The position numbers and the translations under genes are program-made. The notes beneath the pieces were generated by a model that was given only the letters and a program-made list of their open reading frames with translations, did no database searches and had not been told where the DNA came from. Of a DNA stretch of 64,000 nucleotides, positions 1 through 64,000 are shown piece after piece. This DNA comes from Topomyia yanbarensis (lineage: Eukaryota; Arthropoda; Insecta; Diptera; Culicidae), in assembly GCF_030247195.1 (NCBI RefSeq), contig NC_080672.1, forward strand, positions 184,326,310-184,390,309, read 5' to 3'. Numbering within the stretch: the stretch's first letter is position 1; every line of letters starts with the position of its first letter.

Positions 1-198
1 TTCTCAGGTGATATGACTATAAATTTCTTAAGGAAAATAGATACATTCCTTTGTTTTGATGTGTGACTTTTTTCCTTTCTTAAGGATTTTTATGAACGTG
101 TCCACTGGAAAACAGACAGAGAAAGAATGACCGGAACGGTGAGAATGAAGAAACGGTGAAAATTCACCTTTTTATTGGAAAAACCGAGAAAAGATATG

Positions 199-270
199 TC
201 CTCAAGCAGGAATCGAACCTGCGATCTCCCAGTCTCTAGTTGGGTGCGTTAACTCCTCCACCATCGAGGA
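199..270 (-). pseudogene. tRNA-like sequence (SINE head or tRNA pseudogene), left arm
   Basis: On the minus strand, 72 nt read as a tRNA: acceptor TCCTCGA with TTGAGGA, T arm GCAGG-TTCGATT-CCTGC containing a perfect B box GGTTCGATTCC, and an anticodon arm CCCAA-CTAGAGA-CTGGG whose middle triplet is AGA (serine-like). It lacks the long variable arm of a true tRNA-Ser. The A-box region (TGGTGGAGGAG) is poorer than in the other arm. It is probably the pol III head of a SINE-like sequence and not a working tRNA. Confidence 0.6.
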
Positions 271-1035
271 ACTGTGATGATGTCATCACAAATTCCCAAT
301 AGTACCGTGATAACCGTGGCAGCCTCCAATTCTTCCCAATTGACCCATCGACCCCCAATGTCTCCTATAAGCAGATCATCACCTCATCGATCGGGCCAAA
401 TCTCTCTCGTTATCGATTTTAGGAATTTGAGATATTTATTATCACTGTTGACTCCCTACCTAACTCAGTAACTGCCAGACTTTGGTAGTGGGTAGAAGCT
501 ATGGAGAGGGCATGTTGATGTCTGCCTCAAAGCCCTTCGGCAGATGCTAACGACAAATTCAGTCGTTGATGGAATTTATACATTCCTTTATTTTGATGTG
601 TGTCTTTGTTTTTTCCTTTCTTAAGGATTTTTATGAACGTGAAATCCTATGAAATCCTTAAGAAATGAAAAAACAAAACACACATCAAAACAAAGGAATG
701 TATAAATTTCATCAACGACTGCATTTGTCGTTAGCATCTGCCGATAGGCTTTGAGGCAGACATCAACATACCCTCTCCATAGCTTCTACCCACTACCAAA
801 GTCTGGCAGCTACTGAGTTAGGTAGGGAGCAAACAGTGATATTAAAAATCTCAAGCCTTGAGAGCAGTCCACTGGACCTAAAATAGATAACGAGAGAGAT
901 TTGGCCAGATCGATGAGAGGAAGAAGGTGACGATCTGCTTATAAGAGACATTGGGGGTCGATGGGTCAATTGGGAGGAATTGGAGGCTGCCGCGATAATC
1001 ACGATACTATTGGGAATTTGTTATGACATCATAGT

Positions 1036-1100
1036 TTCTCGATGGCGGAGTGGTTAACGCACCCAACTGGGAGATCACAGGTTCGATTCCTGCTTGAGGA
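1036..1100 (+). pseudogene. tRNA-like sequence, right arm, anticodon loop deleted
   Basis: This is the partner of the minus-strand copy in the other foldback arm. It has near-perfect pol III boxes (A box TGGCGGAGTGG, B box GGTTCGATTCC) and matching acceptor ends. Seven bases (AGAGACT) are missing between CCCAACT and GGGAGATC, which removes the anticodon loop. It cannot decode, but the internal promoter looks intact. Confidence 0.6.
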
Positions 1101-1240
1101 CATATATTTTCTCGGTTTTTCCAATAAAAAGGTGAATTTTCACCGTTTCTTCATTCTCACCGTTCCGGTCATTCTTTCTCTGTCTGTTTTCCAGTAACCA
1201 CGTTCATAAAAATCCTTAAGAAAGGAAAATAGATATTTTT

Positions 1241-2634
1241 GAAAAAATTTGGATAGTTTCGTCCTCTTCATTCCCTTAATTTGGGAAAATAAAAATTTGT
1301 TCTCGAAAAGTAAAAACAAAATTATTTCGTAATATCCACTTTCATTCTTTCTTTGGTTTTTGGTCAATAACTCGTATGAAAATTGCCCGATAAATAAAAT
1401 AAATAAACTGTTCAAAGCATGTTCTCTTTCCAATAATTTAAAATTTTATGTAGGATTACATCAGGAATCAGAATATATTGGCTTAAATGGCACGTTCCCC
1501 GTATGTAGTCGGGGATTTATGCGACCACAGCAGAGCTTAAAAAATTGACATCGCTGCATGAACTTGAAAGAAAACGAAATTCAATTCATGCCCACTGCGA
1601 TGAATGAAATTTTTGATTCGTTTCCATCGTCATTCGTTCTCCCGACGCAGCGCTTTCAGGTACGGACATGTTCAGTTTCAGAAGCAGAGTGAATTTTATT
1701 TCTATGCTAGCTCTGAGAGAGATTATTGATCAAAAGTGCACCCGATATAGATTACGCAGTTCACTTATGCTCGAAAATGTAGAAGATGCTAACTTCTGCC
1801 TTCAAACTGTCGACATAATAACAAATGAATGCTTTGGTTGGTGAATGAATTTATATTTCCTCTGCACTCAAGCATTCGATTCTGCATGAAATTTCAGTCA
1901 GTTGGAAAGAGAATGAATGAGGGAGGCGTTGAATCTGAATGTCGGTTTCGGTAAATACAAGCAGAAATAGGTAATTGATTTTGAAATTTCGGAACACTGG
2001 ACCACAGTCGAAATAAAAGAAAATTAAGAATGTCAAAAATAATACTTGTATCAGCTTAGTCGCTTGAAACTTCAAAAAAATTATATTTGATGTACCCACG
2101 GTTTCATCGGATACTTATTACAAAATATTGACGAATATATGAAAAGACTACCCAAAGCTTTTTAAAAAATCTCGAAAACACTGTTTTTAAAAGGAAAATG
2201 AGTATTGTTTTCGTGTTAGGCGACGCAAACTCGATTTTGAAAACTTTTTTCTTAGCTTAGCTTACCCCTAAATTTGTAAAATAGTGTTATTACATTTGTA
2301 AATTAGTCAACCTAGTCCATATATCTCAATTACCTTTGAATAGGCCGTTAACGCTCGAGATTGACGAATATTATCTGTGACATAATTCTAGCTAAAATAA
2401 GTAAGCTGTACTTTGAATCAATTTTTCATTAGTGAACCTTGCGCATGACATATCAGGTAAATCGTTGCTCCGATCAGTTATCGAAATCTACTCAGTCATC
2501 GCAAGACGTCTTTAAGAATTGAGAATTACTCCGGATGCATCGGTTCACCTTTCAATAGATAAATCGTTATAATTTTTGTGTAAAATCGATTTAACCAAGA
2601 AACAGTTACACAGTCTAAAATTAACTGAATTTTG
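1241..2634. other. No recognisable gene
   Basis: AT-rich sequence. Short open frames at 1360..1548 (+) and 1851..2099 (-) match no family I recognise and look like chance frames. No repeat structure was seen. Confidence 0.5.
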
Positions 2635-2815
2635 ATAAATTTCGAAAAGTTTCGCTAACTTTGCGAAACAGGCAAAAAAAAGTTCGCAAAATGTCGGCGA
2701 AATTTGCGAATTTAAACGAAATTTTCCTTAAAGTTTCGTTTCGCAAAGTTTGCGAAAAATTTCGTTTCATTTCGTTCCGACATTTTGCGAAAAAATAAAA
2801 TTTCGCCCACCCTTA
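2635..2815. repeat. TTTCGC-rich simple/inverted repeat
   Basis: A dense run of variants of TTTCGCAAA and GCGAAA on both strands. It includes an inverted pair TTCGCAAAATGTCGG (about 2692..2706) and CCGACATTTTGCGAA (about 2780..2794), so the block can fold on itself. It ends in CGCCCACCCTTA. Confidence 0.55.
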
Positions 2816-2954
2816 CTTGTCAGCTATTTTTTATTGGGTGTTTCATAGGCGGTGCTATCTTTGGAAATGAGCCGCCTTGGATATTCAACTGTTTTTTACA
2901 TTCTTATTTTTTGCGAATGAGTAGAGGTGTTGATTGTTTAATATTCGGGATTGC

Positions 2955-2967
2955 AGATATTTTGTCG
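2955..2967. repeat. Target-site duplication, left copy (13 bp)
   Basis: AGATATTTTGTCG here recurs exactly at 4021..4033, immediately after the A-rich tail of the RTE-like element. The pair fixes the insertion to 2968..4020. Confidence 0.85.
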
Positions 2968-4007
2968 GATTCCCGGACAAACTGACGCGATTAGTGAAGG
3001 CGACGATGGATCGGGTGATGTGCGTAGTACGTGTCTCAGGGACGCTCTCGAGTCCCTTCGAATCACGCAGAGGGTTACGGCAAGGTGATGGTCTCTCGTG
3101 TCTGTTATTCAACATCGCGCTGGAAGGTGTAATCAGAAGAGCAGGGATCGACACGAGTGGTACGATTTTCACAAAGTCCGTTCAGCTACTTGGCTTCGCC
3201 GATGACGTTGATATTATTGCACGAAACTTTGAGAAGATGGAGGAAGCCTACATCAGACTGAAAAGAGAAGCCAAGCGCGTCGGACTTGCCATCAACACGT
3301 CGAAGACAAAGTACATGATAGGAAGAGGTTCACGAGAAGAGAATGAGAACCGCCCGCCTCGAGTTTGCATCGGTGGCGACGAAATCGAGGTGGTTGAAGA
3401 GTTCGTGTACTTGGGCTCACTGGTGACCGCCGACAATGATACCAGCAGAGAGATTCGTAGACGCATCGTGGCAGGAAACCGTGCTTACTTTGGCCTCCGC
3501 AAGACACTTCGGTCGAACAGAGTTCGCCGTCGTACGAAGTTGACCATCTACAAGACGCTGATTAGACCGGTAGTTCTCTACGGGCACGAGACCTGGACCA
3601 TGCTCGTGGAGGACCAACGCGCACTTGGTGTCTTCGAACGGAAAGTGCTGCGTACCATCTACGGTGGAGTGCAGATGGAAGACGGCACATGGAGACGGCG
3701 AATGAACCATGAGTTGCATCAGCTGTTGGGGGAGACGCCCATCTGTCATACCGCGAAAATCGGACGACTACGGTGGGCCGGGCACGTAGCCAGAATGTCG
3801 GACAATAGCCCGGTGAAAACGGTTCTCAATTGCAATCCGACCGGTACAAGAAGACGTGGTGCGCAGCGAGCACGATGGATCGACCAGGTGGAAGACGATT
3901 TGCGGACCCTTCGCAGACTGCGTGGCTGGCGACGCGCGGCCATGGACCGAGTGGAATGGAGGAATCTTTTGTATACGGCACAGGCCACTTCGGCCTTAAA
4001 CTGTTAA
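2968..4007 (+). pseudogene. RTE-like reverse transcriptase, C-terminal part
   Basis: An open frame runs to TAA at 4005..4007. It enters from flanking DNA at a TTG near 2934, so the first 11-12 readable residues are not element sequence. The frame shows the palm motifs GLRQGDGLS and FADD (3195..3206), then FVYLGSLVT, RPVVLYGHETWT and, near the end, RLRWAGHVARM and RRGAQRARW. These are typical of insect RTE/BovB-like C-termini; the clade call rests on memory of such motifs. The endonuclease and the N-terminal half of the RT are missing, so it cannot mobilise itself. No stop codon interrupts the remaining 340 or so codons, which suggests a fairly young insertion. Confidence 0.8.
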
Positions 4008-4020
4008 TAAAATAAAAAAA
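2968..4020 (+). mobile_element. 5'-truncated RTE-like non-LTR retrotransposon
   Basis: A 1053-bp insertion bounded by 13-bp direct repeats and ending in the A-rich tail AATAAAATAAAAAAA. Only the 3' part of the element is present: the distal reverse transcriptase and the C-terminal region. Truncation at the 5' end with a 3' tail and target duplication is the usual product of target-primed reverse transcription. Confidence 0.85.
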
Positions 4021-4033
4021 AGATATTTTGTCG
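4021..4033. repeat. Target-site duplication, right copy (13 bp)
   Basis: Exact second copy of AGATATTTTGTCG following the A-rich tail of the RTE-like insertion. Confidence 0.85.
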
Positions 4034-6134
4034 CATGTAAATTTTGGGTGTTCGTTGATGTGATGGCACTGTAAGGGAACACGTATCTGCCGGTCGGCAA
4101 ACTTTTCTTTGGACTGAGCAAACTAATTTCTATGTTTGTTTAGGTTTTGTTTTACCCACGGGGGAACTGATCCAAAAAGCATTCAATGTGTTTAGGGAAA
4201 ACACATGGCCTTATTTGAGTGTAATGATGACTTCAATCATGTATAAGGTTTGAGAATTGACAATTCGCGAGAGGGATCGGGGACCGGTAAGCAATTACTT
4301 TCAGTTATGTCAGCACGAAGAATAAGTGTTTTGTTGTCATGTTCATTGGTTAGCTTTTAATTCTATCTCATGCCTCTACGCGAGTCTAAGTCTATTGATG
4401 GCATTTGGTCCTTAGACCGGCGACGACTGGGTGCTATCAGCCTTCTGCCAATAGTAGCAGAATGAGAGAGTGCGAACAGATCTAGCGGAGAAAACAATAC
4501 CGTAAAAATGAATAGTTGTTGGGAAATAAGCTCCAATAAGACTTTAATTTGACTAGTATCGATGATCGCGGGTCAATACGTACTGAAAATCGTCTGTTTT
4601 AATGAATCTAATTTCAAGTTCCGTTATTGGTAACAAGCCCGCGCATCAGGTTAACGATCCTCTGTATTACCCTTTAATGTTCGATATAATCGTTCGTATA
4701 CGTGTATTTCACAAGCAATCCGATATTAGAAATAGGAAATACATTCGTTGATTTATAACATCTCGAACTATCATAACTCTTTGTCTGTATAACGTGTTAT
4801 CACTCGGTAGTTTGCAATCCAAAAATATATCGTGGAGAAGGTATAGCGAAATTAGTCTAAATAATGTCGCAATAAATAGTGATCCGGCCCATTACGCAGA
4901 TAAGATTAGCTTTTCTACTCCCACGATCGGCTGTGTGGAGTTGAAATTGCTTTTGTTTAGAAAACATAGGATACTCTCGGTAGCCGGATACCCAGAGTGT
5001 AAAAAGAACCAAAAACTAAACAAGATCTCCTTTTTCGAGCGATCGTGTTCTCGAAAACTTACTAAACTACTACCTAATAAACTATGTATAGGTCGCATCG
5101 CTTGCCTGGAGCGAATCCTAGAACACCAACTTCGCGACACCTATGAAAGAGTCTGATGAACCTTCTGTATGCGATTCCTCATTTTATTCAAGCGATCGCC
5201 GGGTAAAATCAGCACCGACACGATAGAAACCACGAAAAAATTCGTCGCGTGATTGAATATTATTAAGAAATACAAGCAGTGCTCCTTATAGCCGGCTATC
5301 CGGAGTTTAAGTTGCTTATTTTGCTAATCGTATTAATACAACAAATGTTAAATTTCCCAAATTCTCGGCAGCCGGCTGCCCAGAGCAATTATTACATGAT
5401 AACGCTATTGGCACACGTACTAACAACTCTCCTATTCCCGTGATACATGTGGAGATGCAGAGGATTCCTCGGTCTCTAGTAGCAACATGTATCGGACTAA
5501 CATTCCTTCCTTTCCCAGAAGATCTGCATTCGGACGTGGCCGGCGTCGGTACTGATCAGCATGCAGGGATCAGAATAGATTGTACAATGTGGTTCATCAT
5601 GTTATTCCCAAGCATGTTGTTCCAATGAACATTTTGCAACCTAATTTGGTTCTGGTCAATAACGGAGTAGCAACTACGGGCGATCTCTTATGCTTATGCT
5701 TATGCTTATAAAAATTTATTCTCGAAAAGTGAAAATTGTGTGTATGTTTGGTTACCGAAAGTTCTTGTTAACTTTGCAATTCTGATCTGTTGGTGTAAGT
5801 GGCATTTCGGCTAAATCTGAATCAGTTATAGCAACATATCATTTTAAATATTCTCGAGTGGCTTACTTTAAAAATAAGTATTCTGCTAAACAAATATTTT
5901 AAAGCACTTTTAAATTTGCACTTGTATTATATAACATACTATACGTTCGTACAAGTCCAACTTATAATATAATAAAATTAAAATGGAAACCTTTCTCAAA
6001 ACTGTAAGTAATTTTTAAAATTACGAGTCTTTTATTTCGAGTTTTATAATTATTTTATAAAACTTTGAATTTAAACTTCCTTGAACTGATACTAAATGTT
6101 TTGTCCTTAATATTTGGAAAGCTTGAAACAAATC
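4034..6134. other. Unassigned region with a recurrent AGCCGG..CCAGAG motif
   Basis: No recognisable coding domain. A 120-codon frame at 4794..5156 (+) resembles nothing I know. A motif of the form TAGCCGGMTAYCCRGAG occurs three times, near 4980, 5290 and 5370, hinting at a decayed repeat or LTR remnant. A short (CTTATG)4 run lies at 5687..5710. Confidence 0.4.
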
Positions 6135-6150
6135 TGAACGCCTCACTTTT
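6135..6150. repeat. Target-site duplication of Jockey-like element, left copy
   Basis: TGAACGCCTCACTTTT is repeated exactly at 10161..10176. Here it is followed by a T-rich stretch that corresponds to the poly(A) tail of a minus-strand element. Confidence 0.8.
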
Positions 6151-6428
6151 TTTTAATTTTTATTTTCTATTTGATTATATTATTTTGTTTGCATTACATT
6201 TCTAATTTAGTATATTGGGTGTTCAGCCACAAGTGGTGACTTTTCATCCCTATTGTTTATATGATTCAGTTAATTATTATTAAGATACAATATGCTTTCC
6301 TAGTAGCACAACAACTTGCCCAGATTGCCACTGCATATAGCATTGCCGGTCTGAATATTTGTTTATAAATTAATAGTTTGTTCTTTAGGCAGAGCCTAGA
6401 ATTCCTATTTATAAGAGGGTAAAAAAAT

Positions 6429-8665
6429 TTATATATTTGTTACATTTTCTTTGAATTCCTTCAATGTGATCCTTAAAAGTGAGTTTTTTTTATCGTAAAT
6501 CAAACCCAAGTATTTAACTTGATCTGACCACGTTAAATTCAAACCATTAAATTTAATAATATGGTTATTATTTGGCTTAAGAAAAGAAGCTCTTGGGTTA
6601 TGCGGAAAAACAATCAATTGTGTTTTGCCGCATTATTGGAAATTTTCCATTTTTTCAGGTAATCATTGAAAATATTCAAGCTTCGTTGCAGTCGACTGCA
6701 GATAATACGAAGAGATGCTAGCATCATCACAGAAAAGTGACTTTTTACAGCTTGTAGGTAGATTTGGAAGATCAGAGGTAAAAATATTGGATAGGATTGG
6801 TGCGACGCTTGATCCTTGAGGGACGCCTGCTTTAACTGGTAGCTTATTAGATTTACAATTCTGATAAGGAACCTGTAGGGTACGGTTGGTAAGATAATTT
6901 TTAATTATCTTTATTATGTAAATTGGAAAATTGAAATCCCACATTTTAGCAATTGATCCTTTGTGCCAAACACTATCGAAAGCCTTTTAGATGTCTAGAA
7001 GAGCAACTCCAGTGGAATAGCCCTCTGAGATATTTCCCTTTATCATGTTAGTTACTCTTACCACTTGATGAGTAGTAGAATGTCCAATACGAAATCCAAA
7101 CTGCTCAGGAAGAAAAATAGAATTCTCATTGATATGTGACATCATTCTAGTTAGGATGATTTTTTTCAAATAATTTACTAATAGAAGAGAGTAAACTAAT
7201 TGGTCGATAGCTAGATGCGTCTGCTGGGTTTTTATCTGGCTTCCATCTTTTAGGGAAGTATGCTAATTCAAAACATTTGTTGAATATTTTGACTAAGTAT
7301 CTCATGGTGATTTCGGGAAGGTTTTTAAGAAGAATGTTGATAATTCCATCATAACCTGGAGCCTTCATATTTTTTAACTTTTTCATGATGGATTTGATCT
7401 CATCATAGTTTGTTTCAACAATATCGTCTAGAGACAATACTTGATTTGAAACGTTTTCATATTTTTGTAAGACTTCGGTTTCAATAGGACGTTGAGATTA
7501 AAATTATGGACGCTTCAAAATGCTGAGCAAGTTTTTGAGCTTTTTCTTCGTTTGTAAGAAGTATGTGGTCACCTACCTTCAAAGCTGGAATTGGTTTTTG
7601 AGGTTTCTTAAGAACCTTAGAAAGTTTCCAGACAGGGTTTAGAATTTGGCTTGATTTGTTCAACCTCTTTCGCGAAATTTTCATTTCTTAAGAGTGTGAA
7701 TCTATGCTTAATTTATTTTTGTAGATCCTGATAGATACATTTCATAGCAGGATCACGAGAACGTTGATATTGACGTCTTCGAGCATTCTTCAAGCGAATC
7801 AGAAGTTGAAGATCGTCGTCAATAATACGAGTATTAATTTTTTTCTGTGTTGTTGGTGCTGATAAATTTCTAGAATCACTTAAATTTTGTAATGCCGTAT
7901 CAATGTCAGCTTTATTTTGTAAATCAAGGTCATGATTAAAATTATTATCAATATAAGTTTTGTACCTTTCCCAATTCGCTTTGTGATAATTGAACACTGA
8001 GCTAATGGGATTGGAAACAGCTTCTTGAGAAAGTGAAAAAATTACTGGAAGATGATCAGAATCAAAGTCAGCATGTGTAATCAATTCGCTACAAAGGTGA
8101 CTTTGATCTGTCAAAACCAAATCAATTGTTAATGGACTCCTTACAGACGAATAGCACGTAGGACCATTCGGGAACAAAATTGAATAAACACCAGCAGAGC
8201 ACTCATTAAAAAGTAGTTTGCCGTTGGAATTGCTTTGAGCATTATTCCAGGTTCGGTGTTTGGCGTTAAAATCACGGATTATGAACAATTTCGACCAATT
8301 TCTTGTAAGTTTTTGTAAGTCTCCCTTCAAGAAATTAATTTGTACGCCAGTGCACTGAAAAGGCAAATAGGCTGCAGCAATAAAGATGATACCAAGATCA
8401 GTTTCAACTTCGATACCCAAACTCTCGATCACCTTGGTGTCAAGAGACGGCGTAATGGAATGTTTGATCCTACGATGAACCGCTATTGTGATTCCTCCGC
8501 CGAATCTAACAATTCGACCAAATCGATGAATAACAAAATTAGAGTTACTCTTCAATTTAATATTTGGTTTTAAAAAGTTTTGGTCGAAACGGCTATATGC
8601 ACATTATGTATCCTCAAGAAGTTGAAAAATTTTTAATGAACGAGCATTCCAATTTAATAAATTTA
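6429..8665 (-). pseudogene. Jockey-like ORF2: endonuclease and reverse transcriptase, broken
   Basis: The endonuclease starts near 8660 with an NWNARS motif and continues through 8555..7713 with LPFQ, a first-G-substituted RDFNAKH (GDFN in active enzymes) and SDHLPV. The reverse transcriptase is spread over frames at 7684..7481, 7437..7147 (KNMKAPGYDGI, ADASSYRPISLLSS), 7169..6987 (LPEQFGFRIGHST), 6944..6663 (GVPQGSSVAPILSN, then FCDD in place of YADD at 6734..6723) and 6617..6429 (VKYLGLIYD). The order matches LINE ORF2, but at least five frame changes or stops separate the pieces. The catalytic aspartate pair DD survives; the endonuclease GDFN motif does not. Confidence 0.8.
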
Positions 8666-8670
8666 AATGA

Positions 8671-9935
8671 TTATTTAAAGTCATTGTTAAACTTTAATTT
8701 CATTACAATTTTGTTAGCAAATTCCCACCCCGCTTGAAAAGCTTCAAACATGGAGGTAGAATTTAACATGGCAATCATCATAGGTAACATATGGTCTTGC
8801 AAGTATTTTAATTTTTCTTCCGTTGCGCTACCTAGATCCATTGGACTAAAGAAAGCGTTAGGTACAAACGAATTCGTAGGCGTGGTAACGGAAGCCGTTA
8901 TTTTGGTCTTGTTACCTGCCACTGAAGCATAAAATGACACACCATTGTAGGATGGTGTGACGGAGGTAGAAGAAGTTGTTAATCTATTTTGAATCGGATT
9001 AACACGTTTAGACGTATTTTCTTAAAGTGTACCTAAAGAAGTAGGTACATTTTTAATTTGTTTTTGTTAGCAAAAACGAGAATTTATAATTTTTTCTCGA
9101 ACAAGACAACCAGAAAAATTCGATTTATGATTTTCCCTACAAACTTTTTGAAACTTTTTGTGGTTTTTTCACCGGACAAGTATCTTTAGTGTGCGATTTA
9201 TCACCACAGATCATACATTTGGAAGCCTTGGCATCTACGACACTGGGTCAGATTTTGAATTCTGCCCCCATATCGTCTATAATGTTCCCACTTTAGTCGC
9301 ACGTGGAACATAAAACGTGTTTTTTAAAATACTTTCAAATTGTTAACCTCATTACGGTTAAAATGAATTAAATAAAGCTCCTGGATAATTCCAGAGCGTA
9401 CTGGCGTGATATCGCCGCTAGCCTTTCTCTTCATAAGAATAACTTGTGAAGGAGAAAAGCCAAGTAAATTTTTCAATTCGTTAGATATTTCATCCAAATT
9501 TTGACCTTGTGATAGCCCTTTCAAGACCGGCTTGAATGGTCTATCTGTCTTGAAATCATATGAATAAAATTTATATAACTTCTCCGTAAGATACTGGAGT
9601 AGTCGTTTGTGGCCAATCAATTCCTCCGCTGTAACTCGACATTCTCCTCTTCGGCCAATCTAAAAAGAGACTTTCACGTCTGGAAGGAACGTCGAAAGCT
9701 CAGTTCGAAAGGCTTTGAAGTCGGAGATCATCACTGTTATAGGCGGAGGTGATTGCGTTTTCTTCTCATTGGCATTATGCACAATGCGAGGAAATTTAGA
9801 AATTTCATCAGCTTCACATTCGGATAAAACATCGAATGAGTTGCTGCAGTCAATTGAATTTTCGGGTGGAGAAGATACCCTTTTCCGTTTAGCTTTACTT
9901 TTTGGCACACGGCCTTTCTGGGAGAACCCAGGCAT
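8671..9935 (-). pseudogene. Jockey-like ORF1: nucleic-acid-binding protein, broken
   Basis: ATG at 9935..9933 opens a basic N-terminus (KSKAKRKRVSS) ending at 9660. A second piece at 9620..9324 (LLGFSPSQVILMK, LYLIHFNRNEVNNLK) resembles the domain that precedes zinc knuckles in Jockey ORF1 proteins. A CCHC knuckle, CMICGDKSHTKDTC, can be read on the minus strand near 9225..9180. The last piece, 8940..8671, is a hydrophobic and helical C-terminal part. Frameshifts separate all pieces. In an intact element this protein would coat the RNA. Confidence 0.7.
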
Positions 9936-9985
9936 GTTGGAAGAATTAAATATTTCTTCAGGCTGAATTTTTCTTGAAAATGTTT

Positions 9986-10077
9986 TAGTCTTGAAGAAGA
10001 CTGATTGAGCAGAAAAAGTAGGCAGTCTTGAGAAAGACTAATTGTCGAAAAAATATAGGTAGTCTTGAGAAAGACTG
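9986..10077 (-). promoter_or_regulatory. Palindromic 5' UTR repeats of the Jockey-like element
   Basis: Three short self-complementary units of the type AGTCTTGAGAAAGACT lie at about 9987..10002, 10024..10039 and 10061..10076, spaced about 37 bp. A related inverted pair around TTTTTCAACAGAAA follows (10085..10125). They sit between the predicted 5' end (10160) and ORF1, where LINE internal promoters lie; promoter function is inference. Confidence 0.5.
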
Positions 10078-10160
10078 TTTCTGTTGAAAAATTCTAGGTA
10101 AACTAGGAGTTTTTCAACAGAAAGATTTGTGACTGGTTCGAACGAAGGGTCCAGCCGATA

Positions 10161-10176
10161 TGAACGCCTCACTTTT
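10161..10176. repeat. Target-site duplication of Jockey-like element, right copy
   Basis: Exact second copy of TGAACGCCTCACTTTT. Confidence 0.8.
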
Positions 10177-10232
10177 AATTTTTGTTTGAACATTATAATG
10201 TGCTTCTTGCTAATTTAACATTTTGCAAAAAT

Positions 10233-11187
10233 AAAAAACCTGTTTTAATCCACCTAGTAGTGCAATTGTGCCTTTCTCATTTATCATAGCTATGATTAAA
10301 TAGCTGAGTACGTTTTTGAGAACGCATCACCGTTCATTTGAGACTGAGTTTGGTAAAATCGGTCCAGTCATCACTGAGAAATCGATATAACTGTGATTCT
10401 GAATTTGGATACTCCCGCCGGGGCTTCCGAAACCGTCGATGGTGGCCAATGTGACGAAAGAGACTTTGAATGACTATTAGTGATCTAGCACTACAAATCC
10501 AAGCAGTTGTCACATTTTCGAATAAAATTCACCATTTTACATTCATGGCAGTATACGTTGAAATCGGGATTTGCTGTGTGTTCGTAATCATCACCCTATA
10601 CTTCCGGAACCGGAAGTAGGATCAATTCTAAATTGAATAGCAGCTGATGGGAACGTTGGATCTTTCATTTAAGACCAAGTTTGTAAAAACCGGTAAAGAA
10701 TTCGCTGAGAAACAGGTTATTAACTTAAGGAGTTAGCAAGTTCCCCGGGGGCGATCAAGGTGACTTCGATGGGTCATTGATGATCTAGACGCGCAAATCC
10801 AAGTAATGTTGTGCACATTTTAATATGTTATGCATCATTTGGACATCATGGTGGTACCAGTTCATATGGAAATTTGCTGTGCGATCGTACACTTTAACCC
10901 GTAACTCCGGAAGCAGAAGTCCGATCAATAAACAAAATAAATAGCGACCTACGGGAAGGTTGTACCTTTCATTTTACACTAAGTTTGTGCAAATCGGTCC
11001 AGCCATCCCTAAGAAAAATCGGTGAGATTGTTTGACACATACATACATACATACACATACTCATACAGACTTTTTCCGATCTCGACGAACTGAGTCGAAT
11101 GATATAAGAGATTCGGCCCTGCGGACCTCGTTTAAAAAGTCGAAATTCCGACCGATTGCGTAACCTTCCTATATGAGAAAGGCAAAA
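10233..11187 (-). repeat. Dispersed repeat family 'CCTTTCTCAT', copy 1
   Basis: The ends are inverted copies of TGCCTTTCTCAT (near 10270 and 11174..11185). The interior is built of diverged sub-repeats of about 300 bp, each with a line like CATTTGAGACTAAGTTTG followed by CGGTCCAGCCATC and a line about CCGGAAGTAGGATCAAT. A CATA microsatellite lies at 11035..11062. Two other copies lie at 29578 and 35600. No coding potential. The family is non-autonomous and unidentified. Confidence 0.65.
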
Positions 11188-11192
11188 AAATG

Positions 11193-11212
11193 AAAAGTCT
11201 ACGTAGACTTTT
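11193..11212. repeat. Perfect 20-bp palindrome
   Basis: AAAAGTCTACGTAGACTTTT is its own reverse complement. It lies between the dispersed repeat and the I-clade element; no function is evident. Confidence 0.7.
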
Positions 11213-11627
11213 GGTAAAAGTCTACTTAAGTCTATTAGGGGGAAGCAGAGGTTAAAAAATCTCAAATTTATTTACTTTTTATCCGACGTTTCGGCGGCAT
11301 GTATTGCGCCTTTCTCAAGAATCTACAAAACGTTACACTTCATAACTCTCCGAGCTCTCGATCGAAGCAGTTCGTTTTCTGGTGCCGTGCATAAAGTGAA
11401 TAAGAATAAATATTGTCAGTGAAGGTCAACCATTGTTTGAGGCAGTCTTTGTTCGCCGGTGCCCAGGCTGGTGAAGTGAATACCAGAATAGCCGGAATCG
11501 CCGCTATATAAGCTAAGTATTTTTTTTTTCTTTCTTTTCCCTTTCCCCGATCGGTCTCTACTTCTGCCCTTTCCCCTGAATATAAGTTTTATCTCTCGTT
11601 TACACCACGTGTTATCCTCGTGCCTAA

Positions 11628-12980
11628 ATGGCCGAGGGCGAAGTAACATTGGATGGGAATGATATTCCCATGGATTTACCGGATAAACCCGAAATTACTC
11701 CCTCCCCTGATTCCCCCAGTCCTCCCCGTATTAAAACATACCCAGCCAGTTCAAATGGACCCTGGGTGCTGTATTTCCGGCCCAACACGAAATCGCCCAA
11801 TATTCTAGAAATATCCCGGGAGCTGACTACTAACTACCCATCCGTAGCTCAGATAACACGTGTTCGAGCTAATATGATACGCGTTATAGTAAATGACCTC
11901 GATCAGGCAAACCAGAATGCTCGCAGCGAGCATTTTACGAAGCAATTGAGGGTTTATGTGCCTTGTAGGGCAGTGGAGCTCGATGGGATCGTCGCCGAAC
12001 CGGGTCTGAAGTGCGAAGACCTGTTGAAGTACGGGGTTGGCTGCTTTAAGGACCCTTCACTTCAACAGGTAAAGATTCTGGAATGCAAGCAATTGTATTC
12101 CGCAAAAACTGAAGGTGATAAGACAACTTATTCTCCGTCAGACTCGATTCGGGTGACTTTCTCCGGGTCTGCTCTTCCCAACTATGTCCTCCTGGATCAG
12201 GTTCGCCTGTTTGCACCGCGGGTAATGAACTGCAGCAATTGCAAGCAACTGGGCCACACAGCCACTTATTGTGGCATTAAAAAACGATGTGGCAAATGCG
12301 AGGGAGAGCATGAGGATGACGCTTGTGGTGGAGAAACTGAGAAGTGTATTTACTGCGGGGGCCCTCCGCATGCTCTTAAGTCATGCCCGGCGTACAAGCA
12401 GCGCGGGGATAAAATTAGGCGCTCCCTTAAGGATCGCTCGAGGCACTCTTATGCAGAAATGCTAAAGAATGCTTCGCCATCTGTCCCTTCCGAAAATTCC
12501 TTTGCTCTTTTGGCTGGCGTTGATCAAGAATCTGACGACCCACAAGAGGGAACATCATTGGTTATCCCAGGGGAATCCAGGAAGAGGAGAAATCTAGCCT
12601 CCCCTAAATTGCCTCGTAAGGGTGCCAAGGTGTCGTCCACTCAGAATGTGCCAACTACAATCAATAAATCCAACGGAAGTGATGCACTAAAGCCGAAGCA
12701 ATTTGCTCCAGGACTTGGAAATATTATTTCTAACAAGGAGTATCCACTATTTACAGGGACACCAAAAACCCCAAGTGTTCCCTTTTTTCAAACAGATACT
12801 CAGTCCAGTAGCGGGCTAATGAAATTTTCTGACATAGTGGACTTAATTTTCACAGCTTTCAATGTTACTGATCCTCTTAAAAGCCTTCTGATACGTTTTC
12901 TCCCTATAGTGCAAACAGTTTTGAAGCAGTTGACTACTAAATGGCCCCTCCTTGCAGCGATCGTATCCTTCGATGGCTAA
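11628..12980 (+). CDS. I-clade retrotransposon ORF1 protein (Gag-like, three zinc knuckles), intact
   Basis: A 450-residue open frame from ATG at 11628 with no internal stop. The N-terminal third is acidic and proline-rich. The middle carries the conserved pre-knuckle region (about residues 45-195, starting GPWVLYFRP). Three zinc knuckles follow: CSNCKQLGHTATYC (202-215), CGKCEGEHEDDAC (221-233) and CIYCGGPPHALKSC (240-253). A basic, low-complexity tail follows. In I-type elements ORF1 binds the element RNA and forms cytoplasmic particles. It overlaps ORF2 by 8 nt in ATGGCTAA, so ORF2 is probably translated by termination-reinitiation. It may still be expressed, but its ORF2 partner is dead. 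Confidence 0.85.
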   Translation: MAEGEVTLDGNDIPMDLPDKPEITPSPDSPSPPRIKTYPASSNGPWVLYFRPNTKSPNILEISRELTTNYPSVAQITRVRANMIRVIVNDLDQANQNARSEHFTKQLRVYVPCRAVELDGIVAEPGLKCEDLLKYGVGCFKDPSLQQVKILECKQLYSAKTEGDKTTYSPSDSIRVTFSGSALPNYVLLDQVRLFAPRVMNCSNCKQLGHTATYCGIKKRCGKCEGEHEDDACGGETEKCIYCGGPPHALKSCPAYKQRGDKIRRSLKDRSRHSYAEMLKNASPSVPSENSFALLAGVDQESDDPQEGTSLVIPGESRKRRNLASPKLPRKGAKVSSTQNVPTTINKSNGSDALKPKQFAPGLGNIISNKEYPLFTGTPKTPSVPFFQTDTQSSSGLMKFSDIVDLIFTAFNVTDPLKSLLIRFLPIVQTVLKQLTTKWPLLAAIVSFDG

Positions 12981-15900
12981 GTCATCGAACGAGGTCACCG
13001 ATTCGATCACTGTTCTACAGTGGAACAGCAGAAGTATCCTCCCGAAAATCTATTCCTTTAAATTTTTACTAAATAGTTTAAAATGTGATGCTTTCGCATT
13101 ATGTGAAACTTGGTTAACTTTCGATATAAATCTCAACTTCCACGACTTTAATATAATTCGTCTTGATCGAGAAAACCCCTATGGAGGAGTACTTTTGGGG
13201 ATCAAAAAGTGCTATTCTTTCAACCGAATTAACCTCCCTTCGACACCAGGCATTGAAATTGTCGCTTGTCAAGTTTTAATCAAAGGTAAAGACCTTTGCA
13301 TTGCTTCCATCTACATTCCTCCTAGAGCCTCGGTAGGGCACCGAACGCTTTGTAATATCACGGAATCCTTACCGGCACCGCGGCTAGTTCTGAGAGACTT
13401 TAACTCGCACAGTACGGTATGGGGCTGTCTTCATGATGATAATAGATCAACATTAATTCAAGATCTTTGCGACAATTTCAACATGACCATTTTAAACACG
13501 GGAGAAATGACGCGGATTCCTACACCACCAGCACGCGCAAGCGCGTTGGATTTATCGCTTTGCTCGACTTCGCTACAGTTAGATTGCATGTGGAAGGTGA
13601 ACCCTGATCCCCACGGTAGCGATCATTTGCCTATCGTGATTTCAATTGCTAACGGTTCAAGACCATCGGAAACAATCAATGTCTCGTATGACCTCACACG
13701 GAGCATTGATTGGAAGAGTTACGCGACCGCGATATCCGTCAAAATCGAATCCACTCAAGAACTTCCTCCGGAGGAAGAGTACAGGTTTTTGGCTGGCTTG
13801 ATTCTCGACAGTGCGAATCAAGCTCAGACTAAACCAGTACCCAGCATGAATACTCATGGACGGTCTTCCACCCTGTGGTGGGATAAAGAGTGCTCAGAGC
13901 TGTACGCGGAGAAGTCCACTGCATATAAGGCCTTCCGGGAAGACTGGTTACCCGCTAGCTATCAACAGTACGCGTCGTTAGAAAGGCGAATGAAGAGTCT
14001 AATGAAAACCAAAAAACGCAGTTATTGGCGCCGGTTCGTCGACGGGTTAACGAGAGAAACATCGATGAGCACTCTTTGGGGTACGGCTCGACGTATGCGT
14101 AACCGAAACAGTACCAACGAGAACGTGAAATATTCAAACCGTTGGATAGTCGCTTTCGCCAAGAAGATCTGTCCGGACTCTGTCCCGGTACAGAAAACGT
14201 GCCGCGCCGCGTCTCCTCCCGATACCGCGAACGAAACACCTTTTTCGATGGTGGAGTTCTCACTTGCTCTCTTGTCATGCAACAATAACGCCCCAGGATT
14301 AGACAGAATCAAATTCAACTTGCTGAAGAATCTGCCTGATACTGCAAAAAGGCGCTTGTTGAATTTTTTTAACAAGTTTCTTGAGGGTAACATTGTCCCT
14401 CATGAATGGAGGCAAGTGAAGGTCATCGCCATCCAAAAACCAGGAAAACCAGCCTCCGACCACAACTCGTATCGGTCGATTGCAATGCTGTCATGTATTC
14501 GGAAGTTGTTCGAGAAAATGATCTTGTTTCGCCTCGACAATTGGGTTGAAGCAAATGGCTTACTATCAGATACACAATTTGGCTTCCGCAAAGGCAAAGG
14601 GACGAACGATTGCCTTGCGTTGCTTTCTACAGAAATCCAAACGGCCTATGCTAACAAAGAGCAGATGGCATCAGTCTACTTGGATATTAAGGGGGCTTTT
14701 GACTCAGTTTCTATCAACATTCTGTCAGAGAAGCATGGTCTTTCACCAATTTTAAATAACTTTTTGCTAAACCTGTTGTCTGAAAAGCACATGCACTTTT
14801 CGCATGGCGATTTAACAACATCGCGATTTAGCTACATGGGTCATGTTTACGTCCCCTACTCTACAATTTTTACGTGAATGACATTGACGATTGTCTTGCC
14901 AATTCATGCACGCTAAGGCAACTTGCAGACGACGGGGTGGTCTCTGTTACAGGGCCCAAAGCTGCCGACTTGCAAGGACCATTACAAAATACTTTGGACA
15001 ATTTGTCTGCTTGGGCTCTTCAGCTGGGTATCGAGTTCTCCACGGAGAAAACTGAGTTGGTTGTTTTTTCTAGGAAACGTGAGCCGGCGCAACTCCAGCT
15101 TCTATTAATGGGTGCAACGATCAATCAGGTTTTCACATTTAAATATCTCGGGGTCTGGTTCGACCCTAAAGGTACCTGGGGATGTCACATTAGGTATCTG
15201 AAACAGAAATGCCAACAAAGGATCAATTTTCTCCGGACAATAACTAGAACATGGTGGGGTGCCCACCCAGGGAACCTGATCAGGTTATACCAAACAACGA
15301 TATTGTCCGTGATGGAGTACGAGTGTTTCTGTTTCCGCTCCGCTGCGAACATACACTTCAACAAACTGGAGAGAATCCAGTATCGTTGCTTGCGCATTGC
15401 CTTGGGTTGCATGGACTCGACCCATACGATGAGTCTCGAAGTGCTGGAGGGCGTTCTTTCGCTAAAAATCGATTTTGGGAACTCTCATATCGATTGCTCA
15501 TCCGATGCGACATTCTGAACCCGTTGGTGATTGAAAACTTCGAGAGGCTCGTCGAGCTAAACTCTCAAACCCGATGTATGTCCTTGTACTTCGACTACAT
15601 GGCACAGAGCATTAATCCTTCTTCATATACTTCCAACCGTGTTCGTTTCCTAAATACTTCTGATTCTACTGTATTCTTCGACACATCCATGAAGGAAGAG
15701 ATTCATGGAATCCCGGACCATATACGCCCGCAAGTGATCCCCAATATATTTTATAATAAATTCCGAGAAGTCGACTGTGACAAAATGTTCCACACTGACG
15801 GATCAAATCTCGATGGGTCTACTGGCTTCGGTATCTTCAACAATACTATCACCGCTTCATTCAAGCTCAATGATCCCGCTTCAATTTACGTCGCAGAGTT

Positions 15901-16636
15901 AGCTGCAATTCAGTACACCCTTGGGATCATCGACACTCTGCCCACAGATCACTACTTCATCATTTCGGACAGCCTCAGCTCTATTGAGGCTCTTCGTTCG
16001 ATGAAGCCCAAAAAGCAATTCCCATATTTCCTGGGTAAGATACGGGAGTCCTTGTGTACGTTATCTGAAAAATCTTACCAGATTACCTTTGTTTGGGTCC
16101 CCTCTCATTGCTCTATCCCGGGCAATGAAAAGGCCGACTCATTAGCAAAGGTGGGCGCATTAAATGGTGACATATACGAAAGACCAATTTGCTTCAACGA
16201 ATTTTTTAGTATTTGTCGTCAGAGGACACTCAATAGTTGGCAAACCGCGTGGAGCAATGGTGAACTTGGACGATGGCTACATTCCATTATCCCAAAAGTA
16301 TCAACGAAGCCTTGGTTCAGGGGGATGGATGTGGGTCGGGATTTTATTCGTGTAATGTCCCGACTTATGTCCAACCACTACACCTTAGATGCGCATTTGC
16401 GGCGTATTGGGCTTGCGGAGAGAAGTCTGTGCGCTTGTGATGAGGGCTATCACGACATCGAGCACGTTGTCTGGATATGCGCCGGGTATTTGGACGCCAG
16501 GTCTCAGTTAAAGGATTCCCTTCGGGCCCGAGGTAGACCACCCAATGTCCCAGTCCGAGATATGCTGGCAAATCGTGATTTCCCCTATATGTCCCTTATT
16601 TATACTTTCATAAAAACGATAAATATCCCAATTTAG
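12973..16636 (+). pseudogene. I-clade ORF2: endonuclease, reverse transcriptase, RNase H; two frame breaks
   Basis: The likely start is ATG 12973 (MAKSSNEV), inside the end of ORF1. The endonuclease opens with VLQWNSRS and retains ALCETWL and GSDHLPIVI, but GDFN is RDFN. RT palm motifs include SYRSIAMLSCIRKLFEK, TQFGFRKGKGTND and VYLDIKGAFDS. Near 14840 a short deletion removes the PQG turn and shifts frame; the sequence resumes at 14874 with NDIDD and LADD (14922..14933). A second shift near 15465, in an A run, moves to the frame ending at 16636. RNase H is complete there: TDGS, VAELAAIQ, ISDSLSS and GNEKADSLAK supply the D-E-D-D set. A Cys/His finger follows (CACDEGYHDIEHVVWIC). The missing PQG and the two shifts abolish RT function. 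Confidence 0.85.
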
Positions 16637-17130
16637 CCCCTCTCTTTTTATTTCTCGCTTTTAGAAGTTTCCTCCTGCCGTGTGGAACCGATCAGCTCCA
16701 GACAGCCACTATGTAACCGCCGTCGCCCTTACCACTACGGAAACTGAACCGAGGGCGACTCGAGGTCCGATGACTTTTGAAGGATTCCCCGCGGGTCCGA
16801 AGAATACCATCCGCCAATCCGACCTACTAGACTGAGGTGCTAATTGGTTTCGCTGATCTCCCGTTTGTCCGAAAGTTGCAAGTTTTTCTCCTCTCTCGCG
16901 GTCACCATCTACGCCTTCTCTCCCCTGTCCTTGATACAACTGCTTCTACACCGATTTTGGAAATAATCCCCCCTCTGAATATCTTGACCAAGCATAAGTC
17001 TCCGATAAAAAATCAAATTTGTATTCCGTATTCCTAGTTTTAAGATAGTTGTAATTTTACCTCTTTGTTAAAACTATTGTCCCCCATCTTTTAAATAGAA
17101 TTGTATCCCTAGTTTTAAAACACCGGTGAA
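16637..17130 (+). other. Probable 3' UTR of the I-clade element
   Basis: C/T-rich sequence following the ORF2 stop, with TTTTAAATAGAATTGTATCC near the end. No ORF of substance. The 3' boundary is not fixed by a tail or duplication. Confidence 0.45.
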
Positions 17131-17428
17131 TTTTTTTATAACGTATGCGGATTAAAATTTGGACAAAATTAAAAAGGCAATTTTTTTTGTAGAAAATCAT
17201 TTATTAAATGTTCTCTCTGTATGAAAACATTTGTCAGCTTATGAACTTAATGTAGAAAAAAAAATTGAGCCCATTCGAGAAGCTTTATGATAGTTTAGAG
17301 GAACTTTTTGCAAAGGAGTCAAAAAAATTGATGTTTTTTTTATAATTGATAAATTTATTTAGGCCCAAATAAGGTAGCTCAACGAGGCCGATTGTTTGTT
17401 TTTTTTTACAATAAATAAAAAAAAACAG
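17131..17428. other. AT-rich spacer, nothing recognised
   Basis: T- and A-rich sequence with poly(T)/poly(A) runs (17400..17430). The right part may be the A-rich tail of the minus-strand ORF1 remnant that follows. Confidence 0.35.
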
Positions 17429-18021
17429 CTATGTAAAATTTTTGGTCTCGTTCAGGCGCAGCTTTCTGCTGCGTGTTGAGAACCTTTTTCTAGGGGGCGA
17501 AATATTGCCAGTGTTGTCCACTGCAATTTGAGGTTCGATCCGTTTGTCTTCTTTCGCGTTGTCGTTCATGTCAATGTCCTCATCCGTACTACTTTCCTGC
17601 TGCTCGCGGTCAGATGTTCCAGTTTGTGTCTTACTCTTATCGGTCGTTATTGTACGTTCGTATTTTTCGGCATTCGTTTCGTTGTTGTTGTTACTGGTTG
17701 TTGGCGCTTGATCCGGAGATGTTGGTTTTGCAGATGTTAGTGGTTTAGCGTAAGATGGTTGTGTGCTTATTTCAGTTGGATTTGAGTTTTCCTTAACAGT
17801 TTCTACGCAAGGTTTTCCGAGGTACAACTTCTTCGTGCAAAACTGGCACGTAGGAATTTGCCCTGGGTACGTGACTAGTGATGTCTGTTGAATGAGAGCA
17901 TCGTCCCTTCTTAACACTGTGAAGCTTAAGTAAGAGGGAATTGGTTTGGTCACACGCATTCTCACCACACGAACACCGTTAGGGATGCCCGGGAAAAATT
18001 CCTGCCATGTATCATATGCAG

Positions 18022-19916
18022 AGGCGTAGCCGGGGGGGGGGTTTAACCAAATTTAATTGGATTGAAAAAAATAATTGATACTGACGAATTTAATTTAATA
18101 TTCCACAAAATATTTTTGGAGAAATATTCTCTGATGACTACATTGAGAACTGTGTTTAAAGCGTCATGAGAACTTTTGGAAAATTGTGGGAAGGGGATCG
18201 ATCTTGTAACTTATCTCTTAACCAAAATCCCATAGTTGTCAAATTACTTCAATATAAAATATAATAACTGTCTGAATTATTATGAGCTCATTTTTGGAAA
18301 GATGCTTCAAAATATGGATTAGAGACAATTTTTCGAATGGGAATCTAAATTTGAATAGGTTGATTGCATATAAAACATAAGCTTGTTTACCGCAAACTTG
18401 CATACATTTCAACATTTGCTGAAAATGTATTTTTTTAGATTTGTAGAGTTTGGACAACAATTCAATATGGTTAACAACAAGAATAACATTTCAGAAACTA
18501 GTTGAAAGCTGATGTAATTTTGTCTCTAGCGGGTCAGGATCGGTTTTATGAGCATGGGATTTTTGTTGTATCATCAACTATATGAATAGCCTCTTAGCAG
18601 GATGCAATGAATGGCGTACTAAAATTTTGTGTGCTACGTACTAGTACTGCAAGTTGTGAGGTTGACTAATGAAGAAAAGTAAAATTAATGCTCGATAAAT
18701 TTTTAACGGTTACGATCACATTCATTCGAAACTGCCAAATTTCGATGTTAAGTAACATTGAAGAATTTCAAAACGTAAAACTGTTCATCTACTGATAGAA
18801 TAATTTTGACGGTTAATCCTCCTAGAAGTAATTATAGAGAAGAATTACTCTTCAAGCAAATTTGGGTCGAAACTTAATATCTCCAGCAAAGTTTTCGAAA
18901 GTGCTATTTCAAACAACTTTGTCAAAGACATAAATATCCTACATATTCAGAGTATCGAAATATAGTAGTAGAAAACCTTTACACCAAGCTATTCTGAAAT
19001 TACTGTATTTGATAAATCTCTTCTGCGGTAATTAAATAATAAATTCACATTGCGTTCAAGGTGCCTTTGAAGCTTACAAAAAAATAAGGGAACTGGATTT
19101 AAAACAAATAATTCCCAGATATTAAAAGGACTCAAAAACACAAAGAGTGATTCCATTTTCAGGAGCTAGCATCAATTCGGCACTAGCTTAGTCCGCCCAC
19201 CAAGTTAGTGTCGGATTCTGATGAGATAAAGTCGAAACGCAAGTTTCAGTTCCATCGATCCATAATTTAGTTATAGGTTTTGTGTTCTCAACTCGCAATG
19301 ATTGTTTCAAACAATTTTATCCGTAGCGCAGAAAAAAATAGTTTTCACCTAAATTTTTCTTCACTAAGAGGAAATATAGCAGGCCCAGTCCATTTAAATC
19401 ACTATATGTGGAATTCACGTAGCCTTCATATTTTCAACAAAATTGTTTGAAATGACATTATCAAAAACTTTGCTGAAGGCACCATGTCTCTTAATATTTT
19501 TGAAAAATTTATTCACCATAATTACCTCTATGAGAATTAATCACTAAAATTCCTATATCAAAGCAGGCGCTGTTTTATGTTGATAACTTCCCGAAGTTGT
19601 CAAACCTTCAAAGTCAAGGATTATTATATTAGGTGATCTTGAACGTTGAAAATTTTTTAGATCATTTATCCCATTTTAAAAGATCGCAATTTTTGACTTC
19701 ATTGACATATTATACAAGAAAATAATCTATAGAGGTTTGAAAACTGTTCCATGTTGATCCTTCTTGTTTGTAGACTGGAATGACATCTGTTAGACTACTT
19801 ATGTTTTTGAGTTTTCAATAATTTATCAAACTCATATTAAGTTTTAGCATTTTTTCAAAAAAATTGCGATTTTCATCAAAACCCCCTCCAAACCAAATTT
19901 CTGGCTACGCCACTAT
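18022..19916. mobile_element. 1.9-kb non-coding element with GGCGTAGCC terminal inverted repeats
   Basis: The ends AGAGGCGTAGCCGG (18022..18035) and CTGGCTACGCCACT (19903..19916) are imperfect inverted repeats. Removing the block restores a reading frame across the LINE ORF1 remnant, which supports it as one insertion. A G9 run follows the left end and the matching AAACCCCCTCC precedes the right end. No transposase is visible. It contains a diverged hammerhead relic at 19165..19242. The ends of the same type also occur at 51342..51358. Confidence 0.6.
19165..19242 (+). ncRNA. Hammerhead ribozyme relic (retrozyme family), degenerate
   Basis: Plus strand. CTGATGA (19218..19224) is followed by GATAAAGTC as stem II and GAAA, then CGCAAG. 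The stem I strands AATTCGGCACTAG (19174..) and TTAGTGTCGGATT are complementary over 13 positions counting G-U pairs. The stem III 5' strand is decayed (AGCATC where TTGCGTC is expected), so cleavage is doubtful. Downstream at 19357 lies a diverged copy of the same hairpin module found in the 33653 array. Confidence 0.65.
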
Positions 19917-20792
19917 CCAGTGTTAATTTCGACCCGCTAGGAGATACCATGTGAACGAAATGGCAGCGAACGCCCAATCTGGCACCTAGCTATTAGGCCA
20001 AAAAAAGTTTTCGCGCATTGGAGGATTACGACATACTTTTTGTACCAAAGGCTGATAAACCTCCAAATGTACCAAAATTTCGCCCAAATGAGGATTTCTG
20101 GAATAATTTGAAGCAGAGAGTATATGCCAATAATTTTCGACCTAAAACAAACAAACGTGATAATCAAAATTAAGAAATAAATTAAGAATATGCCAACATC
20201 AATTTTTTTTTCTGTTTGTCTTCACATCTCGCCCTGAGCAGAAGCAAAAAATCGTCCCGCGCAAGTGAAACAGTCAATTCTACCTAAAAATCAATCGGTG
20301 CCTATCACACAAGCAGTCCATATATAAATAGCCTATACTGTGCGATATAGTGATGAGTGACGGTGCCCAGCAAAAAGCAACCCAGATGCGGCCAAATCGA
20401 AAACAGAGTTGAATGTTTTTTAATTATTTTTCGGTTGTTTTGTGTGCCGCGTTATCTTTGATCGTTGTTTGTTTACTGTTTTCCGTGTGTCGTCGTGTTT
20501 TCATGTTGAAGTTTTCGGGATTCGCGAGTGGATTTTCGAAAAAATCGTGATCCGAAATTCTGGAATTCTGTGGCTATATTTTTCACTTGTCATCATCACA
20601 TCACCGGCATGCCCGATTTCTCTGTCCGAAGCGACATCTGCTGGTTAATAGCAACACATCTCTGCTCGAGTAGTGCTCAACCGGCATTGCGTACAAGGTG
20701 GCAAGTGCTCGATTCTGCTCAACATACATCGCGTGCAAGTACAAGACACGAATTTTGCATACCCGCTATGCGTTATTCCATTTCTCGGAAGC

Positions 20793-21572
20793 ATGGTTTG
20801 CACTAGCTGCTCGAAAGTCGTTAATGACTCTGACCGCATCATCTGTCGTGGGTACTGTGGAAACTCGTTCCATATGATATGTGTTAAAGTAGATTATGAT
20901 ATTAGAGAAGTCTTAGGAATCCATCCACGAAACTTATTTTGAATGTGTAACGGCTGCGCTGACCTGTTTTCAAGCGACTACTTCCGTAAAATTCCGACGA
21001 CAATTCTCTAAAATCCTTAAAGGACGACATTGCTGATTTGAAAAACGTCGTAAAATCTCTCTCGGTAAAAGTTGAGTCGAAACCGTTATCTCCAACCGTA
21101 AATACGCCTTGGAATAGGACTGCTGGATATAATCCAGTTCCAAATACACCTAAGCGCAAGCGTGAAGATGACCAGCTAAAAACCAAAATCGCTAATATTC
21201 GTGGAGCTAAGGCTGCGTTTGAAACGATAAAAACAGTCTCACCACCTGAGGAGCTGTTATGGGTCTACTTGTCAGCATTTGACCCCAGTACGACGGATGA
21301 TGAAGTTTCGACCCTAGTGAAAGAATGCCTGGGCGAGGATATACAACCAAGGATAGTTCGTCTAGTTCCTAAGGACAAGGATGTCACATCTCTGAGCTAT
21401 ATAACATTTAAGATCGGCGTTCGTAAATCTTATAGGGATAAGGCCCTCTCCAAACAAACCTGGCCAGAAAACATTTACTTTATTTACTTTGGAATTTGTG
21501 AATAACTCAACAAGTCAACGACCAATTATCAGGATTGCAGCAGAGAGGAATTCATCTGGTGATGCTCTGTAG
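20793..21572 (+). pseudogene. CR1-like ORF1 with PHD-type zinc finger, broken (copy A)
   Basis: ATG 20793 opens MVCTSCSKVVNDSDR, with Cys/His residues spaced as C-x2-C, C-x3-C, H-x2-C and C-x2-C (CTSC, CRGYC, HMIC, CNGC), a PHD-like finger. Relative to copy B, a Trp codon has become TGA (20940..20942), 29 bases are lost near 20995, and a frameshift lies near 21480. The coiled-coil-like LKDDIADLKNVVKSLSVKV, the basic TPKRKRED and the C-terminal domain (KAAFETIKTVSPPEELLWVY) remain recognisable to the TAG at 21572. The intact protein would be an RNA-binding chaperone. Confidence 0.8.
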
Positions 21573-21996
21573 CTCAACGCTATACCGGAAAATCTCTTTC
21601 TAACTTCATTTTCCTCGGCAATCAACATACCTGATGAATCGGAGACTCCTTCTGTATCAGGTAAAGCCAAGGAGGGTATATGTGCTTCCGAAGCAATTAT
21701 AGATTCTGCACACCCTCAAAACAAATCTGCAGTCTGTCTACAAACACAATTCGTTTGATTCTACCATCATTGAAAACCTGCCTGGCAAACAACTTCAATG
21801 TCTAAGTGGAAAGTTAGACCGCATCGCATCTGCTCGCTCAGAACGCCTCCCACTACAGACTGCTGCTGAACACAACAGTTTAGACGCCGTCACCGAAGAT
21901 TATCTGCACAGCAGTCGACTGGAATTTCACCCTTCTGACCCGGTCGTGCTCTCTAACGATTTGAACCAACTAAATGAAGGGGCACTTTGTTTGTCG

Positions 21997-22481
21997 CTGC
22001 CATCGCCGGGAGGCCCGTTATACAGCACTACGGAAGCCCCCAAGCGCTCCGACGCAGTCGCGCTACCAGCCAGCGACCCGCTTAGTCGTCCCGGCCCTGC
22101 GTTTGGAGGTCGTGAGGGGGTCTTCCGAACTCCCTTCTCAGGTGAGTATTTTGCTTTATATGACAGTTCGCTTTCTGAAAACCATTCGGTTTCTAGCGTT
22201 CCATCGGGTACAACACGTTCGTGCAATTTGCCGTTACTTGAACGAAGCATAATTTCCTTGCCATTACCAAGGCCACATCTACAAACTCACGCTGCGCTGC
22301 CATCACCGGGACGCCCGTTATACAGTACTACGGAAGCCCCCGAGCGCTCCGATGCAGTCGCGCTACCAGCCAGCGACCCGCTTAGTCGTCCCGGTCCTGC
22401 GGTCGGAGGTCGTGAGGGGGTCTTCCGAACTCCCTTCTCAGGCGAGTATTTTGCTTTACATGACAGTTCGCTTTCTGAAAA
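21997..22481 (+). repeat. 300-bp direct repeat inside the CR1-like ORF2 N-terminus
   Basis: A block beginning LPSPG and including RSDAVALPASDPLSRPGPA and GVFRTPFSGEYFAL occurs at 21997..22182 and again at 22297..22482, exactly 100 codons later and in the same frame. The intervening 38 codons differ. Copy B shows neither block, so this is a local duplication that kept the frame. Confidence 0.75.
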
Positions 22482-22511
22482 CCTCTTGGTTCATAGCATG
22501 CCGTTGCGTAC

Positions 22512-23983
22512 CCCGATCAGAAAATCATATCAAGAAAATATCAAAATTATTTCTTGATTTGATATTTATATCATATAACAATATAATATTGATATATGTC
22601 GTTTGGAATGAATTAAGACTAAATTAAAATTATATCATGTTTTGATTTGTCAATAATAATAATAATAATCAAATAATATATCATATTTATATCAACCATA
22701 TCGTATCTTTTCAACATAGTATGTACAACAAAATATTATCTTTCCAAGACAGTTTGGCAAAGCTATAACGATATCACCAGAGATGGATCCTCCCAAGCAC
22801 TGGCTCCAAATCGCATTACTAGTGGTCTTGTCTTGCCATATGTTGGAATGTAAATACATAAGATAATGTACGCTTTGTAAAGCTACTCGATGATTACAGA
22901 TCACAACAGAGAAAATGTTCCGATGTAGTGCCACGAAGCAGCAAGTAGTTTTAAAGATTTGATTAGCTGGGTTTCGGCATATGACAAGCTGAAAGAGCAA
23001 CACTTGGTCTGACTTGAAGAGAAATGGAAGCAAAACCTGTAACAAGTGCAGGTAATCTACTAAAGAAGAGTCAAAAAGAGAAGAACATACGAAAGAATAG
23101 GAACATGCATTTTAAGGGATCATCCATAAATGACGTAGCATTATATAGGGGAGGGGGGTTTTGTATTTGTGATGTTGTGTGACGACAGGGGGTCATGTCA
23201 TGCTACGTAGTTTTTTTTAAAGGGGAATAGGGGTTGACCTGATATCACGACAATCTTACCCGTTTCATCTAACATCGTTTTTTTAATTTTTACGGGGTCC
23301 AGGGGGGGAGAGTTACCGTCAAGCTACGTAATTACCAGGTGGGTATTTAGAGGTTTGTGACGAAATGCTACGATGGGGGAGGGGGATGTTAAAAATCACT
23401 CAAAAAATGCTACGTCATTTATGCATGGTCCCTTAAAACTGTGAAGGATGTGAAGTGAAAAACAGGAACGCCTTCGAAAAAATAAATGAACGAATTTTAA
23501 AATTATATGCTGATCTAACTGCTAGTTCTAACAAGTAGCTGCATCGGTAATAAAAATTATAAAATTAGTAACACATGGAAATTAAATGCACATTTTTTGA
23601 GAGACTTGTACTTGTACTAAAGAGAATAATGAATTATCTTTCACAAGAAAATATTTTATTTATTAATTAAAAATAAGAAAAAAAATGATTTTTGTGATAA
23701 AATTCTGATATTTTCAGATATATTTACTGCACTCAATGAGATATAAAATATCTTAAATATCCGTTTGTGTGATATAAATATTTTATCAAACCAAGATACA
23801 ACCAAAATACATTATACTGAAAAAGACTGAGATATAATAAAATATAACCGATACATTTTCTTGGTATAAAAACTTGATATTTTAACAACTATCCAGCCAT
23901 ATTTTATATCAAACAGAGATATATATTTTGCCGTGATATAATATCTTATTTTGATATAATTTTGATGTGAATTTCTGATCGGG
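22512..23983. mobile_element. 1472-bp MITE-like element with CCCGATCAGAAA terminal inverted repeats
   Basis: It starts CCCGATCAGAAA (22512) and ends TTTCTGATCGGG (23983). It is flanked by a 2-bp duplication AC (22510..22511 and 23984..23985); removing the element and one AC restores the LINE reading frame exactly. The interior is AT-rich with many GATATAAT-like strings and holds a second MITE at 23116..23432. No transposase. A 161-bp member of the same family lies at 33006..33166. Confidence 0.8.
23116..23432. mobile_element. TTAA-flanked MITE nested inside another MITE
   Basis: TTAA occurs at 23112..23115 and 23433..23436. The inverted ends read GGGATCATCCATAAATGACG on the left and, inverted, GGGACCATGCATAAATGACG on the right. 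GCTACGTA-like subterminal motifs repeat inside, together with G-rich runs. TTAA duplication is typical of piggyBac-type and some other cut-and-paste elements. Confidence 0.75.
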
Positions 23984-26864
23984 ACAACTCCAGATTTCCT
24001 GTCCGTCTACTACCAGAACGTTCGTGGAATGAGAACAAAAACGCAGGCTTTCTTGCTTGCGCTCACTTCCTGCGACTATGACATTATCGTTCTCACCGAA
24101 ACCTGGTTACGTGATGATATATTAAACACCGAGCTAACGACGAACTACACAATCTACCGATGCGATCGCAACTCTTCTACTAGTCATCTACGTCGCGGAG
24201 GTGGTGTTCTCATAGCGATAAAGAAACATCTAACTGGGACTATACTAAAAATGCCTGGATGTGAAGGTTTGGAGCAAGTTGTCGTACGCGTTTCACTGCC
24301 AGGTCGATCGTTATATATTTGTTGCATTTATCTAAGGCCGAACAGTGATCCTGACTTGTACAATGTTCACTCTTCTGCAGTCCAAAGCATTCTGGACAAA
24401 TGTAATAAGCGCGACAATGTACTTGTTGTAGGTGATTATAATCTTCGGTGGATTTTTGATGACGATTATAAGTGCTACCTTCCTGAAAATGCAACCACGG
24501 AACAAGAGACGGCCACCACAGAAACTTTGGTCGCTGGTGGATTGTATCAAATCTGCTCTGTTAGCAACGTGAATGGACGAACCCTCGATTTAGCTTTCGT
24601 CAATGACATGGACGTGTTCGAACTGATTGAGCCTCCCACATCTATACTGAAGGTTGACCCTCACCATAAACCCTTCGTTTTAAGACTTTGATATGCGCTC
24701 TGATGACGGTGAGGCTTTTGATTCAATTAACGACGACTTCAATTTTGACTTTACTCGATGCAACTTCGATGAAGTCTCAATGGCCATTGGTGCACTCAAT
24801 TGGCGTGAGATGCTGGTTGGAAATGACTTAGATCAGGCAGTTGTGGCGTTCTATGATGCCATATATGAGATTCTTCGCCGTAATGTTCCTAAAAAAAGTC
24901 TCAGCAGAAAAGCAGAATATAAATTTCTGTGGTGGAACGCTGAGCTTGGTCGCCTACGCAACGTACTCCGAAAACACCGAAAGCGATATTCACATCATAG
25001 GACCAACGACAATAAAACTATTCTTCGTCAAACTGAACTGCAATATGAAACAGCCCGGAACAGTGCATTCGAAGAATATCTGAACCAAGTTCAGCGCAGC
25101 CTTCGAAATAATCCTTCGACATTCTGGACATTTATAAACAGCAGAAAACGTTCCGTGGGTGTACCAGAAAATGTCTATCTTCGAGACAAAAATTCACAGT
25201 CCGCTGCCGAGTCGGCGAACCTTTTTGCGGATCACTTCCGTGATGTATTTTCCAGCCCTCCTGTCTATCCATCGCAACAGTACCTTGAAACATTGCCAAC
25301 GCATAATATCAACCTTCCTCTTCCTAACGTAAACGATTCTGATGTAGCGAGCGCTCTGTCCAGCGTTGATCCTTTGAAAGGGCCTGGTCCGGATTGCTTG
25401 CCTCCTGTGTTTATAAAGAATTGTGCCCGAGCACTTTCTGCACCAATAAGTATTATTTTTCAGCGTTCAATCTCGGAAAATATTTTTCCAATGGCATGGA
25501 AAGAAGCCGCTATAGTTCCTATTCATAAGGCTGGAGATAGGCACAATGTAGAAAACTACAGAGGAATCTCGCTGCTGAACTGTCTAGCTAAATTTCTGGA
25601 AAAGTTTGTACAATGCGATGTACGCTGCTTCTTCCAACATAATCGACGAACGACAACACGGATTTATGAAAAAACGCTCCGCCACTTCGAACTTGATGAC
25701 GTACACGAGCCTTCTAGTTCCAGCTGTAGAGAAGCGTCAACAAGTGGACGCTATATATTTTGATTTCGCAAAAGCATTCGACAAGGTGCCCCACAACATT
25801 GCTGTTTTGAAGCTGGAGCGACTAGGCTTTCCTGAGTGGGTTACCAGATGGTTGCATTCTTACCTCTCACAACGATCTGCCTTGGCACTACATGCTCAAG
25901 CGCATTCGAAACGCCAACCGGTGTGCCTCAAGGAAGTCACCTAGGGCCACTGATCTTTGTCTTATTCATGAACGACCTCTGCACCCGCATCAACTCTGAA
26001 AAACTCTATGCTGATGATCTGAAAATCTTTCGTTCAATTACTTGAGCACTCGATTCTGCTGTGCTCCAAGACGATATAGCCAATATAGAAGAATGGTGTT
26101 TGCTGAACGGTATGCAGATCAACATTTATAAATGTAAGATGATAAGTTTCGGACGCTCGGCAAATATAAGGCGTTGCGAATATACTCTTCAAGCCTGTGT
26201 CATCGAGCGGGTGGATTCTATCCGTGACCTGGGAGTGTTATTCGACAGAAAACTTCGTTTCGCCGACCACATCACTGCAACAACGGCGAAGGCTTTTGCA
26301 ACATTGGGTTTTCTAAAACGTAACGCTGTCGATTTTGTGGATTTCTACGCACTGAAATCTTTATACTGCGCACTAGTCCGGAGCACTTTGGAGTATGCTG
26401 TACAAGTATGGGCGCCATACAACGCCGTTCAAAGTAGCCGACTGGAGCGCGTTCAGAGAAGTTTTGTACGATTTGCTCTCAGAAAGTTGCCTTGGAACGA
26501 CCCTATCCGTCTTCCGCCGTATAATAATAGATGCATGTTGCTAGATTTGCAAACGCTGGAGTCTCGCCGCACGTTCTTGCAAAGAATGTTCATTTTCGAT
26601 ATGTTGTCGAACAATATTGACTGTCCCGACATTCTCTCAAGGATTCATTTATTTGTTCCCCCTCGTGATATAAGCAGTCGTCCGCTTCTGTGGATTCCCA
26701 GGCACCGCACAGCATATGGCCAGAACAATCCGCTAGACAGATGTTGTAGCAGATTCAACGAAACTGTTTTAGTTTATGACTTCCATACCACTAAATCTAA
26801 TTATAAGTTAGCAATTAGAAATTTTTAACATTGACACTAGCAATAGAATTAAGTGTAATCTGTA

Positions 26865-27713
<849 letters not shown>

Positions 27714-29422
27714 CTGATCTGTCAATTCCAGTTCCGGTCTATAGGGATAATGAGTATAGAACATATCATTTTTCATCATCTTTTTGCGCATTCGATAAGG
27801 TCCTTCTGTTGTGTCAAGCATCCATTTTGTAAAATTGTGAGACTTTTCTGGGCCCCACAATCCACGTTCTCTGAAAAGTTCTGCTTCAGATTGCAACCAT
27901 TCCTGATACACGTATCGCTGGGTATGTTGGATTGTCCGTACGTATTGCGAACTTCTCAAGTTCCAAAACTCATTTACTAGGTATAGATTAAGCAGGTTTA
28001 ATTGGTAAATTGTTTCCATATCTGGTTCTAGTTTTTCTTTTGTCTGATCATCTCTTTTTACCTTAGTTCGGCTGGCTAGTCTCGTGAGATTACCTGTTAC
28101 TTTCTGGATTTTTGATTGTATGTTGTTATGCAAATCCCAAGGTACACGACATTGAGCTTTTTTTTCGCCATCCACATAACTCAACCAAAGTTTCATAGCA
28201 GAATCTAAAATTTGTTCTCTCGTAACAGTCGTGTCCGGTGCTTTTGCATTATTTAACGGTGTAGTTAAAGAAATTTTAAAAATTTCTTCTATTGCAGGTT
28301 TTTTGCAGACATATATTTCTTCCCAAACACGAGATGCCGCATTGGATATTAAATTAATTCCTTGATGGCGAGAAAGAGAATCGTCGTCACATATGGTACT
28401 ATAATCATTATTTGAACTAACATGCCATTTTGTTGTGCGATTGCTGTGCTCCGATTCTTTTATATCAAGCTCAATTTTTTCATTTGCAATCAATTGCATC
28501 AAACAATACGTTAGACATCCAATAAATTCAAGCTCGTGGTTGCCAGCACCAAAAATTATTAATCTATTAGTGGTCAACTTATGCAGAGTTTCCATGACCA
28601 TCATTTGATCTGATACGGTTGCTGTTGGGCGTGAAAGAAGATATAAAATGCAACGGTTCAAAGAATGATACAGTTGATCCAAAGAAAGAGCAGTTGAACG
28701 GCGTTTCGCCTGAGTGATCAACTTTATTATGAATTCGAAAATCTCATGTGGATCTTTGCTTATAAGTCCTTGCCACAATTTATCGACAATTCTAGCGGAT
28801 AGATAGAATACGTTTGGCGCGATGTTTTGTACGTGGCTTTGCAGTAGTGGCACAATCGGTAGGGCAGCTTGCTCTCCAACCAATATGTCAGCAGCCAGTA
28901 AATGGTCCATTAGAGTAGTTATAACTTCCGTCAGAAATGTACACTTAGCCACATGCGAGTCATCTGGTTGCCCATCCAAAATGTAGTCGATTATTGGAGG
29001 ACTTTTACCGCTGCATGCCAAACTAAATGAATCAACAGCAACTACGCGCAAAAAATCTATGATGAATTTTCGTACAGGATGGTTTGTTAGCCCTCGTTTA
29101 TCTTGTACAGCAATACGCTTCACTACGTTTTGTTGCGATTGTAATTCTTCGGAGGTTGAGGATACACTGCTTGCATCAGAATCAGTCGAAGTAATTTGGT
29201 AAGGAAATATTATTGCAATTAGCGAGTTTATAACTTCAGCTGACATTATGACAGACATAAAGTCTGGTAAATTATGATACAACGAAAATAGAACTTGAAT
29301 GAGCGTAATTGGATGGTTGTGCAGCCATTCAGCGTTATTTGTCGTGTGTACAATTTTGCGAACAAGACTTAGTAGAACACATACAGCTTCTGGACATATG
29401 CACATCTTCGGTAGAACAGAAC
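27714..29422 (-). CDS. bchs: Internal exon of blue cheese / WDFY3 (Alfy) BEACH-domain protein gene
   Basis: Minus-strand exon of 1709 nt with no internal stop, about 569 residues. The acceptor is TATTTTCAG before 29422 and the donor is CAG/GTATGT after 27714, where the frame ends on a codon boundary (phase 0). An ATG at 29444 lies in the intron and is not a start. Conserved blocks recognised as WDFY3/Blue cheese, upstream of its PH-BEACH-WD40 part, include FGAGNHELEFIGCLTYCL, VYQEWLQSEAEL, GLWGPEKSHNFTKWMLD and TEGPYRMRKKMMKNDMFY. The protein is a very large scaffold for selective autophagy of aggregates and, in flies, for neuronal survival. Its composition is unlike the flanking transposons. 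No neighbouring exon was found, so the flanking introns must be long. The identification is by motif memory and a protein search would settle it. Confidence 0.85.
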
Positions 29423-29577
29423 CTGAAAATAGATATAGAGGCATATTAGAATCTAAAATTGTTCACAAAAAATCAGAAAATCTATAATTACGGAATTCGA
29501 ACACTGAGCAAAAAACTATTATAAGCAAGAATAAGTGTGAAGGCATGAGTAGTACGCGGTCTAGAGCAATAATTAAT
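29423..29577 (-). other. Host-gene intron immediately upstream of the exon
   Basis: Pyrimidine-rich on the minus strand next to the acceptor (CTATATCTATTTTCAG), with a second possible acceptor TTTTAG near 29455. No other feature. Confidence 0.6.
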
Positions 29578-30080
29578 CACTTTTGCCTTTCTCATATAGA
29601 AAGGTTATGCAATCGCTCTAAAAATCGTCAACCCAATCCCGGCCCGGAGGGCCGAATGTCATATGCCATTCGACTCAGTTCGTCGAGATCGGAAAAATGT
29701 CTGTGTATATATATATGTGTGTGTATGTGGAAAAAAATGTCACCTCTGTTTCTCAGAGATGGCTGGACCGATTTGCACAAACTTAGTCTCAAACAAAAGG
29801 TACAACCTTCCCATCTGCTGCTCTTGAATTTTTTGTTCATTGGACTTCTGGTTCCGGAGTTACGGGTTGAAGAGTGCGACCACAAAGCAAAATTCCATGT
29901 AAACTGAAATGAAAAATTCTCAGAGGGGAGCAAGTGAAAATTTCAAAATCAAATTTGTATGCCAAATGACTTTAAAATGCATGAAACGTTGAGATTTGAG
30001 GCAATCTCGACTTTTTTGACTTTGGCACATTTTTGCCTTTCTCATATAGAAAGTTTATGCAATCGCTCTAAAAATCGTCA
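29578..30080 (+). repeat. Dispersed repeat family 'CCTTTCTCAT', copy 2 plus a second 5' end
   Basis: Starts TTTTGCCTTTCTCATATAG and runs through TCGACTCAGTTCGTCGAGAT, a TATATGTGTG run, CTCAGAGATGGCTGGACCGA and GGACTTCTGGTTCCGGAGTT. At 30031..30078 the first 45 bases occur again, so two copies abut or one was re-inserted. Copy 1 (10233..11187) is in the opposite orientation. No coding function. Confidence 0.7.
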
Positions 30081-30273
30081 ACCTAATCCCTAAATTTTTT
30101 GGCTTATATAAGCTTAGGTAGGAGTATGCAGTAAGGGGTTTGTTACTTTAAAATTATAACTAGTTTGAAATTTCTTAACGGATCTTCCTCCTTGATTCGC
30201 CGCTGGTTTCAAGCAATGTTTCAGTGTCGACACATAGTATCTCAAAATCGTGTCTGTCGATCTATTGTATGTA

Positions 30274-30592
30274 GGGTGTGAAGACTATTTTCGCCCTCTT
30301 TCTATTATCACCCTACCCATTTGAAGCCGTTAGTTAGAGCAGCGTCTGCCATCTTTGTTCAACGCATTGGCCCATATGGTAGTGCGAAAATAGGAGCATT
30401 CGATTCGAGTTTTCGTGGCGCTCAAACAGAAGTATTTCCCCATTCTCAGGAAATTTTTGGTATTAAATTGGTTCTTGGGAACGAAGCAAGGATACTGATG
30501 CCAATTTATGTGCATTTCATCGACTGTAGACTGCGTAATTAATAGAATAGTGTGGCACCCTCCCTAAGGGGGCGAAAATTAAGTCTTTACCC
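30274..30592. mobile_element. TA-flanked MITE (319 bp)
   Basis: TA at 30272..30273 and 30593..30594. The left end is GGGTGTGAAGACTATTTTCG and the right end, inverted, is GGGTAAAGACTTAATTTTCG, imperfect inverted repeats of about 25 bp. TA duplication fits the Tc1/mariner group. The interior 73-codon frame is not a transposase. Confidence 0.7.
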
Positions 30593-30594
30593 TA

Positions 30595-31018
30595 CTATGT
30601 GCAAATATCCACCATTGTATTAAATATAATGAGCCAGGTTTTTCATATTGTATTTCGTTTAAGAGTCTCCTAAACAATTTCTTGGCATAGATAAAAATAA
30701 ATAAAGAGATGAATTGAACAAGTTTCTTGATGTTTTTTCAAAGGAAGTTTTCGACCGTGCTAAACCCCAGATTTTTCCGCAAAATATAAAACTATTATAT
30801 ATCAAATTGGGGTAGAATTCTAACTCATGTCTGGCCAATCCGAAAATTAAAGAAAACGAATGAAAAATTGGTTGGAAGGGAACCCAGAGTAAAAATAGCG
30901 GAACCCGGAGCTGTTCGGACCTACCGAAAAAATCGTCTCACGTTCGTGCCTAACCACTAAAAACATTCCTCACTTTTTACGCCCTTCTTCCCCACAGAAC
31001 TACGTCATCGTATTACTT
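30595..31018. other. No recognisable feature
   Basis: AT-rich, no ORF or repeat recognised. Confidence 0.4.
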
Positions 31019-31640
31019 CGTGTGGGGAGGGGGGTCGTTGCGCTTTCGTCGCACCTCTTTCTGCTACTCTATCTCGGAGCCTCGCTTGGTTCATGGAGTG
31101 GCACGACCTATGAGCTTTGATTCAACTCTCGACTCTTCTCTTGCTTCTTGTCTCCATCTATTACGTCGCCGTTTAGTTCTCGTCCCCGTGGTGAGCCGTT
31201 TAGGTGCTGATTCCCTGAGCCATTAAGCTCATGTTTCCGTGAGTGATTCAGCTCCCGGCCTTATCACGATCTGCTCGGATAGTGCTCAACGGAGAACTCA
31301 TCCTACTCCGACCGATAGTTCCCCGACGAAGGAATTTCCCCCGACACCGATACCCGCTTTCCCGAACCATTTAGCTCCCAGCTTTACCGCTTATCCTCCT
31401 CCGATTGAGAGTTCCCCGACAACGGAATTTCTTTCGTTACCGGTGTTTGTTTCGTGAGCCAATTAGCTCCCCTTTTCATCACGATTCTGTCGGGTAGTCC
31501 ACGGCGCCGAATCTATCCTATCGTGAATTCCCCGGCGGTAGATTGCCCCCGATACCGATGTACGTTTCTGTGAGCCATTAAGCTCCTCGCTTTGTCTACG
31601 CGTGAGTGAGAATTACAATTCCTGCTATTTAGCATCTTGG
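31019..31640 (+). repeat. Degenerate tandem repeat, about 95-125-bp unit (GTGAGCCATTTAGCTC)
   Basis: Variants of GTGAGCCATTTAGCTCCC begin near 31240, 31362, 31455 and 31570, each followed by TATCACGAT-like and CCCCGACGGAATTTCCCCGA-like lines. It is GC-richer than its surroundings. Frames across it (31020..31226, 31239..31457) are repetitive and not conserved. Such arrays are common in 5' UTRs of retroelements, but no element body follows. Confidence 0.55.
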
Positions 31641-31732
31641 TAAGTTGACTGCCACATTTTGAAAGCCAAGATCTCTTCGGAACAGCATTTATTAAAACAT
31701 TATTAATCGCAAAATTAGTTAGTTATAAAGTT

Positions 31733-31830
31733 TGTGTGTCGATTTTGTCTCATCAGAATCCGACACTAATTTAATGTCAGGACTAGCAGAAAAAGCAGTG
31801 TCAGACTCTGATGAGAAGTCGAAACGCAAA
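31733..31830. ncRNA. Two opposed hammerhead-ribozyme relics (retrozyme family)
   Basis: The plus strand has CTGATGA at 31808..31814, then GAAGTC (stem II shortened), GAAA and CGCAA. The minus strand has CTGATGA at 31756..31750, then GACAAAATC and GACA (GAAA mutated). The two cores face each other, so the 98-bp block is itself an imperfect palindrome. The perfect ancestral-looking stem I strand AATCCGACACTAA is present at 31757..31769. Both copies look inactive. A hairpin around CTTTTCTCC/GGAGAAAAG and the line CATAGACC downstream (31855..31930) match the 33653 unit's hairpin module. Confidence 0.6.
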
Positions 31831-31930
31831 TTCCATAACTAGTGTTGTAATATATTTCTTTTCTCCTTAGTGGAGAAAAGAAGTGTTTTCCAAAATTTTT
31901 CTCCACCAAGAAAAAATACAGCATAGACCA

Positions 31931-33005
31931 TCAATCGCCTTAAAAAATAATCAATGTGAATATCGATCCGCTATCAAGGATCTACAAAAAATATTTTTGA
32001 TTTGTAGTCAAGTCATCTCAAAATCACATCGCATGAGTAGATTGTTAATGGAATTTTGGGCCACCATCTTTAAGTTCAAACCATTACCTTGCTCACCGAA
32101 GAAAATCAACCTTAGGGAAAACTTGAAATCTACCTTTTAGTTCTACTGTCTTGGATTTCAAAGCGGCGAGGAACACAAATATTTTACTTCTCCACATCTT
32201 TAATTTTACTCTGCCAAATTGGATTTTGGGATGGTAGTGGATATAAACATTTGATTTCCGAAGGAGTTACAAAACGAATCCATATTGCATTCTTTCTGAT
32301 GATAAAGCGGCATGAAAAGGTCGCGGTTAGCAGCTATTGACTAGTACGCTACGTTCTCATATCAAAAACATTTATTTAGCATGATTAGAGTTGATTATTT
32401 GGCACTTTTGATATAGTCATCTTAAATTTTACATTGACGGTGAACATCAATTTTCGTTCTCTTGAAAGCATCCATGCTGCATAATTTAAAATAATACATC
32501 GTCAAGAGAATAACGCTATCTTAGAATTCAGAACAACGACGATTAACATTATTTAATCTCTGAACACCTTTCCGATATTAAAAATACTTTTGCTGAATGA
32601 TTTTATTTTAGATGTAAACCAGTCATTGAAATGCTGTGTGATAAATAATAAATCATCCACTGTAAAACTGTTAAACCACGTGTTACAGTTTCTATCATTC
32701 GTTCAAGTATGATACATCTCAAAAACGCGCTATATACTTTTGGTCAATGATTCGGAAAACGTGTATTACTCTTTCTAGGTTCAACCAAGAAAATGTCAAA
32801 AAGCTGCCATCTTTGAAACTGAAAAGCTTAGCTTATTTGCTATCCTTCAGCAAACTTTTCGAAAATCAATCAATGAAAGGCATTAAGATTTTGCCAATGA
32901 TGGGAATAAATCTACTTTTTTTATTTTTAAAGACGGCCGACTTCCGAGGCTTTCTCAGTTGAACCTTAAACGATGTTCAGTGTTTGTTTTCACATTCTAA
33001 CACTC
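31931..33005. other. No recognisable gene
   Basis: AT-rich sequence with chance frames (for example 32747..32962). No domain or repeat was recognised. Confidence 0.45.
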
Positions 33006-33166
33006 CCCGATCAGAAACACATAACAGAAATATTTCAAAACTATATCTCGCATTGTTACTTGTTATAAATTTTTGTTATTTTAACTACTAACGAGACCTA
33101 ATTTATAACACAATATGATACAAAAATTGTGTTCTGTTATAATCTTGTTATTTCATTCTGATCGGG
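33006..33166. mobile_element. 161-bp MITE with CCCGATCAGAA ends
   Basis: Starts CCCGATCAGAA (33006) and ends TTCTGATCGGG (33166). Flanked by TC on both sides (33004..33005 and 33167..33168), a 2-bp duplication that is not TA. Same termini as the 1472-bp element at 22512. The interior is AT-rich with TTGTTAT-type repeats. Confidence 0.75.
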
Positions 33167-33638
33167 TCCCACCACCACGCCTCGAAAATAGTCGATGCGG
33201 TATTTACAAATCGCTATATCTCAGCAGTCGCTTTGCCAATTTGGACCATTTTGAAACCAACAAACTCTCTAGATTACCGAAAAATGATTAGAATTCGGAG
33301 TCGACCATAATTCAACTTTGTACGACTAAAGAAGTAGGAACAAGTACTACATAAGCTGGACCATGCAAATATGTGTGATGACCTAGGCATAGTATTATGT
33401 TAAATTGTTTATATTGATATGGGCAACGAATTTCAAGTATATTGTTGATAATTTCCTATGGAAGGAACTACATTATCTTCACAAAATTGCATGCAATACA
33501 CAAAATTACAATTCTCGGAAACATTTCGATTTTCATGATGATGACACGCTCTGAAATTCGAAATATGCTATCAAAATATTCATATGCGTGTGAAAGACAA
33601 ATTTCTGATAGTTTTAATTCAATTCACTGGAGTATCTT
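33167..33638. other. No gene; sequence related to the inverted repeat at 35071
   Basis: The stretch 33560..33640 (ATCAAAATATTCATATGCG, AAAGACAAATTTCTGATAG, TTTTAATTCAATTCACTGG) is a diverged copy of the left part of the element at 35071. The retrozyme array inserted into or beside it. Confidence 0.45.
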
Positions 33639-33652
33639 TACAAAATTTCGTA
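33639..33652. repeat. Target-site duplication of the hammerhead array, left copy (14 bp)
   Basis: TACAAAATTTCGTA, repeated exactly at 34928..34941. It brackets the whole tandem array, so the array entered as one unit. Confidence 0.85.
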
Positions 33653-33661
33653 CTATGCTAT

Positions 33662-33715
33662 ATTTCACCCTAAGGAGGAAAATTTGGTAAAACCAAAATT
33701 TTTCACTAGGGTGAA
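33662..33715 (-). ncRNA. Conserved hairpin module of the hammerhead unit
   Basis: TTTCACCCTA...GAAAATTTGGT pairs with ACCAAAATTT...TAGGGTGAAA around a 3-nt loop, about 24 bp with one internal loop. It recurs in each 343-bp unit (about 34005, 34348 and 34691). Diverged versions lie downstream of the hammerhead relics at 19165 and 31733. It would make the RNA rod-like. Confidence 0.6.
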
Positions 33716-33775
33716 AATTTGTTGGTAAAAACCAGTCTTTGTACAGGAGGGCACAAATCCTTATTTCATACTATG

Positions 33776-33850
33776 TTGCGTTTCGGCTTCGCCTCATCAG
33801 AAACCGACACTAACACATTGTCGGAATAGATTAGCGCCGGCTTGACGCAA
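33776..33850 (-). ncRNA. Hammerhead ribozyme, unit 1 (complete)
   Basis: On the minus strand, 5' to 3': stem III strand UUGCG, UC with predicted cleavage between 33844 and 33843 (GUC triplet), stem I strand AAGCCGGCGCUAA, a 17-nt loop, stem I strand UUAGUGUCGGUUU (13 pairs counting G-U), CUGAUGA (33800..33794), stem II GGC-GAA-GCC (33793..33785), GAAA (33784..33781) and stem III strand CGCAA (33780..33776). All conserved core positions are present. Only stem III is open-ended (type III topology). Confidence 0.85.
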
Positions 33851-34118
33851 ATCCCTTAAAACTAAAACACACTATGTGTTTCAATCAAACGACTGATCAA
33901 ACGTGATGTCCCGTTCGAGCAGAAGTTCTGTTTATGCCGATGAGACACAAGTGAAGCCGAAACTTGTCTTGGCTTAGCAGGCCTATGCGAAAGCACTATG
34001 CTATATTTCACCCTAAGGAGGAAAATTTGGTAAAACCAAAATTTCTCACTAGGGTGAAAATTTGTTGGTAAAAACCAGTCTTTGTACAGGAGGGCACAAA
34101 TCCTTATTTCATACTGTG

Positions 34119-34193
34119 TTGCGTTTCGGCTTCGCCTCATCAGAAACCGACACTAACACATTGTCGGAATAGATTAGCGCCGGCTTGACGCAA
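34119..34193 (-). ncRNA. Hammerhead ribozyme, unit 2 (complete)
   Basis: Identical in core, stems and loop to unit 1, exactly 343 bp away. Predicted cleavage is between 34187 and 34186. Confidence 0.85.
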
Positions 34194-34461
34194 ATCCCTT
34201 AAAACTAAAACACACTATGTGTTTCAATCAAACGACTGATCAAACGTGATGTCCCGTTCGAGCAGAAGTTCTGTTTATGCCGATGAGACACAAGTGAAGC
34301 CGAAACTTGTCTTGGCTTAGCAGGCCTATGCGAAAGCACTATGCTATATTTCACCCTAAGGAGGAAAATTTGGTAAAACCAAAATTTCTCACTAGGGTGA
34401 AAATTTGTTGGTAAAAACCAGTCTTTGTACAGGAGGGCACAAATCCTTATTTCATACTATG

Positions 34462-34536
34462 TTGCGTTTCGGCTTCGCCTCATCAGAAACCGACACTAAC
34501 ACATTGTCGGAATAGATTAGCGCCGGCTTGACGCAA
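34462..34536 (-). ncRNA. Hammerhead ribozyme, unit 3 (complete)
   Basis: Same 75-nt structure as units 1 and 2. Predicted cleavage is between 34530 and 34529. Confidence 0.85.
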
Positions 34537-34804
34537 ATCCTTTAAAACTAAAACACACTATGTGTTTCAATCAAACGACTGATCGAACGTGATGTCCCGT
34601 TCGAGCAGAAGTTCTGTTTATGCCGATGAGACACAAGTGAAGCCGAAACTTGTCTTGGCTTAGCAGGCCTATGCGAAAGCACTATGCTATATTTCACCCT
34701 AAGGAGGAAAATTTGGTAAAACCAAAATTTCTCACTAGGGTGAAAATTTGTTGGTAAAAACCAGTCTTTGTACAGGAGGGCACAAATCCTTATTTCATAT
34801 TATG

Positions 34805-34852
34805 TTGCGTTTCGGCTTCGCCTCATCAGAAACCGACACTAACACATTGTCG
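34805..34852 (-). ncRNA. Hammerhead ribozyme, unit 4, 5' half missing
   Basis: Retains CGCAA, GAAA, stem II, CUGAUGA and the 3' strand of stem I on the minus strand. The 5' strand of stem III, the cleavage site and the 5' strand of stem I are replaced by the junction with the inverted copy, so this copy cannot cleave as drawn. Confidence 0.75.
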
Positions 34853-34922
34853 TCAAGCCGGCGCTAATCTATTCCGACAATGTGTTAGTGTCGGTTTCTG
34901 ATGAGGCGAAGCCGAAACGCAA
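34852..34922 (+). ncRNA. Inverted hammerhead copy at the array end
   Basis: Plus strand. GTC at 34852..34854 is followed by the stem I strand AAGCCGGCGCTAA, loop, TTAGTGTCGGTTT, CTGATGA (34898..34904), stem II GGCGAAGCC (34905..34913), GAAA and CGCAA. The 5' strand of stem III is mostly absent (TTGTC in place of TTGC). The segment begins within 3 nt of the predicted cleavage site. With unit 4 it forms a perfect palindrome with arms of about 50 bp and a 22-nt loop (34801..34925). Confidence 0.75.
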
Positions 34923-34927
34923 CATAG

Positions 34928-34941
34928 TACAAAATTTCGTA
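34928..34941. repeat. Target-site duplication of the hammerhead array, right copy
   Basis: Exact second copy of TACAAAATTTCGTA. Confidence 0.85.
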
Positions 34942-35070
34942 TTTTCAGACCATTTCTTTATTTTCCAACTTGAAATTTACTCAAAAAACGTCGCATCAAA
35001 TATGTAATGACATGTTGTTTATTTATTTTTTATTGTAAATTTAAATCTACGCAATGAATATTGCATGTTA

Positions 35071-35306
35071 ATATCAAAATGTTCGTATTTAAGTGATAGA
35101 CAAGTTTCTAGAACACTGTTTATAGTTTTTAATTCAATGAACTACAATAACTTGACAACATTTTTGGTGCCAGAACTTGCAACATTCATTATATAGATTT
35201 CAAGTAACCTGTAAATTAAAAATGTTCTAAAAATATTGCAGTTCAATAAAATAATTATCAACAATGTTCTAGAAACTTGTCTCTCACATACGAGCATTTT
35301 GATAGT
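35071..35306. mobile_element. Inverted-repeat (MITE-like) element, about 236 bp
   Basis: The left arm 35071..35120 (ATCAAAATGTTCGTATTTAA, GATAGACAAGTTTCTAGAAC) is the imperfect reverse complement of 35260..35305 (AACAATGTTCTAGAAACTTG, CGAGCATTTTGATAG). No coding capacity. Target duplication not resolved. Confidence 0.6.
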
Positions 35307-35599
35307 ATAATAGGCGTGTCGTCGCTAAAAAAGCCGAAATATTTCCGAATATTGTAATTTTCTGGGTTGTTTGCAATTTCTTGACGATATTGTAGTTTTA
35401 ATCATTCTGCAGTAATTAGTCCAAAAAATTCGTTACTCCCAAAATTGTCCAAATCAGTCAAGCGAATACTGTGTAATAGCAATTTTAAAATACCGTTGTT
35501 CGTGTAAGTAAAACTGGCATGGTTGGAGGAGTGCTAAGGATTCGAAATAAATTGAAATCCACCAGTTTCTTTTCCACAAATTTACTCTCACGTCCCAGG
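35307..35599. other. No recognisable feature
   Basis: AT-rich, no repeat or frame recognised. Confidence 0.4.
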
Positions 35600-36130
35600 C
35601 GGTGGACATAACCTACTCAGTGCCCAGCCAGAAGGTGCTGAGGTCCATCCAGCGATTCCGGGTGGAGCGTAGCTTCCGGTTCACTGGCGCCTCAACGACC
35701 CACTTCTGGCTATTCGTGCAAGTTGTCTGTGTGTGCATGAGTGTGCGTATGTATGCATGTATGTATGTATGTGACCAACACATGCACATCAATTACTCGG
35801 AGATGGCAGAACCGATTTTGTCAAACTTAGCCTAGCCTCAAATGAAAGGTACCACGTTCCCATAGACTGCTACTGAATTTCATTTAAATCCGAATTCCTG
35901 TTCCGAAGCTACGGTTTGAAGAGTGCGGAAACGCATGAAATTCCCATTGCAAAATTTCATGAAATGTATTCTAAATCTCTCGGATTTATAGCTGCAATTC
36001 ACTGATACCCAATCAAACTCACATTGACCACTTTGAACACTTTCGGCGGAACCAGAAGCTTCGGGAAAGTGACAAAGTCTCTGAATCGAATTCACACCTA
36101 CTGCTCAGAAATATCTGACTCGATTTTCTC
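35600..36130 (+). repeat. Dispersed repeat related to the 'CCTTTCTCAT' family, copy 3
   Basis: Shares the family's order: a TATG microsatellite (35748..35772), then CGGAGATGGCAGAACCGATT, CCTCAAATGAAAGGTACC, CCATAGACTGCTACTGAATT and CCGAAGCTACGGTTTGAAGA. The first 130 bp differ from the other copies and give a short open frame (35602..35835) of unknown meaning. Confidence 0.6.
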
Positions 36131-36189
36131 AAAATGAAGGCTTCGATCGTCTCTAACGAAGGCTTCAACACCCCTATTGACCATTGGAG

Positions 36190-36256
36190 TTAAACCGGCG
36201 CTAGCTTAGTCCTGTCAGTAGGTTAGTGTCGGATTCTGATGAGACGAAGTCAAAAA
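36190..36256 (+). ncRNA. Hammerhead ribozyme relic (retrozyme family), inactive
   Basis: Plus strand. Stem I strands AACCGGCGCTAG and TTAGTGTCGGATT, CTGATGA (36235..36241) and a perfect stem II GACGAAGTC remain. GAAA is replaced by an A run, so the core G12 is lost and stem III is absent. Confidence 0.6.
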
Positions 36257-36514
36257 AAAATTGTTCTGAAATCCTTGAAATTGTTGGTCCAGATCACTAA
36301 TTGCAAATCAAAGTCTCTTTGACCAGTTTGAGAACAGTTGAGGATTCCGGAAGATCTGAGGAAATCGCCATGTTTCGAAATCCGATTCACATCTGTTTCT
36401 CATATATTACTGACTCAATTCTCACAAAGGGGAGACTTGATCAAGCACAGAATTCTGTTATTGGCTATGGCGTGTTCTATTAGGTTCTAAAAAATCTGCA
36501 GTTGCATCACGGAG
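36257..36514. other. No recognisable feature
   Basis: AT-rich spacer with one chance 60-codon frame. Confidence 0.4.
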
Positions 36515-37604
36515 TGCCGAAAGTTTTTCAGTAGCACATTAAAATTTCGTTTTTTTGAATTGTTTGATTTTTTTGGTAAATCATGTATCGGTTGAATAGC
36601 TGGGACCTTTTAGAAGGCATTATGAACATGAGCACGGTCATCCATAATTTCAGAGGAATCTATCGTCGTGCGGCATCTCTCCCATACAATTGGGAGAGAT
36701 GCCGCATCAAAATTGCCGGTGCACTCGATGGCGGAGGATACGTAGCTAAAATGTATTTTTTCACCTCGGTCGGAATGTCATTAAATGAGCATTTGCGTCA
36801 GGTATAGGTTACTAATAAGGTATATCCACAAACTAACGGACCTAACACAGTGACATAGGAATATGAGTCTATTTATCTATATATGTATCTAAGATTAGTT
36901 ACTTCGGTTTATTCTTTAAAGTTTGAGGCACTAATTTTAGTGAACGCATTGATTTATAGTGATGTCAATCTTGGGATAAAAATGAAAATTTCAACGTATT
37001 GATGCTTTTTCAAAATGAATCATTCAAGAACAAACCTAAGTTGTATAAATTCATTGTTGGGAGAAATAACCAAAAGCAGCTTTTAAGGACCCCCTATCAC
37101 ACATAGATATACATCGCTCGCACAAACACATAAATAAATAGTAACCTTAATTAAGTCACTCCAACTTAACCGTTTCACAAGGTTGCAAAAGAAAAATATT
37201 TTTTAAATGTTGAATAAAAAAAATGTTTGTAGAAATGGTATTACCCCCTTAAGAAAAATGAAGCTGCTGGCCGATTTATAGGTGTGATCAAACTTCACGA
37301 AACTCAGCTGAAGATCCCTAATCACAAAAACATCAACGAGAGCTAAAAAATACTTTTGTTCACCATTTTTCAGTTTGTGACCAGGGTGCGGCGTCTTACC
37401 CGCACATGCGGCATCTCTCACGCAATGACCCTTTTTTAAATGTTCATGGACATTTAATGATTTTTTATTCATGAAAAAAAACCATTTCACAGTATTTTAG
37501 AAACTTGTCGCAATAGATAAAAATGATTTCCTCAAATATTGAATGATTTATTTTGATACAGGATCGATTTTAGGAAATGTGCGGCATCTCTCCCCAAATT
37601 ACCG
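36515..37604. mobile_element. 'GAGATGCCGC' repeat family, copy 1
   Basis: Matches 48105..48736 over most of its length (TCATGTATCGGTTGAATAGC, CGTCGTGCGGCATCTCTCCC). An internal perfect hairpin CGGCATCTCTCCCA...TGGGAGAGATGCCG lies at 36671..36707. The right end TGCGGCATCTCTCCCCAAAT reaches TTACC followed by TA at 37605. The left end is not clear in this copy. Short frames across it are not conserved. Confidence 0.6.
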
Positions 37605-37612
37605 TATCATCA

Positions 37613-38029
37613 GTCATTTTTTCTTCAAATTGCACCCAAAGCTTCAGTGACAAATCAAAATGATCGTCTTTTCTAGTTGAGAGAACCTTAGTGACCGAAT
37701 CTGAACGTTGTGAGTACCAGCAACAGCGACGAAAGAAAAGTGAGAAGAAAAATATTACGGCTCGCGTACAGCAGACTGTCTTACCTGTTCGAGTGCAATG
37801 TGGTATAAATTGGTGTGTAAAATCACACTGTTTGCTAACGAAGGAAAGCAAAAATATATAAACAATCCAGAAGGACAACGGGTCGACGTAATAGCGTTCA
37901 CATGATTTAATTGGGTGGGACAAACGGTATGACGAAAGGAAGTCGATTTATTCTAATATCACTAACACCTCTCATGTAAGATTCACCTTACAAATACCAT
38001 AGTGCCATCTTATCCACACCTGTATATTA
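37613..38029. other. No recognisable gene
   Basis: A 117-codon minus-strand frame at 37570..37923 overlaps the end of the repeat and is taken as chance. Confidence 0.4.
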
Positions 38030-39300
38030 GGGTGACAATGATTTATATAAAAAAAAATTCACAACCTACACCCCCTAGCGTCGTTCCAAATCATGAAAAA
38101 ATGACACTGTCCAAATTTGAGCGAAATCGGTTAACCCTAACCCCTCCCCAACGTCGCTGTGAACTTCCGAACACGGACCTAGGAAGGAGTTAAGGTTCAA
38201 GTTACCTTTTTTAAGCATGTGTTAGAATTGAACGCTTGGTAGTGTGCGTAGGAAAATTTGTGTTCAGCTTTGCCACCGGATTATCCATATAAACCATTTT
38301 AAAACTCTAAAAGAAGAATATCAGTCGATTTATTAGATCATCACGATTCAATTCATGCAAAATACCTGCTGGAAAAACCATCGGCTTAGCTGGATGGTGC
38401 TTTTGAAAAAGTGGCTGTGCTTTTTTCATTGCGCAGTTGTGTTGCGTACCCCCGCTCGGTGTGGTAGTGTGACAAAAAATCACAGCCACTTTTTCAAAAG
38501 CACCATCCAGCTAAGCCGATGGTTTTTCCAGCAGGTATTTTGCATGAATTGAATCCTGATGATCTAATAAATCGACTGATATTCTTCTTTTAGAGTTTTG
38601 AAAAGGTTTAAATGGATAATCTGGTGGCAAAGCTGAACACAATTTTTCTTACGCATACTACCAAGCCTCGAGGTAACTTGAGCCTTAAGCTTTTGAAGAT
38701 ATGCCGAACAAGTTTGTCGAAGACTGCAAGACAATCCAACCAACCGTTAAAGAGTTATTGACGTTTAAAGTTGGATACTGCTCCTCAACATTCGCAAAGG
38801 GCGTACTCCGCTTATCTCATATGTGACCCACATGCAAAGGAGGAGCAAGGTTAGGAAAAACTCATATATCTCAGAAAACAACGAGAGATAGAAAGTTATG
38901 ATGTTCCACAAAGTTGTAGAGAAATAAAAGGACTTTTTGGTTTCACTGGAAAGTTTCAGGATTTCTCCGCATGGTGGCGGTAATGAGCCAAGCAATTTAA
39001 AGGGAATGCTCCTATCTGTACAACGCTAAGAGATTGAGCATTTGGAGCATTTGTTCTACAAAGTTGTAGAGTAGCAAAAAATACTTTATTCTCTGATTTG
39101 AAAAATGCAAAATTCCACCACATGGTGGCGCCAGTGAGCAAAATTAATTCAAGGTAATTCGCCTATCTATACAATGGTAAGAGATAGTGCAATCTGGGGT
39201 TCTACGAAGTTGTAGAACATTTCAAAGGCTTTCGTGTATAAATATAATTTAGGCCGCATAGTGGTGCTAACATCCATATATTATCGAGAATGAATATATT
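38030..39300 (+). mobile_element. 'GGGTGACAAT' repeat family, copy 1, split by a hairpin element
   Basis: Begins TA-GGGTGACAAT (38028..). The same family is inverted at 53135..53960, ending ATTGTCACCC-TA. Its distal part consists of diverged sub-repeats of about 165 bp, each with GTTCTACAAAGTTGTAGAG, a CATGGTGGCG line and a CCTATCTATACAATGGTAAG line. It is interrupted by 38194..38684; the other copy has the uninterrupted site. Right boundary approximate. Confidence 0.65.
38194..38684. mobile_element. TTAA-flanked hairpin element (491 bp)
   Basis: TTAA at 38190..38193 and 38685..38688. The ends GGTTCAAGTTACCT and AGGTAACTTGAGCC are inverted. The arms are complementary over most of their length, about 225 bp each, around a spacer near 38440..38470. 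The sibling repeat at 53135..53960 has a single TTAA at this point, confirming insertion with TTAA duplication. No coding capacity. Confidence 0.85.
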
Positions 39301-40582
39301 TTGATACACCTTTTGAATGTTTTTTTATTTTTTCCGCGCAATAGCATTAGAGAATCAAACTAGTTTAAAGTAATACTCAACTGAAGCAACTGTTGACTAA
39401 TTCTACGAACGCTCTCTCCTCAAAGACGTCATGAACAGTGCCACACGTCAGTGCTCGTTGATTGCCTCCCGCAGAAGAAGCGTACACTATGCGCCGTGAA
39501 CTCATTTAGACAGGCATTGGTTGCACGATTACAGAGCTGATATTTTGGTGATAGGTGAGAACTACTAGGGTCATTCGAATGCCGATTAGTGACTTTTTCA
39601 TCATATCTGGTCTCATTTATAACTTACGAATAGAGCCCAAAATATATTCTGTCACCTTACGCGGACTACTAGACTTAAACCGAAGACTACAAATTAAGAA
39701 GACTGATATCTCTTTCTTTCCCCCATGCAAACGAGAAGCGACAGCGGTTACAGCACTTCTATAGGATGAAGGTAGGAAGCTTAATGTAAAAGTGTATATG
39801 TGTGTGTGCATCACTATGGGAAGTACCACCTTTACCCGCAAGTGGCGTTGTTGCTACTGTCTCCAGATTCTGGACAGAGTTGCCAGTCTTCTTGATATGC
39901 AGTCTTCGCTTAAACACTACATTCCGCTAATAATGCAGCCTGGGATAAATACCTAAGTATGCTACAATCCAATTCGCGCTGTGCTTCTATTATAATCAGC
40001 ATCCCCTATCACCTTGCAAATAAGCAAAGCGTGCATGCCAACTGCGCTGCCTACCCAGTCGGAGGTACATCACCAGATATTTGAATTTTGCTTTGTGCGA
40101 CTATTCCGGCAAGGAAGGATCGTCTCCTGCTATAGCTGCAACATTGCTGCCGGCGCTCATCGATCGCTCTGTCGTAGGAGAGACAGAACCGCGCGCCGCA
40201 GAGATGTGGTGTATGTTGTTGCCGTTGGTGCTTGTTGGTCGCCTCGAGACGTGCCATGTGCTGCGAACCCAACTCAATTGATATTGGTTATACGAGTATG
40301 GGACTGATACTTCGACAGTAAGCAAAGGGTGCTAGGACAATTTGAATGCCGGATGGACAATAGTCAAATTAGATTCCAGCTCCGAGCAGCTTTTTAGGTA
40401 CCTGTGCAAATTATTTTACATGAGATTTTGTGTGGGAAAATTAACTTTCATAAAATAATTCCTCCAGGAGTTGCCCATTGCTTCATAAAAATGTATCGTT
40501 ATGTGACATTTACAGGAAATTCAACATAGAAACAAAGTCTCGAAAACCACAAAACGATTCGACGCTTGAGAAAAAAGTTATT
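39301..40582. other. No recognisable gene
   Basis: Several short overlapping frames around 40014..40325 arise from a GC-richer patch (40100..40320) but show no domain. No repeat was recognised. Confidence 0.4.
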
Positions 40583-40870
40583 AAACAGAAACCGATTGAT
40601 GCTCTGACGATCGATAAAAAAACTATTTTTTCTTGCACCAATGCTGTTGGTTGTCCAATTATATGAAAATTTGTTTTGATTTACTCTTAATGTGTCTAAA
40701 TCATTTATCTATACTGTTTGGCCACCTTGCAAGGGTTTTGAGAGATAAATTGAGGCTTCTTTTGTACATAATAAGAGAAAGTTAAAAATTTTATATATAA
40801 TTAGACTGTCATCAGCAATGATGCTATGAAAAGTGAAGTTTTCATCAATCTTCAGAGCATCAATCGGTTT
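40583..40870. repeat. Inverted repeat abutting the satellite array
   Basis: AAACCGATTGATGCTCTGA (40589..40607) and TCAGAGCATCAATCGGTTT (40852..40870) are exact reverse complements. Weaker complementarity extends about 15 bp further. The right arm ends exactly where the 575-bp satellite begins. Confidence 0.6.
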
Positions 40871-43800
40871 GTCAACAGTTTTTTCGGCATTTAATTAGCA
40901 AGGGACTGGAAGGTGAAGTATATTTTTCAATATTTAGAGCCATAGTACTCAAGGGAGAGCAAGGTGTTGAAAGGAGAAAGTTTAGAAAAGCGTGGAAGGA
41001 TCATATATGCAAGCTTAGAGCTCACCGGCGACTTAACCCTTTGTCTGCTACCGTAGTGGTCAAGGTCTTTTGGCATTAGAAATGCGAATCACCTGAGTCT
41101 ACGGCATGTCCGAACAAGCGTAAAGTAACTTGTTACTTCATGCTGTCGGAACCGACAAAAAGTTAAGTCACGGTAAACTTCCACACTAAGCATTTGCGAC
41201 GTTGAAACTCATTGAATGAGCCAGTTTTTGTTTGTTCCCTCACCAATTGCCTGCCTGAGTGATTTTATTTTATCGACTATTGTGACTGGCTCAGCGTGTG
41301 TGACAATATGGTCACATGTGTTGCTGATTTGCACGGTGTCGGCAGCTTTCACCCAACGCTGCAACGATGAATCCCCATCACGGTAAGTTCTATTTTTACC
41401 ATTTTTTTGTTAACCATTTTTGTTAACGACCTATTGAGTTAATTTGTCAACAGTTTTTTCGGCATTTAATTAGCAAGGGACTGGAAGGTGAAGTATATTT
41501 TTCAATATTTAGAGCCATAGTACTCAAGGGAGAGCAAGGTGTTGAAAGGAGAAAGTTTAGAAAAGCGTGGAAGGATCATATATGCAAGCTTAGAGCTCAC
41601 CGGCGACTTAACCCTTTGTCTGCTACCGTAGTGGTCAAGGTCTTTTGGCATTAGAAATGCGAATCACCTGAGTCTACGGCATGTCCGAACAAGCGTAAAG
41701 TAACTTGTTACTTCATGCTGTCGGAACCGACAAAAAGTTAAGTCACGGTAAACTTCCACACTAAGCATTTGCGACGTTGAAACTCATTGAATGAGCCAGT
41801 TTTTGTTTGTTCCCTCACCAATTGCCTGCCTGAGTGATTTTATTTTATCGACTATTGTGACTGGCTCAGCGTGTGTGACAATATGGTCACATGTGTTGCT
41901 GATTTGCACGGTGTCGGCAGCTTTCACCCAACGCTGCAACGATGAATCCCCATCACGGTAAGTTCTATTTTTACCATTTTTTTGTTAACCATTTTTGTTA
42001 ACGACCTATTGAGTTAATTTGTCAACAGTTTTTTCGGCATTTAATTAGCAAGGGACTGGAAGGTGAAGTATATTTTTCAATATTTAGAGCCATAGTACTC
42101 AAGGGAGAGCAAGGTGTTGAAAGGAGAAAGTTTAGAAAAGCGTGGAAGGATCATATATGCAAGCTTAGAGCTCACCGGCGACTTAACCCTTTGTCTGCTA
42201 CCGTAGTGGTCAAGGTCTTTTGGCATTAGAAATGCGAATCACCTGAGTCTACGGCATGTCCGAACAAGCGTAAAGTAACTTGTTACTTCATGCTGTCGGA
42301 ACCGACAAAAAGTTAAGTCACGGTAAACTTCCACACTAAGCATTTGCGACGTTGAAACTCATTGAATGAGCCAGTTTTTGTTTGTTCCCTCACCAATTGC
42401 CTGCCTGAGTGATTTTATTTTATCGACTATTGTGACTGGCTCAGCGTGTGTGACAATATGGTCACATGTGTTGCTGATTTGCACGGTGTCGGCAGCTTTC
42501 ACCCAACGCTGCAACGATGAATCCCCATCACGGTAAGTTCTATTTTTACCATTTTTTTGTTAACCATTTTTGTTAACGACCTATTGAGTTAATTTGTCAA
42601 CAGTTTTTTCGGCATTTAATTAGCAAGGGACTGGAAGGTGAAGTATATTTTTCAATATTTAGAGCCATAGTACTCAAGGGAGAGCAAGGTGTTGAAAGGA
42701 GAAAGTTTAGAAAAGCGTGGAAGGATCATATATGCAAGCTTAGAGCTCACCGGCGACTTAACCCTTTGTCTGCTACCGTAGTGGTCAAGGTCTTTTGGCA
42801 TTAGAAATGCGAATCACCTGAGTCTACGGCATGTCCGAACAAGCGTAAAGTAACTTGTTACTTCATGCTGTCGGAACCGACAAAAAGTTAAGTCACGGTA
42901 AACTTCCACACTAAGCATTTGCGACGTTGAAACTCATTGAATGAGCCAGTTTTTGTTTGTTCCCTCACCAATTGCCTGCCTGAGTGATTTTATTTTATCG
43001 ACTATTGTGACTGGCTCAGCGTGTGTGACAATATGGTCACATGTGTTGCTGATTTGCACGGTGTCGGCAGCTTTCACCCAACGCTGCAACGATGAATCCC
43101 CATCACGGTAAGTTCTATTTTTACCATTTTTTTGTTAACCATTTTTGTTAACGACCTATTGAGTTAATTTGTCAACAGTTTTTTCGGCATTTAATTAGCA
43201 AGGGACTGGAAGGTGAAGTATATTTTTCAATATTTAGAGCCATAGTACTCAAGGGAGAGCAAGGTGTTGAAAGGAGAAAGTTTAGAAAAGCGTGGAAGGA
43301 TCATATATGCAAGCTTAGAGCTCACCGGCGACTTAACCCTTTGTCTGCTACCGTAGTGGTCAAGGTCTTTTGGCATTAGAAATGCGAATCACCTGAGTCT
43401 ACGGCATGTCCGAACAAGCGTAAAGTAACTTGTTACTTCATGCTGTCGGAACCGACAAAAAGTTAAGTCACGGTAAACTTCCACACTAAGCATTTGCGAC
43501 GTTGAAACTCATTGAATGAGCCAGTTTTTGTTTGTTCCCTCACCAATTGCCTGCCTGAGTGATTTTATTTTATCGACTATTGTGACTGGCTCAGCGTGTG
43601 TGACAATATGGTCACATGTGTTGCTGATTTGCACGGTGTCGGCAGCTTTCACCCAACGCTGCAACGATGAATCCCCATCACGGTAAGTTCTATTTTTACC
43701 ATTTTTTTGTTAACCATTTTTGTTAACGACCTATTGAGTTAATTTGTCAACAGTTTTTTCGGCATTTAATTAGCAAGGGACTGGAAGGTGAAGTATATTT

Positions 43801-46197
43801 TTCAATATTTAGAGCCATAGTACTCAAGGGAGAGCAAGGTGTTGAAAGGAGAAAGTTTAGAAAAGCGTGGAAGGATCATATATGCAAGCTTAGAGCTCAC
43901 CGGCGACTTAACCCTTTGTCTGCTACCGTAGTGGTCAAGGTCTTTTGGCATTAGAAATGCGAATCACCTGAGTCTACGGCATGTCCGAACAAGCGTAAAG
44001 TAACTTGTTACTTCATGCTGTCGGAACCGACAAAAAGTTAAGTCACGGTAAACTTCCACACTAAGCATTTGCGACGTTGAAACTCATTGAATGAGCCAGT
44101 TTTTGTTTGTTCCCTCACCAATTGCCTGCCTGAGTGATTTTATTTTATCGACTATTGTGACTGGCTCAGCGTGTGTGACAATATGGTCACATGTGTTGCT
44201 GATTTGCACGGTGTCGGCAGCTTTCACCCAACGCTGCAACGATGAATCCCCATCACGGTAAGTTCTATTTTTACCATTTTTTTGTTAACCATTTTTGTTA
44301 ACGACCTATTGAGTTAATTTGTCAACAGTTTTTTCGGCATTTAATTAGCAAGGGACTGGAAGGTGAAGTATATTTTTCAATATTTAGAGCCATAGTACTC
44401 AAGGGAGAGCAAGGTGTTGAAAGGAGAAAGTTTAGAAAAGCGTGGAAGGATCATATATGCAAGCTTAGAGCTCACCGGCGACTTAACCCTTTGTCTGCTA
44501 CCGTAGTGGTCAAGGTCTTTTGGCATTAGAAATGCGAATCACCTGAGTCTACGGCATGTCCGAACAAGCGTAAAGTAACTTGTTACTTCATGCTGTCGGA
44601 ACCGACAAAAAGTTAAGTCACGGTAAACTTCCACACTAAGCATTTGCGACGTTGAAACTCATTGAATGAGCCAGTTTTTGTTTGTTCCCTCACCAATTGC
44701 CTGCCTGAGTGATTTTATTTTATCGACTATTGTGACTGGCTCAGCGTGTGTGACAATATGGTCACATGTGTTGCTGATTTGCACGGTGTCGGCAGCTTTC
44801 ACCCAACGCTGCAACGATGAATCCCCATCACGGTAAGTTCTATTTTTACCATTTTTTTGTTAACCATTTTTGTTAACGACCTATTGAGTTAATTTGTCAA
44901 CAGTTTTTTCGGCATTTAATTAGCAAGGGACTGGAAGGTGAAGTATATTTTTCAATATTTAGAGCCATAGTACTCAAGGGAGAGCAAGGTGTTGAAAGGA
45001 GAAAGTTTAGAAAAGCGTGGAAGGATCATATATGCAAGCTTAGAGCTCACCGGCGACTTAACCCTTTGTCTGCTACCGTAGTGGTCAAGGTCTTTTGGCA
45101 TTAGAAATGCGAATCACCTGAGTCTACGGCATGTCCGAACAAGCGTAAAGTAACTTGTTACTTCATGCTGTCGGAACCGACAAAAAGTTAAGTCACGGTA
45201 AACTTCCACACTAAGCATTTGCGACGTTGAAACTCATTGAATGAGCCAGTTTTTGTTTGTTCCCTCACCAATTGCCTGCCTGAGTGATTTTATTTTATCG
45301 ACTATTGTGACTGGCTCAGCGTGTGTGACAATATGGTCACATGTGTTGCTGATTTGCACGGTGTCGGCAGCTTTCACCCAACGCTGCAACGATGAATCCC
45401 CATCACGGTAAGTTCTATTTTTACCATTTTTTTGTTAACCATTTTTGTTAACGACCTATTGAGTTAATTTGTCAACAGTTTTTTCGGCATTTAATTAGCA
45501 AGGGACTGGAAGGTGAAGTATATTTTTCAATATTTAGAGCCATAGTACTCAAGGGAGAGCAAGGTGTTGAAAGGAGAAAGTTTAGAAAAGCGTGGAAGGA
45601 TCATATATGCAAGCTTAGAGCTCACCGGCGACTTAACCCTTTGTCTGCTACCGTAGTGGTCAAGGTCTTTTGGCATTAGAAATGCGAATCACCTGAGTCT
45701 ACGGCATGTCCGAACAAGCGTAAAGTAACTTGTTACTTCATGCTGTCGGAACCGACAAAAAGTTAAGTCACGGTAAACTTCCACACTAAGCATTTGCGAC
45801 GTTGAAACTCATTGAATGAGCCAGTTTTTGTTTGTTCCCTCACCAATTGCCTGCCTGAGTGATTTTATTTTATCGACTATTGTGACTGGCTCAGCGTGTG
45901 TGACAATATGGTCACATGTGTTGCTGATTTGCACGGTGTCGGCAGCTTTCACCCAACGCTGCAACGATGAATCCCCATCACGGTAAGTTCTATTTTTACC
46001 ATTTTTTTGTTAACCATTTTTGTTAACGACCTATTGAGTTAATTTGTCAACAGTTTTTTCGGCATTTAATTAGCAAGGGACTGGAAGGTGAAGTATATTT
46101 TTCAATATTTAGAGCCATAGTACTCAAGGGAGAGCAAGGTGTTGAAAGGAGAAAGTTTAGAAAAGCGTGGAAGGATCATATATGCAAGCTTAGAGCT
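40868..46197. repeat. Satellite array: 9.3 copies of a 575-bp unit
   Basis: GTCAACAGTTTTTTCGGC recurs at 40871, 41446, 42021, 42596, 43171, 43746, 44321, 44896, 45471 and 46046, always 575 bp apart. I saw no substitution or indel between copies by eye. The last copy stops after TAGAGCT at 46197. The unit contains short palindromes (AAGTAACTTGTTACTT, TGTCGGAACCGACA, TGTGACAATATGGTCACA) and an ATG in good context followed by a consensus splice donor (ATGAATCCCCATCACG/GTAAGT). No frame exceeds about 60 codons. A related line (CCATAGTACTCAAGTGAGAG) occurs at 51070. Confidence 0.95.
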
Positions 46198-46989
46198 TAT
46201 ATAGTTTCATCGATATATATATATAGTTTCATCGATCGAGCTAAAAATTTGCAGAGGGAGCTAAATGGAAATTTAGCTAAAAATTAAATTTTTTCATATA
46301 ACCATGTCTCACTCTAATGGTAAATTTTTCATTACATCTGGTACCACACATAACTTCCGAACTGGACAATACAAATCAATACTTTGGAATGGTAGTCCAT
46401 GTGAGATCATGAAAACATGGATTACCATTCCAAAGTACTAAGTAACTCAACAGTGACATTATTTTGAGGACCCCAAAGTAGGCTAATTAAATACCAATAC
46501 CGCGGCGGAACCCTTTATACAATGAAGCTCCATTTTTATTGTGACTAACGACTTACCTTTCAATATATGGGCCCTTTTAGAAATTTCGGTAGGAAAGTCG
46601 TGTAAGGTTTGGTACGCTTATATCTTTTGCTGTACTGCATATAATTAATAACTTTTTTGCAATTTTGTCGAAAATGAGTTCAACAATGTTGTCATAACGA
46701 AAAACTGTTTTAAAAATTATTCGAAAACTGCTCGGAAATGGCGAAACATTTCAGCTCATCTCGGTCAGACCCGTCAATATGATGCACCAACCGAACACTT
46801 AAATGATAAAAAAATTTAATTATAGGTCCACTGTAGATTTGTTTCATTTTGTGTTGAACTGTTAAGAGCGTACAGGGTCCTCAAAGGGCTGTACAATATC
46901 GAGAAGGAATTATTTGTGAGCTGAACACGGCTTGTGGATGAATCTGTTTGTGTTAGCAGAGGCAATTACGTTCATTTCTGATTAGAGGG
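46198..46989. other. No gene; one strong hairpin at 46380..46438
   Basis: TACTTTGGAATGGTAGTCCATG and its inverse CATGGATTACCATTCCAAAGTA flank about 15 nt, giving a stem of about 22 bp. A TTTCATCGATATATA repeat lies at 46203..46237. Otherwise nothing recognised. Confidence 0.5.
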
Positions 46990-47085
46990 TAGCATACACG
47001 ACGAAAACCGGATTTTAAAACATTGCTCTCTGGAGTGAGCATTTTCCAGGATGGTGTGTTGCCTAATATCCATGCCATTCTGCCG
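46990..47085 (+). pseudogene. Histone H2A fragment (pseudogene)
   Basis: LLSGVSIFQDGVLPNIHAIL is readable at 47023..47082, a diverged copy of the H2A C-terminal segment. Just upstream, in another frame, SIHDEN (46991..47008) matches the preceding AIRNDEE segment, so a frameshift separates them. Nothing downstream resembles the H2A tail. It is a decayed relic. Confidence 0.6.
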
Positions 47086-47403
47086 TCAGGCATTGGCAGG
47101 CGAAACATTGCCGAGAAAACCAGAACCTGCCCATTTCAGGACGACCATTGATGATGAGTTTTGATTTGATATTCCTTCTCTCTCTTTTGTTGGCGAATCA
47201 TATTTTTTTAAATTAAGCTACGACTTTCTTGAAAACAACATACACTTTCCTAATCATTGGTTTGTTTTATTATGAAAGACACAATAGGTAGGCCATGCTG
47301 GTTTCTTGGGAGACATAATAATGGTTGAGGTCTGGAATAGGGAACGTGCCATTTGAGCCAGACGCTACTGATTTTGGAAGCATAGATCAATTTTGAAATT
47401 CTG

Positions 47404-47479
47404 CGGACGACCTTCGTTGCAAACTGCTTTCGGGGAGCTTTCCATCCGGTGGATTTACGAACTGTTTGGCACGGGTCAT
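47404..47479 (-). pseudogene. Histone H3 N-terminal fragment (pseudogene)
   Basis: On the minus strand ATG at 47479..47477 opens MTRAKQ, then after a frameshift RKSTGWKAPRKQFATK is readable. That is the H3 tail with a few substitutions (K4, K9, K14 and K18 positions can be aligned). Similarity stops after about residue 26. With the H2A relic 320 bp away in opposite orientation it may be the remains of a histone gene cluster segment. Confidence 0.65.
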
Positions 47480-47814
47480 AGCACGAAAGATTCTACTCCG
47501 CTACTGCCGATGCTAGCTAGTAGCATAACGACGGTCAAATGAGCGATGAGGAAAACCGACCGACCGTTGTATAGTCGCGCGAATATGCACTAGTATCACT
47601 CACTCGCTCGTTTTCGCGTCATGTGTCTTTCCAGTCCTTTCTGCTACTAATACTAGTATGAACAAAATGAATATACGTCTTTCCCTCACCTTCCATCCAG
47701 TGACCAGTATTGCTGCTTTTCACAATAGCCTTCCAACAATATTTTCAGCAAATGTTGCAGATTGGAGAGAAAAAAAACATTTAGAAATTCCCAAAATATT
47801 CAAAAAAAAATTTG
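47480..47814. other. No gene; upstream region of the H3 relic
   Basis: GC-richer patch at 47540..47640 containing CGACCGACCG and CACTCACTCGCTCG. It could be a decayed divergent histone promoter, but no H4 sequence was found beyond it. Confidence 0.35.
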
Positions 47815-47816
47815 TA

Positions 47817-48736
47817 GGGTAATTTCGATTGAGATGCCGCACTCTCTATATCTCGTATATAAGGTCAATTTTATACGGCAATATGATATTGTGAGTTTGT
47901 CTTTCGGGGAACTACAACACTAGAGATGTAAAATAATCCTTATTATTAACTCACGAAAATTGTATTAATGATTTTGTGCGTCCAGTTGCATCATTCCCAA
48001 GTAATAACTGAAGTTTTATAGCACGCTACAAGTGCAATCTAAGTTTTATCAGTGGCTATAAAACTATCATAAAACCACAATTGTTTCTAGGGTGAACCGA
48101 CGAAAATTTTTCAGCATCGCATTAAAATTTCGTTTTTCTTAAATCGTTCGATTTTTTTGTGAATCATGTATCGGTTGAATAGCTGGGACCCTTTAGAAGG
48201 CATTCTGATCATGAGCAAGGTCAGAAAATATCGTCGTGCGGCATCTCTACCATACAATTGGGAGAGATGCCCATCAAAATTATGAGTGATATGCCGCATT
48301 CGATGGTGGAGGATACGTAGCTAATATATATTTTTTCCACCTCGTAATGTCATTTAATGATAATTTGCGTCAGGTATGGGTTCTGGATAAGGTATATCCA
48401 CAATCCGTAGTGACATATAGGATTATGAATCAATTATCTATATATTTAAACGGGCGATATGTATCAGAGTAATAGTTACTTCGGTTATTATTTAAAGTTT
48501 CAGACACTAACATCAACGAGAGGTAAAAAATACTTGTGTTCACAATTTTTCAGTTTGTGATCACGGTGCGACGCCTCACCCGCAGAGGCGGCATCTCTCC
48601 CGCAATGAACTTTTTTAAAAATGTTCATTGAAATTTAATGATTTTTTTTTCATGTCAAATTTCATCATATATTGAATGATTTACTTTAATGCAGGACCGG
48701 TTTTAGAAATGTACGGCATCTCTCCCCAAATTACCC
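47817..48736. mobile_element. 'GAGATGCCGC' repeat family, copy 2, TA-flanked
   Basis: TA at 47815..47816 and 48737..48738. The left end GGGTAATTTCGATTGAGATG and the right end, inverted, GGGTAATTTGGGGAGAGATG are terminal inverted repeats of about 25 bp. It shares 48105..48736 with copy 1 (36515..37604) but has an internal deletion. No transposase; TA duplication suggests a Tc1/mariner-type MITE. Confidence 0.7.
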
Positions 48737-48738
48737 TA

Positions 48739-49517
48739 TGCACAGAAGACGGCAAAGGAGTGTACACATTGTTTTGCCATAATATTTCAATAAAATTCAA
48801 ACAGTATTTCCACAGAGAATACTAACATACTAACTGCAGAAGTAGCTATTTTCTTTTAAAAGTAAATAAGTAATTAAACCAAACATGGATGGGTGAAGTC
48901 TGTGACACATCGGACATGTTGTTTGAAATCTAGTGATATTCAACAGAATCTTTAGATTGGAAATAACATGTTTGAATGGAAATTTTCAAATTATTCTTTA
49001 TTATAATTATAGTGGTTTGGAAAAGAACTATTGACACTGGATCAATCCAATGAAAAAAATATGAAAAGTCCGAAATATATCTCTTCCATACAAAATAACC
49101 CTTATCAGCGCCAAAACTTTTTAAAATGTCCGAAGTAAGGTCATGACACTCCGGTTATGTCACACCCACCCATCTTTTTTTATTCAAACGAAAATTCAGA
49201 ACAGTTTAGCCCCAACCCACTGGTAAAGATTGGTTTTATGCTGCTCCACATTCGTTAATCGTTAGAAAAATTCGGTGGTCAAAAACACTTCAAAGCCTCA
49301 AGGGAAAATTTTATTTTAAAAAATGTCCCCAAAATTTGGTCCTTCAGAACATTCATTTTACATTATAGATATTTTTGGAGGGACGGATCCAGAAAAAAAT
49401 TTCGGGAGGGTTTGTGAAATTTCGATTCGATGCCTATATTTTGCTTTGACATAAGATCTCGATGTTTCATGCATTTTGAAATCTTTCGGCGTCAATAATT
49501 ATAATTAAATTCCGATT
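48739..49517. other. No recognisable gene
   Basis: AT-rich sequence without a convincing frame or repeat. Confidence 0.4.
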
Positions 49518-50360
49518 AAAAACGGTTTTAATCCATCCAACAGTGTGATGATTCATTTCTTATAACTCTTATTGCTTTCTTCGGGTATTATATCGATTAA
49601 GAACATTTAGAACTTGATGCTTCGCGAAGTTTTTGATAACACATTCTACATAGGATAGTGGCAGGACTCAGAGAATCGCTAAAATTAGCATAGGACAATA
49701 TCAGTGCAAGAAATCTCAAAGGTCAAACCAATTTAATGGAAAAGCGGAAAAATGGCCCATATAATAGAAATAAAAACGAATTATTGCTAATGCTTCGTTA
49801 ATAACATATATAAATTCTTCAATCAAAGCATTGTGTAGCGAAAACTGAATTTTCCTGTGCTGAGTCAAAAAAATCGAAAAACAAATTTTCGAATAGATTT
49901 GAAGTTCATACTCAATAGCGTTTACTCAAATTCCCAACGCGGATGAGAACTAAGCATTGAAATTTCAGCTCTTGATATCTCACTATCCTGAAGTGCATGC
50001 GTGCATAGTTCAAACTTTAGTTCGATATCGACTTTTTCTAAAAATGACTTCCCAGTAGTATCTTTGATTTGAATTATTATCCCTAATCCTAATGCCAAAG
50101 AACAAATAAAAAACTCTCGAAAACCGTTAGGGAAAATCATTATCATTACTGGAATTTTCAATTTCACGAAACTTTTCGATAACCTTCCGTCACTTCTATT
50201 AAAAAATTTCAATTACTTTAAAATTTACTTTTTTATTTCGACTACGTTAGTCACATTTTCTTTTTTACATTTTAACGACATTCAATTAGCTAGAAATATT
50301 TTTTTTAAAAATAGTAACAGAGTTCGTGTCTTTAGCGGATTTGTTGAGACTATCATTTAA

Positions 50361-50838
50361 CCCTTTCATGCCCAACTTTTGTCTAGTGCATGTATGGTTT
50401 CAAAACTGTTTTTCCTTGAAAACAGTGGGATCAAGAAACACGAAAAGCCTTTTTTCACAAAGATAGGTGCTTCCCTTGCAGTGCTAGAAGCTGCTCAATT
50501 TTTACCTTCTAATGCTCAATGCAATCCTTCTAGAATATTTACAATAGTCCAATTATGTGGAAAAGATACCCAAAGACAGTCTAAAATGACAAGTTTTATT
50601 AGTTTTCGAAAATATTGCAACATAACAAAGATGTATGAAAAATTCATTTTCTGTCGTCAACATAAACTGTTCCTGGCAGCACTGCTGCATCAGAATCCAA
50701 TCAGACTAATTGCAATAACTTCAGTTCTAGAGCTGATCCTTGCAACTGTTAGTACTCAAATGAAGGTCAATAGTCACATTTATTAGTTATAGCTGTTTAA
50801 AAACGTTGTTGTCCACAAACAACATGGGCATGAATGGG
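50361..50838. mobile_element. piggyBac-like MITE (TTAA, CCCTTTCATGCCCA ends)
   Basis: TTAA at 50357..50360 and 50839..50842. The ends CCCTTTCATGCCCA and TGGGCATGAATGGG are inverted. TTAA plus a CCC start is the piggyBac signature. A 135-codon plus-strand frame (50379..50786) fills most of the interior but shows no transposase motif I recognise. Confidence 0.75.
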
Positions 50839-51084
50839 TTAAAACAACTTTATTACAGTCATGAATACTAAGTGTAGGGAGTATATCAAGTTATAAAATG
50901 ATATTTACGAAATGTTCCTTAATCTATTTTTTTAAAATCACTTTCAATTGTGAGCTTCACAAACTCAAGCTTTGGATAAAATGTAAATTTTATTATTTAT
51001 GAACAGTAGAAGAGATTTATCATAACAGTATAGAGATTACTGGGTAGGGAAAGTTATGAAAATAAGCGCCATAGTACTCAAGTG

Positions 51085-51335
51085 AGAGCAAGGATGTGAA
51101 GTAAACAGATCGGAAAACTAGAAGTGGCAGGGTCGGTTGTCACGGTAAAGATAGACCTGTCTGCCTATACCAGGACACATGCTAGTGCACTCGGGTGGTT
51201 CGTAGTTATGCTGCCTAAGCTCGACCCTCATTAGCAGAAGACACAAATTAAGCCCGTACGATATTAAGCCTTTCTAATCACCCTGCCACTTCTAGTTTTC
51301 CGATCTGTTTACTTCACATCCTTGCTTTTCATCAA
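51085..51335. mobile_element. Small inverted-repeat element (about 45-bp arms)
   Basis: AGCAAGGATGTGAAGTAAAC and the following bases to 51135 are the reverse complement of 51283..51332, ending CATCCTTGCT. The spacer of about 150 bp is GC-richer. The left flank CCATAGTACTCAAGTGAG is shared with the 575-bp satellite unit. Confidence 0.65.
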
Positions 51336-51955
51336 ATTTCCACCAAATCGAATTTCTGGCCACGCCACTGACTCCAAGTAAGTAGAAACAAAATCGTTCA
51401 ACCTCGTCCACAAGGAAAATTCTTCGAATACTGCCTATCAATTATAATACATTGAAGACCCGTTTTGATCAGGCCCCGATTTAGTCTGCCCCCATTTTAT
51501 CAACCTCATGTTTGATGAGCTTTAGCAGACCAACAAGGCTGAACGCCATTGACAGTATGAACTTTAAATTGATTCAAAAAAACTTTTTTCGATTTTCGGG
51601 CTTAGGCTTATATTAAGCCTTTCTAATCACCCTGCCACTTCTAGTTTTCCGATCTGTTTACTTCACATCCTTGCTTTTCATCAAATTTCCACCAAATCGA
51701 ATTTCTGGCCACGCCACTGACTCCAAGTAAGTAGAAACAAAATCGTTCAACCTCGTCCACAAGGAAAATTCTTCGAATACTGCCTATCAATTATAATACA
51801 TTGAAGACCCGTTTTGATCAGGCCCCGATTTAGTCTGCCCCCATTTTATCAACCTCATGTTTGATGAGCTTTAGCAGACCAACAAGGCTGAACGCCATTG
51901 ACAGTATTAACTTTAAATTGATTCAAAAAAACTTTTTTCGATTTTCGGGCTTAGC
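51262..51955. repeat. 349-bp tandem duplication
   Basis: TATTAAGCCTTTCTAATCAC begins at 51262 and again at 51611, and the sequence then repeats to GATTTTCGGGCTTAG. The copies differ at only one or two bases seen by eye (for example AGTATGAAC versus AGTATTAAC). The duplication includes the right arm of the inverted-repeat element and a CTGGCCACGCCACT terminus. Confidence 0.85.
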
Positions 51956-52309
51956 ACAAAATATATTTATTTAACTTCTTTGAGAAAATTTAGTTTTTCC
52001 CACGCAATACATTGATGGAAGAATATGTTGTCAATAGAGCAATAATTCGTTTGTATGTCTATTTTATGGGCCCTTTTCTGCTTATTCATTTATTGGGTTT
52101 AGCATTTGAGATTTCAAGTACTGATGTTGTCCTATGCTGATTTGAACGATTCTCTGAGTCCTGCCACTATCCCATGTAGTATGCGTTATCAAAAACATCA
52201 CGAAGCATCAAGTTATAAATGTTCTCTATCTATATTATATACGAAGAGAGTGATAAGAGTTATACAAAATGTATCATCACACTGTTAGGTGGATTAAAAA
52301 CGTTTTTAT

Positions 52310-52920
52310 ATGAAAGTTCTCATAACTTCGAAACGAAAAAAGTTTAGTAGTCAGTTAATGTTTTAAAGCAAATTATGCGCGCTAAAATAATCTTCAAGTT
52401 GTCCAAAGGATACTTCAGTGTAAAATAAAAACTACAAAAGTTTTAGAAATAAAACCGTTTTTTAACCCTTCGGAAGTCGCGCGAGTGGCCCAATGAACGA
52501 GCAGCCGCTGGTGCGCCCACACAGTTTTGCTAGCTTTGTTAGCTGGAGGAAGGTTATAGAACACCCTGAAGCTTACATTTGGTTTTCTCGTGCAATGAAA
52601 ATTACAAAAGCTAGAGCTTGCATGTCTTCAGCAAATTTGTTTAAAATGTGTTTCTCTACAACTTCTACATCGAACACTAAAGTTCTATCTTGAACCGTTA
52701 AAAAGATCAATTTTAAAAATTGCTAAAATTAGAATCACCCTAGCATCTGTTTAAACAAAAAGAAGGGCATTGCAAAGTACAACAACTTTGCCAAACATGT
52801 TGTAAGGCTGTCATTTAATTTTGGCAAAAAGTTAAAATTGCTGCTAAATTCACATTCTAGACCACTGTGTTGTGGGAGCATATAGAATGATATTCTACAC
52901 AGTATTAGAATCTGGACAAA
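52310..52920. other. No recognisable gene
   Basis: Contains a 66-codon plus frame at 52493..52693 without known similarity. Confidence 0.4.
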
Positions 52921-53058
52921 CGTCTTCTTTCGATTTCGAATTCTTCTGCATGTGTTCCAAAGAGTACCCAAAGATATGTCTCTTGACAAGTCATCCACAA
53001 AGTATCTCAAGAGGCTGTTCATTTTAACACGGCGTAAACTGTCAATTTGCTTTGCCAA
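52921..53058 (-). pseudogene. Fragment of I-clade LINE ORF2 (EN-RT linker)
   Basis: Minus-strand LRRVKMNSLLRYFVDDLS and LGTLWNTCRRIRNRK align with RRMKSLMKTKKRSYWRRFVD and MSTLWGTARRMRNRN of the I-clade element at 14000..14110. It is a short, diverged relic with nothing else of the element recognisable around it. Confidence 0.65.
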
Positions 53059-53134
53059 ATAGTATATTTTTCAAATAATTTACAGGTATCAACTTCGCGT
53101 AAATAAAATTTTTTAGATGCGATTTTTTTAGTTT

Positions 53135-53960
53135 CATATACATCATGCGGCCTAATTCAAATTTTTATAACGAGACACGATAGCCTTTGAAATACTCTAC
53201 AACTTCGTAGAACGTCAGATTGCACTATCTCTTACCATTGAATAAATAGGCGAATTACCTTGAATTAATTTTGCTCACTGACGCCACCATGTGGTGGAAT
53301 TTTGCATTTTTCAAATCAGAGAATAAAGTATTTTTTGCTACTCTTTAACTTTGTAGAACATCCAAATGCTCCATCTCTTAGCGTTGTACAGATAGGAGCA
53401 TTCTCTTTAAATTGCTTGGCTCATTACCGCCACCATGCGGAGAAATCCTGAAACTTTCCAGTGAAACCAAAAAGTCCTTTTATTTCTCTACAACTTTGTG
53501 GAACATCTATCTTTCTATCTCTCGTCGTTTCAGAGATATATGAGTTTTTCCTAACCTTGCCCCACCATTGCATGTGGGTCACATATATGAGATAAGCGGA
53601 GTACGCCCTTTGCGAATGTAGAGCAGCAGTATCCAACTTTAAACGTTAATATCTCTTTAACGGTTGGTTGGATTGTCTTGCAGTCTTCGACAAACTTGTT
53701 CGGTATATCTTCAAAAGCTTAACTCCTTCCTAGGTGCGTGTTCGAAAGTTTACAGCGACCTCTAGGGGTGATAATGTGAACTGTGAGTGTTTCCCCATAC
53801 ATTTTGGCCAAAAATCCCATACAAACTTTAAGCTCGTTGCGGGAGGAATTAGGGTTAACCGATTTCGCTCAAATTTGGACAGTGTCATTTTTTCATGATT
53901 TGGAACGACGCTAGGGGGTGTAGATTAGTAATTTCAAAAATGGTCATTTTATTGTCACCC
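53135..53960 (-). mobile_element. 'GGGTGACAAT' repeat family, copy 2 (uninterrupted)
   Basis: Reverse orientation relative to copy 1 at 38030. Its right end ATTGTCACCC is followed by TA (53961..53962). At 53717..53730 it has the undisturbed sequence AAAAGCTTAACTCCTTCC where copy 1 carries the TTAA hairpin element. The last 290 bp are included in the 2.27-kb triplication. Confidence 0.7.
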
Positions 53961-54051
53961 TACTGTATTTGTATTTGTATTTGTATAAAAAAAAGTCCAA
54001 CTGACAATTTGTCTTAATGAACTATACTAAACTAAGGTAAACTAAACATAA

Positions 54052-54661
54052 TTAAAATAGTGACAATACACGACGACGAAACTGCGAAGAGTTCATGACG
54101 AAGTCAAAAATTTCAGCAAACTCGTTGAAGCGACGACTCATTGCCAAAATTGGACTATTGGCAGCGTAGTTAGTGCTGCGCATTTCAGAATGCAGCAGGG
54201 CTCGAGGGCGAAGAGAACGGGTAGGCGCGTAGAGGTTGATTTGCGCTAGTAGCTCCGGATCATCATATTCAGCCAGCAGATCTTTGACACGAAGGTAGCT
54301 TGCGTGCATGTCTCCGGCGTGTTAAAGTATTAAGTCCAAAAAGACGACAACGGTCCTCGTATGGTGGCAGGTTTAATGGATCGTTCCACGGCAATTCACG
54401 TAACGCATATCGTATGAATTTACGCTGGACTGCTTCGATCCTAAGGCTCCACGTAACTTGATACGGGCACCAAACGACGTTTGCAAATTCCAACTGCGGG
54501 CGCACCAATGAGCAATAAAGAACCTTGAAGCATAGAGGATCCCGAAATTCGTTGGATATTTTGAAAATAAATCCCAGCAAACGATTGGCTCTGTCGCTGG
54601 TCGCTGAGACGTGATGAGTATACGTTAGCTTATCATCAAGAATGACTCCTAGATCCTTCAC
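54052..54661 (-). pseudogene. CR1-like RT C-terminus, tandem copy 1
   Basis: Minus-strand KDLGVILDDKLTYTHH, VRPQLEFANVVWCPYQ, RKFIRYALRELPWNDP and PYEDRCRLFGLNTL are the conserved RT C-terminal lines also seen in copy A. One frameshift near 54300 separates 54661..54269 from 54309..54052. It is continuous, across the antisense insertion, with the RT piece at 55897..55600. Confidence 0.8.
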
Positions 54662-54710
54662 GTGGTCAACGCGTTGTAGTAGAGTTCCTGCGATGTTATA
54701 GTTGAAGGTA

Positions 54711-55590
54711 ACCAGATACGCAGATGATCTGAAAATTTATCGCATCATAACAACTCTGGTAGATTGTTGTGCACTTCAGATGGACATAGATAGGATCATG
54801 AGTTGGTGTGATAGAAACGGAATGACTATAAACATTCAGAAATGCAACATAATCACATTCACACGAATACTCTCGCCAATTACGTTTGAGTATGCAGTGA
54901 GCGCTGCCCCAGTAAAACGAGTTTCATCAATCAAGGACCTTGGTGTTATACTTGACCGTAAGCTACGTTTCATCGAACACTTCAATGCAGTTACTGCTAA
55001 AGCCTTTGCAGTACTAGGACTCATCAAACGAAACACCCAAGATTTCAACGACGTCTACTGCCTGAAGGCACTGTACATCAGTCTGGTACGCAGCATTCTA
55101 GAGTATGGAGTTATCGTTTGGGCCCCGTATCACACCGTACACATTAATCGCATAGAACGGGTGCAAAAGAGCTTCGTCCGGTATGCCCTTCGACGGCTTC
55201 CCTGGCGAAATCGATTTGAACTACTACCGTATGAGCATCGTTGTGCTCTTATCAACCTGCCTACGCTACGAAACAGGAGAGTTTTTCTGCAGCGACTTTC
55301 TGTGTTCGATCTTCTCGCTGACAACATTGACTGCCCTCTGCTTCTCGCTAAGCTGGACTTCAACGTTCCTGGTAGGTCTCTGCGGAGAATGGACTTCTTT
55401 CGGCGCTCTACTCATCGCACGCAGTACGGCCAGAATAACCCGGTAGATGTTTGCTGTCAGCTCTTCAATAGCGTTTTTTATCATTTCGACTTTAACTTAA
55501 GTAGAGAAATGTTCAAAGTGAAAATAGGTTTAAGTTAGTAGAGTATTTCAGTCTGTACGAAAATTTATTAATTCGAAGACAATATATTAA
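54711..55590 (+). pseudogene. Antisense CR1-like fragment nested in copy B, tandem copy 1
   Basis: A plus-strand frame of about 275 codons runs from YADDLKIYR to the natural C-terminus (TAG near 55536), with DLGVILDRKLRF, EYGVIVWAPY and RIERVQKSFVRYALRRLPW. It starts exactly at the YADD motif, so it is a severely 5'-truncated LINE. It interrupts the minus-strand RT between the lines ISYYRTRN and VTFNYN. No target duplication is evident. Its frame is open throughout, so it is younger than the copy it landed in. Confidence 0.8.
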
Positions 55591-55599
55591 TTCATAATT

Positions 55600-55941
55600 C
55601 ATATTTCTCGTTCGATAATAGCTGATGACAAAACATTTTGCAATGCTAAGGACCATCATGTTTCTTACACACCAGCTGTCAATAAGATGCTGTAGCTCAC
55701 GGCAATCGGTTTCATTCCGTATAACAAGAAAAAAATTCAAAAAACAGCTTTCCTCCACGGCTTAGAACGAAAACCGCATCGTTCACGAACAGTGAAAAAA
55801 GTAGTGGACCTAGCGTACTACCTTGAGGAACTCCGGAAGTGTTGAAAAAGGATTCTGAAACAATATCGCCAATTTGAACAACGATTTCACGGTGCACAAG
55901 GTAGGATCGAAGCCAATGGCATAATCTAGTAGAACACCCTA
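55600..55941 (-). pseudogene. CR1-like RT palm fragment, tandem copy 1
   Basis: Minus-strand frames 55897..55712 and 55758..55600 hold TSGVPQGSTLGPLLFSLFVN and CRELQHLIDSWCVRN. Between them the YADD active site is absent, replaced by a T-rich stretch read as FFEFF. Cut at 55941 by the duplication junction. Confidence 0.75.
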
Positions 55942-56321
55942 GATTGTCTTGCAGTCTTCGACAAACTTGTTCGGTATATCTTCAAAAGCTTAACTCCTTC
56001 CTAGGTGCGTGTTCGAAAGTTTACAGCGACCTCTAGGGGTGATAATGTGAACTGTGAGTGTTTCCCCATACATTTTGGCCAAAATCCCATACAAACTTTA
56101 AGCTCGTTGCGGGAGGAATTAGGGTTAACCGATTTCGCTCAAATTTGGACAGTGTCATTTTTTCATGATTTGGAACGACGCTAGGGGGTGTAGATTAGTA
56201 ATTTCAAAAATGGTCATTTTATTGTCACCCTACTGTATTTGTATTTGTATTTGTATAAAAAAAAGTCCAACTGACAATTTGTCTTAATGAACTATACTAA
56301 ACTAAGGTAAACTAAACATAA

Positions 56322-56931
56322 TTAAAATAGTGACAATACACGACGACGAAACTGCGAAGAGTTCATGACGAAGTCAAAAATTTCAGCAAACTCGTTGAAG
56401 CGACGACTCATTGCCAAAATTGGACTATTGGCAGCATAGTTAGTGCTGCGCATTTCAGAATGCAGCAGGGCTCGAGGGCGAAGAGAACGGGTAGGCGCGT
56501 AGAGGTTGATTTGCGCTAGTAGCTCCGGATCATCATATTCAGCCAGCAGATCTTTGACACGAAGGTAGCTTGCGTGCATGTCTCCGGCGTGTTAAAGTAT
56601 TAAGTCCAAAAAGACGACAACGGTCCTCGTATGGTGGCAGGTTTAATGGATCGTTCCACGGCAATTCACGTAACGCATATCGTATGAATTTACGCTGGAC
56701 TGCTTCGATCCTAAGGCTCCACGTAACTTGATACGGGCACCAAACGACGTTTGCAAATTCCAACTGCGGGCGCACCAATGAGCAATAAAGAACCTTGAAG
56801 CATAGAGGATCCCGAAATTCGTTGGATATTTTGAAAATAAATCCCAGCAAACGATTGGCTCTGTCGCTGGTCGCTGAGACGTGATGAGTATACGTTAGCT
56901 TATCATCAAGAATGACTCCTAGATCCTTCAC
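56322..56931 (-). pseudogene. CR1-like RT C-terminus, tandem copy 2
   Basis: Same as the copy at 54052..54661, 2270 bp away, with the same frameshift. One silent difference is visible (AGCATAGTT for AGCGTAGTT). Confidence 0.8.
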
Positions 56932-56980
56932 GTGGTCAACGCGTTGTAGTAGAGTTCCTGCGATGTTATAGTTGAAGGTA

Positions 56981-57860
56981 ACCAGATACGCAGATGATCT
57001 GAAAATTTATCGCAACATAACAACTCTGGTAGATTGTTGTGCACTTCAGATGGACATAGATAGGATCATGAGTTGGTGTGATAGAAACGGAATGACTATA
57101 AACATTCAGAAATGCAACATAATCACATTCACACGAATACTCTCGCCAATTACGTTTGAGTATGCAGTGAGCGCTGCCCCAGTAAAACGAGTTTCATCAA
57201 TCAAGGACCTTGGTGTTATACTTGACCGTAAGCTACGTTTCATCGAACACTTCAATGCAGTTACTGCTAAAGCCTTTGCAGTACTAGGACTCATCAAACG
57301 AAACACCCAAGATTTCAACGACGTCTACTGCCTGAAGGCACTGTACATCAGTCTGGTACGCAGCATTCTAGAGTATGGAGTTATCGTTTGGGCCCCGTAT
57401 CACACCGTACACATTAATCGCATAGAACGGGTGCAAAAGAGCTTCGTCCGGTATGCCCTTCGACGGCTTCCCTGGCGAAATCGATTTGAACTACTACCGT
57501 ATGAGCATCGTTGTGCTCTTATCAACCTGCCTACGCTACGAAACAGGAGAGTTTTTCTGCAGCGACTTTCTGTGTTCGATCTTCTCGCTGACAACATTGA
57601 CTGCCCTCTGCTTCTCGCTAAGCTGGACTTCAACGTTCCTGGTAGGTCTCTGCGGAGAATGGACTTCTTTCGGCGCTCTACTCATCGCACGCAGTACGGC
57701 CAGAATAACCCGGTAGATGTTTGCTGTCAGCTCCTCAATAGCGTTTCTTATCATTTCGACTTTAACTTAAGTAGAGAAATGTTCAAAGTGAAAATAGGTT
57801 TAAGTTAGTAGAGTATTTCAGTCTGTACGAAAATTTATTAATTCGAAGACAATATATTAA
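56981..57860 (+). pseudogene. Antisense CR1-like fragment, tandem copy 2
   Basis: Same as 54711..55590. The open frame is retained with a few substitutions (I to N after IYR; F to L and F to S near CCQLLNSVSYH). Confidence 0.8.
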
Positions 57861-57869
57861 TTCATAATT

Positions 57870-58211
57870 CATATTTCTCGTTCGATAATAGCTGATGACA
57901 AAACATTTTGCAATGCTAAGAACCATCATGTTTCTTACACACCAGCTGTCAATAAGATGCTGTAGCTCACGGCAATCGGTTTCATTCCGTATAACAAGAA
58001 AAAAATTCAAAAAACAGCTTTCCTCCACGGCTTAGAACGAAAACCGCATCGTTCACGAACAGTGAAAAAAGTAGTGGACCTAGCGTACTACCTTGAGGAA
58101 CTCCGGAAGTGTTGAAAAAGGATTCTGAAACAATATCGCCAATTTGAACAACGATTTCACGGTGCACAAGGTAGGATCGAAGCCAATGGCATAATCTAGT
58201 AGAACACCCTA
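57870..58211 (-). pseudogene. CR1-like RT palm fragment, tandem copy 2
   Basis: Same as 55600..55941, including the lost YADD. Confidence 0.75.
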
Positions 58212-58591
58212 GATTGTCTTGCAGTCTTCGACAAACTTGTTCGGTATATCTTCAAAAGCTTAACTCCTTCCTAGGTGCGAGTTCGAAAGTTTACAGCGAC
58301 CTCTAGGGGTGATAATGTGAACTGTGAGTGTTTCCCCATACATTTTGGCCAAAATCCCATACAAACTTTAAGCTCGTTGCGGGAGGAATTAGGGTTAACC
58401 GATTTCGCTCAAATTTGGACAGTGTCATTTTTTCATGATTTGGAACGACGCTAGGGGGTGTAGATTAGTAATTTCAAAAATGGTCATTTTATTGTCACCC
58501 TACTGTATTTGTATTTGTATTTGTATAAAAAAAAGTCCAACTGACAATTTGTCTTAATGAACTATACTAAACTAAGGTAAACTAAACATAA

Positions 58592-59201
58592 TTAAAATAG
58601 TGACAATACACGACGACGAAACTGCGAAGAGTTCATGACGAAGTCAAAAATTTCAGCAAACTCGTTGAAGCGACGACTCATTGCCAAAATTGGACTATTG
58701 ACAGCGTAGTTAGTGCTGCGCATTTCAGAATGCAGCAGGGCTCGAGGGCGAAGAGAACGGGTAGGCGCGTAAAGGTTGATTTGCGCTAGTAGCTCCGGAT
58801 CATCATATTCAGCCAGCAGATCTTTGACACGAAGGTAGCTTGCGTGCATGTCTCCGGCGTGTTAAAGTATTAAGTCCAAAAAGACGACAACGGTCCTCGT
58901 ATGGTGGCAGGTTTAATGGATCGTTCCACGGCAATTCACGTAACGCATATCGTATGAATTTACGCTGGACTGCTTCGATCCTAAGGCTCCACGTAACTTG
59001 ATACGGGCACCAAACGACGTTTGCAAATTCCAACTGCGGGCGCACCAATGAGCAATAAAGAACCTTGAAGCATAGAGGATCCCGAAATTCGTTGGATATT
59101 TTGAAAATAAATCCCAGCAAACGATTGGCTCTGTCGCTGGTCGCTGAGACGTGATGAGTATACGTTAGCTTGTCATCAAGAATGACTCCTAGATCCTTCA
59201 C
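58592..59201 (-). pseudogene. CR1-like RT C-terminus, tandem copy 3
   Basis: Same as 54052..54661 with one A-to-V substitution (STNYAVNSP). Confidence 0.8.
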
Positions 59202-59250
59202 GTGGTCAACGCGTTGTAGTAGAGTTCCTGCGATGTTATAGTTGAAGGTA

Positions 59251-60130
59251 ACCAGATACGCAGATGATCTGAAAATTTATCGCATCATAACAACTCTGGT
59301 AGATTGTTGTGCACTTCAGATGGACATAGATAGGATCATGAGTTGGTGTGATAGAAACGGAATGACTATAAACATTCAGAAATGCAACATAATCACATTC
59401 ACACGAATACTCTCGCCAATTACGTTTGAGTATGCAGTGAGCGCTGCCCCAGTAAAACGAGTTTCATCAATCAAGGACCTTGGTGTTATACTTGACCGTA
59501 AGCTACGTTTCATCGAACACTTCAATGCAGTTACTGCAAAAGCTTTGCAGTACTAGGACTCATCAAACGAAACACCCAAGATTTCAACGACGTCTACTGC
59601 CTGAAGGCACTGTACATCAGTCTGGTACGCAGCATTCTAGAGTATGGAGTTATCGTTTGGGCCCCGTATCACACCGTACACATTAATCGCATAGAACGGG
59701 TGCAAAAGAGCTTCGTCCGGTATGCCCTTCGACGGCTTCCCTGGCGAAATCGATTTGAACTACTACCGTATGAGCATCGTTGTGCTCTTATCAACCTGCC
59801 TACGCTACGAAACAGGAGAGTTTTTCTGCAGCGACTTTCTGTGTTCGATCTTCTCGCTGACAATATTGACTGCCCTCTGCTTCTCGCTAAGCTGGACTTC
59901 AACGTTCCTGGTAGGTCTCTGCGGAGAATGGACTTCTTTCGGCGCTCTACTCATCGCACGCAGTACGGCCAGAATAACTTGGTAGATGTTTGCTGTCAGC
60001 TCTTCAATAGCGTTTTTTATCATTTCGACTTTAACTTAAGTAGAGAAATGTTCAAAGTGAAAATAGGTTTAAGTTAGTAGAGTATTTCAGTCTGTACGAA
60101 AATTTATCAATTCGAAGACAATATATTAAT
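59251..60130 (+). pseudogene. Antisense CR1-like fragment, tandem copy 3, frameshifted
   Basis: Same as 54711..55590, but a base lost near 59540 (GCAAAAGCTTTGCAG for GCTAAAGCCTTTGCAG) breaks the frame. The rest continues from 59700 to the C-terminus at 60077. The lesion is private to this copy and so arose after the triplication. Confidence 0.8.
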
Positions 60131-60139
60131 TCATAATTC

Positions 60140-62785
60140 ATATTTCTCGTTCGATAATAGCTGATGACAAAACATTTTGCAATGCTAAGGACCATCATGT
60201 TTCTTACACACCAGCTGTCAATAAGATGCTGTAGCTCACGGCAATCGGTTTCATTCCGTATAACAAGAAAAAAAATTCAAAAAACAGCTTTCCTCCACGG
60301 CTTAGAACGAAAACCGCATCGTTCACGAACAGTGAAAAAAGTAGTGGACCTAGCGTACTACCTTGAGGAACTCCGGAAGTGTTGAAAAAGGATTCTGAAA
60401 CAATATCGCCAATTTGAACAACGATTTCACGGTGCACAAGGTAGGATCGAAGCCAATGGCATAATCTAGTAGAACACCCTAGCTTATCGAGCTTTGTTAT
60501 CAGTATCTCATGATTAACTCTATCAAAAGCTGCCTTTAGATCAGTGTAAATAGTATCCACCTGCAATTTCTTAGACATTTGTTCCGTGCAAAATGACAGA
60601 CGAGATTCGTCTCGACTGAACGTCCTGGGAAAAATCCGTGCTGAGATGTACTAATGTAGTGTCGACAAGCAGAAAATAACGCCTCGTTGATAATTGATTC
60701 AAACACTTTAGATTCGACTCCTAGCGAAGTGATTCCGCGATAGTTCGCTGTGTTGCGTTTGTCACCTTTCTTGAATACTGGGAACATAACTGAGCATTTC
60801 CAATCCTCAGGAAACGTTTGCTGCTGAAGCGATAGGTTAAAAATATATGCAAGTGGTGTTACAAGTAAGTCCGAACATTTTTTCAATACAGTTGAAGGTA
60901 TAGCACTGAGGCCGGGTGCATAAGATGACTTGGTTTTCCGAATTGCAGATATAACCATTTGTTCAGAGACAGTAAACACATCCAAATCAACAGCACAAGC
61001 AGGAACGTTGCGAGAGGCATTTTCGAGTTCGTTTGCGGTTGGCGAGTCAATTGAAAAAACAATTGAGAAGAATCTGGCAAACAGCGTACATTTCGCCACA
61101 GTTGTCGTAGCTTCTTCGCCGTCGTAAAGCATCCTTGATGGAAGTCCAGTTTCTTTTCGCTTCGTGTTGACAAATGACCAAAAGCCTTTCGGGTTTCGGC
61201 GTAGATTATTCTGGATGCGGTTTACATAGCGTTTGTACAGAAGCTTGTTGTAACAACGATACTCATTACTGGCTAAAGTGAACATGCGCTTAGAAAGAGG
61301 ACACCGTCGATTTGTGTACGCACGTAGGGTTTTTGCTCGAGTACGTTTTAGCTTTCGAAGAGTGCTGTTTGACCAGGGCGGCTTGCTAGGAGGCTGACAT
61401 TTAGGCACTGAGGTCTCAACCCAGTTCAGTAGTAGTCGCTTGTAGATGGCAACTGCAGCATTAACACTCACTTGGGCATGCAGTACACTCCAATCAATTT
61501 GCGACAGAGAACTGCGCAGCTTTACAAAATCAGTTTTGCGAAAGTTGAGACGGTCGACAGAAAGAGTTTCTACATACTGAACTGATCGAATAGTGCCAAT
61601 TGAAATTTAAAGCGCGGGATGAAAGTTGTCAAGTGGAACAATCACGCTGGATGCTTCATTGACGGAACATACAGGTAAAATAGTTTCACTAACAAAGACG
61701 AGATCCAGAAAGCGTGACTGGTGGTTAGGAATCATGCTTACTTGACTTAGCCCGTTGAAAGCAAATCCGTCCAGTAGCAAACGACTGGCGATGTTGGTTG
61801 TCGAAGCAATCGGGTCTGGGTAAGCGTATCCGTGTCGTGACGGCACCCATATGAGCCCTGGCTGATTGAAATCACCAAGGACAATCATCACGCCATCCGC
61901 GCCAGCTTGCGAAGAAGCGTTATTCACAGCATCCATGTGAAGTTGCATGATATTGCAGTCGAGTCGCTTTTCAGGAGGAATATAGACAGCACCAATATAA
62001 AAGTTCCTCGATGGAGTTGTAATTCTAACCCAAACAGCCTCAACACTGGTTAAACTACCTACATCAATCTCACATGAGGCAAATGCGGTGGAAACAGCAA
62101 ACAAAACTCCTCCTCCACGTCCACGAATACTGTTGCCACTATTTCGGTCTGCACGGTATACGGTGTAAGTCAAAAAGCTGCACTGATGTTATACGCGCAT
62201 CGAGCCATGTTACGGTGAAGACGCAAACATCGTAGTCACCGTCCACAGCAGCTAAATACACGTCATCAATTTTCGTATTAAGCCCTCTCGCGTTCTGATA
62301 GTAAATCCGCAAACCATCAGTGTCATGTGAGAGGTGTCGTGCTGCATTCCAAGTTTCAGGAATACGGGCTCGATGTTACTATCACCGCAAATAGTGCGGG
62401 GAGAGCATGATGTACTGTTGTCAGGAAGGGGAACAAGCTGCGATACGGAGGGAATGACTGCGTCATAACTGTTGTGTCCAGCGGCTGACTGCAATGGGAG
62501 GCATACTTGAAGGTGCGCAGTATCACGTGTAGCTTCGGAAGGACATATATTATTCAAATGTTTACCTGAGCGGACAGATGCGATGCGATCGAAATTATCA
62601 TTTTGACATTGAAGGTTCGCTGGAGCGGTAGAGTCGATTGAGTTGTGTTCATCAGCAGACTGTAAGTGAAATTTACATTGAGGATGTGCAGCATCTTGAA
62701 GTGCTTCGGAAGGACATATACCCTTCTTGGCTTTACCTGACACAGAAGATGTTGCCGATATGTCAGGTAGTCCGATGTCGCTCAC
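60140..62785 (-). pseudogene. CR1-like ORF2: linker, endonuclease and reverse transcriptase, broken (copy B)
   Basis: The linker starts MSDIGLPDISATSSVSGKA (62785). The endonuclease begins near 62320 with RIYYQNARGLNTKIDD, shifts frame near 62180 and retains GGGVLFAVSTAF, AVYIPPEK, VLGDFNQPGL and LDLVFVSE; the last motif SDHxP is LDNFHP. The RT begins near 61560: RNPKGFWSFVNTKR, SYAPGLSAIPSTVLKK and NYRGITSLG (frame 61471..60536), a shift, then YTDLKAAFDRVNHE and GVPQGSTLGPLLFSLF (60578..60204). The YADD site is lost. The C-terminal part is separated by the antisense insertion. Confidence 0.85.
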
Positions 62786-62833
62786 CGAGGAACATGAAGT
62801 TAGACAGACGAGTTTATCCCGGATAGCTTGGCG

Positions 62834-63634
62834 CTACTGTCCACCACCAGATGGATTCTTCTCCGCAGCAATCCTGATGATAGGCCGTTGAATTTTTGAA
62901 TTGGTCACAAATTCACGAAAGTAGATGTTCTCCGGCCAATAGTCTTTGGACAGAGCCTTATCCCTGCATGATTTGCTAACGCCAACTTTGAAGGTGATGA
63001 AGCTCAGCGATGAGAGATCCTTGTCCTTAGGAACTAGGCGAACTATTTTTGATTGCATATCCTTTCCCAGACAATCTTTCACAAGTCTAGAAACTTCATC
63101 ATCCGTCGTGCTGGGATCAAATGCAGACAAGTAGACCCATAACAGCTCCTCAGGTGGTGATACTGTTTTTATCGTTTCAAACGCAGCTTTTGCTCCACGA
63201 ATATTAGTGATTTTTGCTTTGAGTGGATCATCTTCACGCTTGCGCTTAGGAGTGTTTGGAACACGATTATATGCAGCAATCCTTGTCCAAGGTGTATTTA
63301 CCGTTGGAGATAGCGGTTTTGTGTCGACTTTAACCGAGAGAGCTTTAACGACATCTTTTAAATCAGCTATGTCATCCTTTAATGATTTCAGAGAATTGTC
63401 GTCGGGCATTGCATTGTCGCAACAACGCGAAGCCATTCTGCGGAAACTATCGTTACAAAACAAATCAGCACATCCGTTACACATCCAGAATAAATTCCGT
63501 GAGTGGATTCCCAGGACATCACGAACGTCATAATCCAACTTGACACATATCATGTGAAACGAATTTCCGCAATACCCACGACAGGTGATTCGCTCAGAAT
63601 CATTTATGACTTTCGAGCAGTTGGTACAAGCCAT
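62834..63634 (-). CDS. CR1-like ORF1 with PHD-type finger, intact (copy B)
   Basis: A 266-residue open frame from ATG at 63634 to TAG. Residues 1-60 form a PHD-like finger (CTNC, CRGYC, HMIC, CNGC spacing). A predicted coiled coil follows (LKSLKDDIADLKDVVKAL), then the basic TPKRKRED and an RRM/esterase-like C-terminal part (FETIKTVSPPEELLWVYLSA, PENIYFREFV). Such ORF1 proteins bind the element RNA. It is undamaged although ORF2 is dead. Compared with copy A it shows the ancestral Trp and the 29 bases lost there. Expression is unproven. Confidence 0.85.
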   Translation of the reverse strand: MACTNCSKVINDSERITCRGYCGNSFHMICVKLDYDVRDVLGIHSRNLFWMCNGCADLFCNDSFRRMASRCCDNAMPDDNSLKSLKDDIADLKDVVKALSVKVDTKPLSPTVNTPWTRIAAYNRVPNTPKRKREDDPLKAKITNIRGAKAAFETIKTVSPPEELLWVYLSAFDPSTTDDEVSRLVKDCLGKDMQSKIVRLVPKDKDLSSLSFITFKVGVSKSCRDKALSKDYWPENIYFREFVTNSKIQRPIIRIAAEKNPSGGGQ

Positions 63635-64000
63635 GCTTTTGAGCGAAGAAAATAATGCCTACCGGGTATGCAATAAACGCAGTAAAAATTAAGCGAACTT
63701 GCATGCCACTATCAGCTATCCACCAGAAGATGTCGCTTTTGCCAACAAATTGAGCGTAACGTTGTGCAAAGTGATAACGTCAAGTAGAAAAAAAACACGA
63801 CACTATCACTTTCACTACAAACAACACTTGCAGCTATCAGATATGATGCTGGTTAAGTTCACGAAACTTCAAAGTTCTTGCACAACCGATTAACACGAAA
63901 AATAAATAGTACAAAAATAAAAACGATCACGATTGTTCAACAAGTATAAATTAAAAAGAAAACTACTAGCTTTGTTGACGACCGGGGTGTAGCAAACAGT
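63635..64000 (-). other. 5' UTR of CR1-like copy B and flank
   Basis: 63660..63760 resembles the sequence upstream of ORF1 in copy A (GCATACCCGGTA, GCGACATCTTCTGGTGGATA). The remainder to the window end is AT-rich with no frame of note; the element's true 5' end may lie here or beyond. Confidence 0.5.

Follow-up and report, generated by a model that had tools for sequence, protein, structure and literature searches.

A candidate type III hammerhead retrozyme with two-armed insertions in the mosquito Topomyia yanbarensis

The closest described relatives of the element reported here are the animal non-LTR retrozymes, which carry one hammerhead ribozyme per monomer in tandem units of ~170-400 nt, as does the present element (Cervera and de la Pena, 2020, PMC7229834). 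The route by which their circles return to an animal genome is left open in the sections of the literature drawn on here (PMC7229834, PMC7761336), and the word 'inverted' is absent, by word match, from the main text of PMC7229834. A review gives a hint of insect elements carrying type III hammerheads, and dipteran type III examples in the housefly, a fruit fly and the soldier fly are given as 'in preparation' in the relevant passages of de la Pena (2021, PMC7936874). Hammerheads in interspersed repeats are also described for another mosquito, Aedes aegypti, resembling in this respect the present element, and an Aedes RNA assayed in that work was inactive (Perreault, 2011, PMC3088659). Penelope-like elements (PLEs) encode a protein that, when purified, cleaves and extends both target strands, with internal starts at two sites (PMC11167929). 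Among the titles listed in searches of the open-licence PMC literature, none names a mosquito retrozyme or two-armed retrozyme insertions.

Topomyia yanbarensis is a mosquito of the tribe Sabethini, and the window examined here is a 64-kb stretch of its genome (Table 1). An initial annotation had marked 33653-34927 as a tandem array of three full, nearly identical 343-bp units and one partial unit. This array was confirmed by TRF (period 343 bp, 3.5 copies, 99% matches, 33652-34852), and the three full units differ from one another at 2-3 positions. The marked span turned out to be exactly bounded by a perfect 14-bp target-site duplication and is therefore read as a single insertion, comprising 3.5 units in one direction and a 75-bp inverted arm; its last part (34853-34927) is thus inverted and not a unit of the same direction. 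The inverted copy is an exact match of 79 nt with its RNA sense on the plus strand (34851-34929), and the two arms overlap by 2 nt at their joint. The unit has a GC content of 42%. It was further said to have no ORF, which holds for long ORFs; the longest stop-to-stop frame in a unit dimer is 96 codons, and 343 is no multiple of 3. No ORF with reverse transcriptase (RT) and GIY-YIG domains, the criterion for a PLE, is present in the unit.

Table 1. Positions of the insertion, its ribozymes and its diverged relatives in the window
Feature	Position	Strand	Remarks
Left target-site duplication, TACAAAATTTCGTA	33639-33652		Exact 14-bp identity with 34928-34941
Long arm, three and a half 343-bp units	33653-34852	RNA sense -	Outer end at site A, RNA ...GAAAUAUAGCAUAG|
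Type III hammerhead, unit 1	33776-33850	-	Predicted cleavage 33844/33843
Antisense near-copy of ribozyme core within unit	33937-33963	+	Predicted to pair with and hide the core; 1/1000 shuffles reach its score
Type III hammerhead, unit 2	34119-34193	-	Predicted cleavage 34187/34186
Type III hammerhead, unit 3	34462-34536	-	Predicted cleavage 34530/34529
Partial fourth unit	34681-34852	-	Ribozyme core present, cleavage triplet missing
Ribozyme core of short arm	34848-34922	+	GUC at 34852-34854; helix III weakened; found at the loose setting only
Short inverted arm	34853-34927	RNA sense +	Outer end at site B, RNA ...CGCAACAUAG|
Right target-site duplication, TACAAAATTTCGTA	34928-34941		Exact 14-bp identity with the left copy
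Diverged relative, ~64% identical	19136-19381	+	Includes the ribozyme region as well as the same 3' end region
Diverged relative with inverted 5' arm	~31732-31926	+	3' end ...AGCATAG; A1 model E 4.2e-5 (minus), 0.11 (plus)
Diverged relative	36183-36256	+	Ribozyme region only

The ribozyme was sought with a strict descriptor (CUGANGA, GAAA, NUH, helix III of at least 5 bp, helix I of at least 5 bp and helix II of at least 3 bp), for which a loose setting lowered helix III to at least 3 bp. Exactly three strict sites were found in the window, namely the three full units on the minus strand, with H17 at 33844, 34187 and 34530, and none of 200 dinucleotide shuffles of the window contained any such site. 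The claim that every unit holds all invariant hammerhead positions is accordingly correct for the full units and fails for the partial fourth, which lacks the GUC and the 5' strand of helix III (minus strand) because its sequence breaks off within helix I. On the minus strand, the parts are helix III (TTGCGT/ACGCAA, 6 bp), the GUC triplet, CUGAUGA, helix II (GGC-GAA-GCC, 3 bp with a GAA loop), GAAA and a continuous helix I of 14 bp that includes four G.U pairs. Helix III is open and helices I and II are closed, so the hammerhead is of type III. No loop-loop contact could be named in the ribozyme of the 343-bp unit, which is unusual in this respect as in its continuous helix I and short helix II.

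Folding of the RNA depends on how much of the unit is considered. The 75-nt stretch alone samples the ribozyme fold, with pair probabilities of 0.28-0.66 for helix III and ~0.73 for helix II; its nearest-neighbour optimum is -25.8 kcal/mol, against -23.3 kcal/mol for the ribozyme fold drawn without the apical stem, and 6 of 200 shuffles fold equally well. With 120-343 nt of context, helices II and III are hidden in the predicted fold, partly by the antisense near-copy of the core. The 343-nt RNA is strongly structured (z -6.17; 0/100 shuffles as low). A scan with Rfam covariance models had been set beforehand as the first of the checks capable of refuting the retrozyme candidate, and at Rfam's own gathering cut-off its outcome formally speaks against the candidate: nowhere in the window was a hammerhead reported. 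At E <= 10, Hammerhead_3 gave a 39-nt match at five cores with 18.7 bits (cut-off 48.5) and E 0.79, scores that we read as reflecting a helix I longer than the model expects. Matches to microRNA precursors at 34790-34935 were stronger than those to hammerheads at this threshold, all of them below their cut-offs, and were attributed to the inverted repeat. A Pol III promoter was likewise considered and rejected, as neither a tRNA-model match (16.6 bits, E 3.5) nor loose box-B-like matches were significant. Exact-pattern scans of viral contigs and genome contigs returned no matches.

Comparison of relatives was based on alignment A1, whose 6 rows represent just three independent lineages (the array, c19k and c36k). 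Standard pairs fill 93.2% of its pair cells, against 31.5-42.6% when the partners are slid, and helix III, which is mismatched in c19k, c36k and the short arm, reaches only 77.8%. Changes on both sides were found in three pairs, among them a compensatory replacement of G-C by A-U in helix II between subfamilies. Shuffles equalled the observed count of three in 61/500 cases, the covariation score in 45/500 and the percentage paired in 9/500, and the covariation in A1 is weak support for the ribozyme fold. A covariance model built from A1 recovered sequences outside its training, with E-values of 2.8e-20 and 2.1e-16 at locus L054 and of 1.9e-14 and 1.3e-11 at L057, and of 4.2e-5 at 31722-31797 of the window; helix III is partly mismatched in these matches. 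Rfam reported no hammerhead in 19050-19450, around the first diverged relative. An older family related to 31735-31928 has at least 954 first-look candidates in the genome, some of which have inverted neighbours (best 40 scored).

Other repeats and genes were observed around the insertion. A homologue of WDFY3/Alfy is encoded on the minus strand at 27669-29444, ~4 kb from the retrozyme, and its WDFY3-like exon is 45% identical to an Anopheles fragment. A LINE akin to the mosquito X-element/I-11, with RNase H and with ORFs that overlap in different frames, occupies 11628-16636. Among the named relatives of a LINE ORF from the window, a protein search listed Topomyia yanbarensis (79%, query coverage 39%) and Aedes albopictus (78%, coverage 28%). 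The region 54702-60167 looks like a tandem LINE-like array, with near-identical ORFs for RT fragments at 54702 and 56972 and a motif that recurs at 55622, 57892 and 60161 (~2,270 bp spacing). Two tandem copies of 349 bp at 51261-51954 are 99% alike, AT dinucleotides are repeated 183 times at 26867-27232, and tRNA matches above the Rfam cut-off lie at 198-270 and 1036-1101.

The unit was then searched for in the whole genome (1.168 Gb in 1044 contigs; C1, C2 and C3 of 218, 470 and 429 Mb), where it has at least 188 matches and at least 217 first-look candidates, of which the best 40 were scored. From the matches listed, 40 places were grouped by hand. Four duplicates (L014 and L047 of L015; L044 and L045 of L042), recognised by common flanks or by identical unusual ends and joint, were removed, leaving 36 independent insertions. 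Thirty of the 36 are two-armed and head-to-head, with arms that run outward from the centre and RNA 3' ends at the flanks. The outer ends concentrate at two places of the unit ~115 nt apart, site A (q1-6) and site B (q105-128). Both ends lie at A or B in 27 of the 36 insertions, and all 27 have one of each (15 A/B, 12 B/A), A/A and B/B being absent. All 27 also have a target-site duplication, of 11 bp (n=14), 12 bp (n=7), 13 bp (n=4), 14 bp (n=1) or 8 bp (n=1), whereas left and right flanks taken from different insertions matched over 7 bp at most in 300 draws. The duplications are 75% A+T, with a spurious 8-bp match at L031 counted among them.

The remaining nine insertions are one-armed (L010, L021, L025, L027, L031, L037) or two-armed with one end elsewhere (L011, L015, L033). 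Arm lengths and joints differ from insertion to insertion. At least three units are present in 15 of 60 arms and at least five in 4 (L009 with ~7, L011 with ~6, L013 and L018 with ~5). Among the 30 joints, 17 overlap by 1-5 nt, 3 abut and 10 contain 1-11 extra nt, these figures being without a chance control. The ribozyme is intact by the strict descriptor in 95 of the 99 full units of the 36 insertions. The proposal of a candidate mosquito retrozyme is upheld as such by this dispersal, by the duplications at resolved copies, by the lack of a long ORF and by the intact ribozymes. In a separate observation, the same foreign sequence is fused to 1.2 units at both L010 and L021, which end at site A and differ in their left flanks, a pattern suggestive of two insertions of a read-through transcript that stopped at A; a chimeric mobile unit is possible.

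Judged from these genomic copies, the locus is probably a single insertion formed by two-ended target-primed reverse transcription of a 343-nt circle, and the inserted retroelement, non-coding and non-autonomous, would work in the manner of an animal retrozyme. A genomic copy would first be transcribed, and the type III hammerheads, which the intact ribozymes suggest to be functional, would cleave the transcript into monomers of 343 nt that bear 5'-OH and cyclic-phosphate ends. These monomers would be closed into circles by a host tRNA-type ligase, as for published retrozymes. The AT-rich target would be cut on both strands, with the stagger of mostly 11-13 nt that is seen in the duplications, presumably by a Penelope-type reverse transcriptase/endonuclease. 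Each target 3' end would then prime reverse transcription, at A on one side and at B on the other, the positions being those of the observed ends, and the cDNA would round the putative circle the variable number of times recorded in the unit counts. Finally, the two concatemeric cDNAs would meet and be joined, often over the 1-5 common bases seen at the joints, to give a head-to-head double array.

The nature of the template was approached through the haplotypes of the 99 full units, 14 of the 36 insertions having full units in both arms. Units differ on average at 1.33 positions within an insertion, at 1.40 across its arms and at 2.40 between insertions, and none of 10,000 label permutations was as low as either the within-insertion or the across-arm mean. 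In L026, three non-consensus variants are present in 5/5 full units of both arms, and single variants likewise run through both arms of L028 (5/5) and L030 (3/3). L036 (4/4) and L042 (two variants, 3/3) are also uniform, their full units being confined to one arm, and some uniform variants are not private and occur in other insertions too. One sequence usually fed each insertion. There are mixed insertions, namely L009 (two variants in 2/6 units), L029 (whose arms differ) and L043, and two or more RNAs, or a linear multimer, therefore served as template in some insertions. The inner arm ends are spread over the unit, with 4 of 60 within ~6 nt of the cleavage site where ~2.4 would be expected from a uniform distribution. 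As they are not concentrated there, no clear run-off at a cut 5' end is apparent, and the template was closed or uncut.

An uncut template is the basis of the alternative that survives best, which keeps the two-ended priming and replaces the circle by a linear multimeric transcript of a genomic array, making the ribozyme dispensable for transposition. In the Anolis PLE, ribozyme mutants leave insertion in vitro unchanged and uncut RNA is the main substrate (PMC11167929). The cleavage site is no barrier to the arms, shared haplotypes would also follow from a homogeneous parent array, and the mixed insertions fit a linear multimer. Long parent transcripts would however be needed for the 15 arms of three or more units and the 4 of five or more, and the alternative is also opposed by the non-consensus variants carried by every full unit, whichever the arm, of L026, L028 and L030 and by the preservation of the ribozyme in nearly all units, although a uniform linear multimer would be compatible with each of these observations. 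A linear template is regarded as unlikely, and a circle is preferred over a uniform linear multimer as the probable template.

A candidate for the enzyme was sought among the PLEs of the same genome. GIY-YIG sequences were found in at least five places (best 150 of 439 candidates scored), and at L053 (478-1872) a single frame of 465 aa combines RVT_1 with GIY-YIG, the hallmark of a PLE. For the PLE 3' region, the best 40 of 1069 first-look candidates were scored, and a set of 30 loci, with a further two, was studied. Of the 30, 29 have 3' ends at q110-115 or at q145-156, two sites some 35-50 nt apart, the exception being L069, which continues into a further PLE copy. The second site matches the known PLE 'tail', and L092 has one end at q165. 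Head-to-head copies in which both ends lie at such sites number five when only independent ones are counted (L075, L080, L087, L092 and L093), and each has one end of either kind, L088-L090 being the same place as L087 or a copy of it and not counted separately. Their duplications measure 13 bp at L075, 12 bp at L080 and L087 and 11 bp at L093, and none was found at L092. Five further loci with inverted arms have one end elsewhere (L057, L068, L074, L076, L084).

Upstream of its ends, a hammerhead-like motif of minimal type I, its loop III palindromic (AUACCGGUAU), was recognised by eye in the PLE. The cut predicted for this motif precedes the first start site by 78 nt; site B of the retrozyme lies ~74-78 nt after its own predicted cut, a single comparison in which the agreement may be due to chance. 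No similarity is apparent between the retrozyme and the studied PLE in the sequence around their start sites. The 343-bp unit has no match inside the PLE itself within the PLE stretches compared; its matches in L054 and L057 are neighbouring retrozyme relatives, and a 35-bp match in L056 lies upstream of the PLE. Another palindromic repeat, with a hammerhead-like core (CTGACGAGGAGAATCCGAAAC), was observed directly at a PLE 3' end in L057 (4223-4382).

A LINE enzyme, from a non-LTR retrotransposon such as a relative of I or the X-element, would be a different source of the inserting activity, the inverted arms then being products of LINE-style twin priming. Twin priming by LINEs yields 5' inversions, LINE-type ORFs are present in the window, and the duplication lengths are compatible with LINEs too. 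Against this, the second start site B is fixed in all 27 insertions, and the same pattern of two sites, one per arm, recurs in the five head-to-head PLE copies. Furthermore, extension of both strands in vitro is known for the PLE protein, whereas R2 and L1 extend the bottom strand only (PMC11167929), and a LINE enzyme is considered improbable. A Penelope-type enzyme remains the preferred reading, and we lean slightly towards a broader form of it, in which Penelope-type insertion would be obligately two-ended. An enzyme dimer would prime one target strand at each of two fixed RNA sites, so that a circle would yield a palindromic array and a PLE RNA would yield 'tail' and 'tail-less' ends; the mosquito element would then be the first animal type III retrozyme with a readable route. 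If this broader form is true, a single cause underlies both the tail that PLEs may or may not carry and the tandem arrangement of animal retrozymes.

Ordinary satellite DNA with a fossil hammerhead sequence would account for the tandem repeats, and the monomers of some satellite-repeat hammerheads cleave poorly, as stated in passages of PMC7229834. For the array, this explanation is highly improbable given the dispersal of 27 of 36 copies, each with its own duplication and two defined ends, and the compensatory G-C to A-U change in helix II. A foldback-type DNA transposon with long inverted ends built of tandem subrepeats is scarcely credible, for although foldback elements resemble head-to-head arrays with duplications, identical inverted ends are their criterion and the ends here differ in 27 of 27 insertions (A against B, separated by ~115 nt of unit sequence), neither arm lengths nor joints are constant from one insertion to the next, and duplication length ranges over 8-14 bp.

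The present survey covers one genome and the best-scored 40 copies of each family (retrozyme and PLE). Within it, the start sites, the one-per-end rule, the duplications, the joints and the haplotypes make a defined RNA and a kind of enzyme testable. If two-ended insertion is true, most insertions would be large inverted repeats from the outset, and their read-through transcription would give double-stranded RNA on which small-RNA defence is likely to act. What is new is the type of ribozyme and the readable two-armed insertion, and the novelty suggested by the genomic copies is chiefly mechanistic, namely two fixed start sites, one per target end.

In comparison with known systems, the element shares with animal non-LTR retrozymes, as far as these are characterised in the relevant sections of PMC7229834, a GC content below 50% (here 42%), duplications of more than 4 bp (here 8-14) and the presence of PLEs in the same genome, and it differs from them in having a type III in place of a type I hammerhead. 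Plant LTR retrozymes (Cervera, 2016, PMC4918200) carry a type III hammerhead, as here, and have a circular RNA intermediate, which is here only proposed; their LTRs, 4-bp duplications, ~700-bp span and GC content above 55%, as given in PMC7229834, have no counterpart in this element. The extended type III hammerheads of Diptera and of HDV-like agents have a long helix I, as does the present one (excerpts of de la Pena, 2021, PMC7936874). According to the same excerpts, helix I of the HDV-like ones is interrupted by an internal loop, where it is continuous here, and their 6-bp helix II has a YGGC loop that pairs with GCCR in helix I, in contrast to 3 bp and GAA here; the dipteran ones are presented as motifs, whereas here a mobile element is mapped.

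The Aedes hammerheads have, as described in PMC3088659, a loop III able to pair fully in a dimer, from which the 343-bp unit differs; they are closer to the PLE motif of the Topomyia genome, with its palindromic loop, than to the unit. PLEs resemble the retrozyme in their AT-rich target, their tandem copies and a hammerhead upstream of the start sites (PMC11167929), but differ from the non-coding retrozyme in coding for RT and GIY-YIG and in having minimal hammerheads of type I. Two internal start sites and extension of both target strands are PLE-like features of the retrozyme, read from genomic copies and not from a reaction; in the PLE reaction in vitro, the two strands showed no difference in start site (PMC11167929), whereas the retrozyme copies have one site per end. 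The retrozyme class is already known, and the mosquito element would be its type III counterpart.
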